From: Pedobacter sp. MC2016-15
GTDB taxonomy: Bacteria; Bacteroidota; Bacteroidia; Sphingobacteriales; Sphingobacteriaceae
Reading direction: 5' to 3'
NCBI RefSeq assembly: GCF_026239695.1
Contig: NZ_JAPIVS010000005.1
Location: 1-64,000, forward strand
DNA length: 64,000 nucleotides
Shown here in pieces: positions 1 through 64,000 of this stretch. Each line of letters starts with the position of its first letter. Position 1 is the first letter of the stretch. Made by a program: the position numbers and the translations under genes. The notes below the pieces were generated by a model, which was not told the origin of the DNA, made no database searches, and saw nothing but the letters and a program-made list of their open reading frames with translations.

Positions 1-2475
1 TTACCAACCGGTACGATCAGTGGAAATACTGAAGTTTGCGAAGGGCCAACAAGTTCAATCATCACTTTCAAAGGTTTTGGTGGTACCGCTCCATACAACT
101 TTACATACAAAATTGGCAATGGAGTAGCACAAACAGTCCGGTCTGACGCAAGTGGAGTAGCAACGGTCGGTCAGTCTAACGGCATAGTAGGGACTTATTT
201 ATACACATTGCTAAGCGTAAGTGATGCAACCACAACGGCCTGTGAAAATGCGCAGACAGGAATTGTGACAATAAAAGTAAACCCAAACACTACACTCAAC
301 TTAACATCAGCTCCTGCAACTGCAGCACAAACCGTATGTTTAAACTGCGCTGTCAACAACATCACCTACCAGGCAGAAAATGCAAACTCAGTAACCGTTT
401 CAGGACTGCCAGCAGGTCTCACATCAACTTCCGTTAACGGTAAATTAACCATTACAGGCACCGCAACAGCTCTTGGAACATTCACCTATACGGTGACAGC
501 CGCAGGCATCTGTACAACTGAAGTACTGACCGGTACCATTACAGTAACTGAAAGCCCTGCAATAACCCTTGTTAAAACAGGAATAATAAGCTCAGATAAA
601 AACACAATTAAATACACCTTCAAAATCATTAACACAGGTAATGTAACCCTTAAAAACCTTACACTAACAGATGTTAAAATCCCTTCGTTAAACATCAGCT
701 CAACCATAACATTATTACCAGGTGCCAGCACCGAAACCACCGCCACTTACACCATTACCCAGGCAGAAAAAGATGCCGGAAAAGTAAGTAACAGCGCTAC
801 TGCAACCGGAGTTAGTCCGGGTGCAAGGACAGTAACTGATAAATCCGGGACAGACCAAAACAGCGATGCCCCTACAGTAATTACTGTTCCCCAATCACCG
901 GCACTTGCATTTACCAAAGTAGCTACAGGTACAGTTCCGGCAACATTAGGAGGCATAATTACTTACGAACTGAAAGTCACCAATACCGGAACAGTAACCC
1001 TGTATAATCTTGTTGTGACAGATCCTAATGCAGTGATCAGCGGAGGTTCACCTATTGCATCCCTTGCACCAAATGCAAGCGTGATCGTAACAGCTACACA
1101 TAAAATTACACAGGCAGATCTCGATGCCGGAAAAGTCATCAATCAGGCAACTGTAAAAGGTACAGATCCTAACAATGGAAACATCACCAAACCATCTGAT
1201 GATCCTGCTACGCCTGCATCGGAAGATCCCACAGTAACCCCATTGAATCAGTCGGGAGCTATTGCACTAGTAAAAACCGGTGCGACGAATAACAATGGTA
1301 CTGCAATTATCTTCAGCTTCAACATCACCAATACAGGAAATGTAACCCTGAAAAATATCTCCTTAAGCGACCCAATGCTTGGCGGCGCTATTACCTTGAG
1401 CAATACAACATTATTGCCCGGACAAACCATTAGTGTAAATAAAACGTATATCCTCACATTGCAGGATAAAAACGCAGGTAAAGTAACGAACACAGCAACA
1501 GTTAAAGGTATCACCCCAACGAACACAACAGTAACAGATATTTCCGGAACAGAACTTCTGAATGATACACCAACGATCATAGAGATAGATATTCAGCCTC
1601 GTATATCTTTAGTTAAAACAGGAGTATTGAGCAGTGATTTTGCCACCATCACCTACACATTCCAGATTACGAACATTGGGAATGTAACCATCACAAACCT
1701 GAACCTGATGGACACCAAATTTACCAGCAGCATTCCGTTGAGTAAAACAACACTGGACCCGGGGCAATCTTTAACCACAACAGCAGTTTATACCGTAACT
1801 GATGCAGAGAAAAGAGATGGTAAGGTATTGAATACGGCGACAGTGACAGCTACCAGTCCGTCGGGAAGTCCGGTAAAAGATATCTCCGGTACAGAATCTA
1901 ATAATGATGATCCTACAGTGCATATTATCGATGATTCACCACAGGCGCTGAACGATAACGGAGAAACGAAAATCAACCAGCCGGTAACCATAAATCTTGC
2001 TGTTAACGACCTGCCGTCATTCAATGGTATCGACAAAGGTAGTATCATCATCACCAGGTACCCGACAAACGGACAAGTGCAGGTAAATTCCGATGGAACT
2101 ATAATTTATACGCCAAACAGAGGATATTCCGGACCAGATGACTTTAGATATACAATTAATGACCTGAAAGGTAAAGTAAGTAATGTAGCTTTGGTGAATA
2201 TTACAGTAACACCAATTGACCTGTTTATCCCAAATACCTTCACGCCAAACGGTGATGGTAAAAATGATACTTTCAAAATTATTGGAAGAGAGAGTTTTGA
2301 TAATATAAACCTGTTGATCTTTAACAGATGGGGTAACGAAGTTTACCGTAATACAAATTATCTCGATGAATGGGATGGCTCAGGTTTGAGCGAGGGTACC
2401 TATTACTATGTGATCGTGCTTAAAAAAGGCGCAAATGAAGTATCCAAAAAAGGCTGGATCCTGTTAAAGAGGTAA
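1..2475 (+). CDS. T9SS type B cargo: repetitive DUF11-like adhesin with gliding-motility C-terminal domain (5' partial)
   Basis: The frame is open from base 1, so the N-terminus lies outside the window; the first possible internal start (a TTG at 208) is not the real one. Four related beta-sandwich repeats of about 115 residues begin near bases 559, 901, 1258 and 1597. Each opens with a form of A-x-x-L-V-K-T-G and carries Y-x-F-x-I-T-N-T-G-N-V-T, as in DUF11/conserved-repeat domains of surface proteins. A cadherin/Ig-like module (about 1940-2210) follows. The last 85 residues contain IPNTFTPNGDGKND, FNRWG and the closing GWILLKR of the CHU_C gliding-motility C-terminal domain, the type B sorting signal for the type IX secretion system. 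The product is probably exported and surface-bound, with adhesin or matrix function inferred. The PorP/SprF gene 25 bp downstream is the expected partner of a type B signal. Confidence 0.88.
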   Translation, partial: LPTGTISGNTEVCEGPTSSIITFKGFGGTAPYNFTYKIGNGVAQTVRSDASGVATVGQSNGIVGTYLYTLLSVSDATTTACENAQTGIVTIKVNPNTTLNLTSAPATAAQTVCLNCAVNNITYQAENANSVTVSGLPAGLTSTSVNGKLTITGTATALGTFTYTVTAAGICTTEVLTGTITVTESPAITLVKTGIISSDKNTIKYTFKIINTGNVTLKNLTLTDVKIPSLNISSTITLLPGASTETTATYTITQAEKDAGKVSNSATATGVSPGARTVTDKSGTDQNSDAPTVITVPQSPALAFTKVATGTVPATLGGIITYELKVTNTGTVTLYNLVVTDPNAVISGGSPIASLAPNASVIVTATHKITQADLDAGKVINQATVKGTDPNNGNITKPSDDPATPASEDPTVTPLNQSGAIALVKTGATNNNGTAIIFSFNITNTGNVTLKNISLSDPMLGGAITLSNTTLLPGQTISVNKTYILTLQDKNAGKVTNTATVKGITPTNTTVTDISGTELLNDTPTIIEIDIQPRISLVKTGVLSSDFATITYTFQITNIGNVTITNLNLMDTKFTSSIPLSKTTLDPGQSLTTTAVYTVTDAEKRDGKVLNTATVTATSPSGSPVKDISGTESNNDDPTVHIIDDSPQALNDNGETKINQPVTINLAVNDLPSFNGIDKGSIIITRYPTNGQVQVNSDGTIIYTPNRGYSGPDDFRYTINDLKGKVSNVALVNITVTPIDLFIPNTFTPNGDGKNDTFKIIGRESFDNINLLIFNRWGNEVYRNTNYLDEWDGSGLSEGTYYYVIVLKKGANEVSKKGWILLKR

Positions 2476-2500
2476 GACAAGTAAAAATGAATAAGAATTA

Positions 2501-3505
2501 ATGAAGTTATATATAAGAATATTGATGTTTACAGGCTTAATCGGTTTATTTGCCGGACGAACCAGTGCGCAGCAAAACATTCAGTTTTCTCAATATATTT
2601 TCAATACCCTTAGCGTCAATCCCGCTTATGCCGGGTACAAGGAAGAATGGTTTGTGCAGTCTGCTTTGCGTAACCAATGGGTAGGCATCTCGGGTGCTCC
2701 AAAAACAGCACAGATATCCATTGATGGAATCCTGGATCCGCAGACTACCAAACATGGGGTGGGTTTTCAGATCACTGCCGACAAGCTTGGCGCTCAATCT
2801 TCAACCTCCGCAACGGCCAACTATGCCTTCCGCTTACAGCTGGATGCCGCTGATACCAGAAGATTAAGCTTCGGGCTTGGTGTTGGTATTGCGCAATACA
2901 GCTTAAATGGAAATGAGCTTACTACAGTTGATGGTAATGATCAGGCTGTGCCTCTTGGCAGTTCAAGCAACCTGTCGCCCGATTTCAGGGCCGGGATATA
3001 TTATACTACCCCTTACTGGTATGTCGGACTTTCGGCACTGGACCTGCTGTCAAATACCAGATCCACAGACGACTACCGCAGGAATTCCACCGTTGATGAT
3101 AACATCGTGCGTACACGACATCTGTATTTCGTTGCCGGGTCATTGGTTAATGTTGCTCCTGACCTGCGCATAAGGCCCAGCGTGATGATCAGGGAAGATT
3201 TCAAAGGACCCACAAATGCCGATTTTAATGTAATGGGTATATTCAGCGACAGGATCTGGCTCGGAGCCGGATACCGTACCAGTCTGAAAGTTTTCAAAAA
3301 AGAATATCAGAATACCGATGTCAGCAGTCAGGCGGCGCTCATCGGTATTGCCCAGTTTTATGTAAATGAGCGCTTTAGAATTGGATATTCCTATGATTTC
3401 GCCACCTCCAAACTCAGCGGTTACCAAAGTGGATCTCATGAGATCACCGTAGGTATTGCCTTTGGAAAAGCACCGAAGGCATCAATCTGTCCGAGGGTAT
3501 TCTAA
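2501..3505 (+). CDS. PorP/SprF family type IX secretion membrane protein
   Basis: 334 residues with an N-terminal signal peptide (hydrophobic run then S-A-Q), followed by Q-x-x-I-Q-F-S-Q-Y-I-F-N and N-P-A-Y-A-G-Y, the hallmark start of PorP/SprF proteins. The rest is alternating amphipathic strands typical of an outer-membrane barrel and it ends near GYQSGSHEITVGIAFG. Family knowledge: PorP/SprF proteins tether or export type B T9SS cargos, and the gene usually sits directly after a large CHU_C cargo, as here (25 bp gap, same strand). The pair probably forms one transcription unit. It ends 2 bp from the convergent serine hydrolase gene, leaving no room for a separate terminator. Confidence 0.92.
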   Translation: MKLYIRILMFTGLIGLFAGRTSAQQNIQFSQYIFNTLSVNPAYAGYKEEWFVQSALRNQWVGISGAPKTAQISIDGILDPQTTKHGVGFQITADKLGAQSSTSATANYAFRLQLDAADTRRLSFGLGVGIAQYSLNGNELTTVDGNDQAVPLGSSSNLSPDFRAGIYYTTPYWYVGLSALDLLSNTRSTDDYRRNSTVDDNIVRTRHLYFVAGSLVNVAPDLRIRPSVMIREDFKGPTNADFNVMGIFSDRIWLGAGYRTSLKVFKKEYQNTDVSSQAALIGIAQFYVNERFRIGYSYDFATSKLSGYQSGSHEITVGIAFGKAPKASICPRVF

Positions 3506-3507
3506 AC

Positions 3508-4938
3508 TTATTTCTGTTTCAGGGAGAGCGAAAGCAGCTCGAGCGCTATGTCATTGACCTCGTCACCAGAATTACTTAAGATTACCACACCAAGTTTCTT
3601 GTCTTTAATATAGCCGCACCAGCTACTGAAACCTGCTGTTCCACCGTTATGCCAAATTACCGTCTTTCCCCTGAAAGGGCTCAACACCCATGCCAGCGCT
3701 GTACTTTGGTCAGTTTGCCTGTTGGTCTCCGTATGACTCAATATAAAGTCAGGATTAACATTTGCCATATTGGCTTTCAGATAAAGCAGCATATCGTGTA
3801 TGTTCGAATTTAAGCCGCCAGCAGCATTAAAAGCACCCAGTTGCCAATAGGGTACTGGTTTACCACTTGTTTCAGAATAACCAATAGTCATCAATGCCAT
3901 TTCGCTTTCCGCAATTTTAAAATTGGTACTGCTCATTTTCAGGGGCCCTGTGATCGTTTGTTTCACAAGCTCCTCCAACGGCTTTTGATAAATGTTTTCC
4001 AATATCTTTCCCAGCACAGCATAGCCAAAATTTGAATACTCCGTTCTTCTGCCAGCGGCCGTATCCGGTTTAAAACTTTTAAGATACTGGTACATCATCT
4101 CCTTTGTATAATGCTTGTATGGATCTTCAGCATTGAACCCCGGACTGGTATCAAAATCAGTGGGTAGCCGTGGTAATCCCGAGGTATGATTAGCCAGGTT
4201 CACGATCCTTATCGGTGTCCCCTTATATTGGAGCCCCGGATATTCTCCCGGCAAATACTTGCGGATATCATCCGTTAATACAATCTTCTTCTCATTAACC
4301 GCATGTGCAAGCAGAAAAGCTGTAAACGTTTTACTGATAGAACCAATCTCGTACAGAGACTTCTCATCAGGTACCTTTCCGCTTTCCTTTTTTGTCTCTC
4401 CGTAAAAGTAGGTAGAAGAAACATCACCGTCCACAATACCGATACTCAGACTGCTGTTGTTTGGATCGCGCAGATAGTCCAGTGCCAGTGAATCCAGCAA
4501 TAATTGCAGTTTAGTCTGCTTTGGATTGTTGTTTTTGATCAGTGCCGTGTTTTTTGGAGAAGCGATCTCTTTCTCAGGTTTAACCGGCAACCACTCGTAG
4601 TAGGTAATTAACAGATCTTTACGTACAGCAATTTTAAGGCGCATCTTACCGCGCTCAAAATTGACCAGGTAATTGGCATTGGTCTTTACCTCGTCTACAT
4701 AGTTCCATGAAGTGATCCTGCCCAGAGGGGGCAGCAGGTTCTCTTTGTATAACTGGATGATACTTGCCTCGGATAAGATCGCTTTGGCTTCCGGCGTAAA
4801 CTGGTTATATATAGCTGTATATAAACCTGTATTGTAATTGTCGGCTAGTTTGCCAACAGCCTGATCTGTAAGGGGACGTTGTTGTGCAAAAGCGCACATA
4901 TTGATCAACAGGAGGAAAGCAAGTATGTATCTGATCAT
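3508..4938 (-). CDS. Serine hydrolase (beta-lactamase/class C fold) with N-terminal DUF3887-like domain
   Basis: 476 residues. A signal peptide ending in A-F-A-Q is followed by about 100 residues resembling DUF3887 (T-D-Q-A-V-G-K-L ... Y-N-Q-F-T-P-E-A-K). The class C beta-lactamase/DD-peptidase-like domain then shows S-I-S-K near residue 200 (nucleophile Ser and general-base Lys), Y-S-N (Y-x-N) and W-H-N-G-G-T-A-G near the C-terminus (H-x-G). The product is periplasmic; the substrate could be a peptide, ester or cell-wall fragment and cannot be read from the sequence. It is one of three such genes in the window. Nothing in the sequence argues for antibiotic resistance. Confidence 0.88.
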   Translation of the reverse strand: MIRYILAFLLLINMCAFAQQRPLTDQAVGKLADNYNTGLYTAIYNQFTPEAKAILSEASIIQLYKENLLPPLGRITSWNYVDEVKTNANYLVNFERGKMRLKIAVRKDLLITYYEWLPVKPEKEIASPKNTALIKNNNPKQTKLQLLLDSLALDYLRDPNNSSLSIGIVDGDVSSTYFYGETKKESGKVPDEKSLYEIGSISKTFTAFLLAHAVNEKKIVLTDDIRKYLPGEYPGLQYKGTPIRIVNLANHTSGLPRLPTDFDTSPGFNAEDPYKHYTKEMMYQYLKSFKPDTAAGRRTEYSNFGYAVLGKILENIYQKPLEELVKQTITGPLKMSSTNFKIAESEMALMTIGYSETSGKPVPYWQLGAFNAAGGLNSNIHDMLLYLKANMANVNPDFILSHTETNRQTDQSTALAWVLSPFRGKTVIWHNGGTAGFSSWCGYIKDKKLGVVILSNSGDEVNDIALELLSLSLKQK

Positions 4939-5070
4939 TTGATAATTCGGTAAATGGTTGTAAAATGCACTAAATAGTTAAAGGTAGTGGTTTATTCACA
5001 AAAATTAACATTTGCTGTAACTGCTGAATCAGATAAGAGTCTTATATTCAACTTAGGAAAATTTATAGAT

Positions 5071-6256
5071 ATGAAGGTAATTTGGTTTATTTCAGCACGC
5101 TGATATTACTGGTTAGTCTGTCTTCATCCTTGTTTGCACAGCGCATCGTCAGAATCGACGGCAGCAAAATCAATAGTACAGACCTCGACAAAAATATAAG
5201 GGAACTGATGCACAAAGCAAAAGTACCGGGACTGGCAATTGCGATCTTCAATCATAATCAGGCCGTATACAAAAAGACATTTGGCTACAGCAATGAGCCA
5301 GCTCAGAAACCATTGAAACCAAGCACCAATATCTACGGCGCCTCACTCAGTAAATCTGTATTTGCAGTGCTGGTTATGAAGCTCGTTGAACAGGGCAAAC
5401 TTGATCTCGACAAGCCCCTGCAACAATATCTGCCGGAACCTATTTATGATTACCTTCATCTTAAAAAATGGCATGATGACTACAGCAGTCTGAAAAACGA
5501 TAGCCTTTATCAGAAGATCACCGCCCGGATGTGCCTCGACCATACTTCAGGTTTTCCCAACTGGAGATGGGATTTACCAGATCAGAAGCTGAAAGTTTTG
5601 CGCGTTCCCGGTCAGCGGTACAGCTATTCAGGTGAGGGAATGGTCTATCTGCAGGTAGTGCTGGAAAAGATGCTGGGCAAATCACTGGAACAACTGGCAC
5701 AGGAGATAATTTTTGATCCGCTGGCAATGAAGTCTACAGCCTATACATTCCTGCCTGCATATGAGAAAGATTATGCATGGGGGCATAATGACAAAGGTGC
5801 AACCTATGAAAAGGATAAGGACAATGAGGCGCGTGCACCCAGCACGATGGAGACCACACTAAATGATATGTCCCTTTTTATTGAAGGAGTCATGCAGCAC
5901 AGCATCATCAGTGAAAAATCTACAGCACAACTTTTATTCCTCAAATCCGCCTGCGTTCTGTCATGCAGATGGGGCCATTTGCGGCGAGAGACACCAATGC
6001 CAATGACAACATAGAGCTTAGTTATGGGCTCGGCTTCGGGTTATTAAAGTCTCCCTTTGGCTGGGGTGCCTTTAAAGAGGGGCATGGAGATGGCTTTCAG
6101 CACTACATGATTTTATTTCCGCAGCAACAGACAGCAATGCTGATCATGGCGAACAGTGACAATGCGGAAAGTATTTTCAGACAATTGCTGGAAATTGGCA
6201 TTGCCGATAGATATACGCCCTGGAAATGGCAGCAATGGCCTTCGCTTTACAATTGA
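5071..6256 (+). pseudogene. Frameshifted serine hydrolase (beta-lactamase fold)
   Basis: The coding signal runs through three frames. ATG at 5071 opens MKVIWFIS and meets a TGA within 11 codons. The next frame continues the signal peptide (STLILLVSLSSSLFAQ) and the catalytic domain, with S-L-S-K and Y-S-Y-S-G-E-G. It then breaks near 5933-5942, and the last third (QIRLRSVMQMGPF ... GHGDGFQHYM) is in a third frame. Each break is repaired by one extra T: in the ATTTC run near 5090 and in the CTTTTATT run near 5931. Either the gene is decaying or the sequence has two base-call errors. If translation instead starts at the TTG at 5082, only the second break matters. The last 10 bases overlap the convergent esterase gene. 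Family: class C beta-lactamase-like hydrolases, exported; substrate unknown. Confidence 0.75.
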
Positions 6257-6936
6257 GGCTGCAGTATTTCCCAAACATTCTGTGATAATATCTGGTGACC
6301 TTCCGGGGTAGGGTGCAGGCCATCCTCCTGGATCAGCCTGGGAACGCCGCCCACACCTTTCAGCAAGAAGGGAATGAAGGCCATATTATTCTTCTTAGCC
6401 AGGGCAGGAAACATCTCTTTGAAGGGAACAGTATATTTTTCGCCCATACTTGGTGGCATCTGCATGCCTGCAAGTACCAGCTTTACATCCGGATATTTCT
6501 TCTTTACCTTATCGATGATCGCTTGCAGATTCTGCTCGGTCTCCTGTACAGGTATGCCCCGCAGACCATCATTGGCACCGAGTTCCAGCACAAAAATATC
6601 TACCGGCTGTCGTAACAACCACTCGATCCTGCTTTTTCCATCTGCTGAGGTTTCCCCGCTCAGACCAGCATTGATAACTTTGTACGGCAACTTCAGGGAA
6701 TCAACTTTATGCTGAATCAGGGCTGGGAATGCCTGATCCGGGTCTACACCCAATCCTGCTGTAAGGCTGGTTCCAAAGAAGAGGATATTTCTGGAATCTG
6801 ATGTTTGTACGGGTTTGTCAGAAGTCTGAACAGTATCCTTAACTTCTTCTGCTGGCTTATCATTATTACTGCAGCTGAATAAAAAAGAGGCTGACAGCAT
6901 AAATACTAAATAGTAACTGAATTTAAGAATTCTCAT
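6247..6936 (-). CDS. SGNH/GDSL arylesterase lipoprotein (TesA-like)
   Basis: 229 residues. A lipobox L-F-S-C puts the acylated Cys at residue 22, followed by a Lys/Thr/Ser-rich linker. The SGNH blocks are complete: F-F-G-T-S-L-T-A-G-L-G (nucleophile Ser57), N-A-G-L-S-G-E-T, E-L-G-A-N-D-G-L-R-G, and D-G-L-H-P-T-P-E-G-H carrying the Asp and His. This spacing matches TesA-type lysophospholipase/arylesterases. In Gram-negative bacteria such proteins release acyl chains from esters or lysophospholipids in the periplasm; here the enzyme is predicted to be membrane-anchored. The divergent neighbours are the ABC genes at 7198, an arrangement like tesA next to ybbA/ybbP in proteobacteria, which supports the assignment. 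Confidence 0.9.
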   Translation of the reverse strand: MRILKFSYYLVFMLSASFLFSCSNNDKPAEEVKDTVQTSDKPVQTSDSRNILFFGTSLTAGLGVDPDQAFPALIQHKVDSLKLPYKVINAGLSGETSADGKSRIEWLLRQPVDIFVLELGANDGLRGIPVQETEQNLQAIIDKVKKKYPDVKLVLAGMQMPPSMGEKYTVPFKEMFPALAKKNNMAFIPFLLKGVGGVPRLIQEDGLHPTPEGHQILSQNVWEILQPQL

Positions 6937-7035
6937 CTGATCAAATAATGGTGTGTTATACGACTTAAAACAGCAAAATACGGATATAGTTTCATCTATT
7001 TATCTACTGAATTCAGTTGTAAGATGGAGCCTTTG

Positions 7036-7084
7036 ATGATTAAAATAATTATTGCCTTGCGTGCTTAATAATTATTTTAATCAT
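7036..7084. repeat. 18-bp perfect inverted repeat between divergent esterase and ABC genes
   Basis: Bases 7036-7053 (ATGATTAAAATAATTATT) are the exact reverse complement of 7067-7084, separated by a 13-base loop GCCTTGCGTGCTT. It lies in the 261-bp gap between the two divergently transcribed start codons. A factor-independent terminator is unlikely there because no gene converges on it and the stem is nearly all A/T. It could be a regulator binding site, a cruciform or a 5'-leader hairpin; the sequence does not decide between these. Confidence 0.85.
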
Positions 7085-7197
7085 GTCGGGTTCACAATAT
7101 CTGGATCACTGGCAAACAATTAAAGGCTTTTAGCAGTATATTTAACGTAACAATCCTTCTTTATTCACGTCAGATATCTAAATAAACTGCTTTTATA

Positions 7198-7887
7198 TTG
7201 GAAACTATTTTAAATATCAGAGAAGTCAGCAAATCTTATCAAAGTGCCGGCACTTCACTTACTATACTTGACAAAATCTCCTTCTCTATTCAAAAAGGAT
7301 CAACAGTTGCTATTACCGGTCCTTCAGGTAGTGGAAAAACTACGCTGCTCGGCTTATGTGCTGGGTTGGATCGTGCCAGTGATGGCTCAGTAGAACTCAA
7401 CAATGTGGTGCTCGACCGCCTTTCTGAAGACCAGCGGGCGGCAGTGCGAAACCGCCATGTAGGATTTATATTCCAGAATTTCCAGCTGCTGCCTACACTC
7501 ACTGCTTTGGAAAACATTATGGTTCCCCTGGAGCTGAGAGGCGAGAAGAATATCCGTCCCAGGGCTTTGGAACTGCTCGAAAAAGTTGGCCTGTCTGCCC
7601 GTGGAGATCATTATCCTGTACAATTGTCAGGGGGTGAACAGCAGCGTATCTCTCTTGCCAGAGCTTTCTCAAACACACCTGCTATTCTGTTTGCTGACGA
7701 ACCTACGGGGAATCTCGATGGTGAAACCAGTGAAAAGGTGATCAGGCTGTTGTTCGATTTGAATAAGGAAGCCGGAACAACCCTGGTGATTGTCACACAT
7801 GATATGGATCTTGCCGCGCGTGCTGACCGTATCATTCGTTTAAAAAGTGGAGTGATTATTAGTGATGAACAGAAAACTTATGTCTGA
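7198..7887 (+). CDS. ABC transporter ATP-binding protein, LolD/YbbA type
   Basis: 229 residues from a TTG start; no in-frame ATG lies close upstream and residues I-L-N-I-R-E-V-S-K-S-Y already belong to the domain, so TTG is the best choice. Walker A GPSGSGKTT, Q-loop F-Q-N-F-Q-L-L-P-T-L-T-A-L-E-N-I, signature LSGGEQQR, Walker B I-L-F-A-D-E-P-T-G-N-L-D and the switch His in V-T-H-D-M-D are all intact. The P-T-L-T-A-L-E-N and P-T-G-N-L-D forms mark the MacB/LolD/FtsE group. The 3' end overlaps the permease gene, so the two are translationally coupled and form one transporter. By analogy with YbbA-YbbP beside TesA, the substrate may be lipid-like or hydrophobic, which is inference. Confidence 0.93.
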   Translation: METILNIREVSKSYQSAGTSLTILDKISFSIQKGSTVAITGPSGSGKTTLLGLCAGLDRASDGSVELNNVVLDRLSEDQRAAVRNRHVGFIFQNFQLLPTLTALENIMVPLELRGEKNIRPRALELLEKVGLSARGDHYPVQLSGGEQQRISLARAFSNTPAILFADEPTGNLDGETSEKVIRLLFDLNKEAGTTLVIVTHDMDLAARADRIIRLKSGVIISDEQKTYV

Positions 7888-10462
7888 GGAAAAGTCAGCA
7901 CCCATTTCATGGCTGTTTAAAATGGCATGGAGAGACAGCCGTAAAAACCGCTCCCGCTTACTGCTGTTTACCTCCTCAATTATTTTAGGTATTGCTGCTT
8001 TAGTGGCCGTATATTCATTCCGCGACAACCTGCAGCGTGATATCAATGATCAGGCTAAATTACTGACGGGCGCCGACCTTACCATAGACAGCCGGAATGC
8101 GATCCGAAAACCCGTAGCAGCAATGCTGGATACCCTTGGAGACCAGCGAGCGAAGCAGCTCGATTTTGCCTCCATGTTATACTTTGTAAAATCTCAGGGA
8201 AGCAGACTCGTACAGATCAAAGCGCTTCAGGGCGATTATCCATTTTATGGAGAGCTGGAAACTACTCCGGCCAAAGCTGCCAAAGCTATAAAAAATGGCA
8301 GAAACGCACTGGTCGACCGCACGGTGATGCTCCAGTTTAAAGCGAAGCCCGGAGATTCTATTAAAGTGGGAAAACTCAGTTTCGCCATAGCAGGCTTTCT
8401 CGACAATGCTCCCGGACAAACCGGTTTCTCCACCACCATCGCACCCGTCGTTTACATTCCCCTTCAATATTTGCCTGAAACCGGGCTCGCTACATTCGGC
8501 AGCCGTATTCACTATTCCTACTTTTATCAGTTTAACCAGCCTGAACAATTACCGGTATTGCTTAAAAAGCTTCAGCCTCTGATGGACAGGGAAGGTCTGG
8601 ATCTTGAAACCGTAGAATCAAAAAAAAGAAGTACCGGACGCTCTTTCCAGGATCTGAGCCGTTTTCTCGCCCTTGCCGGTTTTGTCGCACTCCTGCTGGG
8701 ATGTATCGGTGTGGGAAGTGCCATTCATGTCTATGTGAATGAGAAAATCGCTGCCATATCTACCTTACGTTGTTTGGGAGTCAAGGCCTGGGAGGCATTT
8801 TTTATCTTCCTCATACAGATTACCTTTATCGGTCTGGCGGGCGCTATTGCCGGTGCAGCACTGGGAACAGGTATACAGTTTTTACTTCCAGTGGTGCTTA
8901 AGGATTTCCTGCCCGTTGAATTTACAATGCAGGTATCATGGATAGCCATCCTTCAAGGCATTTTAACAGGATTAATCATTTCCGTATTATTTGCGCTACC
9001 CTCATTGCTGGCAGTGAGACTTGTATCTCCGCTCAATGCAATCAGGTTATCTTTTGAACCTGTACAAGCTTCAAAAGAACCCTTAAAATGGCTGGTATAC
9101 TTTGCCATATTTTTATTCATCACAGGATTCAGCTACCTGCAAATGGAAAGCTGGATACAGGCATTCACTTTCAGCGGTAGTATTATCGCCGCGATAGCAG
9201 TTTTCTATGGGCTTTCGGTACTGCTGCTCTTCCTGGTCAGGAAAACGCTGTCTTCGGGATTAAGTTACACCTGGAGACAGGGATTTTCGAATTTGTACAG
9301 GCCCAACAACCAAACGCTGATGCTGATCGTTTCCATAGGATTGTCTACCGCATTGATCGCTACGCTCTATTTCGTGCAAGGCATTCTCATCAGTAAGGTC
9401 AGCCTTTCAACCGGCAAGACACAACCCAATATGGTCCTGTTCGACATACAGAGTAACCAGGAATCATCTGTCGCTGCACTAACGAAACAATACCGTTTGC
9501 CCCTGATGAACCAGGTGCCGGTAATTACCATGCGCCTCGAAGAAATCAATGGCAAAAATGCAGCAGACCTGGCAAAGGCCGACAGTTTGAAAGCTCAGCC
9601 AAAGGGTGATGGCAATCAGCGCAGAGAGTCACCGGGGCGTGCTTTCAAGGGAGAAATGAGGGCCACTTATCAGGATAAACTTACTCCTGCAGAAACTATC
9701 ACCAGTGGAAAATGGACAGGCAGGGTAAACTCTCCTTCAGACAAAATTTATGTATCTCTTGACCAGGGCTACGCTGAGCGTATCAACGTGAAAATAGGAG
9801 ACAGGATAACTTTCAATGTGCAGGGAATGTTGATTCCAACAATAGTGGGCAGCCTTAGAAAAGTAGACTGGGGCAGGGTGCAGACGAACTTCAGGGTAGT
9901 GTTTCCGCTGGGAGTTCTGGAAGAAGCGCCAAAGTTTCATGTGATCATGACCCGGGTGCCCGATATGAAGGTCTCGGCAGAATTTCAGTCGCAGGTAGTG
10001 CGTAATTTCCCGAATATTTCTGTGATAGACCTCGGGCTGGTACTGCAGGTGCTTGATGAACTCCTGGGCAAGATTAGTTTTGTCATTCGTTTCATGGCTT
10101 CATTCAGTATGATTACGGGTTGGATAGTGCTGGTTTCTGCGGTGCGCAGCAGTAAAAATCAGCGTCTGCGCGAAATTGTTTTACTGCGGACTATTGGAGC
10201 GAGAGGGGGACAGATTCTTAGGATTACAGCGATTGAATATTTGTTCCTCGGTCTGTTTTCGGCAGCTGCAGGAATGATCATGGCAATTACAGGAAGCTGG
10301 GCACTGGCAGTTTATAGTTTCGGTACAGCATTTCAGCCGCCTGTAGTGCCGGCACTGCTTTTATTTGGTTCAGTGACGCTGATTGTAGTGATTACCGGAA
10401 TGTTAAGCAGCACTGGTGTACTGCGTAGGTCACCCTTAGAAGTCTTAAGAAAAGATAGTTAG
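7865..10462 (+). CDS. FtsX-like ABC permease (YbbP type)
   Basis: About 865 residues. Candidate starts are GTG 7862, ATG 7865 and ATG 7880; all overlap the end of the ATPase gene. The ATG at 7880 overlaps the TGA as ATGTCTGA, a typical coupling arrangement. After the first membrane segment (L-L-L-F-T-S-S-I-I-L-G) comes a large periplasmic region (A-D-L-T-I-D-S, V-Q-I-K-A-L-Q-G-D-Y-P-F), then FtsX-fold membrane blocks around residues 260-460. A second periplasmic domain precedes the last three helices and the terminal R-R-S-P-L-E-V-L-R. Two FtsX domains in one chain fit YbbP. It works with the ATPase encoded just upstream. Confidence 0.9.
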   Translation: MNRKLMSEEKSAPISWLFKMAWRDSRKNRSRLLLFTSSIILGIAALVAVYSFRDNLQRDINDQAKLLTGADLTIDSRNAIRKPVAAMLDTLGDQRAKQLDFASMLYFVKSQGSRLVQIKALQGDYPFYGELETTPAKAAKAIKNGRNALVDRTVMLQFKAKPGDSIKVGKLSFAIAGFLDNAPGQTGFSTTIAPVVYIPLQYLPETGLATFGSRIHYSYFYQFNQPEQLPVLLKKLQPLMDREGLDLETVESKKRSTGRSFQDLSRFLALAGFVALLLGCIGVGSAIHVYVNEKIAAISTLRCLGVKAWEAFFIFLIQITFIGLAGAIAGAALGTGIQFLLPVVLKDFLPVEFTMQVSWIAILQGILTGLIISVLFALPSLLAVRLVSPLNAIRLSFEPVQASKEPLKWLVYFAIFLFITGFSYLQMESWIQAFTFSGSIIAAIAVFYGLSVLLLFLVRKTLSSGLSYTWRQGFSNLYRPNNQTLMLIVSIGLSTALIATLYFVQGILISKVSLSTGKTQPNMVLFDIQSNQESSVAALTKQYRLPLMNQVPVITMRLEEINGKNAADLAKADSLKAQPKGDGNQRRESPGRAFKGEMRATYQDKLTPAETITSGKWTGRVNSPSDKIYVSLDQGYAERINVKIGDRITFNVQGMLIPTIVGSLRKVDWGRVQTNFRVVFPLGVLEEAPKFHVIMTRVPDMKVSAEFQSQVVRNFPNISVIDLGLVLQVLDELLGKISFVIRFMASFSMITGWIVLVSAVRSSKNQRLREIVLLRTIGARGGQILRITAIEYLFLGLFSAAAGMIMAITGSWALAVYSFGTAFQPPVVPALLLFGSVTLIVVITGMLSSTGVLRRSPLEVLRKDS

Positions 10463-10562
10463 CAACTGATGTCACATATATAAGGGTAAAATGTCCCGGA
10501 ATTTGAAAATTCGGAACAATGTTTGCACTTTGTCTGAGATTTTAATATTCACCAGAGTAATT

Positions 10563-10934
10563 ATGAAGAAAAGAATACATGTTCTTGAAGACGATCAGGA
10601 TATCAGATATATTATTGAGTTCCTTTTAAAAGATGAAGGTTATGAATTACAACTTTCCTCGACATTCACAGAATTGAAAAGTAAATTGAACGACGCATTG
10701 CCTGATTTGTTTATTATTGATGTAATGTTGCCTGATGGCAATGGCATAGAGATTTGCGAAGATCTGAAAACAGATATGTTCACTAAACATATTCCGGTAA
10801 TCGTGATGTCTGCCAATCCGGGAAGCAAAGAAAAGAGCGTAACTGCATTTGCTGACGATTACATCAGCAAGCCTTTTGACCTGGATTATGTAGTAAAAAG
10901 GATAGACAGATTGCTGGCTGGTAAAGTAGCGTAA
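10563..10934 (+). CDS. Single-domain response regulator (CheY-like receiver)
   Basis: The open frame extends upstream to 10491, but the receiver fold begins with M-K-K-R-I-H-V-L-E-D-D at the ATG 10563, giving 123 residues. The acidic pocket (E9-D10-D11), phospho-acceptor Asp53 in F-I-I-D-V-M-L-P-D, the S-A pair at 83-84 and Lys103 in S-K-P-F-D are all present, so the domain should be phosphorylatable. There is no output domain. No histidine kinase is adjacent; the nearest are about 18.6 kb and 39 kb downstream. It may act as a phosphorelay intermediate or work through protein contacts. The P-D-G-N-G-I-E-I-C-E region is typical of Bacteroidota stand-alone receivers. Confidence 0.9.
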   Translation: MKKRIHVLEDDQDIRYIIEFLLKDEGYELQLSSTFTELKSKLNDALPDLFIIDVMLPDGNGIEICEDLKTDMFTKHIPVIVMSANPGSKEKSVTAFADDYISKPFDLDYVVKRIDRLLAGKVA

Positions 10935-10943
10935 GTTTAATTT

Positions 10944-10957
10944 TGCTAAATTTAGCA
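10944..10957. promoter_or_regulatory. 14-bp perfect palindrome just before the aldose-epimerase start
   Basis: TGCTAAATTTAGCA is self-complementary and ends 1 base before the ATG at 10959, inside the 24-bp gap after the response regulator gene. It could be an operator covering the translation start or a short mRNA hairpin that hides it. The repeat is short, so chance is possible. Confidence 0.4.
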
Positions 10958-10958
10958 T

Positions 10959-11825
10959 ATGATCACACTTGAGAACGAAAATATCAGGGTAACCTTTGAT
11001 ACCAAGGGCGCCGAATTGAGAAGTATTACCGGTAAAACTACCGGCATCGAATACCTTTGGAAAGGCGATCCCGAATATTGGGGGAAGTTTAGCCCTGTTC
11101 TTTTTCCTGTGATCGGTGCGCTTAAAGAGGAAACGTATATAGTGGAAGGGAAGGAATACCACCTTCCACGCCACGGATTTGCCCGGGACCATGAGTTCAG
11201 GGCAGAGCGCATCAGTGAAACTGAAGTGTTGTTTACCTTATCCAGCAGCGCGGATACCTTAAAAGTTTATCCTTTTGAATTTGTGCTGGGCCTGCGTTAT
11301 GTCATCTCCGGTTCAGCAGTATCATGCACATACGAAGTGCATAATCCGGCAGAAAAAGACCTGCTGTTTTCTATAGGTGGACATCCCGCCTTCGCTGCTC
11401 CATTGACCGACGATGCTTCTTATGAAGACTGCTATCTTGAATTTGCTATAGATGAATCCCTGAAATACCATAAGATTGAAAACAACCTCATCAGTGACCA
11501 GACAGACTCTCTGCACCTGGATCATGGTAAGATGTTTCTCAGACATGCACTTTTCTATGATGATGCTCTTGTTTTCAAACACATGGAAAGCCGGACGATC
11601 ACGCTGAAAAATACGATCAACGACTATGGCTTGCATTTCCGTTTTAATGATTTCCCATTTTTTGGAATCTGGGCAGCGAAAGATGCAGATTTTATTTGCC
11701 TCGAGCCATGGTGCGGCATTGCTGATGGTATTGCCCACAACCAGCAGCTGAGCGATAAAGAAGGTATCATTTCTCTATCGCCCGGTGAACACTGGAAAAG
11801 GGTATGGGAGGTTGAGGTTTTTTAA
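10959..11825 (+). CDS. Aldose 1-epimerase family protein (LacX-like mutarotase)
   Basis: 288 residues without a signal peptide, so cytoplasmic. The start (I-T-L-E-N-E-N-I-R-V-T-F-D-T-K-G-A-E-L) and G-I-E-Y-L-W-K-G-D-P-E-Y-W match the LacX branch of galactose-mutarotase-like proteins. H-G-F-A-R-D contains one active-site His and G-G-H-P-A-F the second; L-E-P-W-C-G-I-A-D includes the conserved acidic residue region. The family interconverts anomers of aldoses or hexose-6-phosphates; the exact sugar is unknown. It lies 24 bp after the response regulator gene on the same strand, and its last 4 bases overlap the convergent hydrolase gene. Confidence 0.88.
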   Translation: MITLENENIRVTFDTKGAELRSITGKTTGIEYLWKGDPEYWGKFSPVLFPVIGALKEETYIVEGKEYHLPRHGFARDHEFRAERISETEVLFTLSSSADTLKVYPFEFVLGLRYVISGSAVSCTYEVHNPAEKDLLFSIGGHPAFAAPLTDDASYEDCYLEFAIDESLKYHKIENNLISDQTDSLHLDHGKMFLRHALFYDDALVFKHMESRTITLKNTINDYGLHFRFNDFPFFGIWAAKDADFICLEPWCGIADGIAHNQQLSDKEGIISLSPGEHWKRVWEVEVF

Positions 11826-13708
11826 TCAGCCTTCATCACGCTCACTTTAAGGTGTGATGCATTTTTTCCCTCTGCGTATACTTTGTGCGTCGCCTTTTGG
11901 AAGTCGGCTTCTGTAGCTTTATAAATATTTACAAATTTTTGCGGGTTACGGTCAACCAGTGGAAACCAGGAGCTTTGCACCTGAACCATGATACGGTGGC
12001 CCTTTTTGAAACAGTGTGCGGCATCCTGCATATCAAATTTTACTTCCGTAATTTCTCCGGGTACCATTGCCTCCGGCGCAGTAAAACTGTTCCTGAATTT
12101 GGAGCGCATCACCTCTCCGCGCACCAGCTGCTGGAAGCCACCCATCTTTGTACCAGGAACAGGGCTGTCATTAGGGGCATCACCAGGATATACATCAATC
12201 AGTTTCACCACGAAATCTGCATCAGTACCAGTAGTTGAAACAAACAGATCTGCAAGTACATTTCCTGAGATAACCACATCGTTCTCCAGTGGATCTGTCT
12301 GATAAACCAGCACATCCGGACGCGAGGCTGCAAAACGCTGATCTTCGTACATGAAATCGCTTCCGCGGTCTATCCTGATCTCTTTGGTATAAGGAACCGG
12401 TTTGGCAGGATCACTGATGTATTCATCAAATCCTTCAGCTCCTGATTGTGGCGCTTCAAATGAGAGCTTGCCATTGGCGTGGAAGTAAAGATTTTTGTCC
12501 TGAGCTTCCAGAGGTGGCCAGGCGGAGTATTTTTTCCATTCGTTAGAGCCCGTTTCAAATATATTGGCCTTTGCCAGTCCGGGTGAAGCCATTCCTTTCA
12601 GATAATGGTTAAAAAATGCCAGTTCTATCTGTTCGCGGTAAAAAGGCCCGGTATCAGAATGGAAGCGCACGTTACCCAGCGCATTGTTGTTACCGCGGGT
12701 CCAGCTTCCATGTGTCCAGGGACCCATCACCAGGTAATTTGCCGCTGAAGGTTTGTTCTTTTCAGCACCGGCAAAAGTTTTCAGCGGTCCGTATAAATCC
12801 TCCTGGTCGAACCAGCCGCCTACGGTCATCATTGCAGGTTTAACATTCTTAAGATGTTGCGCTGCATTACGAGCTGCCCAGAAGGAGGTATAACTTTCAT
12901 TCTCCATCATCTCGTTCCAGATCTTGTTTTTACCCTTGAAATATTTTTCGTTTACATTTTTCAGAGGGCCCAGTTTCAGGTAGAAGTCGTAAGCATCAGG
13001 GGTTCCGTATTCAGCAAATGATGGTGCACGTTCTGGCGTAGGCTCAGGTCTTTCAGCACCGTAATAGGATAAGAAAGAGAAGGTGCCCATCAGGAAGAAC
13101 GCACCATTGTGGTGACGATCATCCCCCATAAACCAGTCGGTCACGGGTGCCTGCGGGGAGGCGGCCTTCAATGCAGGATGCGCATCAATGGCGGTCATGG
13201 TGGTATAAAACCCAGGTGCAGAAATTCCCCAGGTACCTACTTTTCCACTGTTATGCGGAACATTCTTTACCAGCCAGTCGATCGTATCATAGGTGTCAGA
13301 ACTTTCATCGATCTCAGTTTTCTTCTTTTTATTGGGAATATAGGGTCTGGTAGCTACAAATTCGCCCTCAGACATATAACGTCCTCTTACATCCTGATAA
13401 ACAAAAATATATCCTTCTTTTGCGAACAACATAGAAGGGCCGAGGCTCAGTTTGTATTCATTTTCACCGTAAGGTCCTGCGCTATAGGGCGTGCGGTTGA
13501 ACATGATGGGATACTTTTTTGTCTCATCTTTGGGAACATAGATCACAGTATACAGCTTTGCTCCATCCCGCATAGGAACCTGTTTTTCGAGTTTCTGATA
13601 ATGTTCCCGGATATATATAGAATCCTGTTGAACAGTTACCGGGCGCTGTGCCCATGCACCTAAAGAAAGAACTGACATAGCAGCGGATAAGATAAATTTG
13701 TTTTGCAT
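11822..13708 (-). CDS. CocE/NonD family hydrolase (alpha-amino-acid ester hydrolase-like, S15 fold)
   Basis: 628 residues. A signal peptide ends near G-A-W-A-Q. The S15/CocE alpha/beta-hydrolase domain starts with V-P-M-R-D-G-A-K-L-Y-T and contains Q-D-V-R-G-R-Y, Y-D-T-I-D-W-L-V-K-N and G-T-W-G-I-S-A-P-G, where the Ser of G-I-S-A is the expected nucleophile. V-M-G-P-W-T-H-G supplies the His region. The C-terminal jelly-roll (PepX C-like) holds the D-A-D-F-V-V-K-L-I-D-V motif. Families of this type hydrolyse alpha-amino-acid esters, beta-lactam side chains or X-Pro peptides in the periplasm; the Y-D-T-I-D-W-L form points to the amino-acid-ester-hydrolase branch. Single gene, divergent from the MFS gene. 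Confidence 0.9.
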   Translation of the reverse strand: MQNKFILSAAMSVLSLGAWAQRPVTVQQDSIYIREHYQKLEKQVPMRDGAKLYTVIYVPKDETKKYPIMFNRTPYSAGPYGENEYKLSLGPSMLFAKEGYIFVYQDVRGRYMSEGEFVATRPYIPNKKKKTEIDESSDTYDTIDWLVKNVPHNSGKVGTWGISAPGFYTTMTAIDAHPALKAASPQAPVTDWFMGDDRHHNGAFFLMGTFSFLSYYGAERPEPTPERAPSFAEYGTPDAYDFYLKLGPLKNVNEKYFKGKNKIWNEMMENESYTSFWAARNAAQHLKNVKPAMMTVGGWFDQEDLYGPLKTFAGAEKNKPSAANYLVMGPWTHGSWTRGNNNALGNVRFHSDTGPFYREQIELAFFNHYLKGMASPGLAKANIFETGSNEWKKYSAWPPLEAQDKNLYFHANGKLSFEAPQSGAEGFDEYISDPAKPVPYTKEIRIDRGSDFMYEDQRFAASRPDVLVYQTDPLENDVVISGNVLADLFVSTTGTDADFVVKLIDVYPGDAPNDSPVPGTKMGGFQQLVRGEVMRSKFRNSFTAPEAMVPGEITEVKFDMQDAAHCFKKGHRIMVQVQSSWFPLVDRNPQKFVNIYKATEADFQKATHKVYAEGKNASHLKVSVMKAD

Positions 13709-13796
13709 AAAGAGGTCTTGATCATGGCAAAATAAACAAATTGTCAGGATTATCTATCATTTTGCTACATTAGATCCTTTATATTTTTTTAAAACA

Positions 13797-15032
13797 ATGC
13801 AACCAAAAACGTATTCCAAGACGGCGCTGGGCGCTGCTATCCTGGTAGCTTCCTTAGGATATTTTGTAGATATCTACGATTTACTGCTCTTTAGTATTGT
13901 CCGTGTACCCAGTCTTAAAGCTATGGGACTTACAGGTACAGCGCTTACTGATACAGGAATATCTCTGCTGAACATACAGATGATTGGTTTGTTGCTGGGA
14001 GGTGTTTTCTGGGGTATGCTTGGAGATAAAAAAGGACGACTTTCAGTACTTTTTGGCTCTATATTTATTTACTCAGCGGCAAATTTTGCAAATGGCCTGG
14101 TACATTCAGTAACGGCCTATGGTATCTGCAGGTTTATCGCCGGCCTGGGCCTGGCAGGTGAACTCGGTGCTGGTATCACCCTGGTTGCAGAGCTGATGCC
14201 AAAGGAAAAAAGAGGATATGCGACCACTACAGTTGCGGCAGTAGGAGTGAGTGGAGCGGTGGCTGCCTATTTTGTAGCTAATCTGTTTGAATGGCGTACT
14301 TCATTTTTTGTCGGTGGGGGCCTTGGGCTGATGTTGCTGCTGCTGAGAGTAGGCGTTGCAGAATCAGGCATGTTCAGCCAGTCGAAAGATGCCAGCAACA
14401 GAGGTAATTTCTTTGCTTTGTTTAGTAGTAAAAACCAATTCTTTAAATATATACGCTGTATTCTGATCGGTGTTCCATTCTGGATGGTAATAGGGATTTT
14501 CATCACCTTATCCCCGGAATTTGGGAAAGTCCTCGGCGTACAGGGTGATGTTAATGCAGGCGCAGCAATTGCCTGGTGTTACGGAGGAATTGTGGTTGGA
14601 GATATTATCAGCGGACTGCTGAGCCAATACCTGAAGAGCAGGATCAAAGTGGTGTTTATCTTTTTATCTTTATCTGTGCTTGGAATTGTGGCTTTCCTGC
14701 TGATGCGCAACCTGAGGCTGGATCATTTCTACTGGCTGTGTGGTGCAATAGGCCTCGCTACAGGATATTGGGTGATCTTTATGACTATTGCTGCCGAGCA
14801 GTTTGGCACCAATATCAGGGCAACAGTAACCACCACAGTACCAAACTTCGTGAGAGGTGCTGTAGTGCCGATATCTTTTCTTTTTCAGCAGTTCAGAACA
14901 TTTTACAGCGGTTCAATTCTATTGTCGGGATTAACCGTTGCTATTATCTGCTTCGGCATTGCCTTCCTTGCGCTGAGCAGAATGAAAGAAACTTTTCATA
15001 AGGATCTGGACTATGTAGAAGAATTTCTTTAA
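13797..15032 (+). CDS. MFS transporter (metabolite:H+ symporter-like)
   Basis: 411 residues with 12 predicted membrane helices. The first helix reads V-A-S-L-G-Y-F-V-D-I-Y-D, and the helix 2-3 loop G-D-K-K-G-R is the MFS signature (D-R-x-G-R type). A second loop carries L-M-P-K-E-K-R-G-Y-A-T-T. The organisation resembles the sugar/organic-acid:proton symporters of the MHS and sialate groups. The gene is followed after 52 bp by an FGGY sugar kinase on the same strand, so the natural reading is uptake plus phosphorylation of the same sugar or sugar acid (gluconate-like); the substrate is inferred only from this neighbour. A short stem (15030-15046) overlaps the stop codon. Confidence 0.87.
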   Translation: MQPKTYSKTALGAAILVASLGYFVDIYDLLLFSIVRVPSLKAMGLTGTALTDTGISLLNIQMIGLLLGGVFWGMLGDKKGRLSVLFGSIFIYSAANFANGLVHSVTAYGICRFIAGLGLAGELGAGITLVAELMPKEKRGYATTTVAAVGVSGAVAAYFVANLFEWRTSFFVGGGLGLMLLLLRVGVAESGMFSQSKDASNRGNFFALFSSKNQFFKYIRCILIGVPFWMVIGIFITLSPEFGKVLGVQGDVNAGAAIAWCYGGIVVGDIISGLLSQYLKSRIKVVFIFLSLSVLGIVAFLLMRNLRLDHFYWLCGAIGLATGYWVIFMTIAAEQFGTNIRATVTTTVPNFVRGAVVPISFLFQQFRTFYSGSILLSGLTVAIICFGIAFLALSRMKETFHKDLDYVEEFL

Positions 15033-15084
15033 GGAATGTTTCCTTAGATTTTGCCGGCTTGCAGTTAAAGTCTAAATTGCGAAT

Positions 15085-16581
15085 ATGGAATATATTCTTG
15101 GTATAGATATTGGCACGGGCAGCACTAAGGCTGTTGCAGTAGGTATGGATCACATCGCCTTTGACAGCAGTCAGTATTTCTATCCTACCAATACGGAGAA
15201 AGCGCAATACAGCGAGCAGGATCCTGAGTTGATCTGGAAGGCTTTTCAGGACAGCATCAGCGCGCTGGTTGATCAAATCGGCAGTGCTCCGCAGGCGATT
15301 GGCCTCAGCACAGCCATGCACAGCCTGATCGCTGTGGATGAGCAATGTAATGCACTTGCACCGATGATGACCTGGGCTGACAGCAGGAGTACGGATATTG
15401 CTGAAAAGCTGTTGGCTTCTCCGCTTGGTGCAAAATTGTACCGGGAAACAGGTACACCTGTACATGCGATGTCCCCTTTATGCAAGATCATTTGGATCAG
15501 GGAAAATCAGCCGGAATTTTTCAGCAGCATCTATAAGTTTATATCGATAAAAGAATATATCTGGTACCGCTTATTTAAAACTTTTGAGGTGGATCATTCC
15601 ATTGCATCCTGCAGTGGGCTTATGGTTGTAGAGCGGCTGGAGTGGAGTGAATTGGCCCTCAGTACTGCCGGCATCAACATCGGGCAGCTCTCCGACCTGG
15701 TATCTACGAATTACCTGAGAAAGGATTTTAATCCTGCAACATCCATGACTTTCCTCGAACCTGGAACCCTCTTTGTGATGGGGGCCAGTGATGGATGTCT
15801 GGCAAACCTGGGCACGGGTGCTATTACTCCCGGTATTGCAGCTTTAACCATCGGAACCAGCGGGGCACTGCGTGTGGCTAGTCATGAGGCACTCTTCAAC
15901 GAAAAAGCAATGACTTTCAGCTATCGCCTCGATGAAAAAATATTTGTAAACGGTGGCCCCGTAAACAATGGAGGGGTGGCATTGAAATGGCATTTAAAAA
16001 ATCTCTTTAACAAGGAACAGCTCCGGCCCGAAGATTATGATCAGGCACTGGCTGAAATGGAAAAAGTACCGGCAGGAGCTGAAGGACTTATTTTTCTTCC
16101 GTATTTACAGGGGGAACGCGCACCGATCTGGGATTCCAAAAGTTGTGGTAACTTTTTTGGACTACGCCTCAGGCACCAGTCGCGTCACTTTACCAGAGCA
16201 GTAGTAGAAGGTATATGTTTCGCTTTGAATGATGTGCTGTTTTCACTCGAAGCTTCAGGACAGCAGATCTCACAACTGAATGTAAGCGGTGGATTTGTAT
16301 CCTCGGCAGCATGGCTGCAGATTATGGCAGACATTACCGGGAAACGACTGGTGTTAGCCACCACAGAAGATGCTTCTGCCGTCGGTGCAGCTTATCTGGC
16401 TGTAAAGGCTGCAGGACTTTCAGAAGCATATCCTTCACCCGTTCAGGATGAAAGCACAGTTGTGGAACCTGATCATGCTGAACATCAGCGATACAAAGAA
16501 TACTTTGCGCTGTATCAGAAACTATACGAAAATCTGAAAGGCACGATGCAGGAAATGTACGCCCTTCAAAACAGAGAATAG
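15085..16581 (+). CDS. FGGY-family carbohydrate kinase (gluconokinase-like)
   Basis: 498 residues, cytoplasmic. Starts with I-L-G-I-D-I-G-T-G-S-T-K-A (phosphate-1 motif) and contains M-T-W-A-D-S-R-S, D-H-S-I-A-S-C-S-G, L-T-I-G-T-S-G-A-L-R and N-G-G-P-V-N-N-G-G. Y-L-Q-G-E-R-A-P-I-W-D and N-V-S-G-G-F follow. The G-E-R-A-P-x-W-D form and the short A-D-S-R segment are typical of the gluconokinase/xylulokinase branch, and N-N-G-G points to gluconate kinase in Firmicutes and Bacteroidota. The product would enter the pentose-phosphate pathway. It is paired with the MFS transporter upstream. A non-gluconate substrate such as xylulose is possible. Confidence 0.85.
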   Translation: MEYILGIDIGTGSTKAVAVGMDHIAFDSSQYFYPTNTEKAQYSEQDPELIWKAFQDSISALVDQIGSAPQAIGLSTAMHSLIAVDEQCNALAPMMTWADSRSTDIAEKLLASPLGAKLYRETGTPVHAMSPLCKIIWIRENQPEFFSSIYKFISIKEYIWYRLFKTFEVDHSIASCSGLMVVERLEWSELALSTAGINIGQLSDLVSTNYLRKDFNPATSMTFLEPGTLFVMGASDGCLANLGTGAITPGIAALTIGTSGALRVASHEALFNEKAMTFSYRLDEKIFVNGGPVNNGGVALKWHLKNLFNKEQLRPEDYDQALAEMEKVPAGAEGLIFLPYLQGERAPIWDSKSCGNFFGLRLRHQSRHFTRAVVEGICFALNDVLFSLEASGQQISQLNVSGGFVSSAAWLQIMADITGKRLVLATTEDASAVGAAYLAVKAAGLSEAYPSPVQDESTVVEPDHAEHQRYKEYFALYQKLYENLKGTMQEMYALQNRE

Positions 16582-16585
16582 GGGA

Positions 16586-17290
16586 TTAGTTACTTCCAGC
16601 TGGCTGATGAACAGTGTTATAGGCTTTAACCAGCGACTGAATAGTTTTGACGTCGAAGGTGTTTAAGTCTTTGATTCGGGCAGTAAGATCCTGGTCGTCA
16701 GAGAATTTTTCCAGTAAGGTGTTCTTGATATAACGATAGTTTGCATCCGGATTTCCTTCATCAGGAGTGATTTCCAGCATGTCTCCGCTTCCCGGTTTTT
16801 CAATATATATCAATCCCTGGCGCCTTGGCTGTCTTGGCTGATCGTCATCGCGGTTTCCGCCACCGGCAATGCTTACGCCTCCACCAAAGCCAAATCCACC
16901 GAAACCACCGGTGCCTATTCCTAATCCAACAGATGGCATAAAACGTACCCTTCTTCTTTTTTTCTCTACTCCGGTACTTCCGCCCATTGAATAAAGGTTA
17001 ACAGCACCTATCTCCAGCATTTTGAAAAAACGGTATTCCGTTTTCTTATGACTGATGAAAGGCTTGCTCACGAAGGTCTCGCCGTTCCACATAAACTCTT
17101 TAATATCTTTTGCATTGAATTGCTGAACTTCACCATTGTCTTTTTTGATCCCTACGGTAATAAAATCAGTTCCCTGTATCGTTCCCCGGATGAAATCTCC
17201 ATCTGAAATGACTACAGCGTCCTGAGCTGAAGCAGTGAAAGAAAGTATGGAAAGGAGCAGAATGGTGCTCAGATATTTTAATGTCTTCAT
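16586..17290 (-). CDS. Exported hypothetical protein with Gly-rich segment
   Basis: The frame extends to 17320, but ATG at 17290 opens a clear signal peptide (MKTLKYLSTILLLSILSFTA then S-A-Q), giving 234 residues. The mature part begins D-A-V-V-I-S-D-G-D-F-I-R-G-T-I, followed by a central glycine-rich stretch (G-I-G-T-G-G-F-G-G-F-G-F-G-G-G, about residues 130-155) and a helical C-terminus. An R-R-R motif precedes the glycine segment. I do not recognise the family with confidence; the N-terminal beta-rich part resembles small periplasmic proteins in which a D-G-x-x-x-x-G-x-I strand pair recurs. It converges on the kinase gene with a 4-bp gap, so the two share a termination region. Confidence 0.7.
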   Translation of the reverse strand: MKTLKYLSTILLLSILSFTASAQDAVVISDGDFIRGTIQGTDFITVGIKKDNGEVQQFNAKDIKEFMWNGETFVSKPFISHKKTEYRFFKMLEIGAVNLYSMGGSTGVEKKRRRVRFMPSVGLGIGTGGFGGFGFGGGVSIAGGGNRDDDQPRQPRRQGLIYIEKPGSGDMLEITPDEGNPDANYRYIKNTLLEKFSDDQDLTARIKDLNTFDVKTIQSLVKAYNTVHQPAGSN

Positions 17291-17407
17291 AATTTCCAAA
17301 TAACGTAAATAGTTTGCCAAATGTTGTCACGCGCGACTCAGATCTTTGACTATTCTTACCCGAAATTCAATTCCAATGGATTTGTTACGGAATTTTGGGC
17401 TGAATCT

Positions 17408-17437
17408 AAAAATGCCCCGGGTGGCCGGGGCATTTTT
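17408..17437 (-). terminator. Strong Rho-independent terminator (13-bp perfect stem)
   Basis: Bases 17408-17420 and 17425-17437 form a perfect 13-bp stem (AAAAATGCCCCGG and its complement) with a GTGG tetraloop. It has a GC-rich core and A/T flanks, so it can work in both directions. It lies 29 bases beyond the stop of the small minus-strand gene (17467), which it most likely terminates. Confidence 0.85.
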
Positions 17438-17466
17438 AGCAGCAGTAAAGCAGTTATCATTTGACC

Positions 17467-17688
17467 TTAAGGTTTTGCGGTCTTTTTAGCGGTGGTTGAT
17501 TTCGTACTTGTTTTCGTAACTGTTTTGTTCGCCTTGTATCGCATGTCCGGCGTACCGTCCTTCTTGGTTACTGTTTTGTTGGCTTTGTAACGCATGTCTT
17601 TCGTGCCATCCTTTTTTGTTTGAGCAAAGGTGGCTGTAGTGGTAAAGGCCATTACAGCCAATAGCATCATCATGATTATCTTTTTCAT
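17467..17688 (-). CDS. Small exported Lys-rich repeat protein
   Basis: 73 residues: a signal peptide ending F-A-Q at residue 23, then two nearly identical 17-residue repeats (residues 25-41 and 42-58). Each reads K-K-D-G-T-[KP]-D-M-R-Y-K-A-N-K-T-V-T, differing only at the sixth position. A Thr/Ser/Lys tail (T-S-T-K-S-T-T-A-K-K-T-A-K-P) follows. The mature protein is very basic. My recollection is that small proteins with this K-D-G-T-P-D-M-R-Y-K-A-N-K unit occur widely in Sphingobacteriaceae, with no known function; this was not checked. The gene stands alone with its own terminator downstream. The positive charge could suit binding to DNA, envelope polymers or exopolysaccharide; that is conjecture. 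Confidence 0.8.
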   Translation of the reverse strand: MKKIIMMMLLAVMAFTTTATFAQTKKDGTKDMRYKANKTVTKKDGTPDMRYKANKTVTKTSTKSTTAKKTAKP

Positions 17689-17756
17689 AGCAACAGAATT
17701 AAGTTTAAATGAAGCTAGTAAACATTTCTGGGAAAAGCAATAGGTACACCTATTAG

Positions 17757-19924
17757 TTATAGCTTATATTTTACTACATGTTCTTCTCCTTTAAGTATTT
17801 GAATGTCATAAACACCCGCTTTTACCAATTTGATTTGGGCTCCCTGGCAGACAGGCCTGATCTTGCTTTTTACCCGTAAGGTTCCCGTACCTTCGGTGCT
17901 GCTGATCCTGATGCTGTTGGTATTGCAATATAAACGTATCGATCCTTTTGGTGTAGGTACCTTGCCATCCATTTTAAGCCTCCCAGAACGGGCTCCACAA
18001 GGTATGTCTCATAACCTGGTGACAGAGGTTTAACCCCGAGATAGTATTTTCCAAGGAGGTAGATCGGACTGGCACCCCAGGCATGGCAAAGACTCTTGCC
18101 ATAAGGCCTGCCGTACATGGACAAATGTTCGCTGCCTTTCCTGGCAGGGTCGTACTCTTCCCAGAAAGAAGTGGCACCCAGTTTAAGCATGCCTCCCCAG
18201 TAATCCTTCATTTCTTTGAGGACATAAGGCTGTTCGCCAAGTGCACAGAGTGCTTCCAGTTCATAAAAACGCATATAGGGGGTAGTGATCTTCTGTACTT
18301 CAGGATTCATCAGTACATGCTTTTTAACCTGCTGCTTCTGGTCGTCGCTAAAGTAGTTAAAGAAGATCCCGAACATGTTTGCATAACGTGTCACATTTTC
18401 TGTGGGACTTCCATTGAGAAAACTGTGGACAAGTGCTTTTTTATCCTCATTCCAGTACTTGCCAAAAATCTTTTGCTTCAGCTCTTCCGCCAGGAGGTGA
18501 TAGGTTTTGGCATCAGCCTGCTGATTGACAATTTTAGCGCTGATTGCCATGGTCTCCAGGCTGCGGGCCAGCAACAGCTGTTCGAAACTCAGTTCGCCCT
18601 GCTTACTCAAGCCATCCGCCCAGTCGACAAATACCCAGTCGCCCGCCATTCCTTCCATCATACCATCCTTGTTCCTTCTCGACAAACAGTAATCCATCAG
18701 GCTTTTCATCCTTGGATAAAACTGTTTGATAAAACTTTGATCACCGGTATACTCATAGTAATCGTGGATTCCCATAAACCAGTAAAAAGTATAATCCATA
18801 ATTGTATTGATGTGACTCGTTACCGGATCTTTTCCTCTCAGTGCAAGCAGCGTACGGGTAACTGAAGGGGAGTCGAAAAGCAGGTAATAGTTCATCAGAT
18901 AACTTTGATAAGCATCTCCAGACCAGATCCATCGGTCGCGCTTTATCCCATCGATAAAAAACTCACGGGTATTTAAATGAAATGTATATTTTGATACCTC
19001 ATAGATCCTGTTAATTTCCTCGTCAGAACACTTGAAATTGCCTTTGTCTTCCACAGGAAGATATTCATACAACATTGACACTGAGTCAGCACTCATGCCG
19101 GGCCCGAGCTGGAGATTCACATAACGGAACGCTTTTGTCAATGGACTAAGGGTGTCAGCTTTGGTATTCAGGTTGATATTCAGCTTATCCAGTGTTTCAC
19201 AATGTGCAGTATCAAGCGCTTCCTCCCGGGATTCTCCATAGTAAATGCCTGCAATTCCCTTACCCTTAAGTCCATGTAACTTTACCAGTCCGAAGGTCTC
19301 TTTTCCAAAGTCGACCAGCAGCGACTGCCCTTGTCGTACGGTTTTAACTGCTGACTGAGCTTTCAGTGCTAATTTAAATGCTGAGGGTGGAGATGCTGCA
19401 TCATCAAAATCCCATGCTGCGGCATTGAGCCAGCTGGTGCCCGACTGATCTGAGGCTTTACCCGACTGATCTATCCACTCTTTATCTTCAAAAGTAACCA
19501 GCCAGGAGGTATCAGATACAACTTTCTTTCCCCTGACAAATATTGCCGGCACACTATTCTGACAAAATACCTTCAGACTGATCCTGTGTTTACCTGCAGG
19601 GATACTGATCCTTTCCGGATAACCAAACAAAGATTTGCCGTCTATCTTCACATTATACTGTCCTTCCACGTGCAGCTCGGCCACTTCAGCTTCAGTAAGA
19701 TCAAAGTCTTTATGAAAATCGATCAGCACATAGTGGTTGTCCAGTTTCCAGAAAGGAGGCAGGAAGGAGCCCCGTTCTGTTCTTCTGTTTTGCATTTTAT
19801 TGCCCAGCCAGATTTCAAAATCACCTGGATACCAGATCCAGGTTGCTTTTTGTGCCAGCGCTGGTGCCGTAAGAAGGGTCATCAGCAGCAATAAGAGCAG
19901 AACAGCATTTCTGTATGTTGTCAT
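17757..19924 (-). pseudogene. GH78 alpha-L-rhamnosidase-like protein, frameshifted near the 3' end
   Basis: A signal peptide (L-L-L-L-L-M-T-L-L-T-A-P-A-L-A-Q) leads into an N-terminal beta-sandwich and the six-hairpin (alpha/alpha)6 domain of GH78. That domain carries D-G-I-K-R-D-R-W-I-W-S-G-D, G-D-W-V-F-V-D-W-A and a conserved F-W-E-E-Y-D. At about 17968-17971 the frame breaks. The frame used from 19924 ends in unrelated residues, while the next frame continues D-G-K-V-P-T-P-K-G-S-I-R-L-Y, the usual C-terminal sandwich of GH78, to a stop at 17757. Adding one G to the T-G-G-A-T run restores L-K-W-D-G-K-V-P-T-P-K-G. The active-site domain is intact, so a product truncated in its last domain might retain some function. 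It is the last gene of a four-gene minus-strand operon; the gap to the symporter gene is 11 bp. Confidence 0.82.
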
Positions 19925-19935
19925 GATAAAAGATT

Positions 19936-21519
19936 TTAATGTCCGTTAAAAAAGAGGTACAACGCAACCATCACAATAGCCAGGCTGATCCAGGCAATCC
20001 AGACCTTGCGGGAAGGTTGTTCTACCTCCGTCAATTCGTTAGCTACATAGATATGCGGCTGCTTGTCCAGCAGAGAAATCAGGATCGCAATGAGCAGCAA
20101 TCCAAGGAAGATCAGAAAGGAGAGCATGAGATAATGTGGCCAGAAGGTATACTGATCAGGTAGCAAAATCCATAAATAGGTGATCCCTATGGACAGGCTG
20201 AGTACCGATCCTGCAGAAAGCGTAAAGTTTACTGCTTTTCTGGTGATGCCCTTCCAGAAAACAGTGAGTAGAAAAACGACCGACAAGGGCGGTGCGATAA
20301 ATCCAAGTACTGACTGAAAGATGTCAAACAAGTTTAGTCCCTTGATATGGTCTATCGCCAGCACTACCATCACTGCAAGGATGCATCCTGCTACTACAGT
20401 AAGCCTGCCCACTCTGATGATCTCCCTGTTACTGGCTGAGGGATTCATCTTCTTGACATACACATCCATCGTGAAAACGGTACTCAGCGAATTTAGTGAG
20501 GAGCCGATGGTGCCCACCAGCACGGCAATCAGCACCACAATCACCAACCCATTCATCCCCGGAGGAAAAAGATGGGTAACCATCGTCATGTAGGCCTCAT
20601 TTGGATCTTTAAGACCGGGGTACAGCACTGAGCATAGGATACCCGTGAGAATGAACAATGGTAAGGACAGGATCTTGAGCCAGGCAATAAAGTTTACTCC
20701 CAGCTGTCCTTGTTCCAGGGTCTTTGCGCCCAGAACGGACTGTACCATAGATTGATCTGTGCAGAAAAACGCCACTGCAGCAACTGGATAACCCAGTAGT
20801 ATCGCATACCAGGGATATTTTGGATCGCTCGCGGGACGGATCAGGTTCCAGAAATCAGATGGCGTCTGCTGGTATAAAGAACTGATCCCGCCAACTTTAT
20901 ACAGGCCCAGTAATGTAAGGCTCAGTGATACTGCAATCAGGAGGATCATCTGGAACACATTTACTCTGGCAATGGCTTTTAAGCCGCCTGCGAAGGTGAA
21001 AAGACCGGCAAAAGCCACTAATACCGTTACCGACTGCCACATTGGAATACCCAAAATCTGCCGCACCAGAAACCCTCCGGCAAAAAGGCCCAGCGACAAC
21101 CAGGAAATCAGTATTTTGATCAGCGCGTACCAGGCCAGGATGTTCTGTGTAGAATCACCGTAACGTTGTCCCATAAATTCAGGCATTGTGCTTACTTTAG
21201 CCGCAAGATATTTAGGTGCAAAAACAATCGCCAGCAGAAAGAGGAACAGAAAGGCGTACCAGTCGAAATTGACGGCCACGATGCCCGTGGTATAACCAAT
21301 ACTCGCAAATGCCAGCAGCATGGAGGGGCCCACGTTTGTTCCCCACATGTTGAAGCCTATGCTCTGCCATCCCAGTGATTTGCTTGCCAGAAATAAGGTT
21401 TCACCATCCTGTTTTTTATCCACAAAGCTGGCCCTGTATCCGATCAGGATCAGGATGAACAGATAAGCTGCAACGATCACATAGTCCAGTACGGTCAGCC
21501 GTTCTACGATGCTACCCAT
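19936..21519 (-). CDS. SSS-family sodium:solute symporter (sugar type)
   Basis: 527 residues if started at ATG 21519; a longer frame to 21582 would run far into the preceding gene and adds a charged, non-membrane segment. The shorter form begins M-G-S-I-V-E-R-L-T-V-L-D-Y-V-I-V, the normal first helix. There are 13-14 predicted helices. G-T-N-V-G-P-S-M-L-L and D-V-Y-V-K-K-M-N-P carry SSS features seen in SGLT-like sodium/sugar symporters. The start overlaps the stop of the Gfo/Idh/MocA gene by 8 bases, so translation is probably coupled. Between a rhamnosidase and a beta-helix/mutarotase protein, L-rhamnose or another released deoxysugar is the likely substrate, by context. Confidence 0.88.
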   Translation of the reverse strand: MGSIVERLTVLDYVIVAAYLFILILIGYRASFVDKKQDGETLFLASKSLGWQSIGFNMWGTNVGPSMLLAFASIGYTTGIVAVNFDWYAFLFLFLLAIVFAPKYLAAKVSTMPEFMGQRYGDSTQNILAWYALIKILISWLSLGLFAGGFLVRQILGIPMWQSVTVLVAFAGLFTFAGGLKAIARVNVFQMILLIAVSLSLTLLGLYKVGGISSLYQQTPSDFWNLIRPASDPKYPWYAILLGYPVAAVAFFCTDQSMVQSVLGAKTLEQGQLGVNFIAWLKILSLPLFILTGILCSVLYPGLKDPNEAYMTMVTHLFPPGMNGLVIVVLIAVLVGTIGSSLNSLSTVFTMDVYVKKMNPSASNREIIRVGRLTVVAGCILAVMVVLAIDHIKGLNLFDIFQSVLGFIAPPLSVVFLLTVFWKGITRKAVNFTLSAGSVLSLSIGITYLWILLPDQYTFWPHYLMLSFLIFLGLLLIAILISLLDKQPHIYVANELTEVEQPSRKVWIAWISLAIVMVALYLFFNGH

Positions 21520-22612
21520 TGCTGAGTGTCTGAAGGCTGATATCTGCTCTCTGAATATCATATTCATCCAGAATTGCGTCAATCTTTACCGGTAAGCCCG
21601 TAGTTAATGACCTGTCCATGGCCTGCAGCAAAACTATTGTGCCAATTCCTTCCTTAAGATCAGGATATGCTGTTCTGCCCTCATCAAGGCAATCTGCAAA
21701 ATATTCGAGGTAGTTCTGGTACTCACCGGCGTGGTGGCTTTTTCCCTCAAAACGGAAGTAATGTTTGAGTTTGTGTTCCCAGGTGATCAGCTGCTCTTCG
21801 CCGGTATTGGTAGTGATGGCATATCGCAGGTCCATATAGTCCGCCTGGCTGCAGCCTTCAGTGCCTCTCAGGATGCAGCTCATCTCACTATCGCGCATAT
21901 TTGGCTGTACCGGACCAGTATAGGCACCACTGACGCGTGCAATACGGCCGTCTTTCGCCTTAAAGATAAAGTGCATCGTATCCTGATTTTTTAGTCCGGC
22001 AGCGGCACCATTGGCGCTCAGCATGCCATAACCCATCACTTCCTCAATCTCCGGCAGATACCATCTGATAAAGTCGGTTGGATGACTCAGACCGCCATAC
22101 AGCCATTTAAATGACTGCTTTAAGGACCAGCCTTTTTCCAGAAACCACCTGTGGTCGGCATGATAATATCCCTCAATCGTGATCAGCTCCCCAATGACCC
22201 CCGCTTCAAAATCTTTGCGTTGCCTTTTCACTGGTTCGAAGAAACGTGAACTCTGACCCACAAATACTTTCCTGCCTGATTTTTCACTAAGTGTGATCAG
22301 TTCATTGGCTACCGAGAGGTCGTCTATAAAAGGTTTGGTGCAAACCACATGTTTCCCGTGGATCAGGGCTTGTTTCACATGTTCTGCATGCAGATGATCA
22401 GGAGTATAGATGGCGATGACGTCAATCTCCGGATCATCCAGCAAACGCTGATAGTTTGTTGTGAAGTTATAAAAACTAAATTCTTTCGCCCTTTGTCTGC
22501 ACAAATCTTCATTGGCATCACAAATAATCTTTAGCGAAATCTTATCACTTGCGAGAGCAGCAGAGATGGTGCTGCGGCCTTCTCCTAATCCTAATATTCC
22601 TAAGTGTAGCAT
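21512..22612 (-). CDS. Gfo/Idh/MocA family oxidoreductase
   Basis: 366 residues, no signal peptide. The N-terminal Rossmann domain starts L-G-I-L-G-L-G-E-G-R-S with the NAD(P)-binding glycine motif, then I-Y-T-P-D-H-L-H-A-E-H and C-T-K-P-F (the E-K-P motif, here T-K-P). The C-terminal domain contains G-G-L-S-H-P-T-D-F-I-R-W-Y, with the active-site D and H typical of sugar dehydrogenases. Family reaction: oxidation or reduction of a sugar or cyclitol, or a redox-assisted glycosidase step. Within the rhamnose-type operon it probably acts on the imported sugar. It is 22 bp downstream of the beta-helix gene and overlaps the symporter start. Confidence 0.88.
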   Translation of the reverse strand: MLHLGILGLGEGRSTISAALASDKISLKIICDANEDLCRQRAKEFSFYNFTTNYQRLLDDPEIDVIAIYTPDHLHAEHVKQALIHGKHVVCTKPFIDDLSVANELITLSEKSGRKVFVGQSSRFFEPVKRQRKDFEAGVIGELITIEGYYHADHRWFLEKGWSLKQSFKWLYGGLSHPTDFIRWYLPEIEEVMGYGMLSANGAAAGLKNQDTMHFIFKAKDGRIARVSGAYTGPVQPNMRDSEMSCILRGTEGCSQADYMDLRYAITTNTGEEQLITWEHKLKHYFRFEGKSHHAGEYQNYLEYFADCLDEGRTAYPDLKEGIGTIVLLQAMDRSLTTGLPVKIDAILDEYDIQRADISLQTLSNG

Positions 22613-22634
22613 GGATGTTATGGTTGAATACGTA

Positions 22635-25160
22635 TTAATTTATCTGTTTAAATGGAACCCAGACTTCTCCCGTTTTGGTTCCTGATATGCCTTGCTGATA
22701 TTTTTTCATGAGCTGGTTCCATTCTTCCACCCTGGGGTTATTAGCGGTGGTCCTGGGGTTAAGCTCATCCAGATTTGCCCCTTTGGAGATACTGATCACC
22801 AGCATGAGCTGATCCCCGTTCTTAAAAACCTGCAGCTGCTGGAAACCGGCATTGCAAAATCCTTTTGATACCTCGGGCCATTCCTTCAGCTGGTTCTGGT
22901 GGTAGCGGAGGTATTCCCTTTGTAATACGGTGTCCTTCACCAGGTCTGCAGTAAAAATATAGTGGTCCCAATCGGCTGTTGAAACCTCATCCGGGCATTG
23001 TTTGGACCTGTTAAACTCATAAAAGGGGCTGTTGTAGATTTTGATCTGATCTGCTATGAAAGTCTGCTGCAGTTCATCTCTGAGCAGGAAGGGATCTTCT
23101 ACAGCTCCGTAAATAACAATATGGTTGTTCCACTGATAAACAGAACTGGCAGGGAGCCCGTATTTCCTTCTGATTGCTGTCAGAGTGTTCATATCCAGCT
23201 GCTGACCATTTTTACCAATAATCTCAATCACTTTCATTTTTTCAGAATGATTGATCTTCCATTTACTGTCGGCCGGAGATTTTTCCCGCAGTAAAGGTCT
23301 GTATGCAGTTTCCAAGCCCGCTGAAGCGCTGATGCTGTCAGCTACCCGGGGGCCATTGTTCTGCCATATATTTCCTGGTCCGTTGGCATTCTGAAGATAT
23401 TTGTCACTACGTGTCCAGTTGTCTTTTACCGTAATAAAGGAGGAGCCTTCATCAGTATATAAATAGAACCAATGGTTTGGGTCATGGGCATACGGGGCCT
23501 TATATATGCTATCGGCAACATTTCCGGTAATGAAAGAATTGGGCTGTGCCGATAAGGTGTAGATAGCAGAGACATCATACATATGTTTTCCATAACGGAC
23601 GATTCTGTTCCTGCTGATGCGGTTATCTTTCATCACATTCACAGTTCTTGTCCATCCCCAACCCATAGAGATGCCCATATAGGATAGTTCACTGAGATCA
23701 TTATGCTCAATCCGGATTCCCCTGACGTATCCCGCACCAATGCCCACAGCCCCCCAGTCCTCATTGGCGATGTCTGTAAGTACATTATTGCTGAACAGAT
23801 CATTGCTGCAGATTTCTCTCTCATCTTTGGGCTGATAGGGGATATGTACCTCCTGTGCTTCATCAGAAAATACACCTGTTTGAATACCCGTACCAGAGAT
23901 ATCTTTAAAGAGATTTCCCATAATCTGATTATCATGAGTTCCCCTCTGGTAATCGAGGCCTGTAGCGCCAAGATGTTTAAAACTACAGTCGGTAAATCCT
24001 GTATGATGAGCATATGCGACTTCCGCAGCAGCTGGGGGGCGACCCACCCAGGCCTGGTTTTCCAGTGTCTTTTTATCCGCTGTGCCCGGGATTTTCAGCT
24101 TATATGCATCCATCATATACATACCGGACTGGTGGGGTACATGTCCTGCTTGTGAGGGACGGAGCCAGCTGCTGTGTGCAAATGAAATTCCTTTGAAATA
24201 GACATAAGATACAGGTCGGTCTGCTGTACCCTTCATGATCAGCAGGTTTTCCAGGACGGGTATAGTGACACTTGCAGTGCTTAAATTTTCATTTTTCTTT
24301 GGCCAGTAATATATTTTCCTGTTTACCTTATCCAGGAACCATTCTCCCGGCTCATTCAGAAACTGTATCGCATTGCTGAGAAAAAAGGCAGAGTTCCCTG
24401 TTTGTTTGGAGATCCATGGGGCAGGCCAGGGGTGTTCCGACTGAATACGGCTTTCGGGCTGGTAGAAAGATAACCGGGCACTGTCGCCGCTGAGGGTTAC
24501 AGATTTAACCCGAAGTATTGCGATGGCCCACCACTGGTGGATCAGCATCTCCAGGCCCTTAACCTTGCTAAGGTCTGTGGCTCCGGCTCTCGGAATCCAG
24601 CAGGTCTGATCCTGATGGTTCCAGGAAAGTATCCTGTTCATTTTTCCGGCCCCGGTGTCTTTGGCGCGGAGGGCTTTCTGGTCGTTGATATACAACTGCC
24701 TGAAGTCTATAATCTGATCGCCGGCATAAGGTGCCTCTGCAACCCATACTTTTCCTTTTGCCGCGGCCGGTAATCCTGCTATACTCGTGCTGCTGATTTT
24801 CCATCCTGAAACTATTCTCCCGCCACTGATCACTGGTCTCTCTCCTGGTGCAGCAGAAATAATTGTCGGGCTTGTTGCGGTGCCGGCATCTTCCGGGCGC
24901 AGTACAATGGGTTCCTGAAGCTGATACAATCCCTCCCTCAGGATGATAGAGATGCCTTTTGTCACAGATGAATCGCCTGTTCTCCTCAGTTCACGCGCTT
25001 TTCTCAATGCAAAGCTGATATCAGCCAGAGGTTTATCCCGTGTTCCGGGATTGAGATTGCTCCCCTTTGGAGAAACCCAGATTTCAGCCCCAAGTATATC
25101 CATCCCGGTCAGGCACAATAATAAAAGTATCAGCACACATTGTTTGGGTATTGGAATCAT
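22635..25160 (-). CDS. Right-handed beta-helix enzyme (GH141-like) fused to an L-rhamnose-mutarotase-like domain
   Basis: 841 residues. A signal peptide (I-L-L-L-L-C-L-T-G-M-D-I-L-G-A) is followed by W-V-S-P-K-G-S-N-L-N-P-G-T and P-E-D-A-G-T-A-T-S-P-T-I-I-S-A, typical of the GH141-like beta-helix glycosidase group. Helix coils continue to about residue 620 with many G-I and N-x-I rungs. The last 117 residues, from E-V-S-T-A-D-W-D-H-Y-I-F, look like a RhaM-type ferredoxin-like domain: Y-L-R-Y-H-Q-N-Q-L-K-E-W-P-E-V resembles the family Y-x-x-x-H-x-x-x-W-P-E, but the spacing after His is longer. A linker half-domain (about 635-715) may be a second ferredoxin-like copy. It is the first gene of the operon with oxidoreductase, symporter and GH78. 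Enzyme class is inferred from fold signatures. Confidence 0.8.
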   Translation of the reverse strand: MIPIPKQCVLILLLLCLTGMDILGAEIWVSPKGSNLNPGTRDKPLADISFALRKARELRRTGDSSVTKGISIILREGLYQLQEPIVLRPEDAGTATSPTIISAAPGERPVISGGRIVSGWKISSTSIAGLPAAAKGKVWVAEAPYAGDQIIDFRQLYINDQKALRAKDTGAGKMNRILSWNHQDQTCWIPRAGATDLSKVKGLEMLIHQWWAIAILRVKSVTLSGDSARLSFYQPESRIQSEHPWPAPWISKQTGNSAFFLSNAIQFLNEPGEWFLDKVNRKIYYWPKKNENLSTASVTIPVLENLLIMKGTADRPVSYVYFKGISFAHSSWLRPSQAGHVPHQSGMYMMDAYKLKIPGTADKKTLENQAWVGRPPAAAEVAYAHHTGFTDCSFKHLGATGLDYQRGTHDNQIMGNLFKDISGTGIQTGVFSDEAQEVHIPYQPKDEREICSNDLFSNNVLTDIANEDWGAVGIGAGYVRGIRIEHNDLSELSYMGISMGWGWTRTVNVMKDNRISRNRIVRYGKHMYDVSAIYTLSAQPNSFITGNVADSIYKAPYAHDPNHWFYLYTDEGSSFITVKDNWTRSDKYLQNANGPGNIWQNNGPRVADSISASAGLETAYRPLLREKSPADSKWKINHSEKMKVIEIIGKNGQQLDMNTLTAIRRKYGLPASSVYQWNNHIVIYGAVEDPFLLRDELQQTFIADQIKIYNSPFYEFNRSKQCPDEVSTADWDHYIFTADLVKDTVLQREYLRYHQNQLKEWPEVSKGFCNAGFQQLQVFKNGDQLMLVISISKGANLDELNPRTTANNPRVEEWNQLMKKYQQGISGTKTGEVWVPFKQIN

Positions 25161-25318
25161 AGCTGCCTCAATCCTGATGTTTAATTAGCTTCGTTGATTT
25201 ATAATTTGGTTTCGTTTTGGTAAAAATACAGACGCCCATCAGTTTTTTTTTGTACGTGGTTCTCCATCTATTGTAGGATATCATCCAAACAATTCTTTCG
25301 CACAGCCGTTATCTTCAC

Positions 25319-25801
25319 ATGCCCGACCAACCTATTTTGCCTGGTAAAACAGAAAGACCCGGAATGACCATCATTAAAAGATTGGTTTACCTGCTGGATG
25401 AACAATTTCGTTTGCCGGGAACTAATTTTAGATTTGGCCTTGACCCGCTGATGAATTTGTTCCCGGTAGTTGGAGATATGACCGGCTTCGTGATCTCGGC
25501 TGGATTGTTACTGGCGATGGCAAGAAAAGGTGCCAGTAATAAATTGGTTGTGCTGATGAGTATCAATATTTTTATTGATGCAATTATCGGAGGAATACCG
25601 CTGATCGGTCAGGTGTTTGACTTCTTCTTTAAAGCCAACAGCAGAAACCTTCGCTTACTAAAAGAGCATTATGTGGAAGGAAAACATAGTGGTAGTGGTA
25701 AAAATACAATTATTCTGGCTATTGTTATTTTAGCCGTTCTGCTCGCCCTGATGATTTTCCTGCTCATAAAACTTGGCGACTGGCTGATCAGTTTATTCTA
25801 A
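25319..25801 (+). CDS. DUF4112 domain membrane protein
   Basis: 160 residues. After a polar start, the conserved core reads Y-L-L-D-E-Q-F-R-L-P-G-T-N-F-R-F-G-L-D-P-L and P-V-V-G-D-M, then two membrane helices and I-P-L-I-G-Q-V-F-D-F-F-F-K-A-N-S-R-N, matching DUF4112. A third hydrophobic segment (I-I-L-A-I-V-I-L-A-V-L-L-A-L) closes the protein, which is probably in the inner membrane. Function unknown. It diverges from the beta-helix gene with a 158-bp gap and is followed by almost 500 bp without a gene. Confidence 0.88.
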   Translation: MPDQPILPGKTERPGMTIIKRLVYLLDEQFRLPGTNFRFGLDPLMNLFPVVGDMTGFVISAGLLLAMARKGASNKLVVLMSINIFIDAIIGGIPLIGQVFDFFFKANSRNLRLLKEHYVEGKHSGSGKNTIILAIVILAVLLALMIFLLIKLGDWLISLF

Positions 25802-26287
25802 AAGGTCCTGGTTTGATGCCAATTTGATGTTTGCTACAGAATACGTTAATAGCGTATAATAAAAGATATGATTTTATGAATTTTTCATCAATTAGGTATT
25901 TTTATATGTCGTTTTCATAAAAAAATGAGTGTTTTTATTCTTTTACTATGTTTGAACTTCTAAAACGATTGAAAACTTTGCAATTATACTAGGTGATAAT
26001 ATCTTTTAATTATATTAAATATAATTTTTAGCTTTAAATATTGATCATATTACAAAAGTTACATTTTATAGGGCATAAAGTGCCAAAAATGTTGCATTGA
26101 TTTCTTTTTTTACGGAATATTGTGAAGCATTAAACGATTTAGCGTTTTGCTCATTTTTAACCCTAAAACGAATAAAATTTCTGGCAACTATTGCAGAATC
26201 AAGACTTTACCTGAGGATGGATGTCAAAGGTAATAATAGGTAATAACAGTTAATAATGAAGGCCAGTTCATCTGGCCTTTTTTATTT
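25802..26287. other. 486-bp AT-rich gap without a recognisable gene
   Basis: Both strands are rich in stop codons and poly-A/T tracts, and I see no coding signal. The only structure is a hairpin at the right end (26259-26279) preceded by three AT-rich near-repeats of GGTAATAA or GTTAATAA (26228-26257). The gap is longer than needed for spacing, so an untranslated RNA or a regulatory region is possible, but nothing in the sequence proves it. Confidence 0.5.
26259..26286 (+). terminator. Rho-independent terminator-like hairpin
   Basis: AAGGCCAG (26259-26266) pairs with CTGGCCTT (26272-26279) across a TTCAT loop, followed on the + strand by a T-rich run (26278-26284, then A and TTTTT). The T-tract orientation fits transcription from the left, that is from the DUF4112 gene about 460 bp upstream or from an unannotated RNA. 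It can also lie within the 3' end of the convergent amidase transcript. Confidence 0.7.
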
Positions 26288-27130
26288 TTAGTTCATGCCC
26301 ATTTGCTTTCTGTATTCAAGAATGGCATTGGTGATGTTCTGAACAATTTCTCCTCTTCCACTCGGAGAGTTGATGTATTCTTCTTCACCCGGATTACTGA
26401 TAAACCCGATTTCTGTTAACACTGCCGGCATACCCGCTTTGGCCAAAACTGCAAGACTCTGTTCTTTTACCCCTCGGTCTACCCGTCCCGCTTTAATATA
26501 TTGTTGCTGGATCAATCCTGCGATTTTAATACTCTGACGACGGTAGGCATTTTTCATCAGGCCAAGAATAATAAAACTTTCAGGATCATTAGGGTTAAAT
26601 CCTTCATAATTATCCTTATAATCTTTCTCTAAAAGGATGGATGCATTCTCCCTTACCGCAGCATCCTGCTCACCAAGCCTTCCTGAACCTGAGACCAGGG
26701 TTTCTACACCAGTGACATTTGTCCGTCCTCTCATATTGAACGGCATGGAATTACAGTGGATGGATATAAATAAGTCTGCATGTGCCCGATTGGCAATGTC
26801 TATTCTCTCGTATAATGGAATAAATACATCTTCAGTGCGGGTGAATATTACCTTTGCATTGGGAATCTGTTCCTGGATAGTTTGTCCCAGCTGGAGTGCT
26901 ACCGCTAAAGCAACATCTTTTTCCTTTGAAAACTCTCCCCTCGTAGATCCGTCCTTACCGCCGTGTCCTGCATCCAAAACAATGGTCATTGGTTTCGCAG
27001 TTACAGGAGTAGTTTGTACCGGTTGTAATTGTACAGGATTGGTCTGAGCAAAGGTGTAAACAGAGCTGATCAGTAAAAGGCATGCAAAAATATACCTGAC
27101 AGATATCTGGTTCTTAATAACGTTTGGCAT
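26288..27130 (-). CDS. N-acetylmuramoyl-L-alanine amidase (AmiC-type, Amidase_3)
   Basis: 280 residues with a signal peptide ending near T-F-A-Q and a short Pro/Val/Thr linker. The Amidase_3 core is complete: I-V-L-D-A-G-H-G-G-K-D-G-S (Zn ligand His), E-K-D-V-A-L-A-V-A (Zn ligand Glu), I-S-I-H-C-N-S (Zn ligand His) and the catalytic Glu in V-L-T-E-I-G-F-I-S-N. It cleaves the N-acetylmuramoyl-L-alanine bond of peptidoglycan in the periplasm. An inserted loop (T-G-V-E-T-L-V-S-G ... F-I-I-L-G-L-M-K-N-A) lies where autoinhibitory helices occur in other AmiC members. There are no LysM or SPOR domains, so any activator partner lies elsewhere. Confidence 0.93.
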   Translation of the reverse strand: MPNVIKNQISVRYIFACLLLISSVYTFAQTNPVQLQPVQTTPVTAKPMTIVLDAGHGGKDGSTRGEFSKEKDVALAVALQLGQTIQEQIPNAKVIFTRTEDVFIPLYERIDIANRAHADLFISIHCNSMPFNMRGRTNVTGVETLVSGSGRLGEQDAAVRENASILLEKDYKDNYEGFNPNDPESFIILGLMKNAYRRQSIKIAGLIQQQYIKAGRVDRGVKEQSLAVLAKAGMPAVLTEIGFISNPGEEEYINSPSGRGEIVQNITNAILEYRKQMGMN

Positions 27131-27203
27131 TCGTATTCGTGTGTTTATTCAAAATTACGAAAGATTACTATCATTTTTAATATACTTTTTGAAGTTTTGT
27201 CTG

Positions 27204-27244
27204 ATCCCCACTTATGGGGATAAGTTTGATCGGTATTGGGGATA
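27204..27244. promoter_or_regulatory. Dyad ATCCCC-N6-GGGGAT plus a direct TGGGGATA box
   Basis: ATCCCCA (27204-27210), four bases, then TGGGGAT (27215-27221) form a 7-4-7 inverted repeat. A further TGGGGATA begins at 27237, 22 bases (two helical turns) after the first TGGGGATA at 27215. The same arrangement recurs at 29112-29150. It lies between the divergent amidase and glutaminase genes, about 265 bp before the glutaminase. A likely binding site for the LuxR-type regulator encoded downstream; binding itself is inference. Confidence 0.65.
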
Positions 27245-27378
27245 TAGTAAGCCTCAGCTTATCATGATATTTGTATTACTCATTAAATGATCATCACCTC
27301 TACGGTTAATCTAAATGTAATCGGGTAGGTGAGCGTCTTTATCGGTTCAATAAATTTAGTAAGTTTTAGTTCAGTCTG

Positions 27379-27401
27379 ATGGCTCCCCGGGAGGGAGCCA
27401 T
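27379..27401 (+). promoter_or_regulatory. 9-bp hairpin in the glutaminase upstream region
   Basis: ATGGCTCCC (27379-27387) pairs with GGGAGCCAT (27393-27401) across CGGGA. T-rich sequence follows but without a real T tract. It may be a leader hairpin upstream of the second dyad, or the end of a short transcript. Confidence 0.5.
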
Positions 27402-27434
27402 TTGCTGTTTCAGTTCCCTGTCAACCAAAAGGGT

Positions 27435-27452
27435 ATCCCCTGAAAGGGGGAT
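27435..27452. promoter_or_regulatory. Third ATCCCC-N6-GGGGAT dyad, close to the glutaminase start
   Basis: ATCCCC (27435-27440), six bases (TGAAAG), GGGGAT (27447-27452) give the same arms and spacing as the copies at 27204 and 29112. Its right arm also forms part of the terminator-like stem at 27443-27466, so as RNA the two foldings exclude each other. Read as DNA it is an operator; read as RNA it is an antiterminator. Confidence 0.6.
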
Positions 27453-27469
27453 GAAGAACCCCCTTTTTT
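27443..27469 (+). terminator. Terminator-like hairpin in the presumed glutaminase leader
   Basis: AAAGGGGG (27443-27450) pairs with CCCCCTTT (27459-27466) across ATGAAGAA, ending in six T (27464-27469). It precedes the glutaminase coding region with no gene ending immediately upstream, so it would act as an attenuator if transcription begins further left. The TTG at 27468 lies in its T tract, which argues against that start codon. Confidence 0.65.
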
Positions 27470-27509
27470 GGAGATGTTACGGCGCTTCCTTTATACCGAA
27501 CTTTGCCCT

Positions 27510-29108
27510 ATGGCTACTACAGAAAAAAAACAGGAAAAGATCAGGCTGAACGGGGCTGGAAAGACCGATTTTAACGGTATGATGGAAGTTGAATACAGTT
27601 ATCTCTATGAATGCCTGCGAAAAGGGAAAGACGCCAGTATTTATTTTTCAGATCTTTTTACTGCGCTTCATGCAGTAGGGATCATGGAGAATGACCCCAG
27701 GTTAAAGCTCGATCTCTCTGACCTGAATATCGCATCGCAATTACTGGAATATTCGAAATTTAAAGATATTATCAAACATAGCCTGGGTGGCATCATCAAG
27801 GATGCGATACAGGGAAACCTGATCATTCCCGATTTCGGTAGTTTCTGTAAGGAGATTACAGAGATTTATGAGGTAACCAATCAGAATAAGGGCGGCAATG
27901 TGGCAACTTACATCCCGCAACTGAGCCGTGTAGACCCCAATAAATACGCGATCTCGATTTGTACCGTGAGTGGACAGCAGTTTTCTATCGGCGACAGTAA
28001 CGAGGATTTTTGTATACAGTCTATCTGCAAACCGGTGAACTATTGTATGGTACTTGAGGAACACGGCGAAGAGATCGTTCATCAGCATATCGGTCGCGAA
28101 CCGAGTGGAATAGGCTTTAACGGTTTGGTGCTCAATGAAAACAATCTGCCCCATAATCCCATGATCAACGCCGGTGCGATCATGGCCTGTTCGCTGATCA
28201 GTCCTGATCTGGAAATGGCCGACCGTTTTGATCATGTACTTAATTTCTGGAATAAGATCACCGGCAATCAAAATGCGCTGGGATTTAATAATTCGGTTTA
28301 TCTTTCAGAAAAGGAAACGGCCGACCGGAATTTTGCACTCGGCTACTATATGAAGGAAAAAGGAGCTTTTCCACAACATACGAATCTCTTAAATACGCTG
28401 GAATTTTATTTTCAGTGCTGTTCCATTCAGACGGATACCAATGCGATGGCCGTCGCGGCAGCTACGCTTGCAAATTCAGGGATATGTCCTCTCACCAATG
28501 AACGCGCAATGGAGAATAATACGGTTAAAAACTGTCTTTCTCTGATGAACTCCTGTGGAATGTATGACTTTTCCGGAGAATTTGCCTTCACCATAGGCCT
28601 GCCCGCAAAAAGCGGTGTAGCCGGTGGGCTGATGCTGGTGATTCCAAACCTGATGGGCATAGCAATATGGTCGCCAAAGCTGGACAAATCGGGAAACTCT
28701 GTGAAAGGCATTGAATTTTCAAAGGAACTCGTGAAACGTTATAATTTCCATAGCTATGACAGTCTGAATCTGAACAATCCTGATAAAAAAGATCCCCGGC
28801 TGAAAAGAAACGAAGCAAAAATTGACGATGCAATGAGCTTATGCTGGGCAGCAGCCGAAGGTAATCTGCTGGAAGTGCAGCATCTCTATGCCAGGGGCAT
28901 CAATATCAATATGGCTGATTATGATGGCAGAACTGCATTGCACCTGGCGGCATCAGGGGGGCATGAGCAGGTGATTGCTTATCTGATTGATAAAGGCGTC
29001 GACTTAAATCCGCGCGACCGGTGGGGGAATACTCCACTTGGGGATGCCTATAAAGAGAACCATCAGGGTACCATCCTTTTACTTGAAGCCAACAATGCTC
29101 TACGATAA
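27510..29108 (+). CDS. glsA: Glutaminase with C-terminal ankyrin repeats
   Basis: Starts considered: TTG 27468 (inside a terminator-like hairpin), ATG 27474 and ATG 27510; the last gives 532 residues beginning M-A-T-T-E-K-K. A helical N-terminal region (L-F-T-A-L-H-A-V-G-I, EF-hand-like as in animal glutaminases) precedes the serine-dependent beta-lactamase-fold glutaminase domain. That domain has Y-I-P-Q-L, S-I-C-K-P-V (nucleophile Ser171), N-A-G-A-I-M, and the S-G-V-A-G-G region. About 65 residues of ankyrin repeats close the protein (G-R-T-A-L-H-L-A-A-S-G-G-H and W-G-N-T-P-L-G-D-A). Glutaminase plus ankyrin is the layout of mammalian GLS; many bacterial enzymes lack both flanking parts. 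Reaction: L-glutamine to L-glutamate and ammonia, cytoplasmic. The two-component genes follow after 59 bp. Confidence 0.92.
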   Translation: MATTEKKQEKIRLNGAGKTDFNGMMEVEYSYLYECLRKGKDASIYFSDLFTALHAVGIMENDPRLKLDLSDLNIASQLLEYSKFKDIIKHSLGGIIKDAIQGNLIIPDFGSFCKEITEIYEVTNQNKGGNVATYIPQLSRVDPNKYAISICTVSGQQFSIGDSNEDFCIQSICKPVNYCMVLEEHGEEIVHQHIGREPSGIGFNGLVLNENNLPHNPMINAGAIMACSLISPDLEMADRFDHVLNFWNKITGNQNALGFNNSVYLSEKETADRNFALGYYMKEKGAFPQHTNLLNTLEFYFQCCSIQTDTNAMAVAAATLANSGICPLTNERAMENNTVKNCLSLMNSCGMYDFSGEFAFTIGLPAKSGVAGGLMLVIPNLMGIAIWSPKLDKSGNSVKGIEFSKELVKRYNFHSYDSLNLNNPDKKDPRLKRNEAKIDDAMSLCWAAAEGNLLEVQHLYARGININMADYDGRTALHLAASGGHEQVIAYLIDKGVDLNPRDRWGNTPLGDAYKENHQGTILLLEANNALR

Positions 29109-29111
29109 CAT

Positions 29112-29150
29112 ATCCCCACTTTTGGGGATAAGAATGTTAATTATGGGGAT
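29112..29150. promoter_or_regulatory. ATCCCC-N6-GGGGAT dyad plus direct TGGGGAT box before the histidine kinase
   Basis: ATCCCCA (29112-29118), CTTT, TGGGGAT (29123-29129), then TGGGGAT at 29144-29150, 21 bases from the first. Outer T/A bases extend the dyad to 8 bp. The layout copies 27204-27244 almost exactly (spacers CTTT versus CTTA; boxes 21 versus 22 bases apart). It fills the gap between glutaminase and kinase, ending 17 bases before the ATG at 29168. Probable autoregulatory operator. Confidence 0.68.
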
Positions 29151-29167
29151 ATGTATTGATCATAAAT

Positions 29168-29968
29168 ATGATGACATTTGTAGTTCTGATGGTGATTCAT
29201 AACAAGCATGTGGCTGGAACACTTGACCAGGCTACGCACAGTTTAATTTCATGGTTCTTTATCCTCACGGCCATATTTGTGATCAGTCTTGCTATTATTT
29301 TATACCGTTACAGGATCAGGGAACTGCTCAACAGGCAGGAAGTAAGAAATCGCATTGCTGTGGATCTTCATGATAACATCGGCTCTACCCTGAGCAGTAT
29401 TTCGGTATATAGCCAGGTAGCTAAAATCTATCAGCAACAGCAAAATCATCATCAACTGAATAAGGTGCTGGACACGATAGGCGAAACTGCCAGTGAAATG
29501 ATCAGCGAGATGGGTGATATCGTCTGGGCGATTAATCCCAATAATGACCATATGAGCAGTATTTACAGCAGAATGGATTCTTATGCCAGGCCGGTGTGTA
29601 AAGCAAAGAATATAAACTTCAATCTGCATTGTGACCCTAAGGTGCCATTCCTTAAACTGGAAATGAATATCAGAAAGAATATTTATCTTATTTTTAAAGA
29701 AGCAATTAATAATGCGCTAAAATATGCTGACTGCGAAGTGATTACGGTAAAGCTTTACCTTGTGGATGCTGTCCTGATTTTAAGTGTTCATGATGATGGC
29801 GCTGGCTTTGAATACCATAGCCGTCTTGAAAATGAGGAGCAGACACTTTCTGGCAATGGTTTGCGTAATATGAAAATGCGTGCAGATGAAATCTTTGCCC
29901 AATTAAAGATAATAAGCGCTAAAAATGGGATGGGGACCCAAATTGAAGTGCAATATAGAATCCCCTGA
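29168..29968 (+). CDS. Sensor histidine kinase, NarX/LiaS-like (HisKA_3)
   Basis: ATG 29168 gives 266 residues; a TTG at 29156 would place the start against the operator box. The protein has a short hydrophobic N-terminus, one clear membrane segment (W-F-F-I-L-T-A-I-F-V-I-S-L-A-I-I-L-Y), then HisKA_3 with the phospho-accepting His68 in D-L-H-D-N-I-G-S-T-L-S. The HATPase_c domain follows: N box E-A-I-N-N-A-L-K-Y, G1 D-D-G-A-G-F, and G-N-G-L-R-N-M-K-M-R-A. A long external domain is missing, so the signal is probably read in or near the membrane. It pairs with the LuxR-type regulator 24 bp downstream. Confidence 0.9.
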   Translation: MMTFVVLMVIHNKHVAGTLDQATHSLISWFFILTAIFVISLAIILYRYRIRELLNRQEVRNRIAVDLHDNIGSTLSSISVYSQVAKIYQQQQNHHQLNKVLDTIGETASEMISEMGDIVWAINPNNDHMSSIYSRMDSYARPVCKAKNINFNLHCDPKVPFLKLEMNIRKNIYLIFKEAINNALKYADCEVITVKLYLVDAVLILSVHDDGAGFEYHSRLENEEQTLSGNGLRNMKMRADEIFAQLKIISAKNGMGTQIEVQYRIP

Positions 29969-29992
29969 ATAATACACTTAATATTAGATAAC

Positions 29993-30637
29993 ATGAGTTT
30001 ACGCATAGCAATTTTTGATGATAATAAAAACATCAGGCAAAGTATCACTTTGCTGATCAGTACAAATCCGGATATGGAAGTGGTTGGCTCTTTTGGGAAT
30101 GTGCTCAATTGTGTGAACGACTGCCTCAAATGTGAACCTGATATTGTACTTATGGATATTCAGATGCCCGGAATGAGTGGCATTGAAGCAGTACAGCTGC
30201 TCAAACAGGAGCTGCCTACTATACAAATTCTCATGCAGACGGTCTTTGAGGATGATGACAGGGTTTTTGATGCGATCTGCGCCGGTGCCTCCGGGTATGT
30301 GTTAAAAGACGACCTCAAAAATAAACTCATCGATGCCATTAAGGAACTGCATTTCGGAGGCTCTCCAATGAGCCCGAGTATTGCCCGTAAAGTGATCAAC
30401 AAGCTGCAGATTCCTGAAAAGATCAGTAAATCAACTGTCAATGAATATAAGCTCACTCCCAGGGAAAAGGAAGTGTTGCTATGTATTGTGAATGGCTTGA
30501 GTTATAAAATGGTAGCAGCAGAGTTGTTTATCAGTTATGAAACAGTACGCAGTCATATCAAAAAGATCTACGAAAAACTGCATGTTGCTTCACTTACAGA
30601 AGCGGTCGCAAAAGCGATAAAGCAGGGTATTGTTTAA
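29993..30637 (+). CDS. LuxR/NarL-family response regulator
   Basis: 214 residues. Receiver: acidic pair D9-D10, phospho-Asp55 in V-L-M-D-I-Q-M-P-G, and the K in G-Y-V-L-K-D. The output is a LuxR-type HTH: L-T-P-R-E-K-E-V-L-L-C-I-V-N-G-L-S-Y-K-M-V-A, and S-Y-E-T-V-R-S-H-I-K-K-I-Y-E-K-L. Regulators of this family bind inverted repeats as dimers, so the 7-4-7 dyads found before the glutaminase and the kinase are natural candidate targets. Cognate kinase is encoded 24 bp upstream. The stop overlaps the convergent M23 gene by 4 bases. Confidence 0.93.
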   Translation: MSLRIAIFDDNKNIRQSITLLISTNPDMEVVGSFGNVLNCVNDCLKCEPDIVLMDIQMPGMSGIEAVQLLKQELPTIQILMQTVFEDDDRVFDAICAGASGYVLKDDLKNKLIDAIKELHFGGSPMSPSIARKVINKLQIPEKISKSTVNEYKLTPREKEVLLCIVNGLSYKMVAAELFISYETVRSHIKKIYEKLHVASLTEAVAKAIKQGIV

Positions 30638-31986
30638 GGTAGGGTGTCGATCCAGCCTGTTTGGTCAGTGTTGTTTTTTACCAGCTGGTAACTATTATAG
30701 TTCCCGAGTACTTCCAGTTGCGTGCCTGTCTTCAATGTTAACTTAACGGCAGCATGAAGGCTGTCGGGGTAATCGTACAGTTCCTGCTGAGCGGAGGTAA
30801 CCTTCAATTTAAGCAAGGGCTTATTGATGCTGGTCAGGGCTTTAGCCTGTATAAACCCGGGCTGACCATCCGGCAATTCTATTTTATACCAGCTGCTGTT
30901 TGCAGAATTCACTTTTACTATTGTCCCGGATTTCAGAGAGGTGATGGTCCGGGCATTCTGGTCTGTTGAAGCGTAAAGGGTGGCGGCAGCTCTGGTGCGC
31001 ATAGTGGAATTGAGGTTACTGACTGCTGAACTAATTACAGGTGGGTTTTTAATTACGGTGTTAACAAATGGCAGAGGATCTACCGCGCCACCTGAAGTGT
31101 ATATGCCGAAATGCAGATGAGAGGATGTAGATTTTGCATTTCCTGTATTGCCTACCAGTCCGAGCGTATCGCCCTGAACAACCTGTTGTCCTTCCTTTGC
31201 TGTTTGCAAATCCAGATGAGCATAATATAAGGTATAGTCTTTGTCCTTAGGGCGCAGCCACACTACCTTACCTCCCAAATTGTTTTCATTAACTCTTGTG
31301 ACTGTTCCCCCGGCAGCAGCAACCGCAGGTGTGCGAAATGCTGCAAAAATATCGATGCCTTCATGTTTTCTGGAGTTTTCATCGCGGCCATCGCCGAAAA
31401 TACTTTTGATATCCCTGCTGTTTGATGATTTTACCGGAAATCCCAGCGATGGTCCGGTATTGATGTTCAGGGTATATTGTCCACCGCGCAGCAATTCGGG
31501 CTGCAGACGGATAAAAACAGATCCACTGGTTTTTGCTTCAAATTGCAGCGATTGATCAATCGTGTCTGCTGCAGCTACCAGTTTCATTTGTCCGTTTTGT
31601 GCCTGTTCCCATATATCTATATAGATCATGAATGGCTGAACGCCTTTCCGGGAAAGCTTTATGCTGATTTTTTGTCCTTGTACTATATTAAAACGGTATG
31701 CGGTCGCAGAAACTGACTCAGCGGGGAAATACCCTGTTTCCTGGTAAGGAATATTGATGTTCAGTGCTTTCTGAAATACAGATAGGGAAGAAACAATCCA
31801 GGCTGAGCCCATGCTGGTTTTGTCCAGACCGGCAGCAACCAACTTTCGCTGATATTGCTCATGTGGTGACGCTGGTTTGAAAAGATTGACCTGTCCTGAT
31901 TTACAGGAAAAAAGCAATCCCAATATCATCAGGTATAGTCCGGCAAATTTGATGTTGTTGGGTTTCTGCAATTGTTTTGTATTCAT
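30634..31986 (-). CDS. M23 metallopeptidase lipoprotein with SH3-like tail
   Basis: 450 residues. Lipobox L-L-F-S-C with Cys28. A beta-rich N-terminal part (residues about 60-180) is followed by a LytM/M23 domain: R-K-H-E-G-I-D-I-F (the H-x-x-x-D zinc motif) and S-S-H-L-H-F-G-I (H-x-H). One bacterial SH3 domain follows (T-L-Y-A-S-T-D-Q-N-A ... G-F-I-Q-A-K-A-L), and a second, weaker SH3-like unit closes the protein (L-Y-D-Y-P-D-S ... T-G-W-I-D-T-L-P). Acts on peptidoglycan cross-links or peptides at the envelope; SH3 domains help binding. It converges on the response-regulator gene. Confidence 0.9.
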   Translation of the reverse strand: MNTKQLQKPNNIKFAGLYLMILGLLFSCKSGQVNLFKPASPHEQYQRKLVAAGLDKTSMGSAWIVSSLSVFQKALNINIPYQETGYFPAESVSATAYRFNIVQGQKISIKLSRKGVQPFMIYIDIWEQAQNGQMKLVAAADTIDQSLQFEAKTSGSVFIRLQPELLRGGQYTLNINTGPSLGFPVKSSNSRDIKSIFGDGRDENSRKHEGIDIFAAFRTPAVAAAGGTVTRVNENNLGGKVVWLRPKDKDYTLYYAHLDLQTAKEGQQVVQGDTLGLVGNTGNAKSTSSHLHFGIYTSGGAVDPLPFVNTVIKNPPVISSAVSNLNSTMRTRAAATLYASTDQNARTITSLKSGTIVKVNSANSSWYKIELPDGQPGFIQAKALTSINKPLLKLKVTSAQQELYDYPDSLHAAVKLTLKTGTQLEVLGNYNSYQLVKNNTDQTGWIDTLP

Positions 31987-32377
31987 GGGATGATAGTCCT
32001 TAACTAAACAAAAGCATGCTCATGAAGTTTTAGAATTTTCACTGCCGACTTACCGATATTACAGGTTTATTCAAAATTTTATATTTAGTTAGTTATTTGT
32101 TGAAATCTGTCAATAAAACGGCTGATATTTTTGATTAATTACAGATATATTCGCTTTTCATGTGTTAAAATTGTCTGTTTTGTAATTTGTTAGCCAATAT
32201 TCGTCTTAAAATGTATCTTATTTTTAATATTAATTGATATTTATTGTTTAAAATGTAATTAAACATTCAAAAAGTAATAAAAAATTCAATATATTTAGGT
32301 TCTGACAGTGATATTGTTATTAACGGTGTCATAATTCCATTTATTGTTCAGGTTTAAGATTAATTTTTGATAATTAT
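31987..32377. other. 391-bp AT-rich intergenic region, divergent promoters
   Basis: It separates the divergent M23 lipoprotein and ECF sigma genes. It is strongly A/T-rich with long T and A tracts and no coding signal. It must contain promoters for both directions, but I find no exact copy of the Bacteroidota -33/-7 consensus. No dyad longer than a few bases was seen by eye. Confidence 0.5.
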
Positions 32378-32947
32378 ATGGCTAAGGTTGATGATAAAGC
32401 ATTGGTTTCTCTCTTGCATAATGGATTTAGTGAAGGATTTAATAGTCTTTACTGGAAATATCACCAGCTCATCTATATGAATGTCTATAAATTTGTGAAA
32501 AATAAGGAAGAGTCTCAGGATATTCTTCAGGATGTCTTCGCTACCTTGTGGGAGAGCCGGCAAATTATCAAACAAGAGCAGTCTGTGAGCGGCTGGTTGT
32601 TTGTGATCAGCTTTAATAAATCGGTTAACCATCTGAAAAGGAAGATACGTCATTCTGCTGCTCAGGAGAAAGTGTTGTCATTTTACCATACTTATGATGA
32701 AGAAAGAGATGACTCTCATGAGGAGCACTACAGGATTCTCCATACCGCCATCAGGGACATGTCGCCCCAGAAACAAAAAGTATTTAAGTTATGCAAACTG
32801 GAAGGGAAGAGCTATGAAGAGGCTGCCCAACAACTGAATATATCCAGGCATACCGTAAAGGAATACCTTTCACTGGCTATGGTCACTGTTAAGGATGCAT
32901 TCAGAAAAAATAATCAACAACGAAACCTAACCTCAACCAAAAACTAA
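32378..32947 (+). CDS. ECF RNA polymerase sigma factor (FecI-like)
   Basis: 189 residues. Region 2: F-N-S-L-Y-W-K-Y-H-Q-L-I-Y-M-N and D-I-L-Q-D-V-F-A-T-L-W-E. Region 4: D-M-S-P-Q-K-Q-K-V-F-K-L, S-Y-E-E-A-A-Q-Q-L-N-I-S-R-H-T-V-K-E-Y. This matches the FecI-like ECF group of Bacteroidota. It lies 162 bp upstream of a SusC gene. Such sigmas normally come with a FecR-type anti-sigma factor and a SusC carrying an N-terminal STN signalling domain; here neither is visible, so how activity is controlled is open. Confidence 0.92.
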   Translation: MAKVDDKALVSLLHNGFSEGFNSLYWKYHQLIYMNVYKFVKNKEESQDILQDVFATLWESRQIIKQEQSVSGWLFVISFNKSVNHLKRKIRHSAAQEKVLSFYHTYDEERDDSHEEHYRILHTAIRDMSPQKQKVFKLCKLEGKSYEEAAQQLNISRHTVKEYLSLAMVTVKDAFRKNNQQRNLTSTKN

Positions 32948-33109
32948 CATGAAAAGAAACACGCGGAAAGAATGAAGACAAGAACCTTCCAATCCTGAGA
33001 ATTCAAGACCGGAAGGAGAAATGTAAAGCATCGGATTTGTAAGCTATCGGGCGTCGGAACCTGAATGATAGCAGTACAAAAAATTACTAAACACTTAAGC
33101 GACAAAATT
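32948..33109 (+). other. 162-bp leader between ECF sigma and SusC genes
   Basis: Contains a very short frame (M-K-R-N-T-R-K-E, stop) right after the sigma gene and a 6-bp stem CCTTCC/GGAAGG (32985-32990 with 33011-33016, 20-base loop). No room for a FecR-like gene and no remnant of one could be recognised. Upstream of ATG 33110 the same frame is open to 33065 but lacks coding character. Confidence 0.55.
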
Positions 33110-36100
33110 ATGAAAAAATCTCTACTTTATAAGAGAGTGAAAAATTATGCGTTAAGGTGCTCAAAAGTTGGTACGTTAACATCTCTAACCATTTGTTTAA
33201 TCGCTACTAATGCCTCAGCAACTGAGGGAGCTACCGGCAATTCCTTAACAAAAAAAACAGCGCTGAAAGCCCTTAATCTGAAGGCCGCAATCAGGATTTC
33301 TGGAGTAGTTACAGATGAAAAGGGCGAATCTCTGCCTGGTGTATCTGTAAAAGTGAAGGGTGGTGGCGCAGCTACTGTCACCGACAGCAATGGTAAATTT
33401 ACGATCACGGTACCAAATGAGAACACTATACTCGTATTTGGATACATCGGTTACACTTCAAAGGAGGTGGCTGTAGGAGCTAAGACCTCTTTGAAAATCA
33501 GCTTACAACCCGATGCTAAAACGTTAAATGACGTGGTAGTAGTGGGTTATGGCACGCAAACAAAAGCAGAGTTTACGGGCTCAGCCTCAAAAGTTTCTGG
33601 TGAAACACTTAAAGATCTTCCGGTACAGAGTTTTGACCAGGGGCTTGCGGGTAAGGCAACAGGTGTGAGTATAGGACAGCCAAATGGTGTATTAAACAAC
33701 GCACCGGTAATCAGGATCAGGGGTATCAATTCCATATCCCTTAGTTCTTACCCCCTGATCGTAGTTGACGGTATTCCCATCAATACCGGGAACAGCTCAG
33801 GCAATGCACAAGTAGCCAACAATCCTCTCGGGGATATTAACCCTGCAGATATCGAGTCGGTAAACGTCCTCAAAGATGCAGCATCTACGGCTATCTATGG
33901 TTCCAGAGCAGCTGCCGGAGTAATCCTGATCACTACCAAATCAGGTAAAAGCGGAAAACCTAAAGTGAATTATGAAGGATGGACAGGTATCGTTAATGCT
34001 GTGCGCCTGCCGGAATTGCTGAATACGGAACAATTTCTGCTGATCAAAAACGAAGCGACGCTTAATTCCAAGATCCTTTCCAATAATCAGAATAATGCTG
34101 CTGTACCTTCGGCATCTTTCTTCCCATCTTACAGTGAAGATGGTTCATTGGTGGATACCAAATGGTTTGATGAGGTCTATCAAACAGGAGTTTCACAAAA
34201 TCATAGTCTCAACATTTCCGGAGGTTCAGAAACAACCAAATATTATTTCTCTACCAACTACAGTAAACAGGAGGGGATCATCAGAACCAATGAATTTACC
34301 CGTAAGTCGGCACGTTTCAACATTGATCATAAACTGACCAGCTATATCAAGCTGACGGCGAACATCAACTACAACAACAGTCTAAATGCTTCTCCTCAAA
34401 CAGGTTCCCTGGAAGGAAATGCCTTTGGTTTAACTGCCATCGGCCGTTTAGCCACTCTATCTGCACCTAATGTACCCGTGAAAAATCCAGATGGTACGTA
34501 TAATCTGAGTACCACCAATACTTTAGGCATGGGTGCGAATACAGTATCCAGCAACTTCTACAATCCTGCTGCCCTGCTGGAGTACAATACTTACACCTCA
34601 GAAAACGACAGGATCATTGGTAACTTCGCCGTTGATGTCAACCTGGCCAAAGGGTTAACCTACAGGCTGAGCTATGGGGTCGACCGCTTTAAAATTGAAA
34701 ACAAATCTTTTGAAAGCGCCGTTCACGGACCAGGTTTTGCCAATGGTGGCCAGGCAACCAACAACAGTGTATTAATTGATAACTGGAACCTTACGCATAC
34801 CTTAAACTATGCGACAAAAATAGGCGATAAAAATAACATCAGCCTACTGGGTGGGTACGATGTGCAGAAGTTCAAAAACTCCATGTGGGGAGCACAACGT
34901 ACAGGTTTGTCTGATTCATTCTACGATACTTTTGAAGGTTCCTTCCAGAACATCGTACCGGGCACTACCAACAACTCGAGAAGTGAAAAGGCTTTCGCTT
35001 CAATTTTTGGCAGGGTAAGTTATGACTTCGACAAAAAATACTTCGCTACCATCAACTACAGACGTGATGGTAACTCAGCTCTGGGTACCGGCAAAAAATA
35101 TGGTAATTTCGGTGGAGTTTCCGGAGGATGGGCATTATCTGCTGAAGATTTCTACAAAAACTCTCATCTGGCAGAGATCATGAACAGTGTTAAACTACGT
35201 GCCAGCTGGGGCAGGGTAGGTAACGGAAACTTAGCCAATAACTTTGGTTCCCTTTCTCTTTATACGTCAAGCTTATACGGAACAGTACCAACCTTCGCGT
35301 TTAACCAGGGAGGGAACCCAGATCTGGGCTGGGAAACAAGTAAACAAACCAACGTAGGTGCAGACATCGGATTGTTCAAAGACCGTGTAACAATTGATGT
35401 TACTTACTATAACAATAACGTAGACGGACTGATCCTGAACGTACCACAGTCGCCCTCAAAAGGTATTCCCGGAAACGCGATCCTGCAAAACGTAGGAGCT
35501 ATGTACAACCGCGGCTTTGAGTTTGGCGTCTCTGCACTGGTATATCAGAAAGGCAACTTCTCCTGGAACACCAACTTCAATTACACACGCAACAAGAACA
35601 AAGTTATCGATCTGTTTGGTGCGGGATCTGAAATCGTGGGTACCACAGCAACGTCTTCAGAAACTACCAACATTACGCGTGTAGGATATTCTGTGGGCAG
35701 CTTGTTTGGCGCAGTGACAAACGGTGTTAATCCTGCAAACGGACAGCGCATCTTTGTGAATGCCGCAGGACAACAGGTGCAGTACAGTCAATCGATTCCT
35801 GCAGGAGGAAGCCGCTGGACCTATCTGGATGGTACTGCAGCGCCTGCAATCAGCGTGAAAGATTACCAGATCCTCGGTAATGCACTGCCAACTTTCTACG
35901 GAGGTTTCAACAATACGTTCAAGTATAAAAGCTTTGATATGGGTGTAAACTTCACGTACTCGGGAGGGAACTACATTCAGAATGGTACTAAAGCCACCTG
36001 GCGCGACCAGCGCTTCTGGAACAATAGCACAGAGGTGCTGAGCAGATGGACTACTCCTGGTCAGGTGACAGATATCCCAAGGGTTGTCCTGGGAGATCTT

Positions 36101-36391
36101 TTGTCGAACGGTTCTTCGTTCCCGATCTCTGCCAATGTGGAAAAGGCCGATTTCATCCGTTTGCAAACTGCTTCCTTAGGATACAGGTTTAACCCGGCAA
36201 TATTTGGAAAATCAGGAATTTCTTCACTCAGAATTTATACGCAGGTGTTCAATGCTTTCCTCATTACCAAGTACTCTGGTCAGGATCCGGACATCTCTGT
36301 AAACGGTAATACAAATACTACCCCGGGTGTGGATAAGAACTCTGTGCCACAGGGCAGGACATTTACTTTCGGTATTAATGTTGGTTTTTAA
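33110..36391 (+). CDS. SusC/RagA-type TonB-dependent outer-membrane transporter
   Basis: 1,093 residues from ATG 33110. A positively charged start and hydrophobic stretch form the signal sequence (S-L-T-I-C-L-I-A-T-N-A-S-A). A carboxypeptidase-regulatory-like domain follows (I-S-G-V-V-T-D-E-K-G-E-S-L-P-G-V-S-V), then the plug (D-V-V-V-V-G-Y-G-T-Q, I-R-I-R-G-I-N-S-I, V-L-K-D-A-A-S-T-A-I-Y-G-S-R-A) and the barrel to G-R-T-F-T-F-G-I-N-V-G-F. No STN domain precedes the regulatory-like domain. It imports a substrate captured by the SusD partner encoded 12 bp downstream. Peptidase genes behind it suggest peptides rather than glycans as cargo. Confidence 0.95.
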   Translation: MKKSLLYKRVKNYALRCSKVGTLTSLTICLIATNASATEGATGNSLTKKTALKALNLKAAIRISGVVTDEKGESLPGVSVKVKGGGAATVTDSNGKFTITVPNENTILVFGYIGYTSKEVAVGAKTSLKISLQPDAKTLNDVVVVGYGTQTKAEFTGSASKVSGETLKDLPVQSFDQGLAGKATGVSIGQPNGVLNNAPVIRIRGINSISLSSYPLIVVDGIPINTGNSSGNAQVANNPLGDINPADIESVNVLKDAASTAIYGSRAAAGVILITTKSGKSGKPKVNYEGWTGIVNAVRLPELLNTEQFLLIKNEATLNSKILSNNQNNAAVPSASFFPSYSEDGSLVDTKWFDEVYQTGVSQNHSLNISGGSETTKYYFSTNYSKQEGIIRTNEFTRKSARFNIDHKLTSYIKLTANINYNNSLNASPQTGSLEGNAFGLTAIGRLATLSAPNVPVKNPDGTYNLSTTNTLGMGANTVSSNFYNPAALLEYNTYTSENDRIIGNFAVDVNLAKGLTYRLSYGVDRFKIENKSFESAVHGPGFANGGQATNNSVLIDNWNLTHTLNYATKIGDKNNISLLGGYDVQKFKNSMWGAQRTGLSDSFYDTFEGSFQNIVPGTTNNSRSEKAFASIFGRVSYDFDKKYFATINYRRDGNSALGTGKKYGNFGGVSGGWALSAEDFYKNSHLAEIMNSVKLRASWGRVGNGNLANNFGSLSLYTSSLYGTVPTFAFNQGGNPDLGWETSKQTNVGADIGLFKDRVTIDVTYYNNNVDGLILNVPQSPSKGIPGNAILQNVGAMYNRGFEFGVSALVYQKGNFSWNTNFNYTRNKNKVIDLFGAGSEIVGTTATSSETTNITRVGYSVGSLFGAVTNGVNPANGQRIFVNAAGQQVQYSQSIPAGGSRWTYLDGTAAPAISVKDYQILGNALPTFYGGFNNTFKYKSFDMGVNFTYSGGNYIQNGTKATWRDQRFWNNSTEVLSRWTTPGQVTDIPRVVLGDLLSNGSSFPISANVEKADFIRLQTASLGYRFNPAIFGKSGISSLRIYTQVFNAFLITKYSGQDPDISVNGNTNTTPGVDKNSVPQGRTFTFGINVGF

Positions 36392-36403
36392 GCAAAAGAA
36401 AAG

Positions 36404-37843
36404 ATGAAAAATATTAAAATCAAATCATACATATTTAAACTTACCTGTCTTTCAGTTGGCCTGGGTACACTGCTGCCGGCTTGTAAGGAATCAGAATTGT
36501 TGAACCCAATTCCTGAAACTTCTGTTTCGGCAGACCTGGTATTCTCTACGCCGACAAGGGTGCTGGCCCAGGTAAACGGTATGTACAAGGCTATGAAAAG
36601 TGGCGACTTCCTTGGTGGCCGTAACCTGATGCTCAACGATATCAGAGGTGAAGAATTTCTCAATCGTCTCCAGAATATTTTTACAGGATATGATGCCTGG
36701 AACCATACCATCAACTCTGGTTCTGCCGATGCACTTTCTTCATGGAGTGCCGGTTATGCAGCAATCAATTCTGCCAACCTGGTGATAGACGGTCTGGCGG
36801 CCAACACCACCGTCGTACCTGCTGCTACTTCGGTTCAATATGTAGCTGAAGCAAAATTTGTAAGAGCTCTTACCTATTACGCGCTGATTACCCTTTATGG
36901 TCAGCCTTACGTTAAAGATGGCGGGTCTTCTCCGGGCATTCCCCTGCGTTTAAAAGGACAGATGTCTACGACCGACAATGATATGCCAAGAAGCACCGTG
37001 GCCCAGGTATATGAGCAGATCCTCAAAGATCTGAACGATGCTGAAGCAGGGTTGCCCTTAACTTATGCTACGCCTGTGTTAAATACGACCAGAGCTCACC
37101 GCAATACTGCGATTGCGCTGAAAACCAGGGTTTATCTGACAATGGGAATGAATGCCAATGTGATCACCGAAGCGCAGAAGATAGTTCCAGCCGCGGCTCC
37201 ATATGTAGCAGCCTCAGGAGTTGCCAATACGATGCAGCCCAGTATCCTCACCATCTTCTCGGCGAACTATGTTTCCCCGGAATCGATATTTTCTCTGCCT
37301 ATGGCTGCTTTGGATTTTGTATCCGGACAAAACTCTCTGGGGTACAACTACAACACCAATCAGGAGTATAGCTTAAACCCGGCCGGTATCTATGGAAATG
37401 CGACATGGCCTGCCAGCGATGCCAGGAAAACTTTGGTAAAGACCAATGCCAATGGGGTATTCCTTACAAAGTATCAAAACAGCTTATTCCTGGATTATAT
37501 CCCGGTACTAAGGTATTCCGAAGTACTGCTGAACTATGCTGAAGCGGCTGCCAAATCCGGTAACCTCGCAAAGGGTGCAGAACTGCTGACCGCTGTTCGC
37601 AGACGTTCAGACGCCAGCTACGTTTTTCCTGCTACAGCCCTAGCTACACAGGCAGCACTGGTAAACAGCATCCTGGTAGAGAGAAGGATTGAGTTCCTGG
37701 GCGAAGGTTTGCGTTCCAATGACTTGCTGAGAAACCTGCTGACGATCCCTGCCAAAGGGACTGCACCTTCGGTAACTCCAGCGCAGACAGAATACATTTT
37801 CCCAATACCAAACGCAGAAATATCTACCAATAAAGCTTTATAG
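36404..37843 (+). CDS. RagB/SusD-family outer-membrane lipoprotein
   Basis: 479 residues; lipobox L-L-P-A-C with Cys27, then E-L-L-N-P-I-P-E-T-S-V-S, the usual SusD start. Helical core with Y-V-A-E-A-K-F-V-R-A-L-T-Y-Y-A-L and P-R-S-T-V-A-Q-V-Y-E-Q-I. The C-terminal region has L-R-Y-S-E-V-L-L-N-Y-A-E-A-A and R-R-I-E-F-L-G-E-G-L-R, ending with F-P-I-P-N-A-E-I. It caps the SusC barrel and binds the ligand at the cell surface. Compared with glycan SusDs I cannot see substrate residues; the peptidase neighbours suggest a RagB-like peptide binder. Confidence 0.93.
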   Translation: MKNIKIKSYIFKLTCLSVGLGTLLPACKESELLNPIPETSVSADLVFSTPTRVLAQVNGMYKAMKSGDFLGGRNLMLNDIRGEEFLNRLQNIFTGYDAWNHTINSGSADALSSWSAGYAAINSANLVIDGLAANTTVVPAATSVQYVAEAKFVRALTYYALITLYGQPYVKDGGSSPGIPLRLKGQMSTTDNDMPRSTVAQVYEQILKDLNDAEAGLPLTYATPVLNTTRAHRNTAIALKTRVYLTMGMNANVITEAQKIVPAAAPYVAASGVANTMQPSILTIFSANYVSPESIFSLPMAALDFVSGQNSLGYNYNTNQEYSLNPAGIYGNATWPASDARKTLVKTNANGVFLTKYQNSLFLDYIPVLRYSEVLLNYAEAAAKSGNLAKGAELLTAVRRRSDASYVFPATALATQAALVNSILVERRIEFLGEGLRSNDLLRNLLTIPAKGTAPSVTPAQTEYIFPIPNAEISTNKAL

Positions 37844-37860
37844 TCTAAACCAAATAGCGA

Positions 37861-40428
37861 ATGAAATTTTATTATACCATAGCATTAGCCTTAATTGCAG
37901 CAGGCAAGATGAGCTACGCGCAGACGCAAAGCCCCGCAGCGGCAGCAGCTGGTAAACAGGGCGACGCAAAACCACAGGCTCCATCCATGCAGAACCTGAA
38001 GAAGTTTGAAGGCTACTTTGACTTTTATTACGATGAAAAAACTGGTAAGATCTATCTGGAAGTAGATAAACTGGATCAGGAATTCCTGTATTTCAGGTCG
38101 CTCTCCAATGGGGTAGGAAATGGTGGCCCCGAAAGGGGACAGGCATCTTCCGCCATTGCCAAATTTGTGAAATCAGGACCTAAAATCCTGCTGGTAGAGC
38201 CGGTATATAACTATCGCGCTATCAGCACCAATGTGGATGAGATCAAGGCGGTGGAGAATAATTTCGCCAAATCGGTCATCTTTGCTTTTGCACCTGTATC
38301 TTCTTCGGGTGGCAAATACCTGATTGATATGACGCCCTTCATCATCCGCGACAGCCAGGGTATTACATCCAGGCTTGGCGTGGCGAGAGTGAGCGGCCCC
38401 GTGGCTATTCGTCCCGCAGCATCAGCGGGAGGGGCGTACAGGCTGGATGAAACACGCTCGGTGGTTTTTATGGAAAACACAAAGAACTTCCCTAAGAATA
38501 CGGAATTTGAATCCATGCTAACCTTTACCGGTGGAAATCCTAACCCCGGGGGTTATGAACGGGGTAATGATATTGCCCCTGATCCAACGGCAATTACGAT
38601 AAACATGCATCAGTCTTTCATAGAACTGCCCGAAAAGGGCTATTCGCCGCGTAAGTTTGATGCCCGCTCTGCATTTGGACAGTTTGCCTATATGGACTTT
38701 TCTGCACCGATGACCGAGCCGATCATGAAGAGATTTATTCGTCGTCACCGCCTGCAGAAAAAAGATCCTAATGCAACGCTAAGTGAAGCGGTAAAACCGA
38801 TTGTATATTATGTAGACCGCGGCGCTCCTGAGGTGATCAAGAAAGCACTGATCGAAGGTGGTGCCTGGTGGAATGAAGCTTTTGAAGCTGCGGGTTTTAA
38901 AAATGCTTTCCAGATCAGCGAGCTTCCCGCAGGAGCAGACCCAATGGATATCCGCTATAATGTAGTAAACTGGATTAACCGTTCCGGCAACCCGGCACGC
39001 GCATTCTCTTCCGGTGCTTCTTTTTTAGATCCCAGGACCGGAGAGATCATCAAAGGGGTGGTCACACTGGGCTCCGACCGCCATCGTCAGGATTACCTGA
39101 TGGCAGAGGGGCTACTGCAGCCGTATATTGCGGGCAAACCTGTGCCGAAAGAGATGCAGGAGATTGCGCTCTCCAGGATCAGGCAGCTTTCTGCACATGA
39201 GATAGGACATACTTTAGGGTTTAACCACAATTTTGCGGCAAGCCCCAAGGACCGTGCATCAGTAATGGATTATCCTTACCCAAAGTTTTCGCTGAAAAAG
39301 GACGGAACGGTAGATCTGTCTGATGCCTATGCAAAAGGGATTGGCAGTTGGGACAAACGTGCCGTATTATGGGGATATGCTGAATTTAAAAAAGGTACTG
39401 ATGAAACTGCTGCACTGGAGAAGATCATGCACGAAACGCTGGATCAGGGTTATATTTTCATCCCTGATATAGGAGGTAATGCTCACCCAACCTCTCACCA
39501 GTGGGACGATGGCGCGGACCCTATCGATCAGATGACGAATATCATGACGGTGCGCCGTAAGGTACTGGATAATTTTTCTGAAAAAGCGATTATTGACGGA
39601 GAACCACTCGCGACTATCGAAGAGGTGCTGGTACCGGCTTATCTGCTGCACCGCTACCAGATTGAGGCAGTGGCCAAATCTATCGGTGGACTTTATTTTA
39701 CACATGCCATTAAGGGCGATGGTCAGGTGGTGACGAGGATGGTTGAGCCCAAAGAGCAATGGCGTGCCTTTGAATCTCTCATGAGCACTGTTACACCTGA
39801 TGCGCTGGCACTGCCCGAAAAACTCATCAGGATGATCCCTCCGCGCCCTTCAGGGTATCCTGCAGGAGTAGAGACGTTTAACCGCTATACCGGCCCGACA
39901 TTCGATCCTATAGCGGCGGCAGAATCTGCTGCAAGTACAACAATGGCATATCTGCTGGATGACGAAAGGGCAAGCCGACTGATAGAGTACAATGCCAGGG
40001 ACAGTAAGTACCCTGGATTTATCGAGGTGGCAGATAAGCTGATCGACCAGACCTGGAATGCGCCGATGGCCGAGGGCTACAAGGGAGAACTGCAAACTGT
40101 AGTGAACAATCAGGTGGTAAAATACCTGCTGATGCTGGCTGCCAACAGCCGTACTTCGGAGGTGGTCAGGGGACAGGCGCTCTACGAGGTTGAGAACCTG
40201 AAGCAGTTGCTTAGTGCAAAGCTGTCCGGCGCCAGGCCAAAACAAAAAGCAAATATCCTTTTTGCCTTATCCCAGTTTGAAGCTTTTAAGGCTGACCCTA
40301 ATAAGTTCCAGCCCCCGGCAGCTACAGATATGCCACCTGGAGCACCAATAGGCATGCCGGGTATGGATTTCCTGCATGGCGCTGAAGTAAATAATTCTGG
40401 ATATAGTGCTACCTACGATAATTTGTAA
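37861..40428 (+). CDS. Zinc-dependent metalloprotease (DUF5117/DUF4953-type)
   Basis: 855 residues; signal peptide ending S-Y-A-Q, then an Ala/Pro/Gln linker. The N-terminal half carries the DUF5117-like block (F-E-G-Y-F-D-F-Y-Y-D-E-K-T-G-K-I-Y-L-E-V). The metzincin-like zinc site is H-E-I-G-H-T-L-G-F-N-H near residue 445, followed by a methionine-turn-like S-V-M-D-Y-P. The conserved C-terminal half (A-Y-L-L-H-R-Y-Q-I-E-A-V-A) is typical of these large Bacteroidota exported proteases. It sits 17 bp after the SusD gene in what appears to be one operon, where it would generate peptides for uptake. Confidence 0.9.
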   Translation: MKFYYTIALALIAAGKMSYAQTQSPAAAAAGKQGDAKPQAPSMQNLKKFEGYFDFYYDEKTGKIYLEVDKLDQEFLYFRSLSNGVGNGGPERGQASSAIAKFVKSGPKILLVEPVYNYRAISTNVDEIKAVENNFAKSVIFAFAPVSSSGGKYLIDMTPFIIRDSQGITSRLGVARVSGPVAIRPAASAGGAYRLDETRSVVFMENTKNFPKNTEFESMLTFTGGNPNPGGYERGNDIAPDPTAITINMHQSFIELPEKGYSPRKFDARSAFGQFAYMDFSAPMTEPIMKRFIRRHRLQKKDPNATLSEAVKPIVYYVDRGAPEVIKKALIEGGAWWNEAFEAAGFKNAFQISELPAGADPMDIRYNVVNWINRSGNPARAFSSGASFLDPRTGEIIKGVVTLGSDRHRQDYLMAEGLLQPYIAGKPVPKEMQEIALSRIRQLSAHEIGHTLGFNHNFAASPKDRASVMDYPYPKFSLKKDGTVDLSDAYAKGIGSWDKRAVLWGYAEFKKGTDETAALEKIMHETLDQGYIFIPDIGGNAHPTSHQWDDGADPIDQMTNIMTVRRKVLDNFSEKAIIDGEPLATIEEVLVPAYLLHRYQIEAVAKSIGGLYFTHAIKGDGQVVTRMVEPKEQWRAFESLMSTVTPDALALPEKLIRMIPPRPSGYPAGVETFNRYTGPTFDPIAAAESAASTTMAYLLDDERASRLIEYNARDSKYPGFIEVADKLIDQTWNAPMAEGYKGELQTVVNNQVVKYLLMLAANSRTSEVVRGQALYEVENLKQLLSAKLSGARPKQKANILFALSQFEAFKADPNKFQPPAATDMPPGAPIGMPGMDFLHGAEVNNSGYSATYDNL

Positions 40429-40452
40429 GATGCTTTCACTTAACTGAAGAAC

Positions 40453-42084
40453 ATGAAAAAATTAATTACGGCAGTTTATGTTGCGGCTTCCTGTGTATTT
40501 GGATATGGACTTTTTGATCCATCCCAGGCAGTAGCCCAAACGATGGATGCTGCGAAATTAGAAGCACTGAAAACGGAACTGATCAAAGAAATTGACAAAC
40601 AACAGAAACAAACCCAGGTCATGGTGGATATGGTGTTTAGTTTCGGAGAGCTGGGCTTCCAGGAGTTTGAAACTTCGAAATACCTGACGGATATTTTAAA
40701 AAAAGACGGATTTACGATAGAGCAGGGAATATCGGGCATACCTACGGCCTGGATGGCTAAATGGGGATCCGGGAAACCGGTAATTGCGATCGGAAGTGAT
40801 ATCGACTGTATTCCTAAAGCTTCGCAGAAGCCAGGAGTAGCCTATCATGATCCGATTATCGACGGAGCACCGGGACATGGCGAGGGACATAACTCTGGTA
40901 TGCCACTCAATATTACCGCAATGCTGGCCCTGAAGAAGATCATGGAGAAAGAAAAAATCCAGGGAACGCTGGTATTATGGCCCGGAGTGGCTGAAGAGCA
41001 GTTGGCTACCAAAGCATATTATGTGCGTGACGGATATTTTAAAGATGTGGATGCCTGTATTTTCACACATGTAGGCAATAACCTGAGTACGGGTTACGGT
41101 CCCATCGGAACCAGCGGAATGATTTCCGTAAAGTTTAATTTTGAGGGCGAAGCGGCACATTCTGCAGGTGCACCCTGGAAGGGTAGAAGTGCATTAGATG
41201 CGGTTGAATTAATGAACGCCGGATGGAATTTGCACAGGGAACATATGCTGCCCAGTCAGCGCTCGCACTATGTGATCTCTGATGGTGGCGATCAGCCGAA
41301 TGTGGTTCCTTCAAAGGCTTCAGTATGGTATTACTTCCGTGAGCAGGACTATCCAAAAGTCATGCAGATGTACAAAGATGGTATTAAAATAGCTGAGGCT
41401 GCTGCTTCAATGACTGATACCAAAATGAGCTACGAAGTACTGGGAAGTGCATGGCCGGGCTTCATGAATAAGTCCATCGCTGAAACCATGTATGAGAACA
41501 TCAAAAAAGTAGGGCTGCCAGCCTGGTCTGAAGAGGATAAACAACTGGCGCTGGCGACGCAAAAGGAACTGAATCCGAATGCGCCCCAAATGGTAAAGGG
41601 ATTACCGACAGCAGTAGATACATTGAGATGGGCCGTTCCTGGGGCTGCCTGGAATGGCGGTGGATCTGATGACATCGGCGATATCTCCTGGAATGTACCA
41701 ACAATTGTATTGGGTTACCCTTCAAATATCTCTGGCTTAAAGGGGCACGATTGGGCAAGTGCCATCACGATGGCAACACCTATTGCTCATAAGGGGGCCA
41801 CAGCCGGCGCTAAAGCCGAAGCACTTACCGTACTGGATATGCTGGTAAAACCCGAGATCATCAAGGCAGCATGGACTTACTTTAATGAAGTTCAGACGAA
41901 GGATATCAAGTATACGCCAATGATCTCCAAAACTGATAAACCGGCAATTGGGCTGAACAAGAGGATTATGGCCGAATACCGTCCTGAGATGCAGAAGATG
42001 TATTACAATCCTAAAAAATACGATTCTTACCTGCAGCAGCTGGGCATCAAATATCCGACAGTGCGTGCAGAGAGTACCAAATAA
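40453..42084 (+). CDS. M20-family amidohydrolase (AbgB-like), exported, copy 1
   Basis: 543 residues with a signal peptide (A-A-S-C-V-F-G-Y-G-L-F ... A-V-A-Q). M20 features: G-S-D-I-D-C-I-P, P-G-H-G-E-G-H-N-S-G (metal-ligand region), W-P-G-V-A-E-E-Q (catalytic/ligand Glu pair), H-S-A-G-A-P-W-K-G-R-S-A-L-D-A-V-E in the dimerisation domain, and G-G-G-S-D-D-I-G-D-I-S-W. This pattern resembles AbgB/p-aminobenzoyl-glutamate hydrolase and related amidohydrolases. Periplasmic removal of acyl or amino-acid groups from small amides is inferred. Its neighbour downstream is a close paralogue; the two lie 17 bp apart. Confidence 0.88.
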   Translation: MKKLITAVYVAASCVFGYGLFDPSQAVAQTMDAAKLEALKTELIKEIDKQQKQTQVMVDMVFSFGELGFQEFETSKYLTDILKKDGFTIEQGISGIPTAWMAKWGSGKPVIAIGSDIDCIPKASQKPGVAYHDPIIDGAPGHGEGHNSGMPLNITAMLALKKIMEKEKIQGTLVLWPGVAEEQLATKAYYVRDGYFKDVDACIFTHVGNNLSTGYGPIGTSGMISVKFNFEGEAAHSAGAPWKGRSALDAVELMNAGWNLHREHMLPSQRSHYVISDGGDQPNVVPSKASVWYYFREQDYPKVMQMYKDGIKIAEAAASMTDTKMSYEVLGSAWPGFMNKSIAETMYENIKKVGLPAWSEEDKQLALATQKELNPNAPQMVKGLPTAVDTLRWAVPGAAWNGGGSDDIGDISWNVPTIVLGYPSNISGLKGHDWASAITMATPIAHKGATAGAKAEALTVLDMLVKPEIIKAAWTYFNEVQTKDIKYTPMISKTDKPAIGLNKRIMAEYRPEMQKMYYNPKKYDSYLQQLGIKYPTVRAESTK

Positions 42085-42101
42085 TCATTCCAAATCCTGA
42101 C

Positions 42102-43727
42102 ATGATGGACATTAAAGAAAAATTTTATTATAAAAAGGCATTGATTTCATGTACTGCACTAGGCATCGCTGCTGTTTGTTTGCTACATCCGATTGCTGCA
42201 AAAGCGCAGCTGGCTCCGGCAAAGCTGGAGGCCCTGAAAGCAGAGCTCAGTAAAGAAATCGATAAACAACAAAAAAATACGCAGGTCATGGTTGATATGG
42301 TCTTCAGTTTTGGGGAGCTGGGTTTCCAGGAATTTGAGACTTCAAAGTACCTGACTGATATCCTGAAGAAAAATGGCTTTACGATAGAGCAGGGAATCTC
42401 TGGTGTTCCAACCGCATGGACTGCGAAATGGGGATCGGGCAAACCTTTCATCGCCATTGGCAGTGACATCGACTGTATTCCTAAAGCCTCTCAGAAACCT
42501 GGCGTTGCCTATCACGATCCGATTATCGCAGGTGCCTCGGGACATGGCGAAGGACATAACAGTGGTGAACCGTTGAATATCACAGCAGTGCTTGCCCTAA
42601 AAAAAATCATGGAAAGGGAGAAGCTCCCTGGAACGATCATGCTATGGCCCGGCGTTGCCGAAGAGCAACTAGGCACTAAAGCATACTACGTGCGCGATGG
42701 TTATTTTAAAGATGTTGACGCCTGTATCTTTACCCATGTGGCCAATAATTTAGGCACAAGCTATGGTGATGGGGGTGGAAATGGCATGATCTCGGTAAGG
42801 TTCGACTTTCAGGGCGAGTCTGCACACTCTGCAGGGGCGCCATGGAAAGGGAAAAGTGCACTGGATGCTGTTGAGCTGATGAACCTTGGATGGAACTATC
42901 ACCGTGAGCATATGGAAACCACGCAGCGTTCCCACTATGTAATCACAGATGGGGGCGACCAGCCTAATGTGGTGCCCTCAAAATCTTCTGTATGGTATTA
43001 TTTCCGTGAAAGATCCTATCCCAAGATCATGCAGATGTATAAAGATGGGATAAAAATGGCCGAGGCAGCCGCTAAAATGACGGATACAAAAATGACGTAT
43101 ACGGTTCTGGGAAGCGCATGGCCGGGGCATTTTAATCAGCCCATGGCAGAGGCGATGTATGAGAATATCAAAAGTGTAGGTTTACCTGTATGGTCTGCTG
43201 AAGACCAGGCTCTTGCACACGGTATTCAAAAAGAGCTGAAATCACCCGAAGAGGGGCTGGCGACCAAGCTTAATGTGCTGTCCAAGCCTGCTGCATCGCT
43301 ATCTTCCGGGGGAGGAGGGTCTGACGATATCGCTGATATTTCATGGACTGTACCCACGATTGTACTGCGGTACCCTTCCAATATCCCCGGCCTTCCGGGA
43401 CATAACTGGGCCAATGCCATTTCGATGGCTACACCTATTGCCCATAAAGGCGTAACTGCGGGTGCAAAAGCCGAAGCGATGACTTTGCTGGAACTCTTTA
43501 CCAATCCTGAATTGCTGAAAAACGCAAAAACATACTTTAGCGAGGTGCAGACAAAAGAGACAAAATATATCCCTCTGGTGTCAAAAACCGATAAACCTGC
43601 AATCGAGCTCAACAAAAAGATTATGGAAGAGTTCAGACCGGAAATGAAGAAATACTATTATAATCCGGCAAAGTATAAAACCTATCTGGAGCAGTTGGGT
43701 ATTCAATACCCTACGATCCGGAAGTAA
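42102..43727 (+). CDS. M20-family amidohydrolase (AbgB-like), exported, copy 2
   Basis: 541 residues, signal peptide ending A-K-A-Q. It is collinear with the gene upstream over its whole length and shares long exact stretches such as the E-L-G-F-Q-E-F-E-T-S-K-Y-L-T-D-I-L region, so the pair arose by tandem duplication. Metal and catalytic blocks are retained (G-H-G-E-G-H-N-S-G, P-G-V-A-E-E-Q, G-G-G-G-S-D-D-I-A-D). The segment before the last glycine block differs most (about residues 370-405), which is where substrate specificity may have split. Last gene of the ECF-SusCD-protease series; it converges on the small protein gene at 43757. Confidence 0.88.
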   Translation: MMDIKEKFYYKKALISCTALGIAAVCLLHPIAAKAQLAPAKLEALKAELSKEIDKQQKNTQVMVDMVFSFGELGFQEFETSKYLTDILKKNGFTIEQGISGVPTAWTAKWGSGKPFIAIGSDIDCIPKASQKPGVAYHDPIIAGASGHGEGHNSGEPLNITAVLALKKIMEREKLPGTIMLWPGVAEEQLGTKAYYVRDGYFKDVDACIFTHVANNLGTSYGDGGGNGMISVRFDFQGESAHSAGAPWKGKSALDAVELMNLGWNYHREHMETTQRSHYVITDGGDQPNVVPSKSSVWYYFRERSYPKIMQMYKDGIKMAEAAAKMTDTKMTYTVLGSAWPGHFNQPMAEAMYENIKSVGLPVWSAEDQALAHGIQKELKSPEEGLATKLNVLSKPAASLSSGGGGSDDIADISWTVPTIVLRYPSNIPGLPGHNWANAISMATPIAHKGVTAGAKAEAMTLLELFTNPELLKNAKTYFSEVQTKETKYIPLVSKTDKPAIELNKKIMEEFRPEMKKYYYNPAKYKTYLEQLGIQYPTIRK

Positions 43728-43756
43728 AAAAACAACAGAATGGGATTTCGTGCTTA

Positions 43757-44002
43757 CTAAGATTTTCGCTTTGCTTTCTTCTGCGTTCCCGGAATCCCAT
43801 AATTTTTTTCAGGATAGATATTCCATTCCGTACCGAGATCGGTCTGTATTACGGCAAGAGAAGATTCTTCAATTTCTACCAGCGCTGTGGTAGGTAAAAG
43901 ACTGCCATCCAGCACACGCACACCATGCGCACTAAGAACGGCAGTCATTTTTTTAACATCCGGCTCAGTGGCTTCGCTATATTTTAGAATGAAGTTCGTC
44001 AT
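43757..44002 (-). CDS. Small I9-propeptide-like protein, possible inhibitor of the adjacent subtilisin
   Basis: The frame reaches 44041, but ATG 44002 starts M-T-N-F-I-L-K-Y-S-E, giving 81 residues with no signal peptide. The layout (a first strand F-I-L-K-Y, a helix A-T-E-P-D-V-K-K-M-T-A-V-L-S, then A-L-V-E-I-E-E-S-S-L-A-V-I-Q-T-D-L-G-T-E-W and a final Y-P-E-K) resembles the inhibitor I9/subtilisin propeptide fold, which ends in E-x-L-x-x-L-x-x-D-P-G-V. It overlaps the end of the subtilisin gene by 26 bases and is co-oriented with it, so the two are probably co-translated. Inhibitor or folding-helper function is inference from shape and position; the similarity is weak. Confidence 0.6.
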   Translation of the reverse strand: MTNFILKYSEATEPDVKKMTAVLSAHGVRVLDGSLLPTTALVEIEESSLAVIQTDLGTEWNIYPEKNYGIPGTQKKAKRKS

Positions 44003-45494
44003 TGGTGTATAACATTCCCTTTCCTTCAAAGTTAGCACCAAATCCTAAAAGTTTTGTATAAATCGCAAGATATTTCACCATTTCATCTGCACGGGTCTGA
44101 TTTCTGGGTAAATCCAGAATTTTGGGACTACCAGCCAGTATTCTGGCAGCCATCCCAGCTGCTGCAGGGCATGACATACTGGTCCCATCCATCACTGCAT
44201 AGTGGTTTCCCGGATAGGTAGATATGATTCCTACGCCGGGGGCAGTGAGGTCTGTTTCTGAGCCCTGATTAGAAAAATCAGCAATAAAGTTGGCTTCATC
44301 CGTTCCAAAAGGCTCATGTATGGCGCCCGACTGTACGCTGCTATCAGGAAATGTACCTTTTCTGCCCATTGCAGAAACAGCTATAGCAAGACTGTACGCT
44401 GCGGGGAAACTTACAGGACCGCGGTTGTCATTGCCGTTGGCGGCGAAACATAGTATTCCTGCGTTATACGCATCTTTGATATAACTGCTGATCGCTTCAT
44501 CATCCTGTGCTTCTCCCAGACTCATATTGATCAGGTCGCATCCGTCTTTAATGGCCTGATCGATAGCCTTGATAATATCAAAGTTGGAGGCACCCTGACC
44601 TTTGGCGAACACACGGTAACTCATGAGCTCCGCACCTTCAGCAACCCCTTTCATGTGGCCTCCTGCAGCAATGATCCCGGCAACATGCGTACCATGACCT
44701 TCAACATCGCCATATCTGCTTTCTTCTTCTCCTCTCACCAGATTTTTGCCGCCCAGCACCGTCAGATCTTCGTGCGGTCCGATTCCTGTATCTATGACAC
44801 CGACTTTTACCTTTCTCTCTATCGGCCGCCAGGTAGAGGTATGATAAAAATACCTCAGTGCATCTTTGTATCCAGGCAAGAATTGCTCAAGTGTATAATT
44901 CATGTCCCTTTTCAGCGTCACGTCAGTAGCATAATGCCCCCAGTAACTATGTTCCGGATAGAGGTAGATCCTTTCGGCTTTTGTTCCATTGAGTTTCAAT
45001 GTGACTTGCCCTTTGGCATCAGTTACGCCAGAGGCGCCCCTGCTGGCCGAAAAGTCGCTGAAGAACACGGCTGTCACACCCGGAATACCCTGCCGGGCGG
45101 CATTGCTGATCCGGAGGTTTACAGTGGTCAGCGGCTGGGTTTCACTGAGCCGGATCTTCATAATTTCACGGGAGGCAATAGCAGGGCTGTAGAACCTTTC
45201 GGGGATAATCCTTACACCGGGGTAAGAAAACCTGAAATTTGCCAGTTCCTCCTTACTGATACTGATCAGTTTAGCCCCTTCAGTATCAATAGAGTCCAGC
45301 ACGGTAACGGTAATCTCATCACTGTTTTGTGCGGGTCTTTTGCGGACATTGAGACTGATAGCTGTTGTGGCTTCAGACGAGGATTGAAGCTGAGTGAAAA
45401 ATTCTGCTACTTTCGGACTTTCGTTGGGGTTCACCCTTGTTTTAGATATAGGTAGCAGGATATAGTTTTCCGAGGACTTGCGTTGCTGTTTCAT
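43977..45494 (-). CDS. Subtilisin-like serine protease (S8) without signal peptide
   Basis: 505 residues. The start M-K-Q-Q-R-K-S-S-E-N-Y is polar and there is no Sec signal. About 230 residues precede the catalytic domain: a region around 70-105 (L-I-S-I-S-K-E-E-L-A-N-F) that could be propeptide-like, and a carboxypeptidase-regulatory-like strand set (I-P-G-V-T-A-V-F-F ... D-A-K-G-Q-V-T-L-K-L). The S8 triad is intact: Asp235 (V-I-D-T-G-I), His267 (G-H-G-T-H-V-A-G-I) and Ser439 (D-G-T-S-M-S-C-P); the oxyanion Asn353 is in A-A-N-G-N. It is cytoplasmic unless exported by an unrecognised route. It is 11 bp after the putative barrel gene and overlaps the small I9-like gene. Confidence 0.9.
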   Translation of the reverse strand: MKQQRKSSENYILLPISKTRVNPNESPKVAEFFTQLQSSSEATTAISLNVRKRPAQNSDEITVTVLDSIDTEGAKLISISKEELANFRFSYPGVRIIPERFYSPAIASREIMKIRLSETQPLTTVNLRISNAARQGIPGVTAVFFSDFSASRGASGVTDAKGQVTLKLNGTKAERIYLYPEHSYWGHYATDVTLKRDMNYTLEQFLPGYKDALRYFYHTSTWRPIERKVKVGVIDTGIGPHEDLTVLGGKNLVRGEEESRYGDVEGHGTHVAGIIAAGGHMKGVAEGAELMSYRVFAKGQGASNFDIIKAIDQAIKDGCDLINMSLGEAQDDEAISSYIKDAYNAGILCFAANGNDNRGPVSFPAAYSLAIAVSAMGRKGTFPDSSVQSGAIHEPFGTDEANFIADFSNQGSETDLTAPGVGIISTYPGNHYAVMDGTSMSCPAAAGMAARILAGSPKILDLPRNQTRADEMVKYLAIYTKLLGFGANFEGKGMLYTNDELHSKI

Positions 45495-45505
45495 CTTTTT
45501 CTGAA

Positions 45506-46582
45506 TTATTTTGTGAAATCTCTGGTCATAATACTGCCAAAAGCATATTTCGCAACGATCCCAAAGGAAATCCGTTCAGTAAAACTGTCAGCAGTATGCA
45601 AACTATTAAATATGTCGTTCGATTGTGCGTAAAGTCCGCCGGCAAATTTCCCTTCACTTTTGTAAAAGTTAAGAGCCGTACCAGCCTGAACAACACGGTT
45701 GATTTTCTTTTCATTCATTGGGATGCAGAAGCGCGTAAACAAGGTATTCCATACCAGCCTGTAGTTGTCGTTTAGCCTTGCAAAATACAATGCGTCGGTT
45801 TTAATCTGAACTCTGTTATAGACGATATAATCACCAGTGTAAGAATGATGTTTACTTTCTGAAAGTAGCTGAGAACCCCCGATTACAGTAATATTCGTCA
45901 CCGTGTAATCCCTGCTACTTAGTGAATCCAGGTTATCACAACGCTCAAATCCTGCAGCAATACCAAGAGTCCACCTGCGACCATATTCATAATTCAGCCC
46001 CGCAAAGAGAAATGCACCCCTGAAACGGACCCTGTTAAATCTCTCTGCAAGGGTGCTGGTGCTGAGATCTGTATACTGTTCAAAATTATTGGCATTCATA
46101 CCCGGATTGAGATAGATGGTAAGTGCCTTCGAAGCTTGTCCTTCCCTGATGTTTCGAACCTGGTCATTTAGCTGCCTGATGGTATTGATCGCCTCTTCAT
46201 TAGGGAAATTTTCTGAATCCTGTATATCCCGGATGCGCTTAAGTAATTCCAGGGCAGAATTCTGATAACTCTTGCGGAGCGCCACATATACGCTGATTCT
46301 GGATTGGGGCGTAAAATGTCCGCCACTGAATAACTCAGCAACTCCGTCGGAATTACTTCCCCGGGCGTCAATGCCCCAGATCATCTGATGTGGCTTCTCT
46401 ATAGCCAGCTTACGGAAATTATTCCAGTTTGCCGCCAGTGCTGCGGCATTGAGGTCGAGCGTGATCGTGGAAGCATTCAGCAGGATAGAAGACTGTCCAC
46501 TGGCATCTTCGGCTACCAGCTGTCCATAAACACTGAATCGAACCAATAAACCCGCCAGGAGAATCAGTGATAAAGCTTTCAT
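45506..46582 (-). CDS. Exported protein, probable outer-membrane beta-barrel, unknown function
   Basis: The frame continues to 46627, but ATG 46582 opens a signal peptide (MKALSLILLAGLLVRFSVYG, then Q), giving 358 residues. The first half of the mature part is helical (I-L-L-N-A-S-T-I-T-L-D-L-N-A ... L-L-K-R-I-R-D-I-Q-D-S). The second half alternates aromatic and polar residues as barrel strands do (F-R-G-A-F-L-F-A-G-L-N-Y-E-Y, W-T-L-G-I-A-A-G-F) and ends T-R-D-F-T-K. No known family recognised. It is 4 bp after the 122-aa gene and 11 bp before the subtilisin, so it is part of that operon. Confidence 0.75.
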   Translation of the reverse strand: MKALSLILLAGLLVRFSVYGQLVAEDASGQSSILLNASTITLDLNAAALAANWNNFRKLAIEKPHQMIWGIDARGSNSDGVAELFSGGHFTPQSRISVYVALRKSYQNSALELLKRIRDIQDSENFPNEEAINTIRQLNDQVRNIREGQASKALTIYLNPGMNANNFEQYTDLSTSTLAERFNRVRFRGAFLFAGLNYEYGRRWTLGIAAGFERCDNLDSLSSRDYTVTNITVIGGSQLLSESKHHSYTGDYIVYNRVQIKTDALYFARLNDNYRLVWNTLFTRFCIPMNEKKINRVVQAGTALNFYKSEGKFAGGLYAQSNDIFNSLHTADSFTERISFGIVAKYAFGSIMTRDFTK

Positions 46583-46586
46583 GATT

Positions 46587-46955
46587 TCAGTTGATAAGTT
46601 GATCAAAATCCAGATGGCCCAGAGCATTGGTTTCTACCCTGATCGGACTGGCAGCTACATTTTGGCCATCGATTTGCAGTTCAAGTGTCCAGAAGTCGCC
46701 CGCCCTACCTTCCGCAAATACCGTCACCTGCATGCCGCCCTGTTCAAGGATGCAGGGATAGAATTTTCCTTCCCGGGTCGAGAAAATATTCGGGTTGGTT
46801 TCCTGATCACTCAGTAAATCGATACTGGCATAGCCTATGCTAAAGCCATTGTCAAGGAAGGCTACTAAAGGAGACTTCTTCAAGGTATATGTAACGGAAA
46901 CGATTTTGCCGGGAGGTTGTTCGTTAGCGTTATGTTTTGCGTTCTCAGTTCTCAT
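46587..46955 (-). CDS. 122-residue protein of unknown function, first gene of the subtilisin cassette
   Basis: No signal peptide. Polar, Asn-rich start (M-R-T-E-N-A-K-H-N-A-N-E-Q), then a predicted all-beta stretch: V-S-V-T-Y-T-L-K-K-S-P, A-S-I-D-L-L-S-D-Q-E, M-Q-V-T-V-F-A-E-G-R-A-G-D-F-W-T-L-E-L-Q-I-D-G. The last part fits a small beta-sandwich. I do not recognise it. Position (4 bp before the next gene, all minus strand) makes it the promoter-proximal member of the four-gene series ending at 43757. The 77-bp gap to the left end of the acyltransferase gene may hold the promoter. Confidence 0.7.
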   Translation of the reverse strand: MRTENAKHNANEQPPGKIVSVTYTLKKSPLVAFLDNGFSIGYASIDLLSDQETNPNIFSTREGKFYPCILEQGGMQVTVFAEGRAGDFWTLELQIDGQNVAASPIRVETNALGHLDFDQLIN

Positions 46956-47032
46956 TCGGTTCGTTTTTGTTATATTAAGTTAACTATAACGAACTAAAAA
47001 ACCAAGAACTTGTATTGTTTTATGAAAATTTA

Positions 47033-48133
47033 TTATTTATTTGAGACTAATGTCCTTTTCCGGCTGAGATATTTCCTTACAGGAATATCATAAGCAACCA
47101 TGATCAGCCATGATATGCTAATTAGCAGGATGGTTCCAATGATGATAATCAGCGTCAGCTGACCCGTGCTTACCTTATGTGTGCTGTAATAGTTCAGGAA
47201 CATCCAGATCACGGCATAATGTGTCATATAAAGAGGGTAAGAAATTTTACCCGAAAACTGACAGATCTTGTTCAGCCCCGGAGATAATTTCGCACCGGCA
47301 CCCAGGGCAATCAACAAAGGGAAATAGAACAGTACGACGAGGGTTTCTGTGAGCCAGTTCCATTTGCTGAAAGGCATCACAAAAGCGAGGAATAACAAAA
47401 AGCCAATCCCGGCAAAGCCAATGTTGTTTTTGATGATCCAGTTGGACCGATAGATCAGCAGTCCTGCTGAAAATGAAAAAGAGATCCTTACCAGACCATC
47501 CCAAAAAGTGGTTTTTCCCCAGCCACCCATCAGGTTTCCGGAATGCCAACCTACATAACAAAGGGCCGCTGCCGATGCCAGGGTAAGTGCCCAGAGCAGA
47601 CTGCGTCCGATTCTGTAAAGGAAAAGGGCATAAACTATATTTGCGACATACTCCCAGAAAAGAGACCATGCCGGGGCATTGATATTGAATAGGTTAAAGC
47701 TTCGTTCTGTAACTACCGGATAGGGGATCATCAATACCGATGTGATGAAGATCATCGCGGTTTTACCAGCGCTGTATAACTCAGGATGCCCGCCAAACGG
47801 ATCAAACAGAAAGGCCAGCAAACCCAAAACCGATCCCGAAATCACAAGTGGATGCAGCCTGATGATCCTGGATTTGAAGAATTCCAGGATGCCCATTTTG
47901 GCGATGCGGTCATCATAGGCATAACCGATCACAAATCCCGACAGGCAAAAGAAAAAATCTACAGCGAGAAAACCATGTGCGATAAAATTCTGGGTATAAT
48001 CCAGATAAGCCATTTCCATGAAATGGAAAATTACTACAGCAATAGCGGCTATGCCTCTTAGTCCGTCAAGGATTTCGAAATGGTGCTTTGTTTTTAAAAT
48101 ACCGGGGTTTAAGTTTTCTGCGCTGATGGTCAT
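47033..48133 (-). CDS. Acyltransferase 3 family membrane protein (OafA/YrhL-like)
   Basis: 366 residues with about ten predicted helices. Start blocks match the family: H-F-E-I-L-D-G-L-R-G-I-A-A-I-A-V-V-I-F-H-F, including the conserved H of the catalytic region, and F-F-C-L-S-G-F-V-I-G-Y-A-Y. The R-I-I-R-L-H-P segment is the usual cytoplasmic R-x-x-R-x-x-P-like motif. The family acetylates or acylates surface sugars or small molecules from the inner membrane. It lies 6 bp beyond the end of the APC permease gene on the same strand, so the two may be co-transcribed. Substrate unknown. Confidence 0.9.
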   Translation of the reverse strand: MTISAENLNPGILKTKHHFEILDGLRGIAAIAVVIFHFMEMAYLDYTQNFIAHGFLAVDFFFCLSGFVIGYAYDDRIAKMGILEFFKSRIIRLHPLVISGSVLGLLAFLFDPFGGHPELYSAGKTAMIFITSVLMIPYPVVTERSFNLFNINAPAWSLFWEYVANIVYALFLYRIGRSLLWALTLASAAALCYVGWHSGNLMGGWGKTTFWDGLVRISFSFSAGLLIYRSNWIIKNNIGFAGIGFLLFLAFVMPFSKWNWLTETLVVLFYFPLLIALGAGAKLSPGLNKICQFSGKISYPLYMTHYAVIWMFLNYYSTHKVSTGQLTLIIIIGTILLISISWLIMVAYDIPVRKYLSRKRTLVSNK

Positions 48134-48139
48134 ATGAAC

Positions 48140-49471
48140 TCAAATATCACTTTTTCCTTTTAATAACCTATAAAAAGGATAAGATAAAAGAAAGAGAACG
48201 GCAACTATCAAAAAGCTCCTGGTATCACTGATGGCAAATCCTACAAACAGAAACAATGTTACCAGCAAAGCCAGAATAGTCATGTAAGGATAGCCCCATA
48301 CTTTATAGGGACGGTGCAGGTCGGGTTCTTTTTTCCGTAACATCAGCAGTGATGCAAAGGAACAGGCTGTTACCACAGTGAGCATGACCGCAGCCAGCGA
48401 GAATACCTGTTCAAAGGTATTATAAACGATAAAAATGATCGTGATAACATAACAGATCAGCAGCGAAATATAGGGTGTACCGCCCTTGTTCAATTTTGCG
48501 CCCTGGCTGATAAAGTAACCTTCCCTGCTTAAACCTAAAAGTATACGGGAGGGGATCAGCATGTAGGCGTTCAATATACTGATGACCACAAATATCGCAA
48601 CGATATCAATCACCACAGAACTCCAGCTGCCAAAAGCAACTGCCGCCGCAGCAGATGCAGCGAGGGGAGAATGGGCAATTTCTGTCAGTGGCAGCACATA
48701 CAAAATGGCACCATTGATTAACAGATACAGAAGAATAACGGTACCGGCACCGATAAAATACGATCTTGGAATATTTTTCCCGGGATTCTCATCCTCCTCT
48801 GCAAAAAATGAAACCGCCATCCATCCATCGTAGGTACTCAGAATCAGCTGCATCGCCTTAAAAAAAGCGATGACCAGCGTTCCGTTGAAAACAGTAGCTG
48901 TAGGAATTAGCGTCACTGGATTTTGCTGCGGCTTAGCCACAAAACAGCCTGTAACCAAAGCCAGCAATAATAAGACCTTCAATATACTTGTGATCTTTTG
49001 TGTAGCACTTCCAATCTTTATTCCAGGGAGGTTCAGCAGTGTAAAAACCGTTAAGTAAACAATACCTACCTGTTTATTCAATCCCGTTAGACCGGGGAAA
49101 AGCAGTACAGTATATTCGCCCAGTACGATGCAGAAAAATGCAGGAGCACCTACGTTCAGGATAAAATCAAACCATCCTGCTGCAAAGCCAACATAGTTAC
49201 CAAAGGCCCGCTTGACGTAATTGAAAGAACCACCCGCTTTGGGCAGCATGGTCGTTAATTCAGCGTAGGAACTGGCGCATAATAATATATATAAGCCGGT
49301 TACCAGCCAGCAGGTCAGGATCAGAAATTTATCTGGCAGGAGCATGGCGATACTTGCAGGAACACGGAATATACCGGCACCAATAGTGCTGCCTACAACA
49401 ATGGAAATACCGAATACTAAGCCTAAAACTTTTTTTAAAGGCACCTTTTGCTGACTGTCTCCTGTGATCAT
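48140..49471 (-). CDS. APC-family amino acid permease
   Basis: 443 residues, 12 predicted helices. The first helix shows G-I-S-I-V-V-G-S-T-I-G-A-G-I-F-R-V-P, the glycine-rich substrate-binding segment of APC transporters. Y-A-E-L-T-T-M-L-P-K-A-G-G-S-F-N-Y-V-K-R-A-F-G and G-W-F-D follow. F-A-E-E-D-E-N-P-G-K-N-I-P-R-S is the conserved loop before helix 7. Related members carry amino acids, polyamines or exchange substrates; no specificity determinant is clear. It starts 54 bp from the divergent GNAT open frame and is followed by the acyltransferase gene. Confidence 0.9.
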   Translation of the reverse strand: MITGDSQQKVPLKKVLGLVFGISIVVGSTIGAGIFRVPASIAMLLPDKFLILTCWLVTGLYILLCASSYAELTTMLPKAGGSFNYVKRAFGNYVGFAAGWFDFILNVGAPAFFCIVLGEYTVLLFPGLTGLNKQVGIVYLTVFTLLNLPGIKIGSATQKITSILKVLLLLALVTGCFVAKPQQNPVTLIPTATVFNGTLVIAFFKAMQLILSTYDGWMAVSFFAEEDENPGKNIPRSYFIGAGTVILLYLLINGAILYVLPLTEIAHSPLAASAAAAVAFGSWSSVVIDIVAIFVVISILNAYMLIPSRILLGLSREGYFISQGAKLNKGGTPYISLLICYVITIIFIVYNTFEQVFSLAAVMLTVVTACSFASLLMLRKKEPDLHRPYKVWGYPYMTILALLVTLFLFVGFAISDTRSFLIVAVLFLLSYPFYRLLKGKSDI

Positions 49472-49584
49472 ATTTGTAATTCGATTTTCGCTCGCTCCAA
49501 AGATAATGTTTGACCGCTTAGTTTGTGGTTTATAAAACCATTATCGGCGAATTTCGTTATACTTACACCATACAAATAAACAAA

Positions 49585-49890
49585 ATGACAGACATCAGAT
49601 TTGAAACACCCGATAATGAACCCGCTGCATTCAACTTATATCTCGAAGAAGAAAAAATAGGGGAAATGATTGTAGAAGTCAGGGGCAAAGATATGATTGT
49701 GTTCCATACCGAAGTTGACCAGGATCAGGAGGGAAAAGGTTATGCTGCTTCATTGCTGGATGCCATGACCAGCTATGTGCGTGCGAATGATCTGAAGGTT
49801 ATTCCTATGTGCGCATATGTTCATATCCAGTTTGAAAGGCATCCGGATCGCTACGCTGATATCCGCAGTGCCACAGAAGGCAAACTTTAA
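49585..49890 (+). CDS. Small GNAT-type N-acetyltransferase (YjdJ-like)
   Basis: 101 residues from ATG 49585; the frame opens at 49525 but the upstream part has no coding character. The fold is short: N-L-Y-L-E-E-E-K-I-G-E-M-I-V-E-V, then the strand F-H-T-E-V-D-Q-D-Q-E-G-K-G-Y-A-A-S-L-L (acetyl-CoA loop Q-E-G-K-G-Y), the R-A-N-D-L-K-V-I-P-M-C-A-Y-V strand and a final helix with H-P. This matches the YjdJ/GTA-like minimal GNAT group. Possible role: acetylation of small amines or proteins. Its end overlaps the convergent kinase gene by 4 bases. Confidence 0.85.
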   Translation: MTDIRFETPDNEPAAFNLYLEEEKIGEMIVEVRGKDMIVFHTEVDQDQEGKGYAASLLDAMTSYVRANDLKVIPMCAYVHIQFERHPDRYADIRSATEGKL

Positions 49891-52175
49891 GTATCTATAA
49901 TCAGCCTGTGGTGATGATCGCTCAGATATTCTTCAGAAAATCTGATGGTGATGACCGTCCCGCTGTTAAGTTCAAACAGGATTGATGCTCCAATATCAGC
50001 ACTTAATCCGCGCATCAGCTGCACGCCCAGTGAGTTGTATTCCAGATGATCTACATCTTCCATCCCTATGCCGTCATCAGCAATTGTCAGTTCGATCATT
50101 TCAGCTTGTTTTAAGCTAACCCTGATCGTTCCTGTCTCCCGTCCTTCAAAGGCGTATTTAATGGCATTGGTAACCCCTTCATTTAATATGAGTGCCAGCG
50201 GCATAGCTACCGAAATACCTAGTTTGATAGGCTCTACCTCCTGCAGAATGCGTATCCCACGCGCGTTCAGGTCAAAGCTATCAGCAATAAACATGAGGAA
50301 TTCGGCAAAATAAAGCGACATGTTTACTTCTTTAATATCGTCCGACTGGTAAAGTTTCTGATGTACAAGAGACATGGCGTATATTCTGTTCTGACTATTT
50401 TCAATGGCCCTTAAAGCATCATTGTCTAAAAAAGCAGCCTGGCTTTCCAGCAGACAAAATATCGTGTGCAGGTTATTCTTCACCCGGTGGTGCACTTCCT
50501 TCAACAGCCATTCTTTTTCTGTGAGGAGCTGTTCCAGCTGGTTGTTTTTTTCGGTGATAACCACATTTTTTCCCAATACTAATTTGCTGCTGCGTTGTTT
50601 GAGCTGGTACTGATGGTATAATAAAGCGATAATGACCAGGGCCAGAACTAAGCCCCCGGCGATCAGATTTCTGATTTGCTGTGATTGCCTGAGTTTATCC
50701 TGCTGTGCTATTGTACGCTGTTTGAGGAGGGCAATATTCTGACTGTTCTGTCTGATTTCTGCTTCCTTTTTTTGCGTCTCAAAAGCGATCTGTAAACGCT
50801 TTACTTCACGATCCTTGACCAGTCGTGCGTTGTAGTCGGAGAGTTGGTTGAACATATTCTGATGCCTTATAGCCGCCAGATAATTGTTTGTTGCCGAGTC
50901 AGTAAGGAAAAGCATATACCGGAAATGCCGCTGATCCGATATGGGAAGGTTTGTGGTAGAATAATTGAAAACCTTGTACAGATAGGGTCTGGCCTTTTCG
51001 TATTGATGCCATTCTACATAAAGCTGACCTATCCTCCGATTAGCGAAAACCTGCCTGATTTGTTTTCTGTTGCTGATGGCATACATTTTCAGCATATAGG
51101 GTTCTGACTTCGCATATTGTTTCAATCCGCGATACCCGTCACCCATCATGGCAAAGTACATCATGCTATCGGCTGCTGTATATGGCGGATAACTGCGTTG
51201 CATACGCCTCAGAAATGCCAGAGCGGTTGTAGATCGTTCCATTTTGATATAATTATGGCTAATGATATCGATTACAAAAGGATGTGAGAGGTGGAAGATT
51301 CCCGCATGTTTCTGATAGTAAGATCTGGCGATATTACTGTAATCTATGGACTCTAAATAATCATCATTATCGGTACAGATTTTGGCATGATAAATATAGA
51401 TATCTCCTGCAGCAACACTATCGCGGCTGCTTTTAATACTGTTTACTGAAAGCTGAGAGTAGTAAAGTGCCTTATCCGGATCGGCTGTGCCATAGTAGTA
51501 ATTGGTGAGCAGCAGGTAGATATAATGCATGAAAGGATAATGTATCGCTTTGTATTTCCTGACCACCATCAGCAACTCCTGTTCTGCCGTTGGGCTTCGC
51601 TGTTCGGCATGGATCATCGCGATGTTTTTTTCCGCCAGCAGCTCAGAGCTGGGGTCATGCAGCTTTTTACTGAGTGAAAGAGCCTGTTCAGCATATTGAA
51701 GTGCTTTAGGGTATAAATTTTCCTGATCCTTGAGCCAGTATTTGAAACTCAGGTTCAGCAGTAATTTAACCTGCGCGGGCTCCGGCAATTGTTTCAGTAT
51801 TGGCTCTGCAGCAGGAAGCTGATCCATAACAGTATACAAATCTGCAATCATCAGCAAGGCTTCAATTCTTCCACTTTCATTGCCGTTTTTTTTGCTCAGT
51901 GCGAGCGCTTTATTTGCATAATTTAAAGATAAAGACAGATCCTGCCGTTTCTTTAGTGGCTTATTGAAGTATAAATTACTCAGGGCATTTAGAATAACAA
52001 TCTTCCCTGTGGGATCAGATTGTGCGAGTTCGTTGCGTAGGGCTTCAACCCTTCCCTGTGGTACCCTGGGCGCCGTGGGGTAGTACTGTGCGTAAGCGCA
52101 TCCCGGCATGATCAGGAAAAATAAGGCTATGAGTATATTCAGGATTCCGCCTGCGTATATGCGTTCCTCCGCCAT
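49887..52175 (-). CDS. TPR-containing sensor histidine kinase (HisKA_2 type), orphan
   Basis: 762 residues. Signal sequence (I-A-L-F-F-L-I-M-P-G-C-A-Y-A-Q), about ten TPR-like helical pairs (periplasmic), a membrane helix (L-I-A-G-G-L-V-L-A-L-V-I-I-A-L-L-Y), a coiled segment, then HisKA_2: L-L-K-E-V-H-H-R-V-K-N-N-L-H-T-I, where the first His of H-H-R-V is the expected phospho-site. The HATPase domain follows (E-G-V-T-N-A-I-K-Y-A-F, A-D-D-G-I-G-M). This is the common Bacteroidota TPR-kinase layout. No response regulator gene is adjacent, so the partner lies elsewhere. The single-domain regulator at 10563 is a formal possibility only. Confidence 0.9.
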   Translation of the reverse strand: MAEERIYAGGILNILIALFFLIMPGCAYAQYYPTAPRVPQGRVEALRNELAQSDPTGKIVILNALSNLYFNKPLKKRQDLSLSLNYANKALALSKKNGNESGRIEALLMIADLYTVMDQLPAAEPILKQLPEPAQVKLLLNLSFKYWLKDQENLYPKALQYAEQALSLSKKLHDPSSELLAEKNIAMIHAEQRSPTAEQELLMVVRKYKAIHYPFMHYIYLLLTNYYYGTADPDKALYYSQLSVNSIKSSRDSVAAGDIYIYHAKICTDNDDYLESIDYSNIARSYYQKHAGIFHLSHPFVIDIISHNYIKMERSTTALAFLRRMQRSYPPYTAADSMMYFAMMGDGYRGLKQYAKSEPYMLKMYAISNRKQIRQVFANRRIGQLYVEWHQYEKARPYLYKVFNYSTTNLPISDQRHFRYMLFLTDSATNNYLAAIRHQNMFNQLSDYNARLVKDREVKRLQIAFETQKKEAEIRQNSQNIALLKQRTIAQQDKLRQSQQIRNLIAGGLVLALVIIALLYHQYQLKQRSSKLVLGKNVVITEKNNQLEQLLTEKEWLLKEVHHRVKNNLHTIFCLLESQAAFLDNDALRAIENSQNRIYAMSLVHQKLYQSDDIKEVNMSLYFAEFLMFIADSFDLNARGIRILQEVEPIKLGISVAMPLALILNEGVTNAIKYAFEGRETGTIRVSLKQAEMIELTIADDGIGMEDVDHLEYNSLGVQLMRGLSADIGASILFELNSGTVITIRFSEEYLSDHHHRLIIDT

Positions 52176-52214
52176 GGGATGAGTTTTGGATAATTTTTAT
52201 AAAAATAGGATAAT

Positions 52215-53774
52215 CTATCTCATTTTAAACACATGGCGGGTAGCTTTCCATGTTGCCTTTCCATATTCACCCACACTCAGCTCACCTTCCATGATATCAT
52301 TGTCTATCTTTCCGCTGAAGAAGGAATGCACCCGTGCTCCATCAAGTCCGTACGTACTGCGAATCAGGACGTCTTTTCCCTGAATTGTTCCCGTAAATTC
52401 CCGCGGGCCAAGGCTCCCGGTGTAGATTCCTTTCAGGGTGTTATTCTCCTGTTCAATCGTAAAAGTTTGCTTTACCACTGCTGCGTAAAATTTTGTTTCC
52501 ACATCCCAGGTTCCGCTCAGATTGGCGGCTGCCGGTATCACAGATGCAGGTTTTGACTGCTTTTTGGACAGTGCTGCCAGCAGCTGATCAGCCACAATTT
52601 TGTCCTCGCCATGATCCAGTTGCGAAGAGTTGACCAGGATGGTATGTTTCTGGTTGGGCTGGAAATAGCTCCCGGCGGCGCCGATGGCAATTCTGGGGCT
52701 TCCGTTCCATAGCAGATCTTCAATTTCCTGCCCGCTGCAACTGATGACACCGGGATCCCAGGATACCACCATATCCGGACTTGGATTGGAGCGCCCGGTT
52801 GGTTGTTTGATGACGATGCTGAGTCCCGGTATACCCCGGAGTCGTCCGGCCATATATTCCAGTCGCCTGTTCCATAACTTCTTTTCTGCTTGATGATCCC
52901 TTTTGAACCAGATCTCTGCAGCTGTAAGCATGCCAACGATTTCTTCGCGGCCTACTTTAAAACCCCTGCCGAAACCATGGTGCGGACCAGTATTCATTCT
53001 TGCGGCCATGATCAGGTCTTTCCTGCCGATCAGGAGCCCCGCACATTGTGGTCCGCGCAGGTATTTACCGCCGCTGTAGGCAACCAGATCGGCACCCTGT
53101 ACAATATGCGGATTTGGGTTTTCAGGTCCTTCGGCAGCGGCATCAACCAATATTGGTATACCCAAAGGTTTGGTGATCGCTGAGATCGTCCGGAGGGACA
53201 ATATCCCGTTCTCTGATTCAGCACCAGACAACAGGTAAACCATCGCTGTTCTTGGTCCCAGGGCGGCCTGTAATTCTTTTACATCTGCTACCTCTATCAT
53301 CCTGACCCCAACAGCTTTGCATCCTGCATCATATGCGGAGCGTGAGTAGGAGGTGATCACTACTTCGTCTTTCATTCCACTGAGGTTGGGGATCATCCAT
53401 ATCTTGTCCGGATCTCCGCCAGTTACGCATCCTGCGGTGGCTGCTGTGATCGCTGCAGATGCACCTGCAGTCACACAGCCGGATTCTGTGCCCATGAGGT
53501 CAGCCAGGCGTTTCCCGGCGCCATCCATCAGTTCGTCAATCTGTACGAATTCATCAATTGCGGCATCCATGGCGTCCCGTACTTCAGGCAGTACCTTGCT
53601 GGCACCAACTACAGTTACGGTGCCACGGGCATTGATCAGAGGTTTTACGCCAAGCGCTTCATATACACTTTTGCGTTTAGCTAATGGTGCTGGTACCGAT
53701 GCACTTACTGATTGTGGAACGGCAAGACTTACAGGCAGAATCGCCAGACTTTTGATCACATCTCTTCTTTTCAT
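52215..53774 (-). CDS. Exported SelA-like PLP protein with C-terminal beta domain
   Basis: 519 residues. The N-terminus K-R-R-D-V-I-K-S-L-A-I-L-P-V-S-L-A has an R-R pair and hydrophobic core like a Tat signal. The fold-type I PLP domain resembles SelA/DgaE proteins: L-I-N-A-R-G-T-V-T-V-V-G-A-S, T-A-G-A-S-A-A-I, the Asp211 of V-D-A-A-A-E and Lys237 of Y-S-G-G-K-Y-L-R-G-P-Q. The C-terminal 95 residues from L-S-G-T-W-D-V form a separate beta domain (lipocalin-like, D-V-E-T-K-F-Y ... G-K-A-T-W-K-A-T-R). Reaction unknown; relatives act on D-glucosaminate-type substrates or selenocysteinyl-tRNA, and tRNA would make no sense outside the cytoplasm. It is divergent from the PQQ gene. Confidence 0.82.
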   Translation of the reverse strand: MKRRDVIKSLAILPVSLAVPQSVSASVPAPLAKRKSVYEALGVKPLINARGTVTVVGASKVLPEVRDAMDAAIDEFVQIDELMDGAGKRLADLMGTESGCVTAGASAAITAATAGCVTGGDPDKIWMIPNLSGMKDEVVITSYSRSAYDAGCKAVGVRMIEVADVKELQAALGPRTAMVYLLSGAESENGILSLRTISAITKPLGIPILVDAAAEGPENPNPHIVQGADLVAYSGGKYLRGPQCAGLLIGRKDLIMAARMNTGPHHGFGRGFKVGREEIVGMLTAAEIWFKRDHQAEKKLWNRRLEYMAGRLRGIPGLSIVIKQPTGRSNPSPDMVVSWDPGVISCSGQEIEDLLWNGSPRIAIGAAGSYFQPNQKHTILVNSSQLDHGEDKIVADQLLAALSKKQSKPASVIPAAANLSGTWDVETKFYAAVVKQTFTIEQENNTLKGIYTGSLGPREFTGTIQGKDVLIRSTYGLDGARVHSFFSGKIDNDIMEGELSVGEYGKATWKATRHVFKMR

Positions 53775-53818
53775 ACTTTTAGCAAAATATCAGGTACGTT
53801 AGGGCGTTAATTTATAAG

Positions 53819-55993
53819 ATGGGAATCACAAAAACGAAAATAGCAATTACGTTGCTATTGGCAATAGTCATAGCAGCATTTGCAACCTATTTCTTTTCCA
53901 AAAAAAATCACGACTGGCCTGTCTACGGTGGTAGTGCCGAAAATATCAAATATTCCTCATTACAGCAGATTGACACTACTAACGTTTCGCAGCTTCAAGT
54001 GGCATGGGTTTACCATTCTGAAAACAGTGATAGCTCCCGTTATGGTATTATGGAATGCAATCCGCTTATTATCGGCAATACGCTTTATGGCGTTTCTCCA
54101 AAGATGAAGCTTTTTGCTGTTGATGCCGCTACAGGGGTAGAAAAATGGCATTTTGATCCCGCTGATTCCGTGGCGAATAAAACCTGGCACAGGAACAGTG
54201 TTAACATGAACCGTGGGGTAACCTATTGGAGCGAAGGGAGCGATAAGCGGATTCTTTATACCGTTGGACCAGTGGTATTTGCTGTGAATGCAGAAACAGG
54301 AAAGCTCGTTCCGGATTTCGGAAAAGATGGGGGGATCGATCTCCGGAAGGGGCTTGGTAGAGACGAAAAAGACCTGTCAATTTCGCCAACCTCGCCGGTC
54401 ATGATTTTCAAAAACTTATTTATCGTCAGTGGTGCTGTCAGCGAAACTACTCCCGGTCATATCCGTGCATATGATATCAAAAGCGGGAAGCAGCAATGGA
54501 TTTTCCATACAGTTCCTTATCCTGGTGAACCTGGTTATGAAACTTGGGACGACTCCACTGCCTACAAGCGTATGGGCTCAACCAATGCGTGGTCGGGCTT
54601 TAGCCTGGACAGCAAAAGGGGACTCCTGTTTGCAGGTGTAGGAAGTCCTACCAATGATTTCTACGGGGGCGACCGGCATGGAAAAGGGCTCTACGGAAAC
54701 TCGGTACTGGCACTTGATGCAGCCACGGGTAAATTGAAATGGCACTTCCAGGCTATTCATCACGATGTATGGGATATGGACGTATCAAGTCCACCTGTCC
54801 TGGTAACATTGCCCCGTGATGGCAAAAACGTAGATGCGATCGTACAGACAACAAAAACAGGGTTGATCTTTGTGTTTGAACGCAGCACCGGAAAACCTTT
54901 GTTCCCAATTGAGGAGCGTAAGGTGCCTGTAGATGGGGCAGTAGCGGGTGAAAAGCTCAGCGCTACCCAGCCCTTTCCTGTACTTCCAAAACCTTTTGTA
55001 AGAACGATCATGACCGGAAATGATCTGAATCAGCTGGGTACCGACTCTTCTTACCAGGATATCAAACGCAGGTTTCAGGGTTACCGCTCTGAGGGCATGT
55101 ATACCCCGCCTACAGAAAAGGGTACGATCATTCTTCCGGGATATGATGGCGGTGCCAACTGGGGTGGCCCAGCGGTAGATCCGGAAACTAATATTCTATA
55201 TATCAATGCAAATGAAATGGCATGGGTACTGAACATGGTGAAGGATACAGCTTCAGGTAGTAAAGAAATGACTCATCTTCAGGCAGGAGCATTGCTCTAC
55301 AACAAGAATTGCATGGGCTGCCATGGCCCCGAGCGTTTAGGATCGGGAGATTACCCTTCATTGATCGGGGTGGGTAAAAAATATAATACATTACAGTTCA
55401 GTGAGTTGCTTGCTACCGGAAAGCGGATGATGCCCGGCTTTAATCACTTATCGAAAGATGAAAAGCTGGCACTTGCCGCTCTGGTACTGGATCTCAAAAA
55501 TGAGCAGGACAAGCCTTACAAAGGTCCGCAGATTGCTGGGGGCAGTACTTCTTCAAAGCCCTCTTTCACGTTTACCGGATATAATAAGTTTCTCACCAAA
55601 GATGGATACCCCGCCCTCAGTCCGCCATGGGGCACTATCAGTGCCATCGATCTGAATACCGGTAAGTACGTTTGGAAAATCCCTTTCGGGGAGTTTGAAG
55701 AGTTAAAGAAAAAAGGAATTCCTACAACGGGAAGGGAGAACTTTGGTGCGCCGGTAGTGACGGCAGGCGGACTCCTGTTTATCGGCGCCTCCGCCGATGG
55801 TTATATAAGGGCTATACATAAAAAGACCGGCAAGATCTTATGGCAGGCAAAACTTCCTGCACCGGCAATGGCTACGCCGGCGATCTATGAACTAGGTGGC
55901 AGGCAATACGTGGTCATCGCCTGCGGGGGGGCTAAGTCTGGCGGTCAAATGGGAGATTCCTATGTGGCCTTCGCGCTACCTGCTCAGCTATGA
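53819..55993 (+). CDS. PQQ-dependent dehydrogenase with haem-c insertion
   Basis: 724 residues. One N-terminal membrane helix (A-I-T-L-L-L-A-I-V-I-A-A-F-A) anchors an eight-bladed propeller: W-P-V-Y-G-G-S-A-E-N-I-K-Y-S, I-R-A-Y-D-I-K-S-G-K-Q-Q-W, A-L-D-A-A-T-G-K-L-K-W-H-F-Q, H-H-D-V-W-D-M-D. Between propeller blades, about residue 500, lies a cytochrome c segment with N-C-M-G-C-H-G-P-E-R and a candidate Met ligand in M-M-P-G-F. This matches membrane-bound quinoprotein glucose or aldose dehydrogenases of Bacteroidota. The enzyme oxidises sugars in the periplasm and passes electrons via haem to the chain. Its stop overlaps rpiA (convergent) by 6 bases. Confidence 0.9.
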   Translation: MGITKTKIAITLLLAIVIAAFATYFFSKKNHDWPVYGGSAENIKYSSLQQIDTTNVSQLQVAWVYHSENSDSSRYGIMECNPLIIGNTLYGVSPKMKLFAVDAATGVEKWHFDPADSVANKTWHRNSVNMNRGVTYWSEGSDKRILYTVGPVVFAVNAETGKLVPDFGKDGGIDLRKGLGRDEKDLSISPTSPVMIFKNLFIVSGAVSETTPGHIRAYDIKSGKQQWIFHTVPYPGEPGYETWDDSTAYKRMGSTNAWSGFSLDSKRGLLFAGVGSPTNDFYGGDRHGKGLYGNSVLALDAATGKLKWHFQAIHHDVWDMDVSSPPVLVTLPRDGKNVDAIVQTTKTGLIFVFERSTGKPLFPIEERKVPVDGAVAGEKLSATQPFPVLPKPFVRTIMTGNDLNQLGTDSSYQDIKRRFQGYRSEGMYTPPTEKGTIILPGYDGGANWGGPAVDPETNILYINANEMAWVLNMVKDTASGSKEMTHLQAGALLYNKNCMGCHGPERLGSGDYPSLIGVGKKYNTLQFSELLATGKRMMPGFNHLSKDEKLALAALVLDLKNEQDKPYKGPQIAGGSTSSKPSFTFTGYNKFLTKDGYPALSPPWGTISAIDLNTGKYVWKIPFGEFEELKKKGIPTTGRENFGAPVVTAGGLLFIGASADGYIRAIHKKTGKILWQAKLPAPAMATPAIYELGGRQYVVIACGGAKSGGQMGDSYVAFALPAQL

Positions 55994-56683
55994 TATGCGC
56001 TGAGGCAGGAGTGTCTGCACACCATCCGGTCCTGCGATGATGGCCTTTGCGGCAATGCGGTAGAAGAGAGAATGCTCTACTACTCCCGGAATGAGGCTGA
56101 TCCTGATATTGAGTTCTTCCAGCGGCAAAAGCGCGCTGAAATGGATATCCACCAGCAGATTGCCGTGGTCAGATATTACCGCTCCATCTTTCTGACTGCT
56201 CATGCGGAGGTTCAATCTGGCATCAGGGAAAGAGGTATTGAGGTGATTGAGCACCAGCGGTAATGCATTGGGCAGCACTTCTATCACCAGTGGATAGGTA
56301 GTGTCCAGCTGCTCAGCAAACTTTCCGGCATCACCAATCAGCACAAATTCCAGTGCCATTGAGGCCAGGATCTTCTCCGTGGTATGGATGCCACCACCGC
56401 TTTTCAATGCATTCAGCTCCTTGTCGAACTGATCACATCCGTCAAAGTAAAGATCCAGTTTTTTTATCGTATTGGTATAGCGAAGGTTTAAGCCTTTCTC
56501 CAGTATCAGGTTTGAAGTAGTAAAGGAAGAAGATATAAAGGTTAGGGAAGATGCAAAACTGCATTCTGTCGTTATTAGCTCAATGAGTTTTGCAATGGTG
56601 CTTCCGGCACCCAGTCCAATCGTTTGTCCTTCCTTAAGTAGTTGCATCGCTGCCCTGGCAGCATCCATTTTGTAGTCGCTCAT
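55988..56683 (-). CDS. rpiA: Ribose-5-phosphate isomerase A
   Basis: 231 residues from ATG 56683 (M-S-D-Y-K-M-D-A-A-R-A-A). The frame extends to 56776 but would run into the preceding gene and adds a non-conserved tail. Motifs: T-I-G-L-G-A-G-S-T-I, F-D-G-C-D-Q-F-D (canonical D-G-A-D-E; changed to C-D-Q), L-K-S-G-G-G-I-H-T-T-E-K-I (K-G-G-G-A type). Interconverts ribose-5-phosphate and ribulose-5-phosphate in the cytoplasm. The altered D-G-A-D-E box is a divergence from RpiA of E. coli, so activity or specificity might differ. It begins 23 bp after the barrel gene's stop. Confidence 0.85.
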   Translation of the reverse strand: MSDYKMDAARAAMQLLKEGQTIGLGAGSTIAKLIELITTECSFASSLTFISSSFTTSNLILEKGLNLRYTNTIKKLDLYFDGCDQFDKELNALKSGGGIHTTEKILASMALEFVLIGDAGKFAEQLDTTYPLVIEVLPNALPLVLNHLNTSFPDARLNLRMSSQKDGAVISDHGNLLVDIHFSALLPLEELNIRISLIPGVVEHSLFYRIAAKAIIAGPDGVQTLLPQRIS

Positions 56684-56706
56684 AAAATTCGGTATCCGTA
56701 AAAATA

Positions 56707-58008
56707 TTAAAATGCCTCGTTTAATCCTAAAAAGAATCCTTTTTGTCCGTAATTTCCAAATGCATAATCGAGGCAAAGATTGGTACGCGTGGCTTTATTA
56801 AACAGTACGCGCAAACCTGCTCCACCACCGGCCTGCCATTTTTCAAAAAGATTGGTGCCCAGGTTGTCATTGGCACTCTGCATGTTAAAGAAAGTTACGC
56901 CACTAAGAAATTTGTTTTTTGTGATAGGAAAGCGGTATTCCACTTCAGAATACGAATATTTAGTCCCTTTAAAATAGCCTACAGTGTAACCCCTTCCACT
57001 TCGGAAACCCGGATCTTTTCCGCTTCCGGGCAGCTCCAGGTAGGGTACAGCCCCGCTGATGAGGTAGGAGCCCCAGTTCCAGAAAGCAATGACATGCTCC
57101 GGATTACGGGTAGACAAGCTCCAGTACTTCCTGATATCCGAGCTAAACTGCAGCGCATTTTTTGTACTTCCCATCCAGGTTTGGTTGCCTCTGAAACCAA
57201 TATCAGCATACACACCTTTATAGGCACGGTTCTGGTTATCACGTGTGGTATATTGCACATTAAACAGCAGCCCGTTAGACATGTAATGATCACGTTCAAA
57301 TCCATAACGCTCGTTATAGATGTTGTACGGAGTAAGATCAGTAGTAGACACTTTATCCTCGATTTTTCTTCTGACATCAAAAGATACACCGCCGCCCACA
57401 AACCATTTATCATCTATCTGTTTATACACCTTTTCCCGGAAACTGTAATATTGCGCATGAAACACATACCCTTTTCTTTCAGGGTTGCTTAGCACCTGAT
57501 CGGCTTCGCTACCTTCTGAGGGTTCACCGATTCCCAGACCAAAATCCGGGGTCACGGTTTTTGCCGCCACAAGACTTCCCTGAAAATTCCATTTGTTACC
57601 TGGTGTATATACGTTGTGGTTGATATAAAAGTATAAGATCCCCTTTGTGGTAATTGATGCCGACGTAGAGGCTACCGACATTAAGGTATTGGGATCGCTG
57701 CCGAGTTTTCTTCCGGCTACAGCCTTTATTCCTATTTGTGCTCCGATACTAGGATTGTAGGCCACATTGGGAATGATGGTAATACCAGATTTCTTGCCTG
57801 TCTTTTGCTTGCTTTTTGGATGCGCAATCTTCCTGATCAGGTCAGAGATGTCAAATTGTTTATTGATGCTATCAGTTTCCTGCTGAGTCTTTGCGACCTT
57901 GCGGAGCGAATCTGCTTTAATGGAGTCGACGGGTATCGTCTGACTATAAGCATAACTGCTGATGCTCAAGAAGAATAATAGTGTGCAGAGGTGATGTATG
58001 GATTTCAA
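56707..58008 (-). CDS. Omp85/BamA-like outer-membrane protein (D15 domain)
   Basis: 433 residues; signal peptide ending Y-A-Y-S-Q, then a helical Lys-rich stretch. The remainder is strand-rich with turns such as P-N-V-A-Y-N-P-S-I-G-A-Q-I-G-I and the surface-antigen-like block G-R-G-Y-T-V-G-Y-F-K-G-T-K-Y-S-Y-S-E-V-E-Y-R-F-P-I. It ends with Y-A-F-G-N-Y-G-Q-K-G-F-F-L-G-L-N-E-A-F. No POTRA domains are visible, so it is a short Omp85-type barrel rather than BamA. Possibly an outer-membrane channel or assembly factor. Confidence 0.82.
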   Translation of the reverse strand: MKSIHHLCTLLFFLSISSYAYSQTIPVDSIKADSLRKVAKTQQETDSINKQFDISDLIRKIAHPKSKQKTGKKSGITIIPNVAYNPSIGAQIGIKAVAGRKLGSDPNTLMSVASTSASITTKGILYFYINHNVYTPGNKWNFQGSLVAAKTVTPDFGLGIGEPSEGSEADQVLSNPERKGYVFHAQYYSFREKVYKQIDDKWFVGGGVSFDVRRKIEDKVSTTDLTPYNIYNERYGFERDHYMSNGLLFNVQYTTRDNQNRAYKGVYADIGFRGNQTWMGSTKNALQFSSDIRKYWSLSTRNPEHVIAFWNWGSYLISGAVPYLELPGSGKDPGFRSGRGYTVGYFKGTKYSYSEVEYRFPITKNKFLSGVTFFNMQSANDNLGTNLFEKWQAGGGAGLRVLFNKATRTNLCLDYAFGNYGQKGFFLGLNEAF

Positions 58009-58125
58009 ATTATTTATCTTTTATGACATTACTATTAGCTATTAAAACCATGATTTTAGATTATTGTTTGCTGCTAAAACCTTTAATTTGTAGTTGCAAT
58101 AACAGATTAACAATTACACATATAG

Positions 58126-58704
58126 ATGAATACCCAGCCAGACCAATCCACCATTTCTTTTGAAATTGCCAGTAGAGAGGAGCACTTTGAGCAAATTCTT
58201 AATTTACAAAACGAGAACCACTATCTTTCCATATCTGAGGACCAGCAGAAGGATGACGGCTTTGTTTTTGCGACGCATAACCTGGAAGTGCTGAAGAAAA
58301 TGGCTGCGGGCGCGCCTCAGATCATAGCGCTGGCAGAGGGCGAGGTGATTGGATATAACTTATCAATGAATAAATCCATGAAAAACGATCTTCCCAGCCT
58401 TATTCCGATGTTCGAGGAGTTCAATAACTGGGAGTATAAAGGTAAGCCCTTATTAGATTACAATTTTGTGGTTGGTGGACAGGTTTGCGTTCAGAAAGAC
58501 TACCGGGGCCGTGGCTTAATCAGGCAGCTCTATCAGCACACAAGAGATCTTACTTCAGAACTTTATGATTTGTGTGTTACGGAAATTTCCGTACGAAATC
58601 ATAAATCCCTGAAAGCGCATCAGCGTATGGGATTTGAGATCCTGGGCACTTATAATGACGGAATAGAAAACTGGAATCTGGTGATCTGGGACTGGGAAAA
58701 ATAA
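58126..58704 (+). CDS. GNAT-family N-acetyltransferase
   Basis: 192 residues. Acetyl-CoA-binding segment V-C-V-Q-K-D-Y-R-G-R-G-L-I-R-Q-L-Y, preceded by the strand G-G-Q-V-C, and C-terminal E-I-S-V-R-N-H-K-S-L-K-A-H-Q-R-M-G-F-E, the typical GNAT end. The N-terminal half (E-N-H-Y-L-S-I-S-E-D-Q-Q-K-D-D-G-F) is less conserved. The substrate is unknown. Single gene, divergent from the Omp85-like gene and converging on the lipoprotein gene. Confidence 0.9.
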   Translation: MNTQPDQSTISFEIASREEHFEQILNLQNENHYLSISEDQQKDDGFVFATHNLEVLKKMAAGAPQIIALAEGEVIGYNLSMNKSMKNDLPSLIPMFEEFNNWEYKGKPLLDYNFVVGGQVCVQKDYRGRGLIRQLYQHTRDLTSELYDLCVTEISVRNHKSLKAHQRMGFEILGTYNDGIENWNLVIWDWEK

Positions 58705-58717
58705 GCAGGCGAAGGGG

Positions 58718-59176
58718 TCAGAGTTTCAAATACTTTTCAGTAATTGTCCGGTCGATATTTTCACTTTCAATTTTCTCAATTCCCGTTTGGATGAGCGTAT
58801 CCCCCTTTATACTCACTTTAAAAACGAAGGTTTTTCCTTCCCAGTTTTTGTTGTTGTAATAATCCAGGGATTCTGTATACTGATCGCCCTTGAGCTGATA
58901 GCGTCCACCGCCGGCATCGAAATTGTTCTTGCCTTCGGCGTCAGACTTGAGTTCATGTTTCAGGAATGCGAAATGAGAATCATTGATGATTTTGATCATC
59001 TCCTGTGTTTTTGTGTAATCAGTGAAGGTGGTCTGTCCTTTGGAAACTGTAGTTGCTGAAATCAATTTCCAGGTTCCTTTTAAGGGAATCTGTTCTTCAG
59101 CTTTTTTTTCGGTACCTGATGAGCAGGAAGAGATAATGGCGGCAGTCGTGAGAACAGACAAAACAGTTGATTTCAT
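58718..59176 (-). CDS. Small lipoprotein, lipocalin-like (DUF4488-type)
   Basis: 152 residues. Lipobox I-I-S-S-C at Cys18. Mature part begins with a Lys-rich stretch, then P-L-K-G-T-W-K-L-I-S-A-T-T-V, a G-x-W start seen in lipocalin-like proteins, followed by alternating strands (F-A-F-L-K-H-E-L, G-R-Y-Q-L-K-G-D-Q-Y) and a final helix/strand. Resembles exported DUF4488-like proteins with ligand-binding barrels. Function unknown. Confidence 0.7.
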   Translation of the reverse strand: MKSTVLSVLTTAAIISSCSSGTEKKAEEQIPLKGTWKLISATTVSKGQTTFTDYTKTQEMIKIINDSHFAFLKHELKSDAEGKNNFDAGGGRYQLKGDQYTESLDYYNNKNWEGKTFVFKVSIKGDTLIQTGIEKIESENIDRTITEKYLKL

Positions 59177-59218
59177 ATATTTGGTTTGAATTTCCTGAAA
59201 TATACGGAAAATACAGAT

Positions 59219-60376
59219 CTATTGAATAAGATTCTTATATAGGATGTTCACTGCTTTTCTGAGTACCTCCCTGAAATCCCTGACCAGAAGCGGATCAGCG
59301 CCATTAGTGATGACAACAATTCCAAATTTCTCTTTTGGTTCAAAGAACATTGCGCTGTACAAACCATAAGCAGAGCCGTTATGACCAATCATTACCTTCC
59401 CGGGAATGAGATCATCAAAATTCATGATCGCCATCGCATAACCTTCTTCCTCTGAAATCTTTTTCTGCATCAGTTTTGAACTCTTTTTGGAAATGATTTT
59501 TACACCCTTGTATGTGCCATGCTGCATATGCATCGTCATGTATTTGGCCAGGTCGGTAGCACTGATCTTCATACCCCCAGTTGGTGAGAATACTGGCGTG
59601 CTTGCACCCATCACATAATTTCTTATTTCCGCAGTTCTGGGCGCATAGGCCAGTGGGGCGGCGGTAAATTTGGTGGATACGGAATCATATTCGTACAGCG
59701 TAACAAAACGTTTGGCATCTAAGGAGTCAACATGGTAACCGCCGTATAATCCCAGAGGATCAAGGATGTGATGTTTCACATAGCCGTCGAACCGCTCTCC
59801 TGAAATTCGTTCGATGACGGCACCTACCATATTGTAATTGAGGTTACAGTACTGCCATGTGCTGCCGGGTTCATTGTTACTGTAACATTTGGCGTAATCC
59901 GGGTTCCTGTCCGGGTTGATGACATCCAGGTTAAAGTAGCCCTGACTGTCGTTGATACTGGAACGGTGGGAGAGAACCATCTTCAGGGTAATCACCTTAT
60001 CAGGAAATTTTGGGTTCCTTACGGTAAAACCTACCAGTTTGCTGAAGTCGTCCTCTACAGAGAGCTTCCCTGCATCGCGCAGCTGCATAATAGATGTAGC
60101 GGAAAAGGATTTTGAAATTGACGCGATTCTGAAGATATCCTTGTCACTGAGAGCAGTATTCTGTTCAATGTTTTTAAGACCGAAAGAATGTGTATAAACG
60201 ATATCTTCACCTTTTACTACGGCAACTGAGATGCCCACTGCTTTCATCTCTTTCATCATGTCCTTCATTTCTCTTTCTGCCTGCTCTACCTGCGGGAAGC
60301 CCATCAGACTGATACATGAAAACATGGTCGTCAGTAAGACAAACGGTAGGGTTTTGCTGCTTGATTTTACGCTCAT
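59219..60376 (-). CDS. Serine hydrolase (beta-lactamase/class C fold)
   Basis: 385 residues with an N-terminal signal sequence (F-V-L-L-T-T-M-F-S-C-I-S-L-M-G). Motifs: S-I-S-K-S-F (nucleophile Ser/Lys), Y-C-N-L-N-Y-N (Y-x-N), and I-G-H-N-G-S-A-Y-G (H-x-G). M-I-G-H-N-G-S replaces the K-T-G box of beta-lactamases, as in esterase EstB/D-aminopeptidase-like members. Its start overlaps the stop of the DUF4142 gene by 4 bases, so they are coupled. Substrate unknown. Confidence 0.88.
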   Translation of the reverse strand: MSVKSSSKTLPFVLLTTMFSCISLMGFPQVEQAEREMKDMMKEMKAVGISVAVVKGEDIVYTHSFGLKNIEQNTALSDKDIFRIASISKSFSATSIMQLRDAGKLSVEDDFSKLVGFTVRNPKFPDKVITLKMVLSHRSSINDSQGYFNLDVINPDRNPDYAKCYSNNEPGSTWQYCNLNYNMVGAVIERISGERFDGYVKHHILDPLGLYGGYHVDSLDAKRFVTLYEYDSVSTKFTAAPLAYAPRTAEIRNYVMGASTPVFSPTGGMKISATDLAKYMTMHMQHGTYKGVKIISKKSSKLMQKKISEEEGYAMAIMNFDDLIPGKVMIGHNGSAYGLYSAMFFEPKEKFGIVVITNGADPLLVRDFREVLRKAVNILYKNLIQ

Positions 60377-61080
60377 GGTGTGATGGTCTTTGCCTGTTCG
60401 AGATGTATTTTTAATACCGGAAGATACCTTAATGCATATTCTTTTAACTGACGGTCGGATGATTTTGCCGTCTCCTGAAAAAGTTTTATGGCCTTTTGGT
60501 GATCTCCGATGATGATTTTCAGATATGCCTGGTCAAATTCCTTTCCGGAGCTGGCAGAGAGTGTACTCATATTTGTACTGCTGCTTTTGGGGAGCATAAC
60601 ACCTCTTGATCCTGCGAGGTCTTTCAGGTCATTATTGGCTTTATTATAATTTTTAACTATTGTAGCCGCCAGTTTTTTAACAGCATCATTCTGTGTGTTT
60701 TTCAATGCCAGCTCATTAAGCTGTATTTCATAAATACCGCTGTTGATGGCCTGGCTGGCAAAGCGAGTCAGTGTTTCTGCTCTTTCTGCCTCAACTGCAG
60801 CCAGTGCTTCGCCGGAGATACCACTTGAGGTAGAATTTGCTGTTCCCATTGAGGGCATACCTCCGGAATTAGGAGCGGTACCACTGTTAGCCCCGGTAGG
60901 AGTGGCCCCTGTCCGTGATGTGCCATCAGTTGGTCTTGAGTTTACAGCGTCAGTTGAGGAACCTGATGTACTGGTGTTACTTGGTACCGTCATCGTTCCA
61001 GCATCATATCGTGGTAGTGAACAAGCCTGAGCAGTCAGGAAGACCAGGGCAAGCAGCGAGAACTTCATTCGATTTTTCAT
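60373..61080 (-). CDS. DUF4142 lipoprotein (long linker form)
   Basis: 235 residues; lipobox A-Q-A-C at Cys20, then about 75 residues rich in Thr, Ser, Gly, Pro and Asn (a flexible linker). The C-terminal DUF4142 four-helix domain contains L-T-R-F-A-S-Q-A-I-N-S-G-I-Y-E-I-Q-L-N, K-N-Y-N-K-A-N-N-D-L-K and D-Q-A-Y-L-K-I-I-I-G-D-H. DUF4142 proteins are ferritin-like, envelope-associated, and of unknown function. The gene shares its stop with the serine hydrolase start. The next gene upstream is a second DUF4142 protein. Confidence 0.85.
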   Translation of the reverse strand: MKNRMKFSLLALVFLTAQACSLPRYDAGTMTVPSNTSTSGSSTDAVNSRPTDGTSRTGATPTGANSGTAPNSGGMPSMGTANSTSSGISGEALAAVEAERAETLTRFASQAINSGIYEIQLNELALKNTQNDAVKKLAATIVKNYNKANNDLKDLAGSRGVMLPKSSSTNMSTLSASSGKEFDQAYLKIIIGDHQKAIKLFQETAKSSDRQLKEYALRYLPVLKIHLEQAKTITP

Positions 61081-61160
61081 GGTATCTGATTTATTACCTT
61101 ATATGCTATAATCGCTGTGGTGTTCAAAATGTTTTGCGCTCTGCCAACAAAATAAGCTGC

Positions 61161-61757
61161 CTAAAGCTGATTTTTAATGGTGTTCGCCGAATCCAGGTGT
61201 AACCTCTTCAGGGAAAGCGTTTTAATAATGTAATCTTTAAAAGTAGTGTCCCGTAACGTTCTTGCTGTTTTCTCAAGCAGGTCAATATCTTTCTGATGCT
61301 GAGCTGCCATCAGCAACATATACCGTCTGTCAAATTCTTTCCCATTATACTTGCTGATCTCCTGTACATGGGACTGGATCCTGGCAGGCATCTTTGCCGG
61401 AACTATGATATGGTTTGTTTTTGATAAAATCAGCAGTTTACTATTCGCTTTGGTATAGTCTTTCAACATCATTGCCCCGAAATTTTTCACCCTGGTACTC
61501 TGTGCATTTTGTTGCGCAATCGTACCCATAGCCATTTCCATCAGGTAACCTGCTCTATTGTTAAGGACAAGTCTGGTGATATGACTGGACGCGGTATCCA
61601 TCGGGTCTTTCAGGTTGCTATCCGGGCGCTGTGGGGGCAGACTATCTGCTGTCAGCGTACTCGCATCTATTGCTGGTCTAGGTTCGGTATTACAAGCGTT
61701 AAACATAAAAACTACGATCGCAGCCAGAAGGAGTAGATTGGTGGTTTTCATCATCAT
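61161..61757 (-). CDS. DUF4142 lipoprotein, second copy
   Basis: 198 residues; lipobox F-N-A-C at Cys22. The DUF4142 helices are M-E-M-A-M-G-T-I-A-Q-Q-N-A-Q, M-M-L-K-D-Y-T-K-A-N-S-K-L and M-L-L-M-A-A-Q-H-Q-K-D. The linker is shorter and Pro/Asp-rich (R-P-A-I-D-A-S-T ... Q-R-P-D-S-N). 80 bp from the preceding DUF4142 gene on the same strand; they are relatives but far from identical, so an old duplication is likely. Confidence 0.85.
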   Translation of the reverse strand: MMMKTTNLLLLAAIVVFMFNACNTEPRPAIDASTLTADSLPPQRPDSNLKDPMDTASSHITRLVLNNRAGYLMEMAMGTIAQQNAQSTRVKNFGAMMLKDYTKANSKLLILSKTNHIIVPAKMPARIQSHVQEISKYNGKEFDRRYMLLMAAQHQKDIDLLEKTARTLRDTTFKDYIIKTLSLKRLHLDSANTIKNQL

Positions 61758-61926
61758 TACTTCAATTCCTGATAAGGGTATAAAAATACGGTTTGTTCAG
61801 CAGCACTACAATAGCTGTGTACAGCTTACTCTAAAACCAGATATTTGCTTATATTGATTCCGGAAGAAAAAAGCTTTGGCCTAATGATGATGGCTAAATT
61901 TTACTTTATCCAAAGTCCCTGTGTTC

Positions 61927-63651
61927 ATGAAATTCGGTTTGCTTATATTATTGTTTTTCTGCTCATTTTGTCTTTGTGCACAGCGCCTGGATGTAAAGGA
62001 TTATGGAGCTATTCCAAACAGCCTCAGTGATGCTGTGCCGGGGGTCAAAAAAGCAATAGCGGCTTGTCCCCAGCAGGATGGATGTGTAATCAGCTTCCCT
62101 GAAGGAAGGTATGATTTTTGGCCTGAGCAGGCAGAAGAGCATATTTACTTTATCAGTAACTCTTCAAGCGCGGAGGAATACCCCGAAAAAAAGCAAAGGG
62201 CCGGATTGTATTTTAAAGGACTCAAAAACATGGTCATTGAGGGAAACAACTCGCTGTTTGTGTTTCATGGTAAAATGATCAGCTGGATATTTGATCACTG
62301 TGAAAAGATGCGGCTGCAAAATATCCGGATTGACTATGAGCGCCCGGGGATGTCAGAGATGACGATCATGGAGGCTACCCCGGGAAGTATTACTGTAAAG
62401 GTACATCCCGACAGTAAATTCAGGGTAAACAATGGGACAGTTGTGTGGTACGGAGAAAACTGGATCACCCAAAACTTTCATGCTGTTCTCGCTGATACTG
62501 TTACAGGGGTAAACAGGGAAGTAGAATGGGAGGCTTTTGAGCAAAGCAAAGCGGAAATACTCTATCCGCAGATTCTGAGGTTTACAGGAGTTTTTTCCGG
62601 ATTTAAAGCGAGTCCCGGTCAGATACTGACTGTGCGCGACCGCTATAGGGATTATGTAGGTGCCTTAATCAACCGGTCAAAAAATGTGTACCTCCAAAAT
62701 GTACACATGCAGTTTATGCATGGCCTGGGTATAATCTCCCAGTTTTCTGAAAACCTTTATTTCGATAGTGTCTTCATAGAACCGGCAAAAGGCAACGGCA
62801 GGGCGATGGCATCATCGGCAGATGGGATGCACTTTTCTGGTTGCAAGGGTCAGATCCTTATTGATCATTGCCGCTTCCGTGGTTTACATGATGATGCAGT
62901 GAATGTGCATGGAACACATTTAAAGATCACAAAATTGATTTCCCCGCGATCGGTAACACTTCGCTTTATGCACGATCAGACCTATGGTTTTGAAGCCTTT
63001 ATCACTGGGGATAGCGTGGCATTTGTGCATCCTGCATCATTGCGGATCTTCGAAACCGGAGTAGTGAAAACCGCAAGGCTGATCTCAGAAAAAGAAATCC
63101 TGGTAGAATTTACTGGCGCTGTGCCTGCCGGACTGAAAGTAGGAGATGTACTCGAAAATACAAGCTGGACACCGTCCCTGACGTTGAGAAACTCCCGTAT
63201 AGAAGGTACGAATACCCGGGGCCTGCTGGTGACTACAAAGAGAAAAGTCCTGGTAGAAAACAATATCTTCTTTCGCACGGGTATGCATGCCATCCTGATT
63301 GCAAATGATGCCCTAAGCTGGTTTGAATCCGGGCCGGTGACAGATGTGATGATCAGGAACAACGTCTTTGAAGATTGTGCCTATAATAACTTCCCGGATA
63401 ACTATCCAATCATGATTTCGCCTCAGAACAAAAAACTGATCAAGGGTTACCAGGTGCATAAAAATATCCGGATCATCAATAATGTTTTCAGGGTATACGA
63501 TTATCCTTTATTGTCGGCCGCAAGTGTCAATGGCTTAACCTTCAGCGAAAATACAATCGTACAAACTCATTTTATGCCACCTGGTAAAAAGAGACCAGTT
63601 TTTCAGTTGAAAGGCAATACAGACGTCAGGATCAGCAAAAATCATTTCTGA
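61927..63651 (+). CDS. Exported beta-helix glycosidase, GH110-like (alpha-1,3-galactosidase type)
   Basis: 574 residues from ATG 61927 (a GTG at 61921 is possible). Signal peptide (L-L-I-L-L-F-F-C-S-F-C-L-C-A-Q), then L-D-V-K-D-Y-G-A-I-P-N-S and the pattern F-P-E-G-R-Y-D-F-W, common to beta-helix glycosidases. The central region has F-S-G-C-K-G-Q-I-L-I-D-H-C-R-F-R-G-L-H-D-D-A-V-N-V-H-G-T, with the acid-rich D-D-A-V-N segment characteristic of GH110 GlaA/GlaB. Several N-x-F rungs follow. Predicted periplasmic or surface activity on alpha-galactosides, inferred by family resemblance. A DUF1801 gene overlaps the stop by 10 bases on the other strand. Confidence 0.78.
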   Translation: MKFGLLILLFFCSFCLCAQRLDVKDYGAIPNSLSDAVPGVKKAIAACPQQDGCVISFPEGRYDFWPEQAEEHIYFISNSSSAEEYPEKKQRAGLYFKGLKNMVIEGNNSLFVFHGKMISWIFDHCEKMRLQNIRIDYERPGMSEMTIMEATPGSITVKVHPDSKFRVNNGTVVWYGENWITQNFHAVLADTVTGVNREVEWEAFEQSKAEILYPQILRFTGVFSGFKASPGQILTVRDRYRDYVGALINRSKNVYLQNVHMQFMHGLGIISQFSENLYFDSVFIEPAKGNGRAMASSADGMHFSGCKGQILIDHCRFRGLHDDAVNVHGTHLKITKLISPRSVTLRFMHDQTYGFEAFITGDSVAFVHPASLRIFETGVVKTARLISEKEILVEFTGAVPAGLKVGDVLENTSWTPSLTLRNSRIEGTNTRGLLVTTKRKVLVENNIFFRTGMHAILIANDALSWFESGPVTDVMIRNNVFEDCAYNNFPDNYPIMISPQNKKLIKGYQVHKNIRIINNVFRVYDYPLLSAASVNGLTFSENTIVQTHFMPPGKKRPVFQLKGNTDVRISKNHF

Positions 63652-64000
63652 GCAGCCTTCGCCAAATCTTGTTCGACCCTGAACTTCACTATCCGGCTAA
63701 CCAGTTCCAGCGGTAATGCCTGATCAATGGGAAACTGTACCGAACCTTTCGCATGTTTATATCCTGTGAGCTCATCAGCAAAGGCGGCAATGCCCGCTGC
63801 ACCCGGGTAAAAACCAATATGGTGCTGGTATCCTGCAAAGTGAACCAGATTGCCTTTGAGCTTAAAGGTAGGGATCTGGTAGCTGATCGTCTCTGTGGCT
63901 GCCGGAGCGGCTTCCCCGATAGTTTTTCTCATTGCCTGAAGAAGCACCTGAGTTTCTTTCGGGAAAGCTGCAATATATGCATCAATAGTGGTAGGTTTTG
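63642..64000 (-). CDS. DUF1801 (YdhG-like) protein, 5' end beyond the window
   Basis: The frame is open to the right edge, so the start is missing: the extra residues read K-P-T-T-I-D-A-Y-I-A-A-F-P-K-E-T-Q before V-L-L-Q-A-M-R-K-T-I. The rest carries the DUF1801 signature: A-P-A-A-T-E-T-I-S-Y-Q-I-P-T-F-K-L-K-G-N-L-V-H-F and H-H-I-G-F-Y-P. Cytoplasmic, with a fold resembling bacterial frataxin-like/iron-chaperone proteins such as YdhG; function not established. It converges on and slightly overlaps the GH110-like gene. Confidence 0.88.
   Translation of the reverse strand, partial: KPTTIDAYIAAFPKETQVLLQAMRKTIGEAAPAATETISYQIPTFKLKGNLVHFAGYQHHIGFYPGAAGIAAFADELTGYKHAKGSVQFPIDQALPLELVSRIVKFRVEQDLAKAAQK

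Follow-up and report, generated by a model that had tools for sequence, protein, structure and literature searches.

Inverted repeats before glutaminase and two-component genes in Pedobacter as candidate operators of a LuxR-type response regulator

Introduction

Autoregulated two-component regulators of the NarL, FixJ and VraR type carry a receiver and a GerE domain, work with a HisKA_3 partner kinase and have an operator before their own operon. The boxes of the LuxR and TraR quorum-sensing regulators are a second point of reference: the TraR box is an inverted repeat of the form 6-6-6, and the lux box occupies a class II position near -42. A third is the group of Bacteroidota sensor kinases that combine a propeller with a Y_Y_Y domain. 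Bacteroidota have many LuxR-type two-component systems, for few of which, to our knowledge, an operator has been identified.

The locus described here lies in a 64,000-nucleotide stretch of Pedobacter sp. MC2016-15 DNA (the window) and resembles each of these systems in part. It has the domain architecture of the NarL, FixJ and VraR type, but the putative operator is ATCCCC-N6-GGGGAT, placed at a Bacteroidota -33/-7 promoter. The 6-6-6 repeat and its class II position near -42 are shared with the LuxR and TraR boxes; those regulators, however, bind acyl-homoserine lactones, whereas the regulator encoded here (RR1) has a phosphoreceiver domain instead and no such binding domain. The kinase orthologues of two relatives, genomes G308 and G229, are exactly of the propeller and Y_Y_Y type, but the LuxR-type regulator is a separate protein and the propeller and Y_Y_Y part is missing from the window kinase. 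No description of the motif or of the regulon was found by title in the literature searched, the coverage of which left most subscription papers outside.

Results

Three repeats in the window share one promoter geometry

Three exact copies of ATCCCC-N6-GGGGAT were located in the window, at 27204-27221, 27435-27452 and 29112-29129, and no others were present there, while a mean of 0.00 was expected from 100 dinucleotide shuffles. The preliminary description of this DNA had reported the same three copies and a direct TGGGGAT box 21-22 bases downstream of two of them; measured from the start of one GGGGAT to the start of the next, this distance was 22 bp for copy 1 and 21 bp for copy 3. Copy 2 proved to have a box of its own, TGGAGAT, 23 bp downstream (27469-27475), which together with ACCCCC at 27458 makes up a second dyad with two mismatches. 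A single design is repeated three times, consisting of a distal dyad, a box 21-23 bp further on, exactly 26 nt and the tetranucleotide TTTG. The proximal boxes (GGGGAT, GGAGAT and GGGGAT) are at 27238, 27470 and 29145 and the TTTG at 27270, 27502 and 29177. GG(A/G)GAT-N26-TTTG was found three times in the window, always at these sites, and each other spacing from 18 to 34 gave 0 or 1 occurrence per strand. The fixed spacing to the promoter that characterizes class II promoters was found at all three sites.

The -7 box of Bacteroidota, TAnnTTTG, spans -12 to -5 in Flavobacterium psychrophilum, as given in PMC9723704, and the TTTG of the window sites is interpreted as the end of this box. On this scale, a dyad with the proximal box as its right half has a predicted centre of -43.5 and the distal dyads have predicted centres near -65.

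All features of the three sites are on the plus strand. Site 1 comprises the exact distal dyad ATCCCC-ACTTAT-GGGGAT (27204-27221), a proximal GGGGAT half-site (27238-27243; predicted -40 to -35 on this scale) and, 26 nt after the latter, the -7 box GATATTTG (27266-27273). Transcription is predicted by the same scale to start at about 27278, giving a leader of 232 nt. Site 2 has the exact distal dyad ATCCCC-TGAAAG-GGGGAT (27435-27452), the proximal dyad ACCCCC-TTTTTT-GGAGAT (27458-27475) with its two mismatches, and the -7 box GAACTTTG (27498-27505) 26 nt after the box; the predicted start, again on that scale, is 27510, where the glutaminase ATG begins, and this promoter would be leaderless. 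Site 3 consists of the exact distal dyad ATCCCC-ACTTTT-GGGGAT (29112-29129), the proximal GGGGAT box (29145-29150) and, 26 nt after it, the -7 box GACATTTG (29173-29180), with a start predicted likewise at about 29185. It immediately precedes the shortened kinase gene, and 12 nt separate the TTTG (from 29177) from the first base of the ATG (29189).

The glutaminase sites are conserved in two relatives

The gene order is a divergent upstream amidase, glutaminase, HisKA_3 kinase and receiver-GerE regulator. The glutaminase A gene (27510-29108, plus strand) encodes ankyrin repeats and an N-terminal EF-hand-like domain by Pfam, and its product scored above the cut-off of TIGR03814. Among 145 genomes of the genus, close orthologues of the kinase, the regulator and the glutaminase co-occurred in two others, G308 and G229, in the same order, glutaminase orthologues having been sought at E 1e-100 only. 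Glutaminase identity was 90% in G308 and 85% in G229.

The preliminary description had made conservation in relatives with the same genes a test of the motif. Before glutaminase, sites 1 and 2 and their -7 boxes were kept in both relatives while much of the intervening sequence diverged, although the three genomes are close relatives and the shared sites are not independent. The distal dyad of site 1 has one mismatch in G308 and one in G229, and its proximal half-site and ATATTTGTAT in the -7 box are invariant in the three species. The distal dyad of site 2 is exact in both relatives, its proximal dyad has two mismatches in G308 and one in G229, and TTTG-N4-ATG is kept in all three. Site 3, however, has no counterpart in G308, and in G229 it is represented by a dyad with two mismatches and a kept box, with the TTTG no longer at 26 nt.

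A further conserved element with a hairpin, ATGGCTCCC...GGGAGCCAT, was seen in the leader between sites 1 and 2 (27334-27410, plus strand), with blocks that are invariant in the three species; its counterparts are L039 2815-2893 and L040, minus strand, near 12400-12480. It is possible that this block is an attenuator, a small RNA or an extra promoter.

The window kinase lacks the sensor of its orthologues

The kinase gene (29189-29968, plus strand) lies directly upstream of the regulator gene and encodes one membrane segment, a HisKA_3 domain (PF07730, 42.8 bits) and HATPase_c. The orthologues in G308 and G229 are 1006 and 994 residues long and carry Reg_prop and Y_Y_Y sensor domains. The window kinase matches them, at 78-82% identity, only from residue 768 onwards; some 770 N-terminal sensor residues are gone, and by Pfam both Reg_prop and Y_Y_Y, present in the G308 orthologue, are absent. 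Approximately 90 bases ahead of the membrane segment match both relatives poorly. Comparison of the core with G308 gave a dN of 0.111 and a dS of 1.59, values which indicate that the core is still under purifying selection despite the loss of the sensor. The three pairwise dN values were 0.111, 0.128 and 0.060, and by hand calculation, with dS against G229 saturated, approximately four times as many replacements fall on the window kinase branch as on the G308 branch. As the sensor is missing, the signal cannot be guessed from this kinase.

The adjacent gene (29993-30637, plus strand) encodes RR1, a NarL/LuxR-type response regulator and the proposed binder of the dyad. Its receiver (PF00072, 75.8 bits) and GerE domain (PF00196, 64.8 bits) both scored above cut-off, its closest solved structures are VraR and NarL, and it reached the curated cut-off of none of the 25 NCBIfam models among the matches listed. 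RR1 is 97-98% identical in G308 and G229, and its reading helix is ISYETVRSH.

The genome also holds an orphan propeller kinase (G000:C1:742525) and an orphan regulator, RR2 (G000:C11:353308), which map to one G229 neighbourhood type (L141), as if a former pair had been split. In this genome no dyad was found near either of the two genes.

The promoter design recurs throughout the genome

That there was no other full copy of the repeat, as first described, is true of the window and not of the genome: six exact dyads were found in 5,141,154 bases. G229 has three and G308 five, and reversed-pattern controls gave 0. A further 21 were spread over 17 of the remaining 142 genomes of the genus, with a maximum of two each. 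Eight of them share a single string, ATCCCCTGAAGGGGGGAT, occurring once in each of eight genomes (G203:C7:11873 and seven others); in the one case listed it is not exactly at the N26-TTTG spacing, and it possibly belongs to a repeat.

When dyad-N26-TTTG was sought with up to two mismatches, 19 sites were found in this genome and 31 in each of the two relatives, against one in each reversed-pattern control. The best of the other 142 genomes had 12 (G262) and the next eight, at a threshold that also admits a perfect dyad followed by a poor TTTG match. With up to three mismatches the number in this genome rose to 61, against 14 in the control. The preliminary description had proposed a local operator family in a compact, self-regulating glutaminase module; with approximately 20 places in the genome and 31 in each relative, the family is not local.

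Eighty of the 81 sites were read (G308:C4:36940 was left out). At 63 of the 80, a figure that stands without a chance baseline, an ORF of at least 100 aa starts within 250 nt and the site lies outside ORFs; four lie inside an ORF. The TA of TAnnTTTG was outside the search pattern. Of the 63 sites, 70% have A at the first of these two positions and 77% have T or C at the second, and the spacer is AT-rich; these preferences support the reading of TAnnTTTG as a promoter element. Among 28 oriented exact dyads taken without pre-selection, TTTG followed at 26 in three, at 47-49 in six (distal dyads) and at 32 in three. The last are the sites of a TetR gene in the three species, and these break the 26-nt rule. 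An exact dyad with a TGGGGAT box was confined to this genome (two sites), because the relatives differ by a mismatch and the pattern is too strict.

Predicted targets recurring in all three species were glutaminase, the TetR gene, DUF4397 proteins, flavin monooxygenase-like proteins, glycosyltransferases, DUF2807 proteins and a kinase paralogue, HK3. Glutamine synthetase, GXWXG, ICMT, YceI, GMC oxidoreductase, GH18 and others recurred in two of the three. The glutamine synthetase promoter has a dyad with one mismatch in G229 (C15:35986) and G308 (C4:171530); in this genome (G000:C12 near 101733) no dyad was found there within three mismatches, and only the proximal GGGGAT and the TTTG at 26 nt, counted by hand, are left. 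The regulator gene beside HK3 encodes a receiver domain only (125-128 aa) in all three species (L042 5529-5906, L043 7467-7844 and L044 5018-5404).

Related patterns were seen elsewhere. ATACCC-N6-GGGTAT-N26-TTTG recurs in genomes without the module (G222, G170, G227, G135 and others) and may be the binding site of a different regulator that shares this geometry. Several ATCACCnnAAAAGATGAT-N26-TTTG sites within the single genome G206 suggest yet another operator class.

The dyad accompanies the regulator across families

A scan of named genomes yielded 80 regulator loci, nine encoding regulators with 60-71% identity and 71 with 43-54%. The nine orthologue loci were from six Chitinophagales or Chitinophagaceae, one Mucilaginibacter bin, one Flavobacterium and one bin labelled Rhodoglobus. 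A dyad with at most one mismatch, starting 61-66 bp before the regulator ATG, was present in five of the nine and in none of the 71 (Fisher 5e-6, relatedness ignored). In a sixth, the Flavobacterium locus L067, an exact dyad precedes the kinase. A putative operator kept before the kinase or the regulator, as in an autoregulated operon, was found in these loci, and no dyad was present near the start of either gene in the remaining three (L063, L064 and L065, the first being a short contig). The preliminary description had asked whether the motif stays with this regulator, and to that extent it does. Overall, dyads with at most one mismatch numbered 13 in the 158,933 bases of the nine loci against five in the 1,349,890 bases of the other 71. 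The reading helix is exactly ISYETVRSH in eight of the nine orthologues and IGYETVRSH in L066, and it differs from ISYETVRSH in all five of the distant regulators that were aligned.

In the loci checked outside the three species, the dyad goes with the kinase and regulator genes and not with glutaminase, contrary to the first proposal of a glutaminase-bound motif. Glutaminase was nearby only in L067, and no dyad was found upstream of it there.

Two genomes with RR2-type regulators (G158 and G281, 66% and 64% identical) contained no exact dyads. A variant, ATCACC-N6-GGTGAT-N26-TTTG, was sought as a possible own operator of these genomes and occurred 14 times in G158 and 12 times in G281, against 5 and 2 in controls, numbers which many genomes equal.

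Discussion

The dyads are probably activator-binding sites of the regulator encoded at 29993, or of RR1 together with close paralogues that share its DNA-reading helix, serving a genome-wide regulon as well as the regulator's own operon. The initial suggestion that such a regulator reads the repeats is favoured by the position of the dyads at what look like regulated promoters, by a geometry that fits a LuxR-type dimer and by the company that the dyad keeps with the regulator across families; that RR1 binds them is a prediction from this pattern.

The genome-wide sites might instead belong to RR2, which is 59% identical to RR1, or to several paralogues, with RR1 controlling few or none of them. 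The reading helices of RR2 and RR3 are nearly the same as that of RR1, and in G158 and G281 RR2 shares its locus with transporter, nitroreductase-like, oxidoreductase and SDR genes, several of which have degenerate dyads upstream at the 26-nt spacing; a homologue of this transporter is a predicted target in the present genome. However, exact dyads follow the genomes that have RR1 and not those with RR2 only, and the RR2 of this genome has a deviating helix, ISYDTVRTH, and lacks a nearby dyad; ownership by paralogues in place of RR1 is rather unlikely. It is less likely still that a regulator of another family which reads 6-6-6 dyads near -41, for example of the Crp/Fnr type, binds the sites and that the kinase and regulator genes are simply among its targets. 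Crp sites (TGTGA-N6-TCACA) share the spacing and position of the dyads and the regulon is metabolically broad, but this reading is at odds with the fixed place of the dyad before this particular regulator gene in distant families.

Formation of RNA hairpins or terminators appears very improbable. Copy 2 (GGGGGATGAAGAACCCCCTTTTTT) is the best candidate, since folding is possible in the long transcript that would begin at site 1 and a T run comes next, but that run is broken by a G or shortened in relatives, and transcription is predicted to start downstream of copies 1 and 3. Folding of the leader was unremarkable (z -1.78, with 12 of 200 shuffles equally good), and no Rfam family was matched in the window by an RNA-family search. 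Short palindromes do occur, as the exact dyads in the other genomes of the genus illustrate, but chance repeats without function would have to arise where none is expected and adopt one geometry genome-wide, and they are contradicted by conservation; this explanation can be given almost no weight.

If the dyads are operators of RR1, phosphorylated dimers would bind them. The dimer nearest the promoter, at approximately -43.5 on the F. psychrophilum scale, would lie beside the -33 region of a sigma-A promoter and recruit RNA polymerase, so that class II activation is predicted rather than repression. A second dimer, bound two helical turns further upstream (approximately -65 on that scale), may strengthen binding cooperatively at the promoters of glutaminase and the kinase. 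Site 1 and the leaderless site 2 would drive glutaminase, and site 3 would drive the kinase-regulator pair and thereby create positive feedback. Roughly 20-30 genes across the genome would share this promoter design and form a regulon in the three related species. As the extracytoplasmic sensor is missing from the window kinase, this enzyme may be constitutive, or the phosphate may come from elsewhere.

A stronger version can be offered only speculatively and is, on balance, doubtful. Here a regulon of 20-30 promoters, covering glutamine synthesis and breakdown, glycosyltransferases and flavoenzymes, would be governed by a two-component system with positive feedback, the kinase of which has in this species shed a sensor of 770 residues, leaving a near-leaderless promoter on a membrane-kinase core; the result would be a signal-blind, self-sustaining switch with its operators kept. 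The circuit itself is of an ordinary kind, wider than the preliminary description supposed and with an unexpected sensor-less kinase.

A readable putative operator, promoters of fixed geometry and a list of predicted targets in three species make the family of this regulator open to direct tests. A kinase without its sensor, next to operators that are intact, represents a natural experiment on the purpose of the sensor domain.
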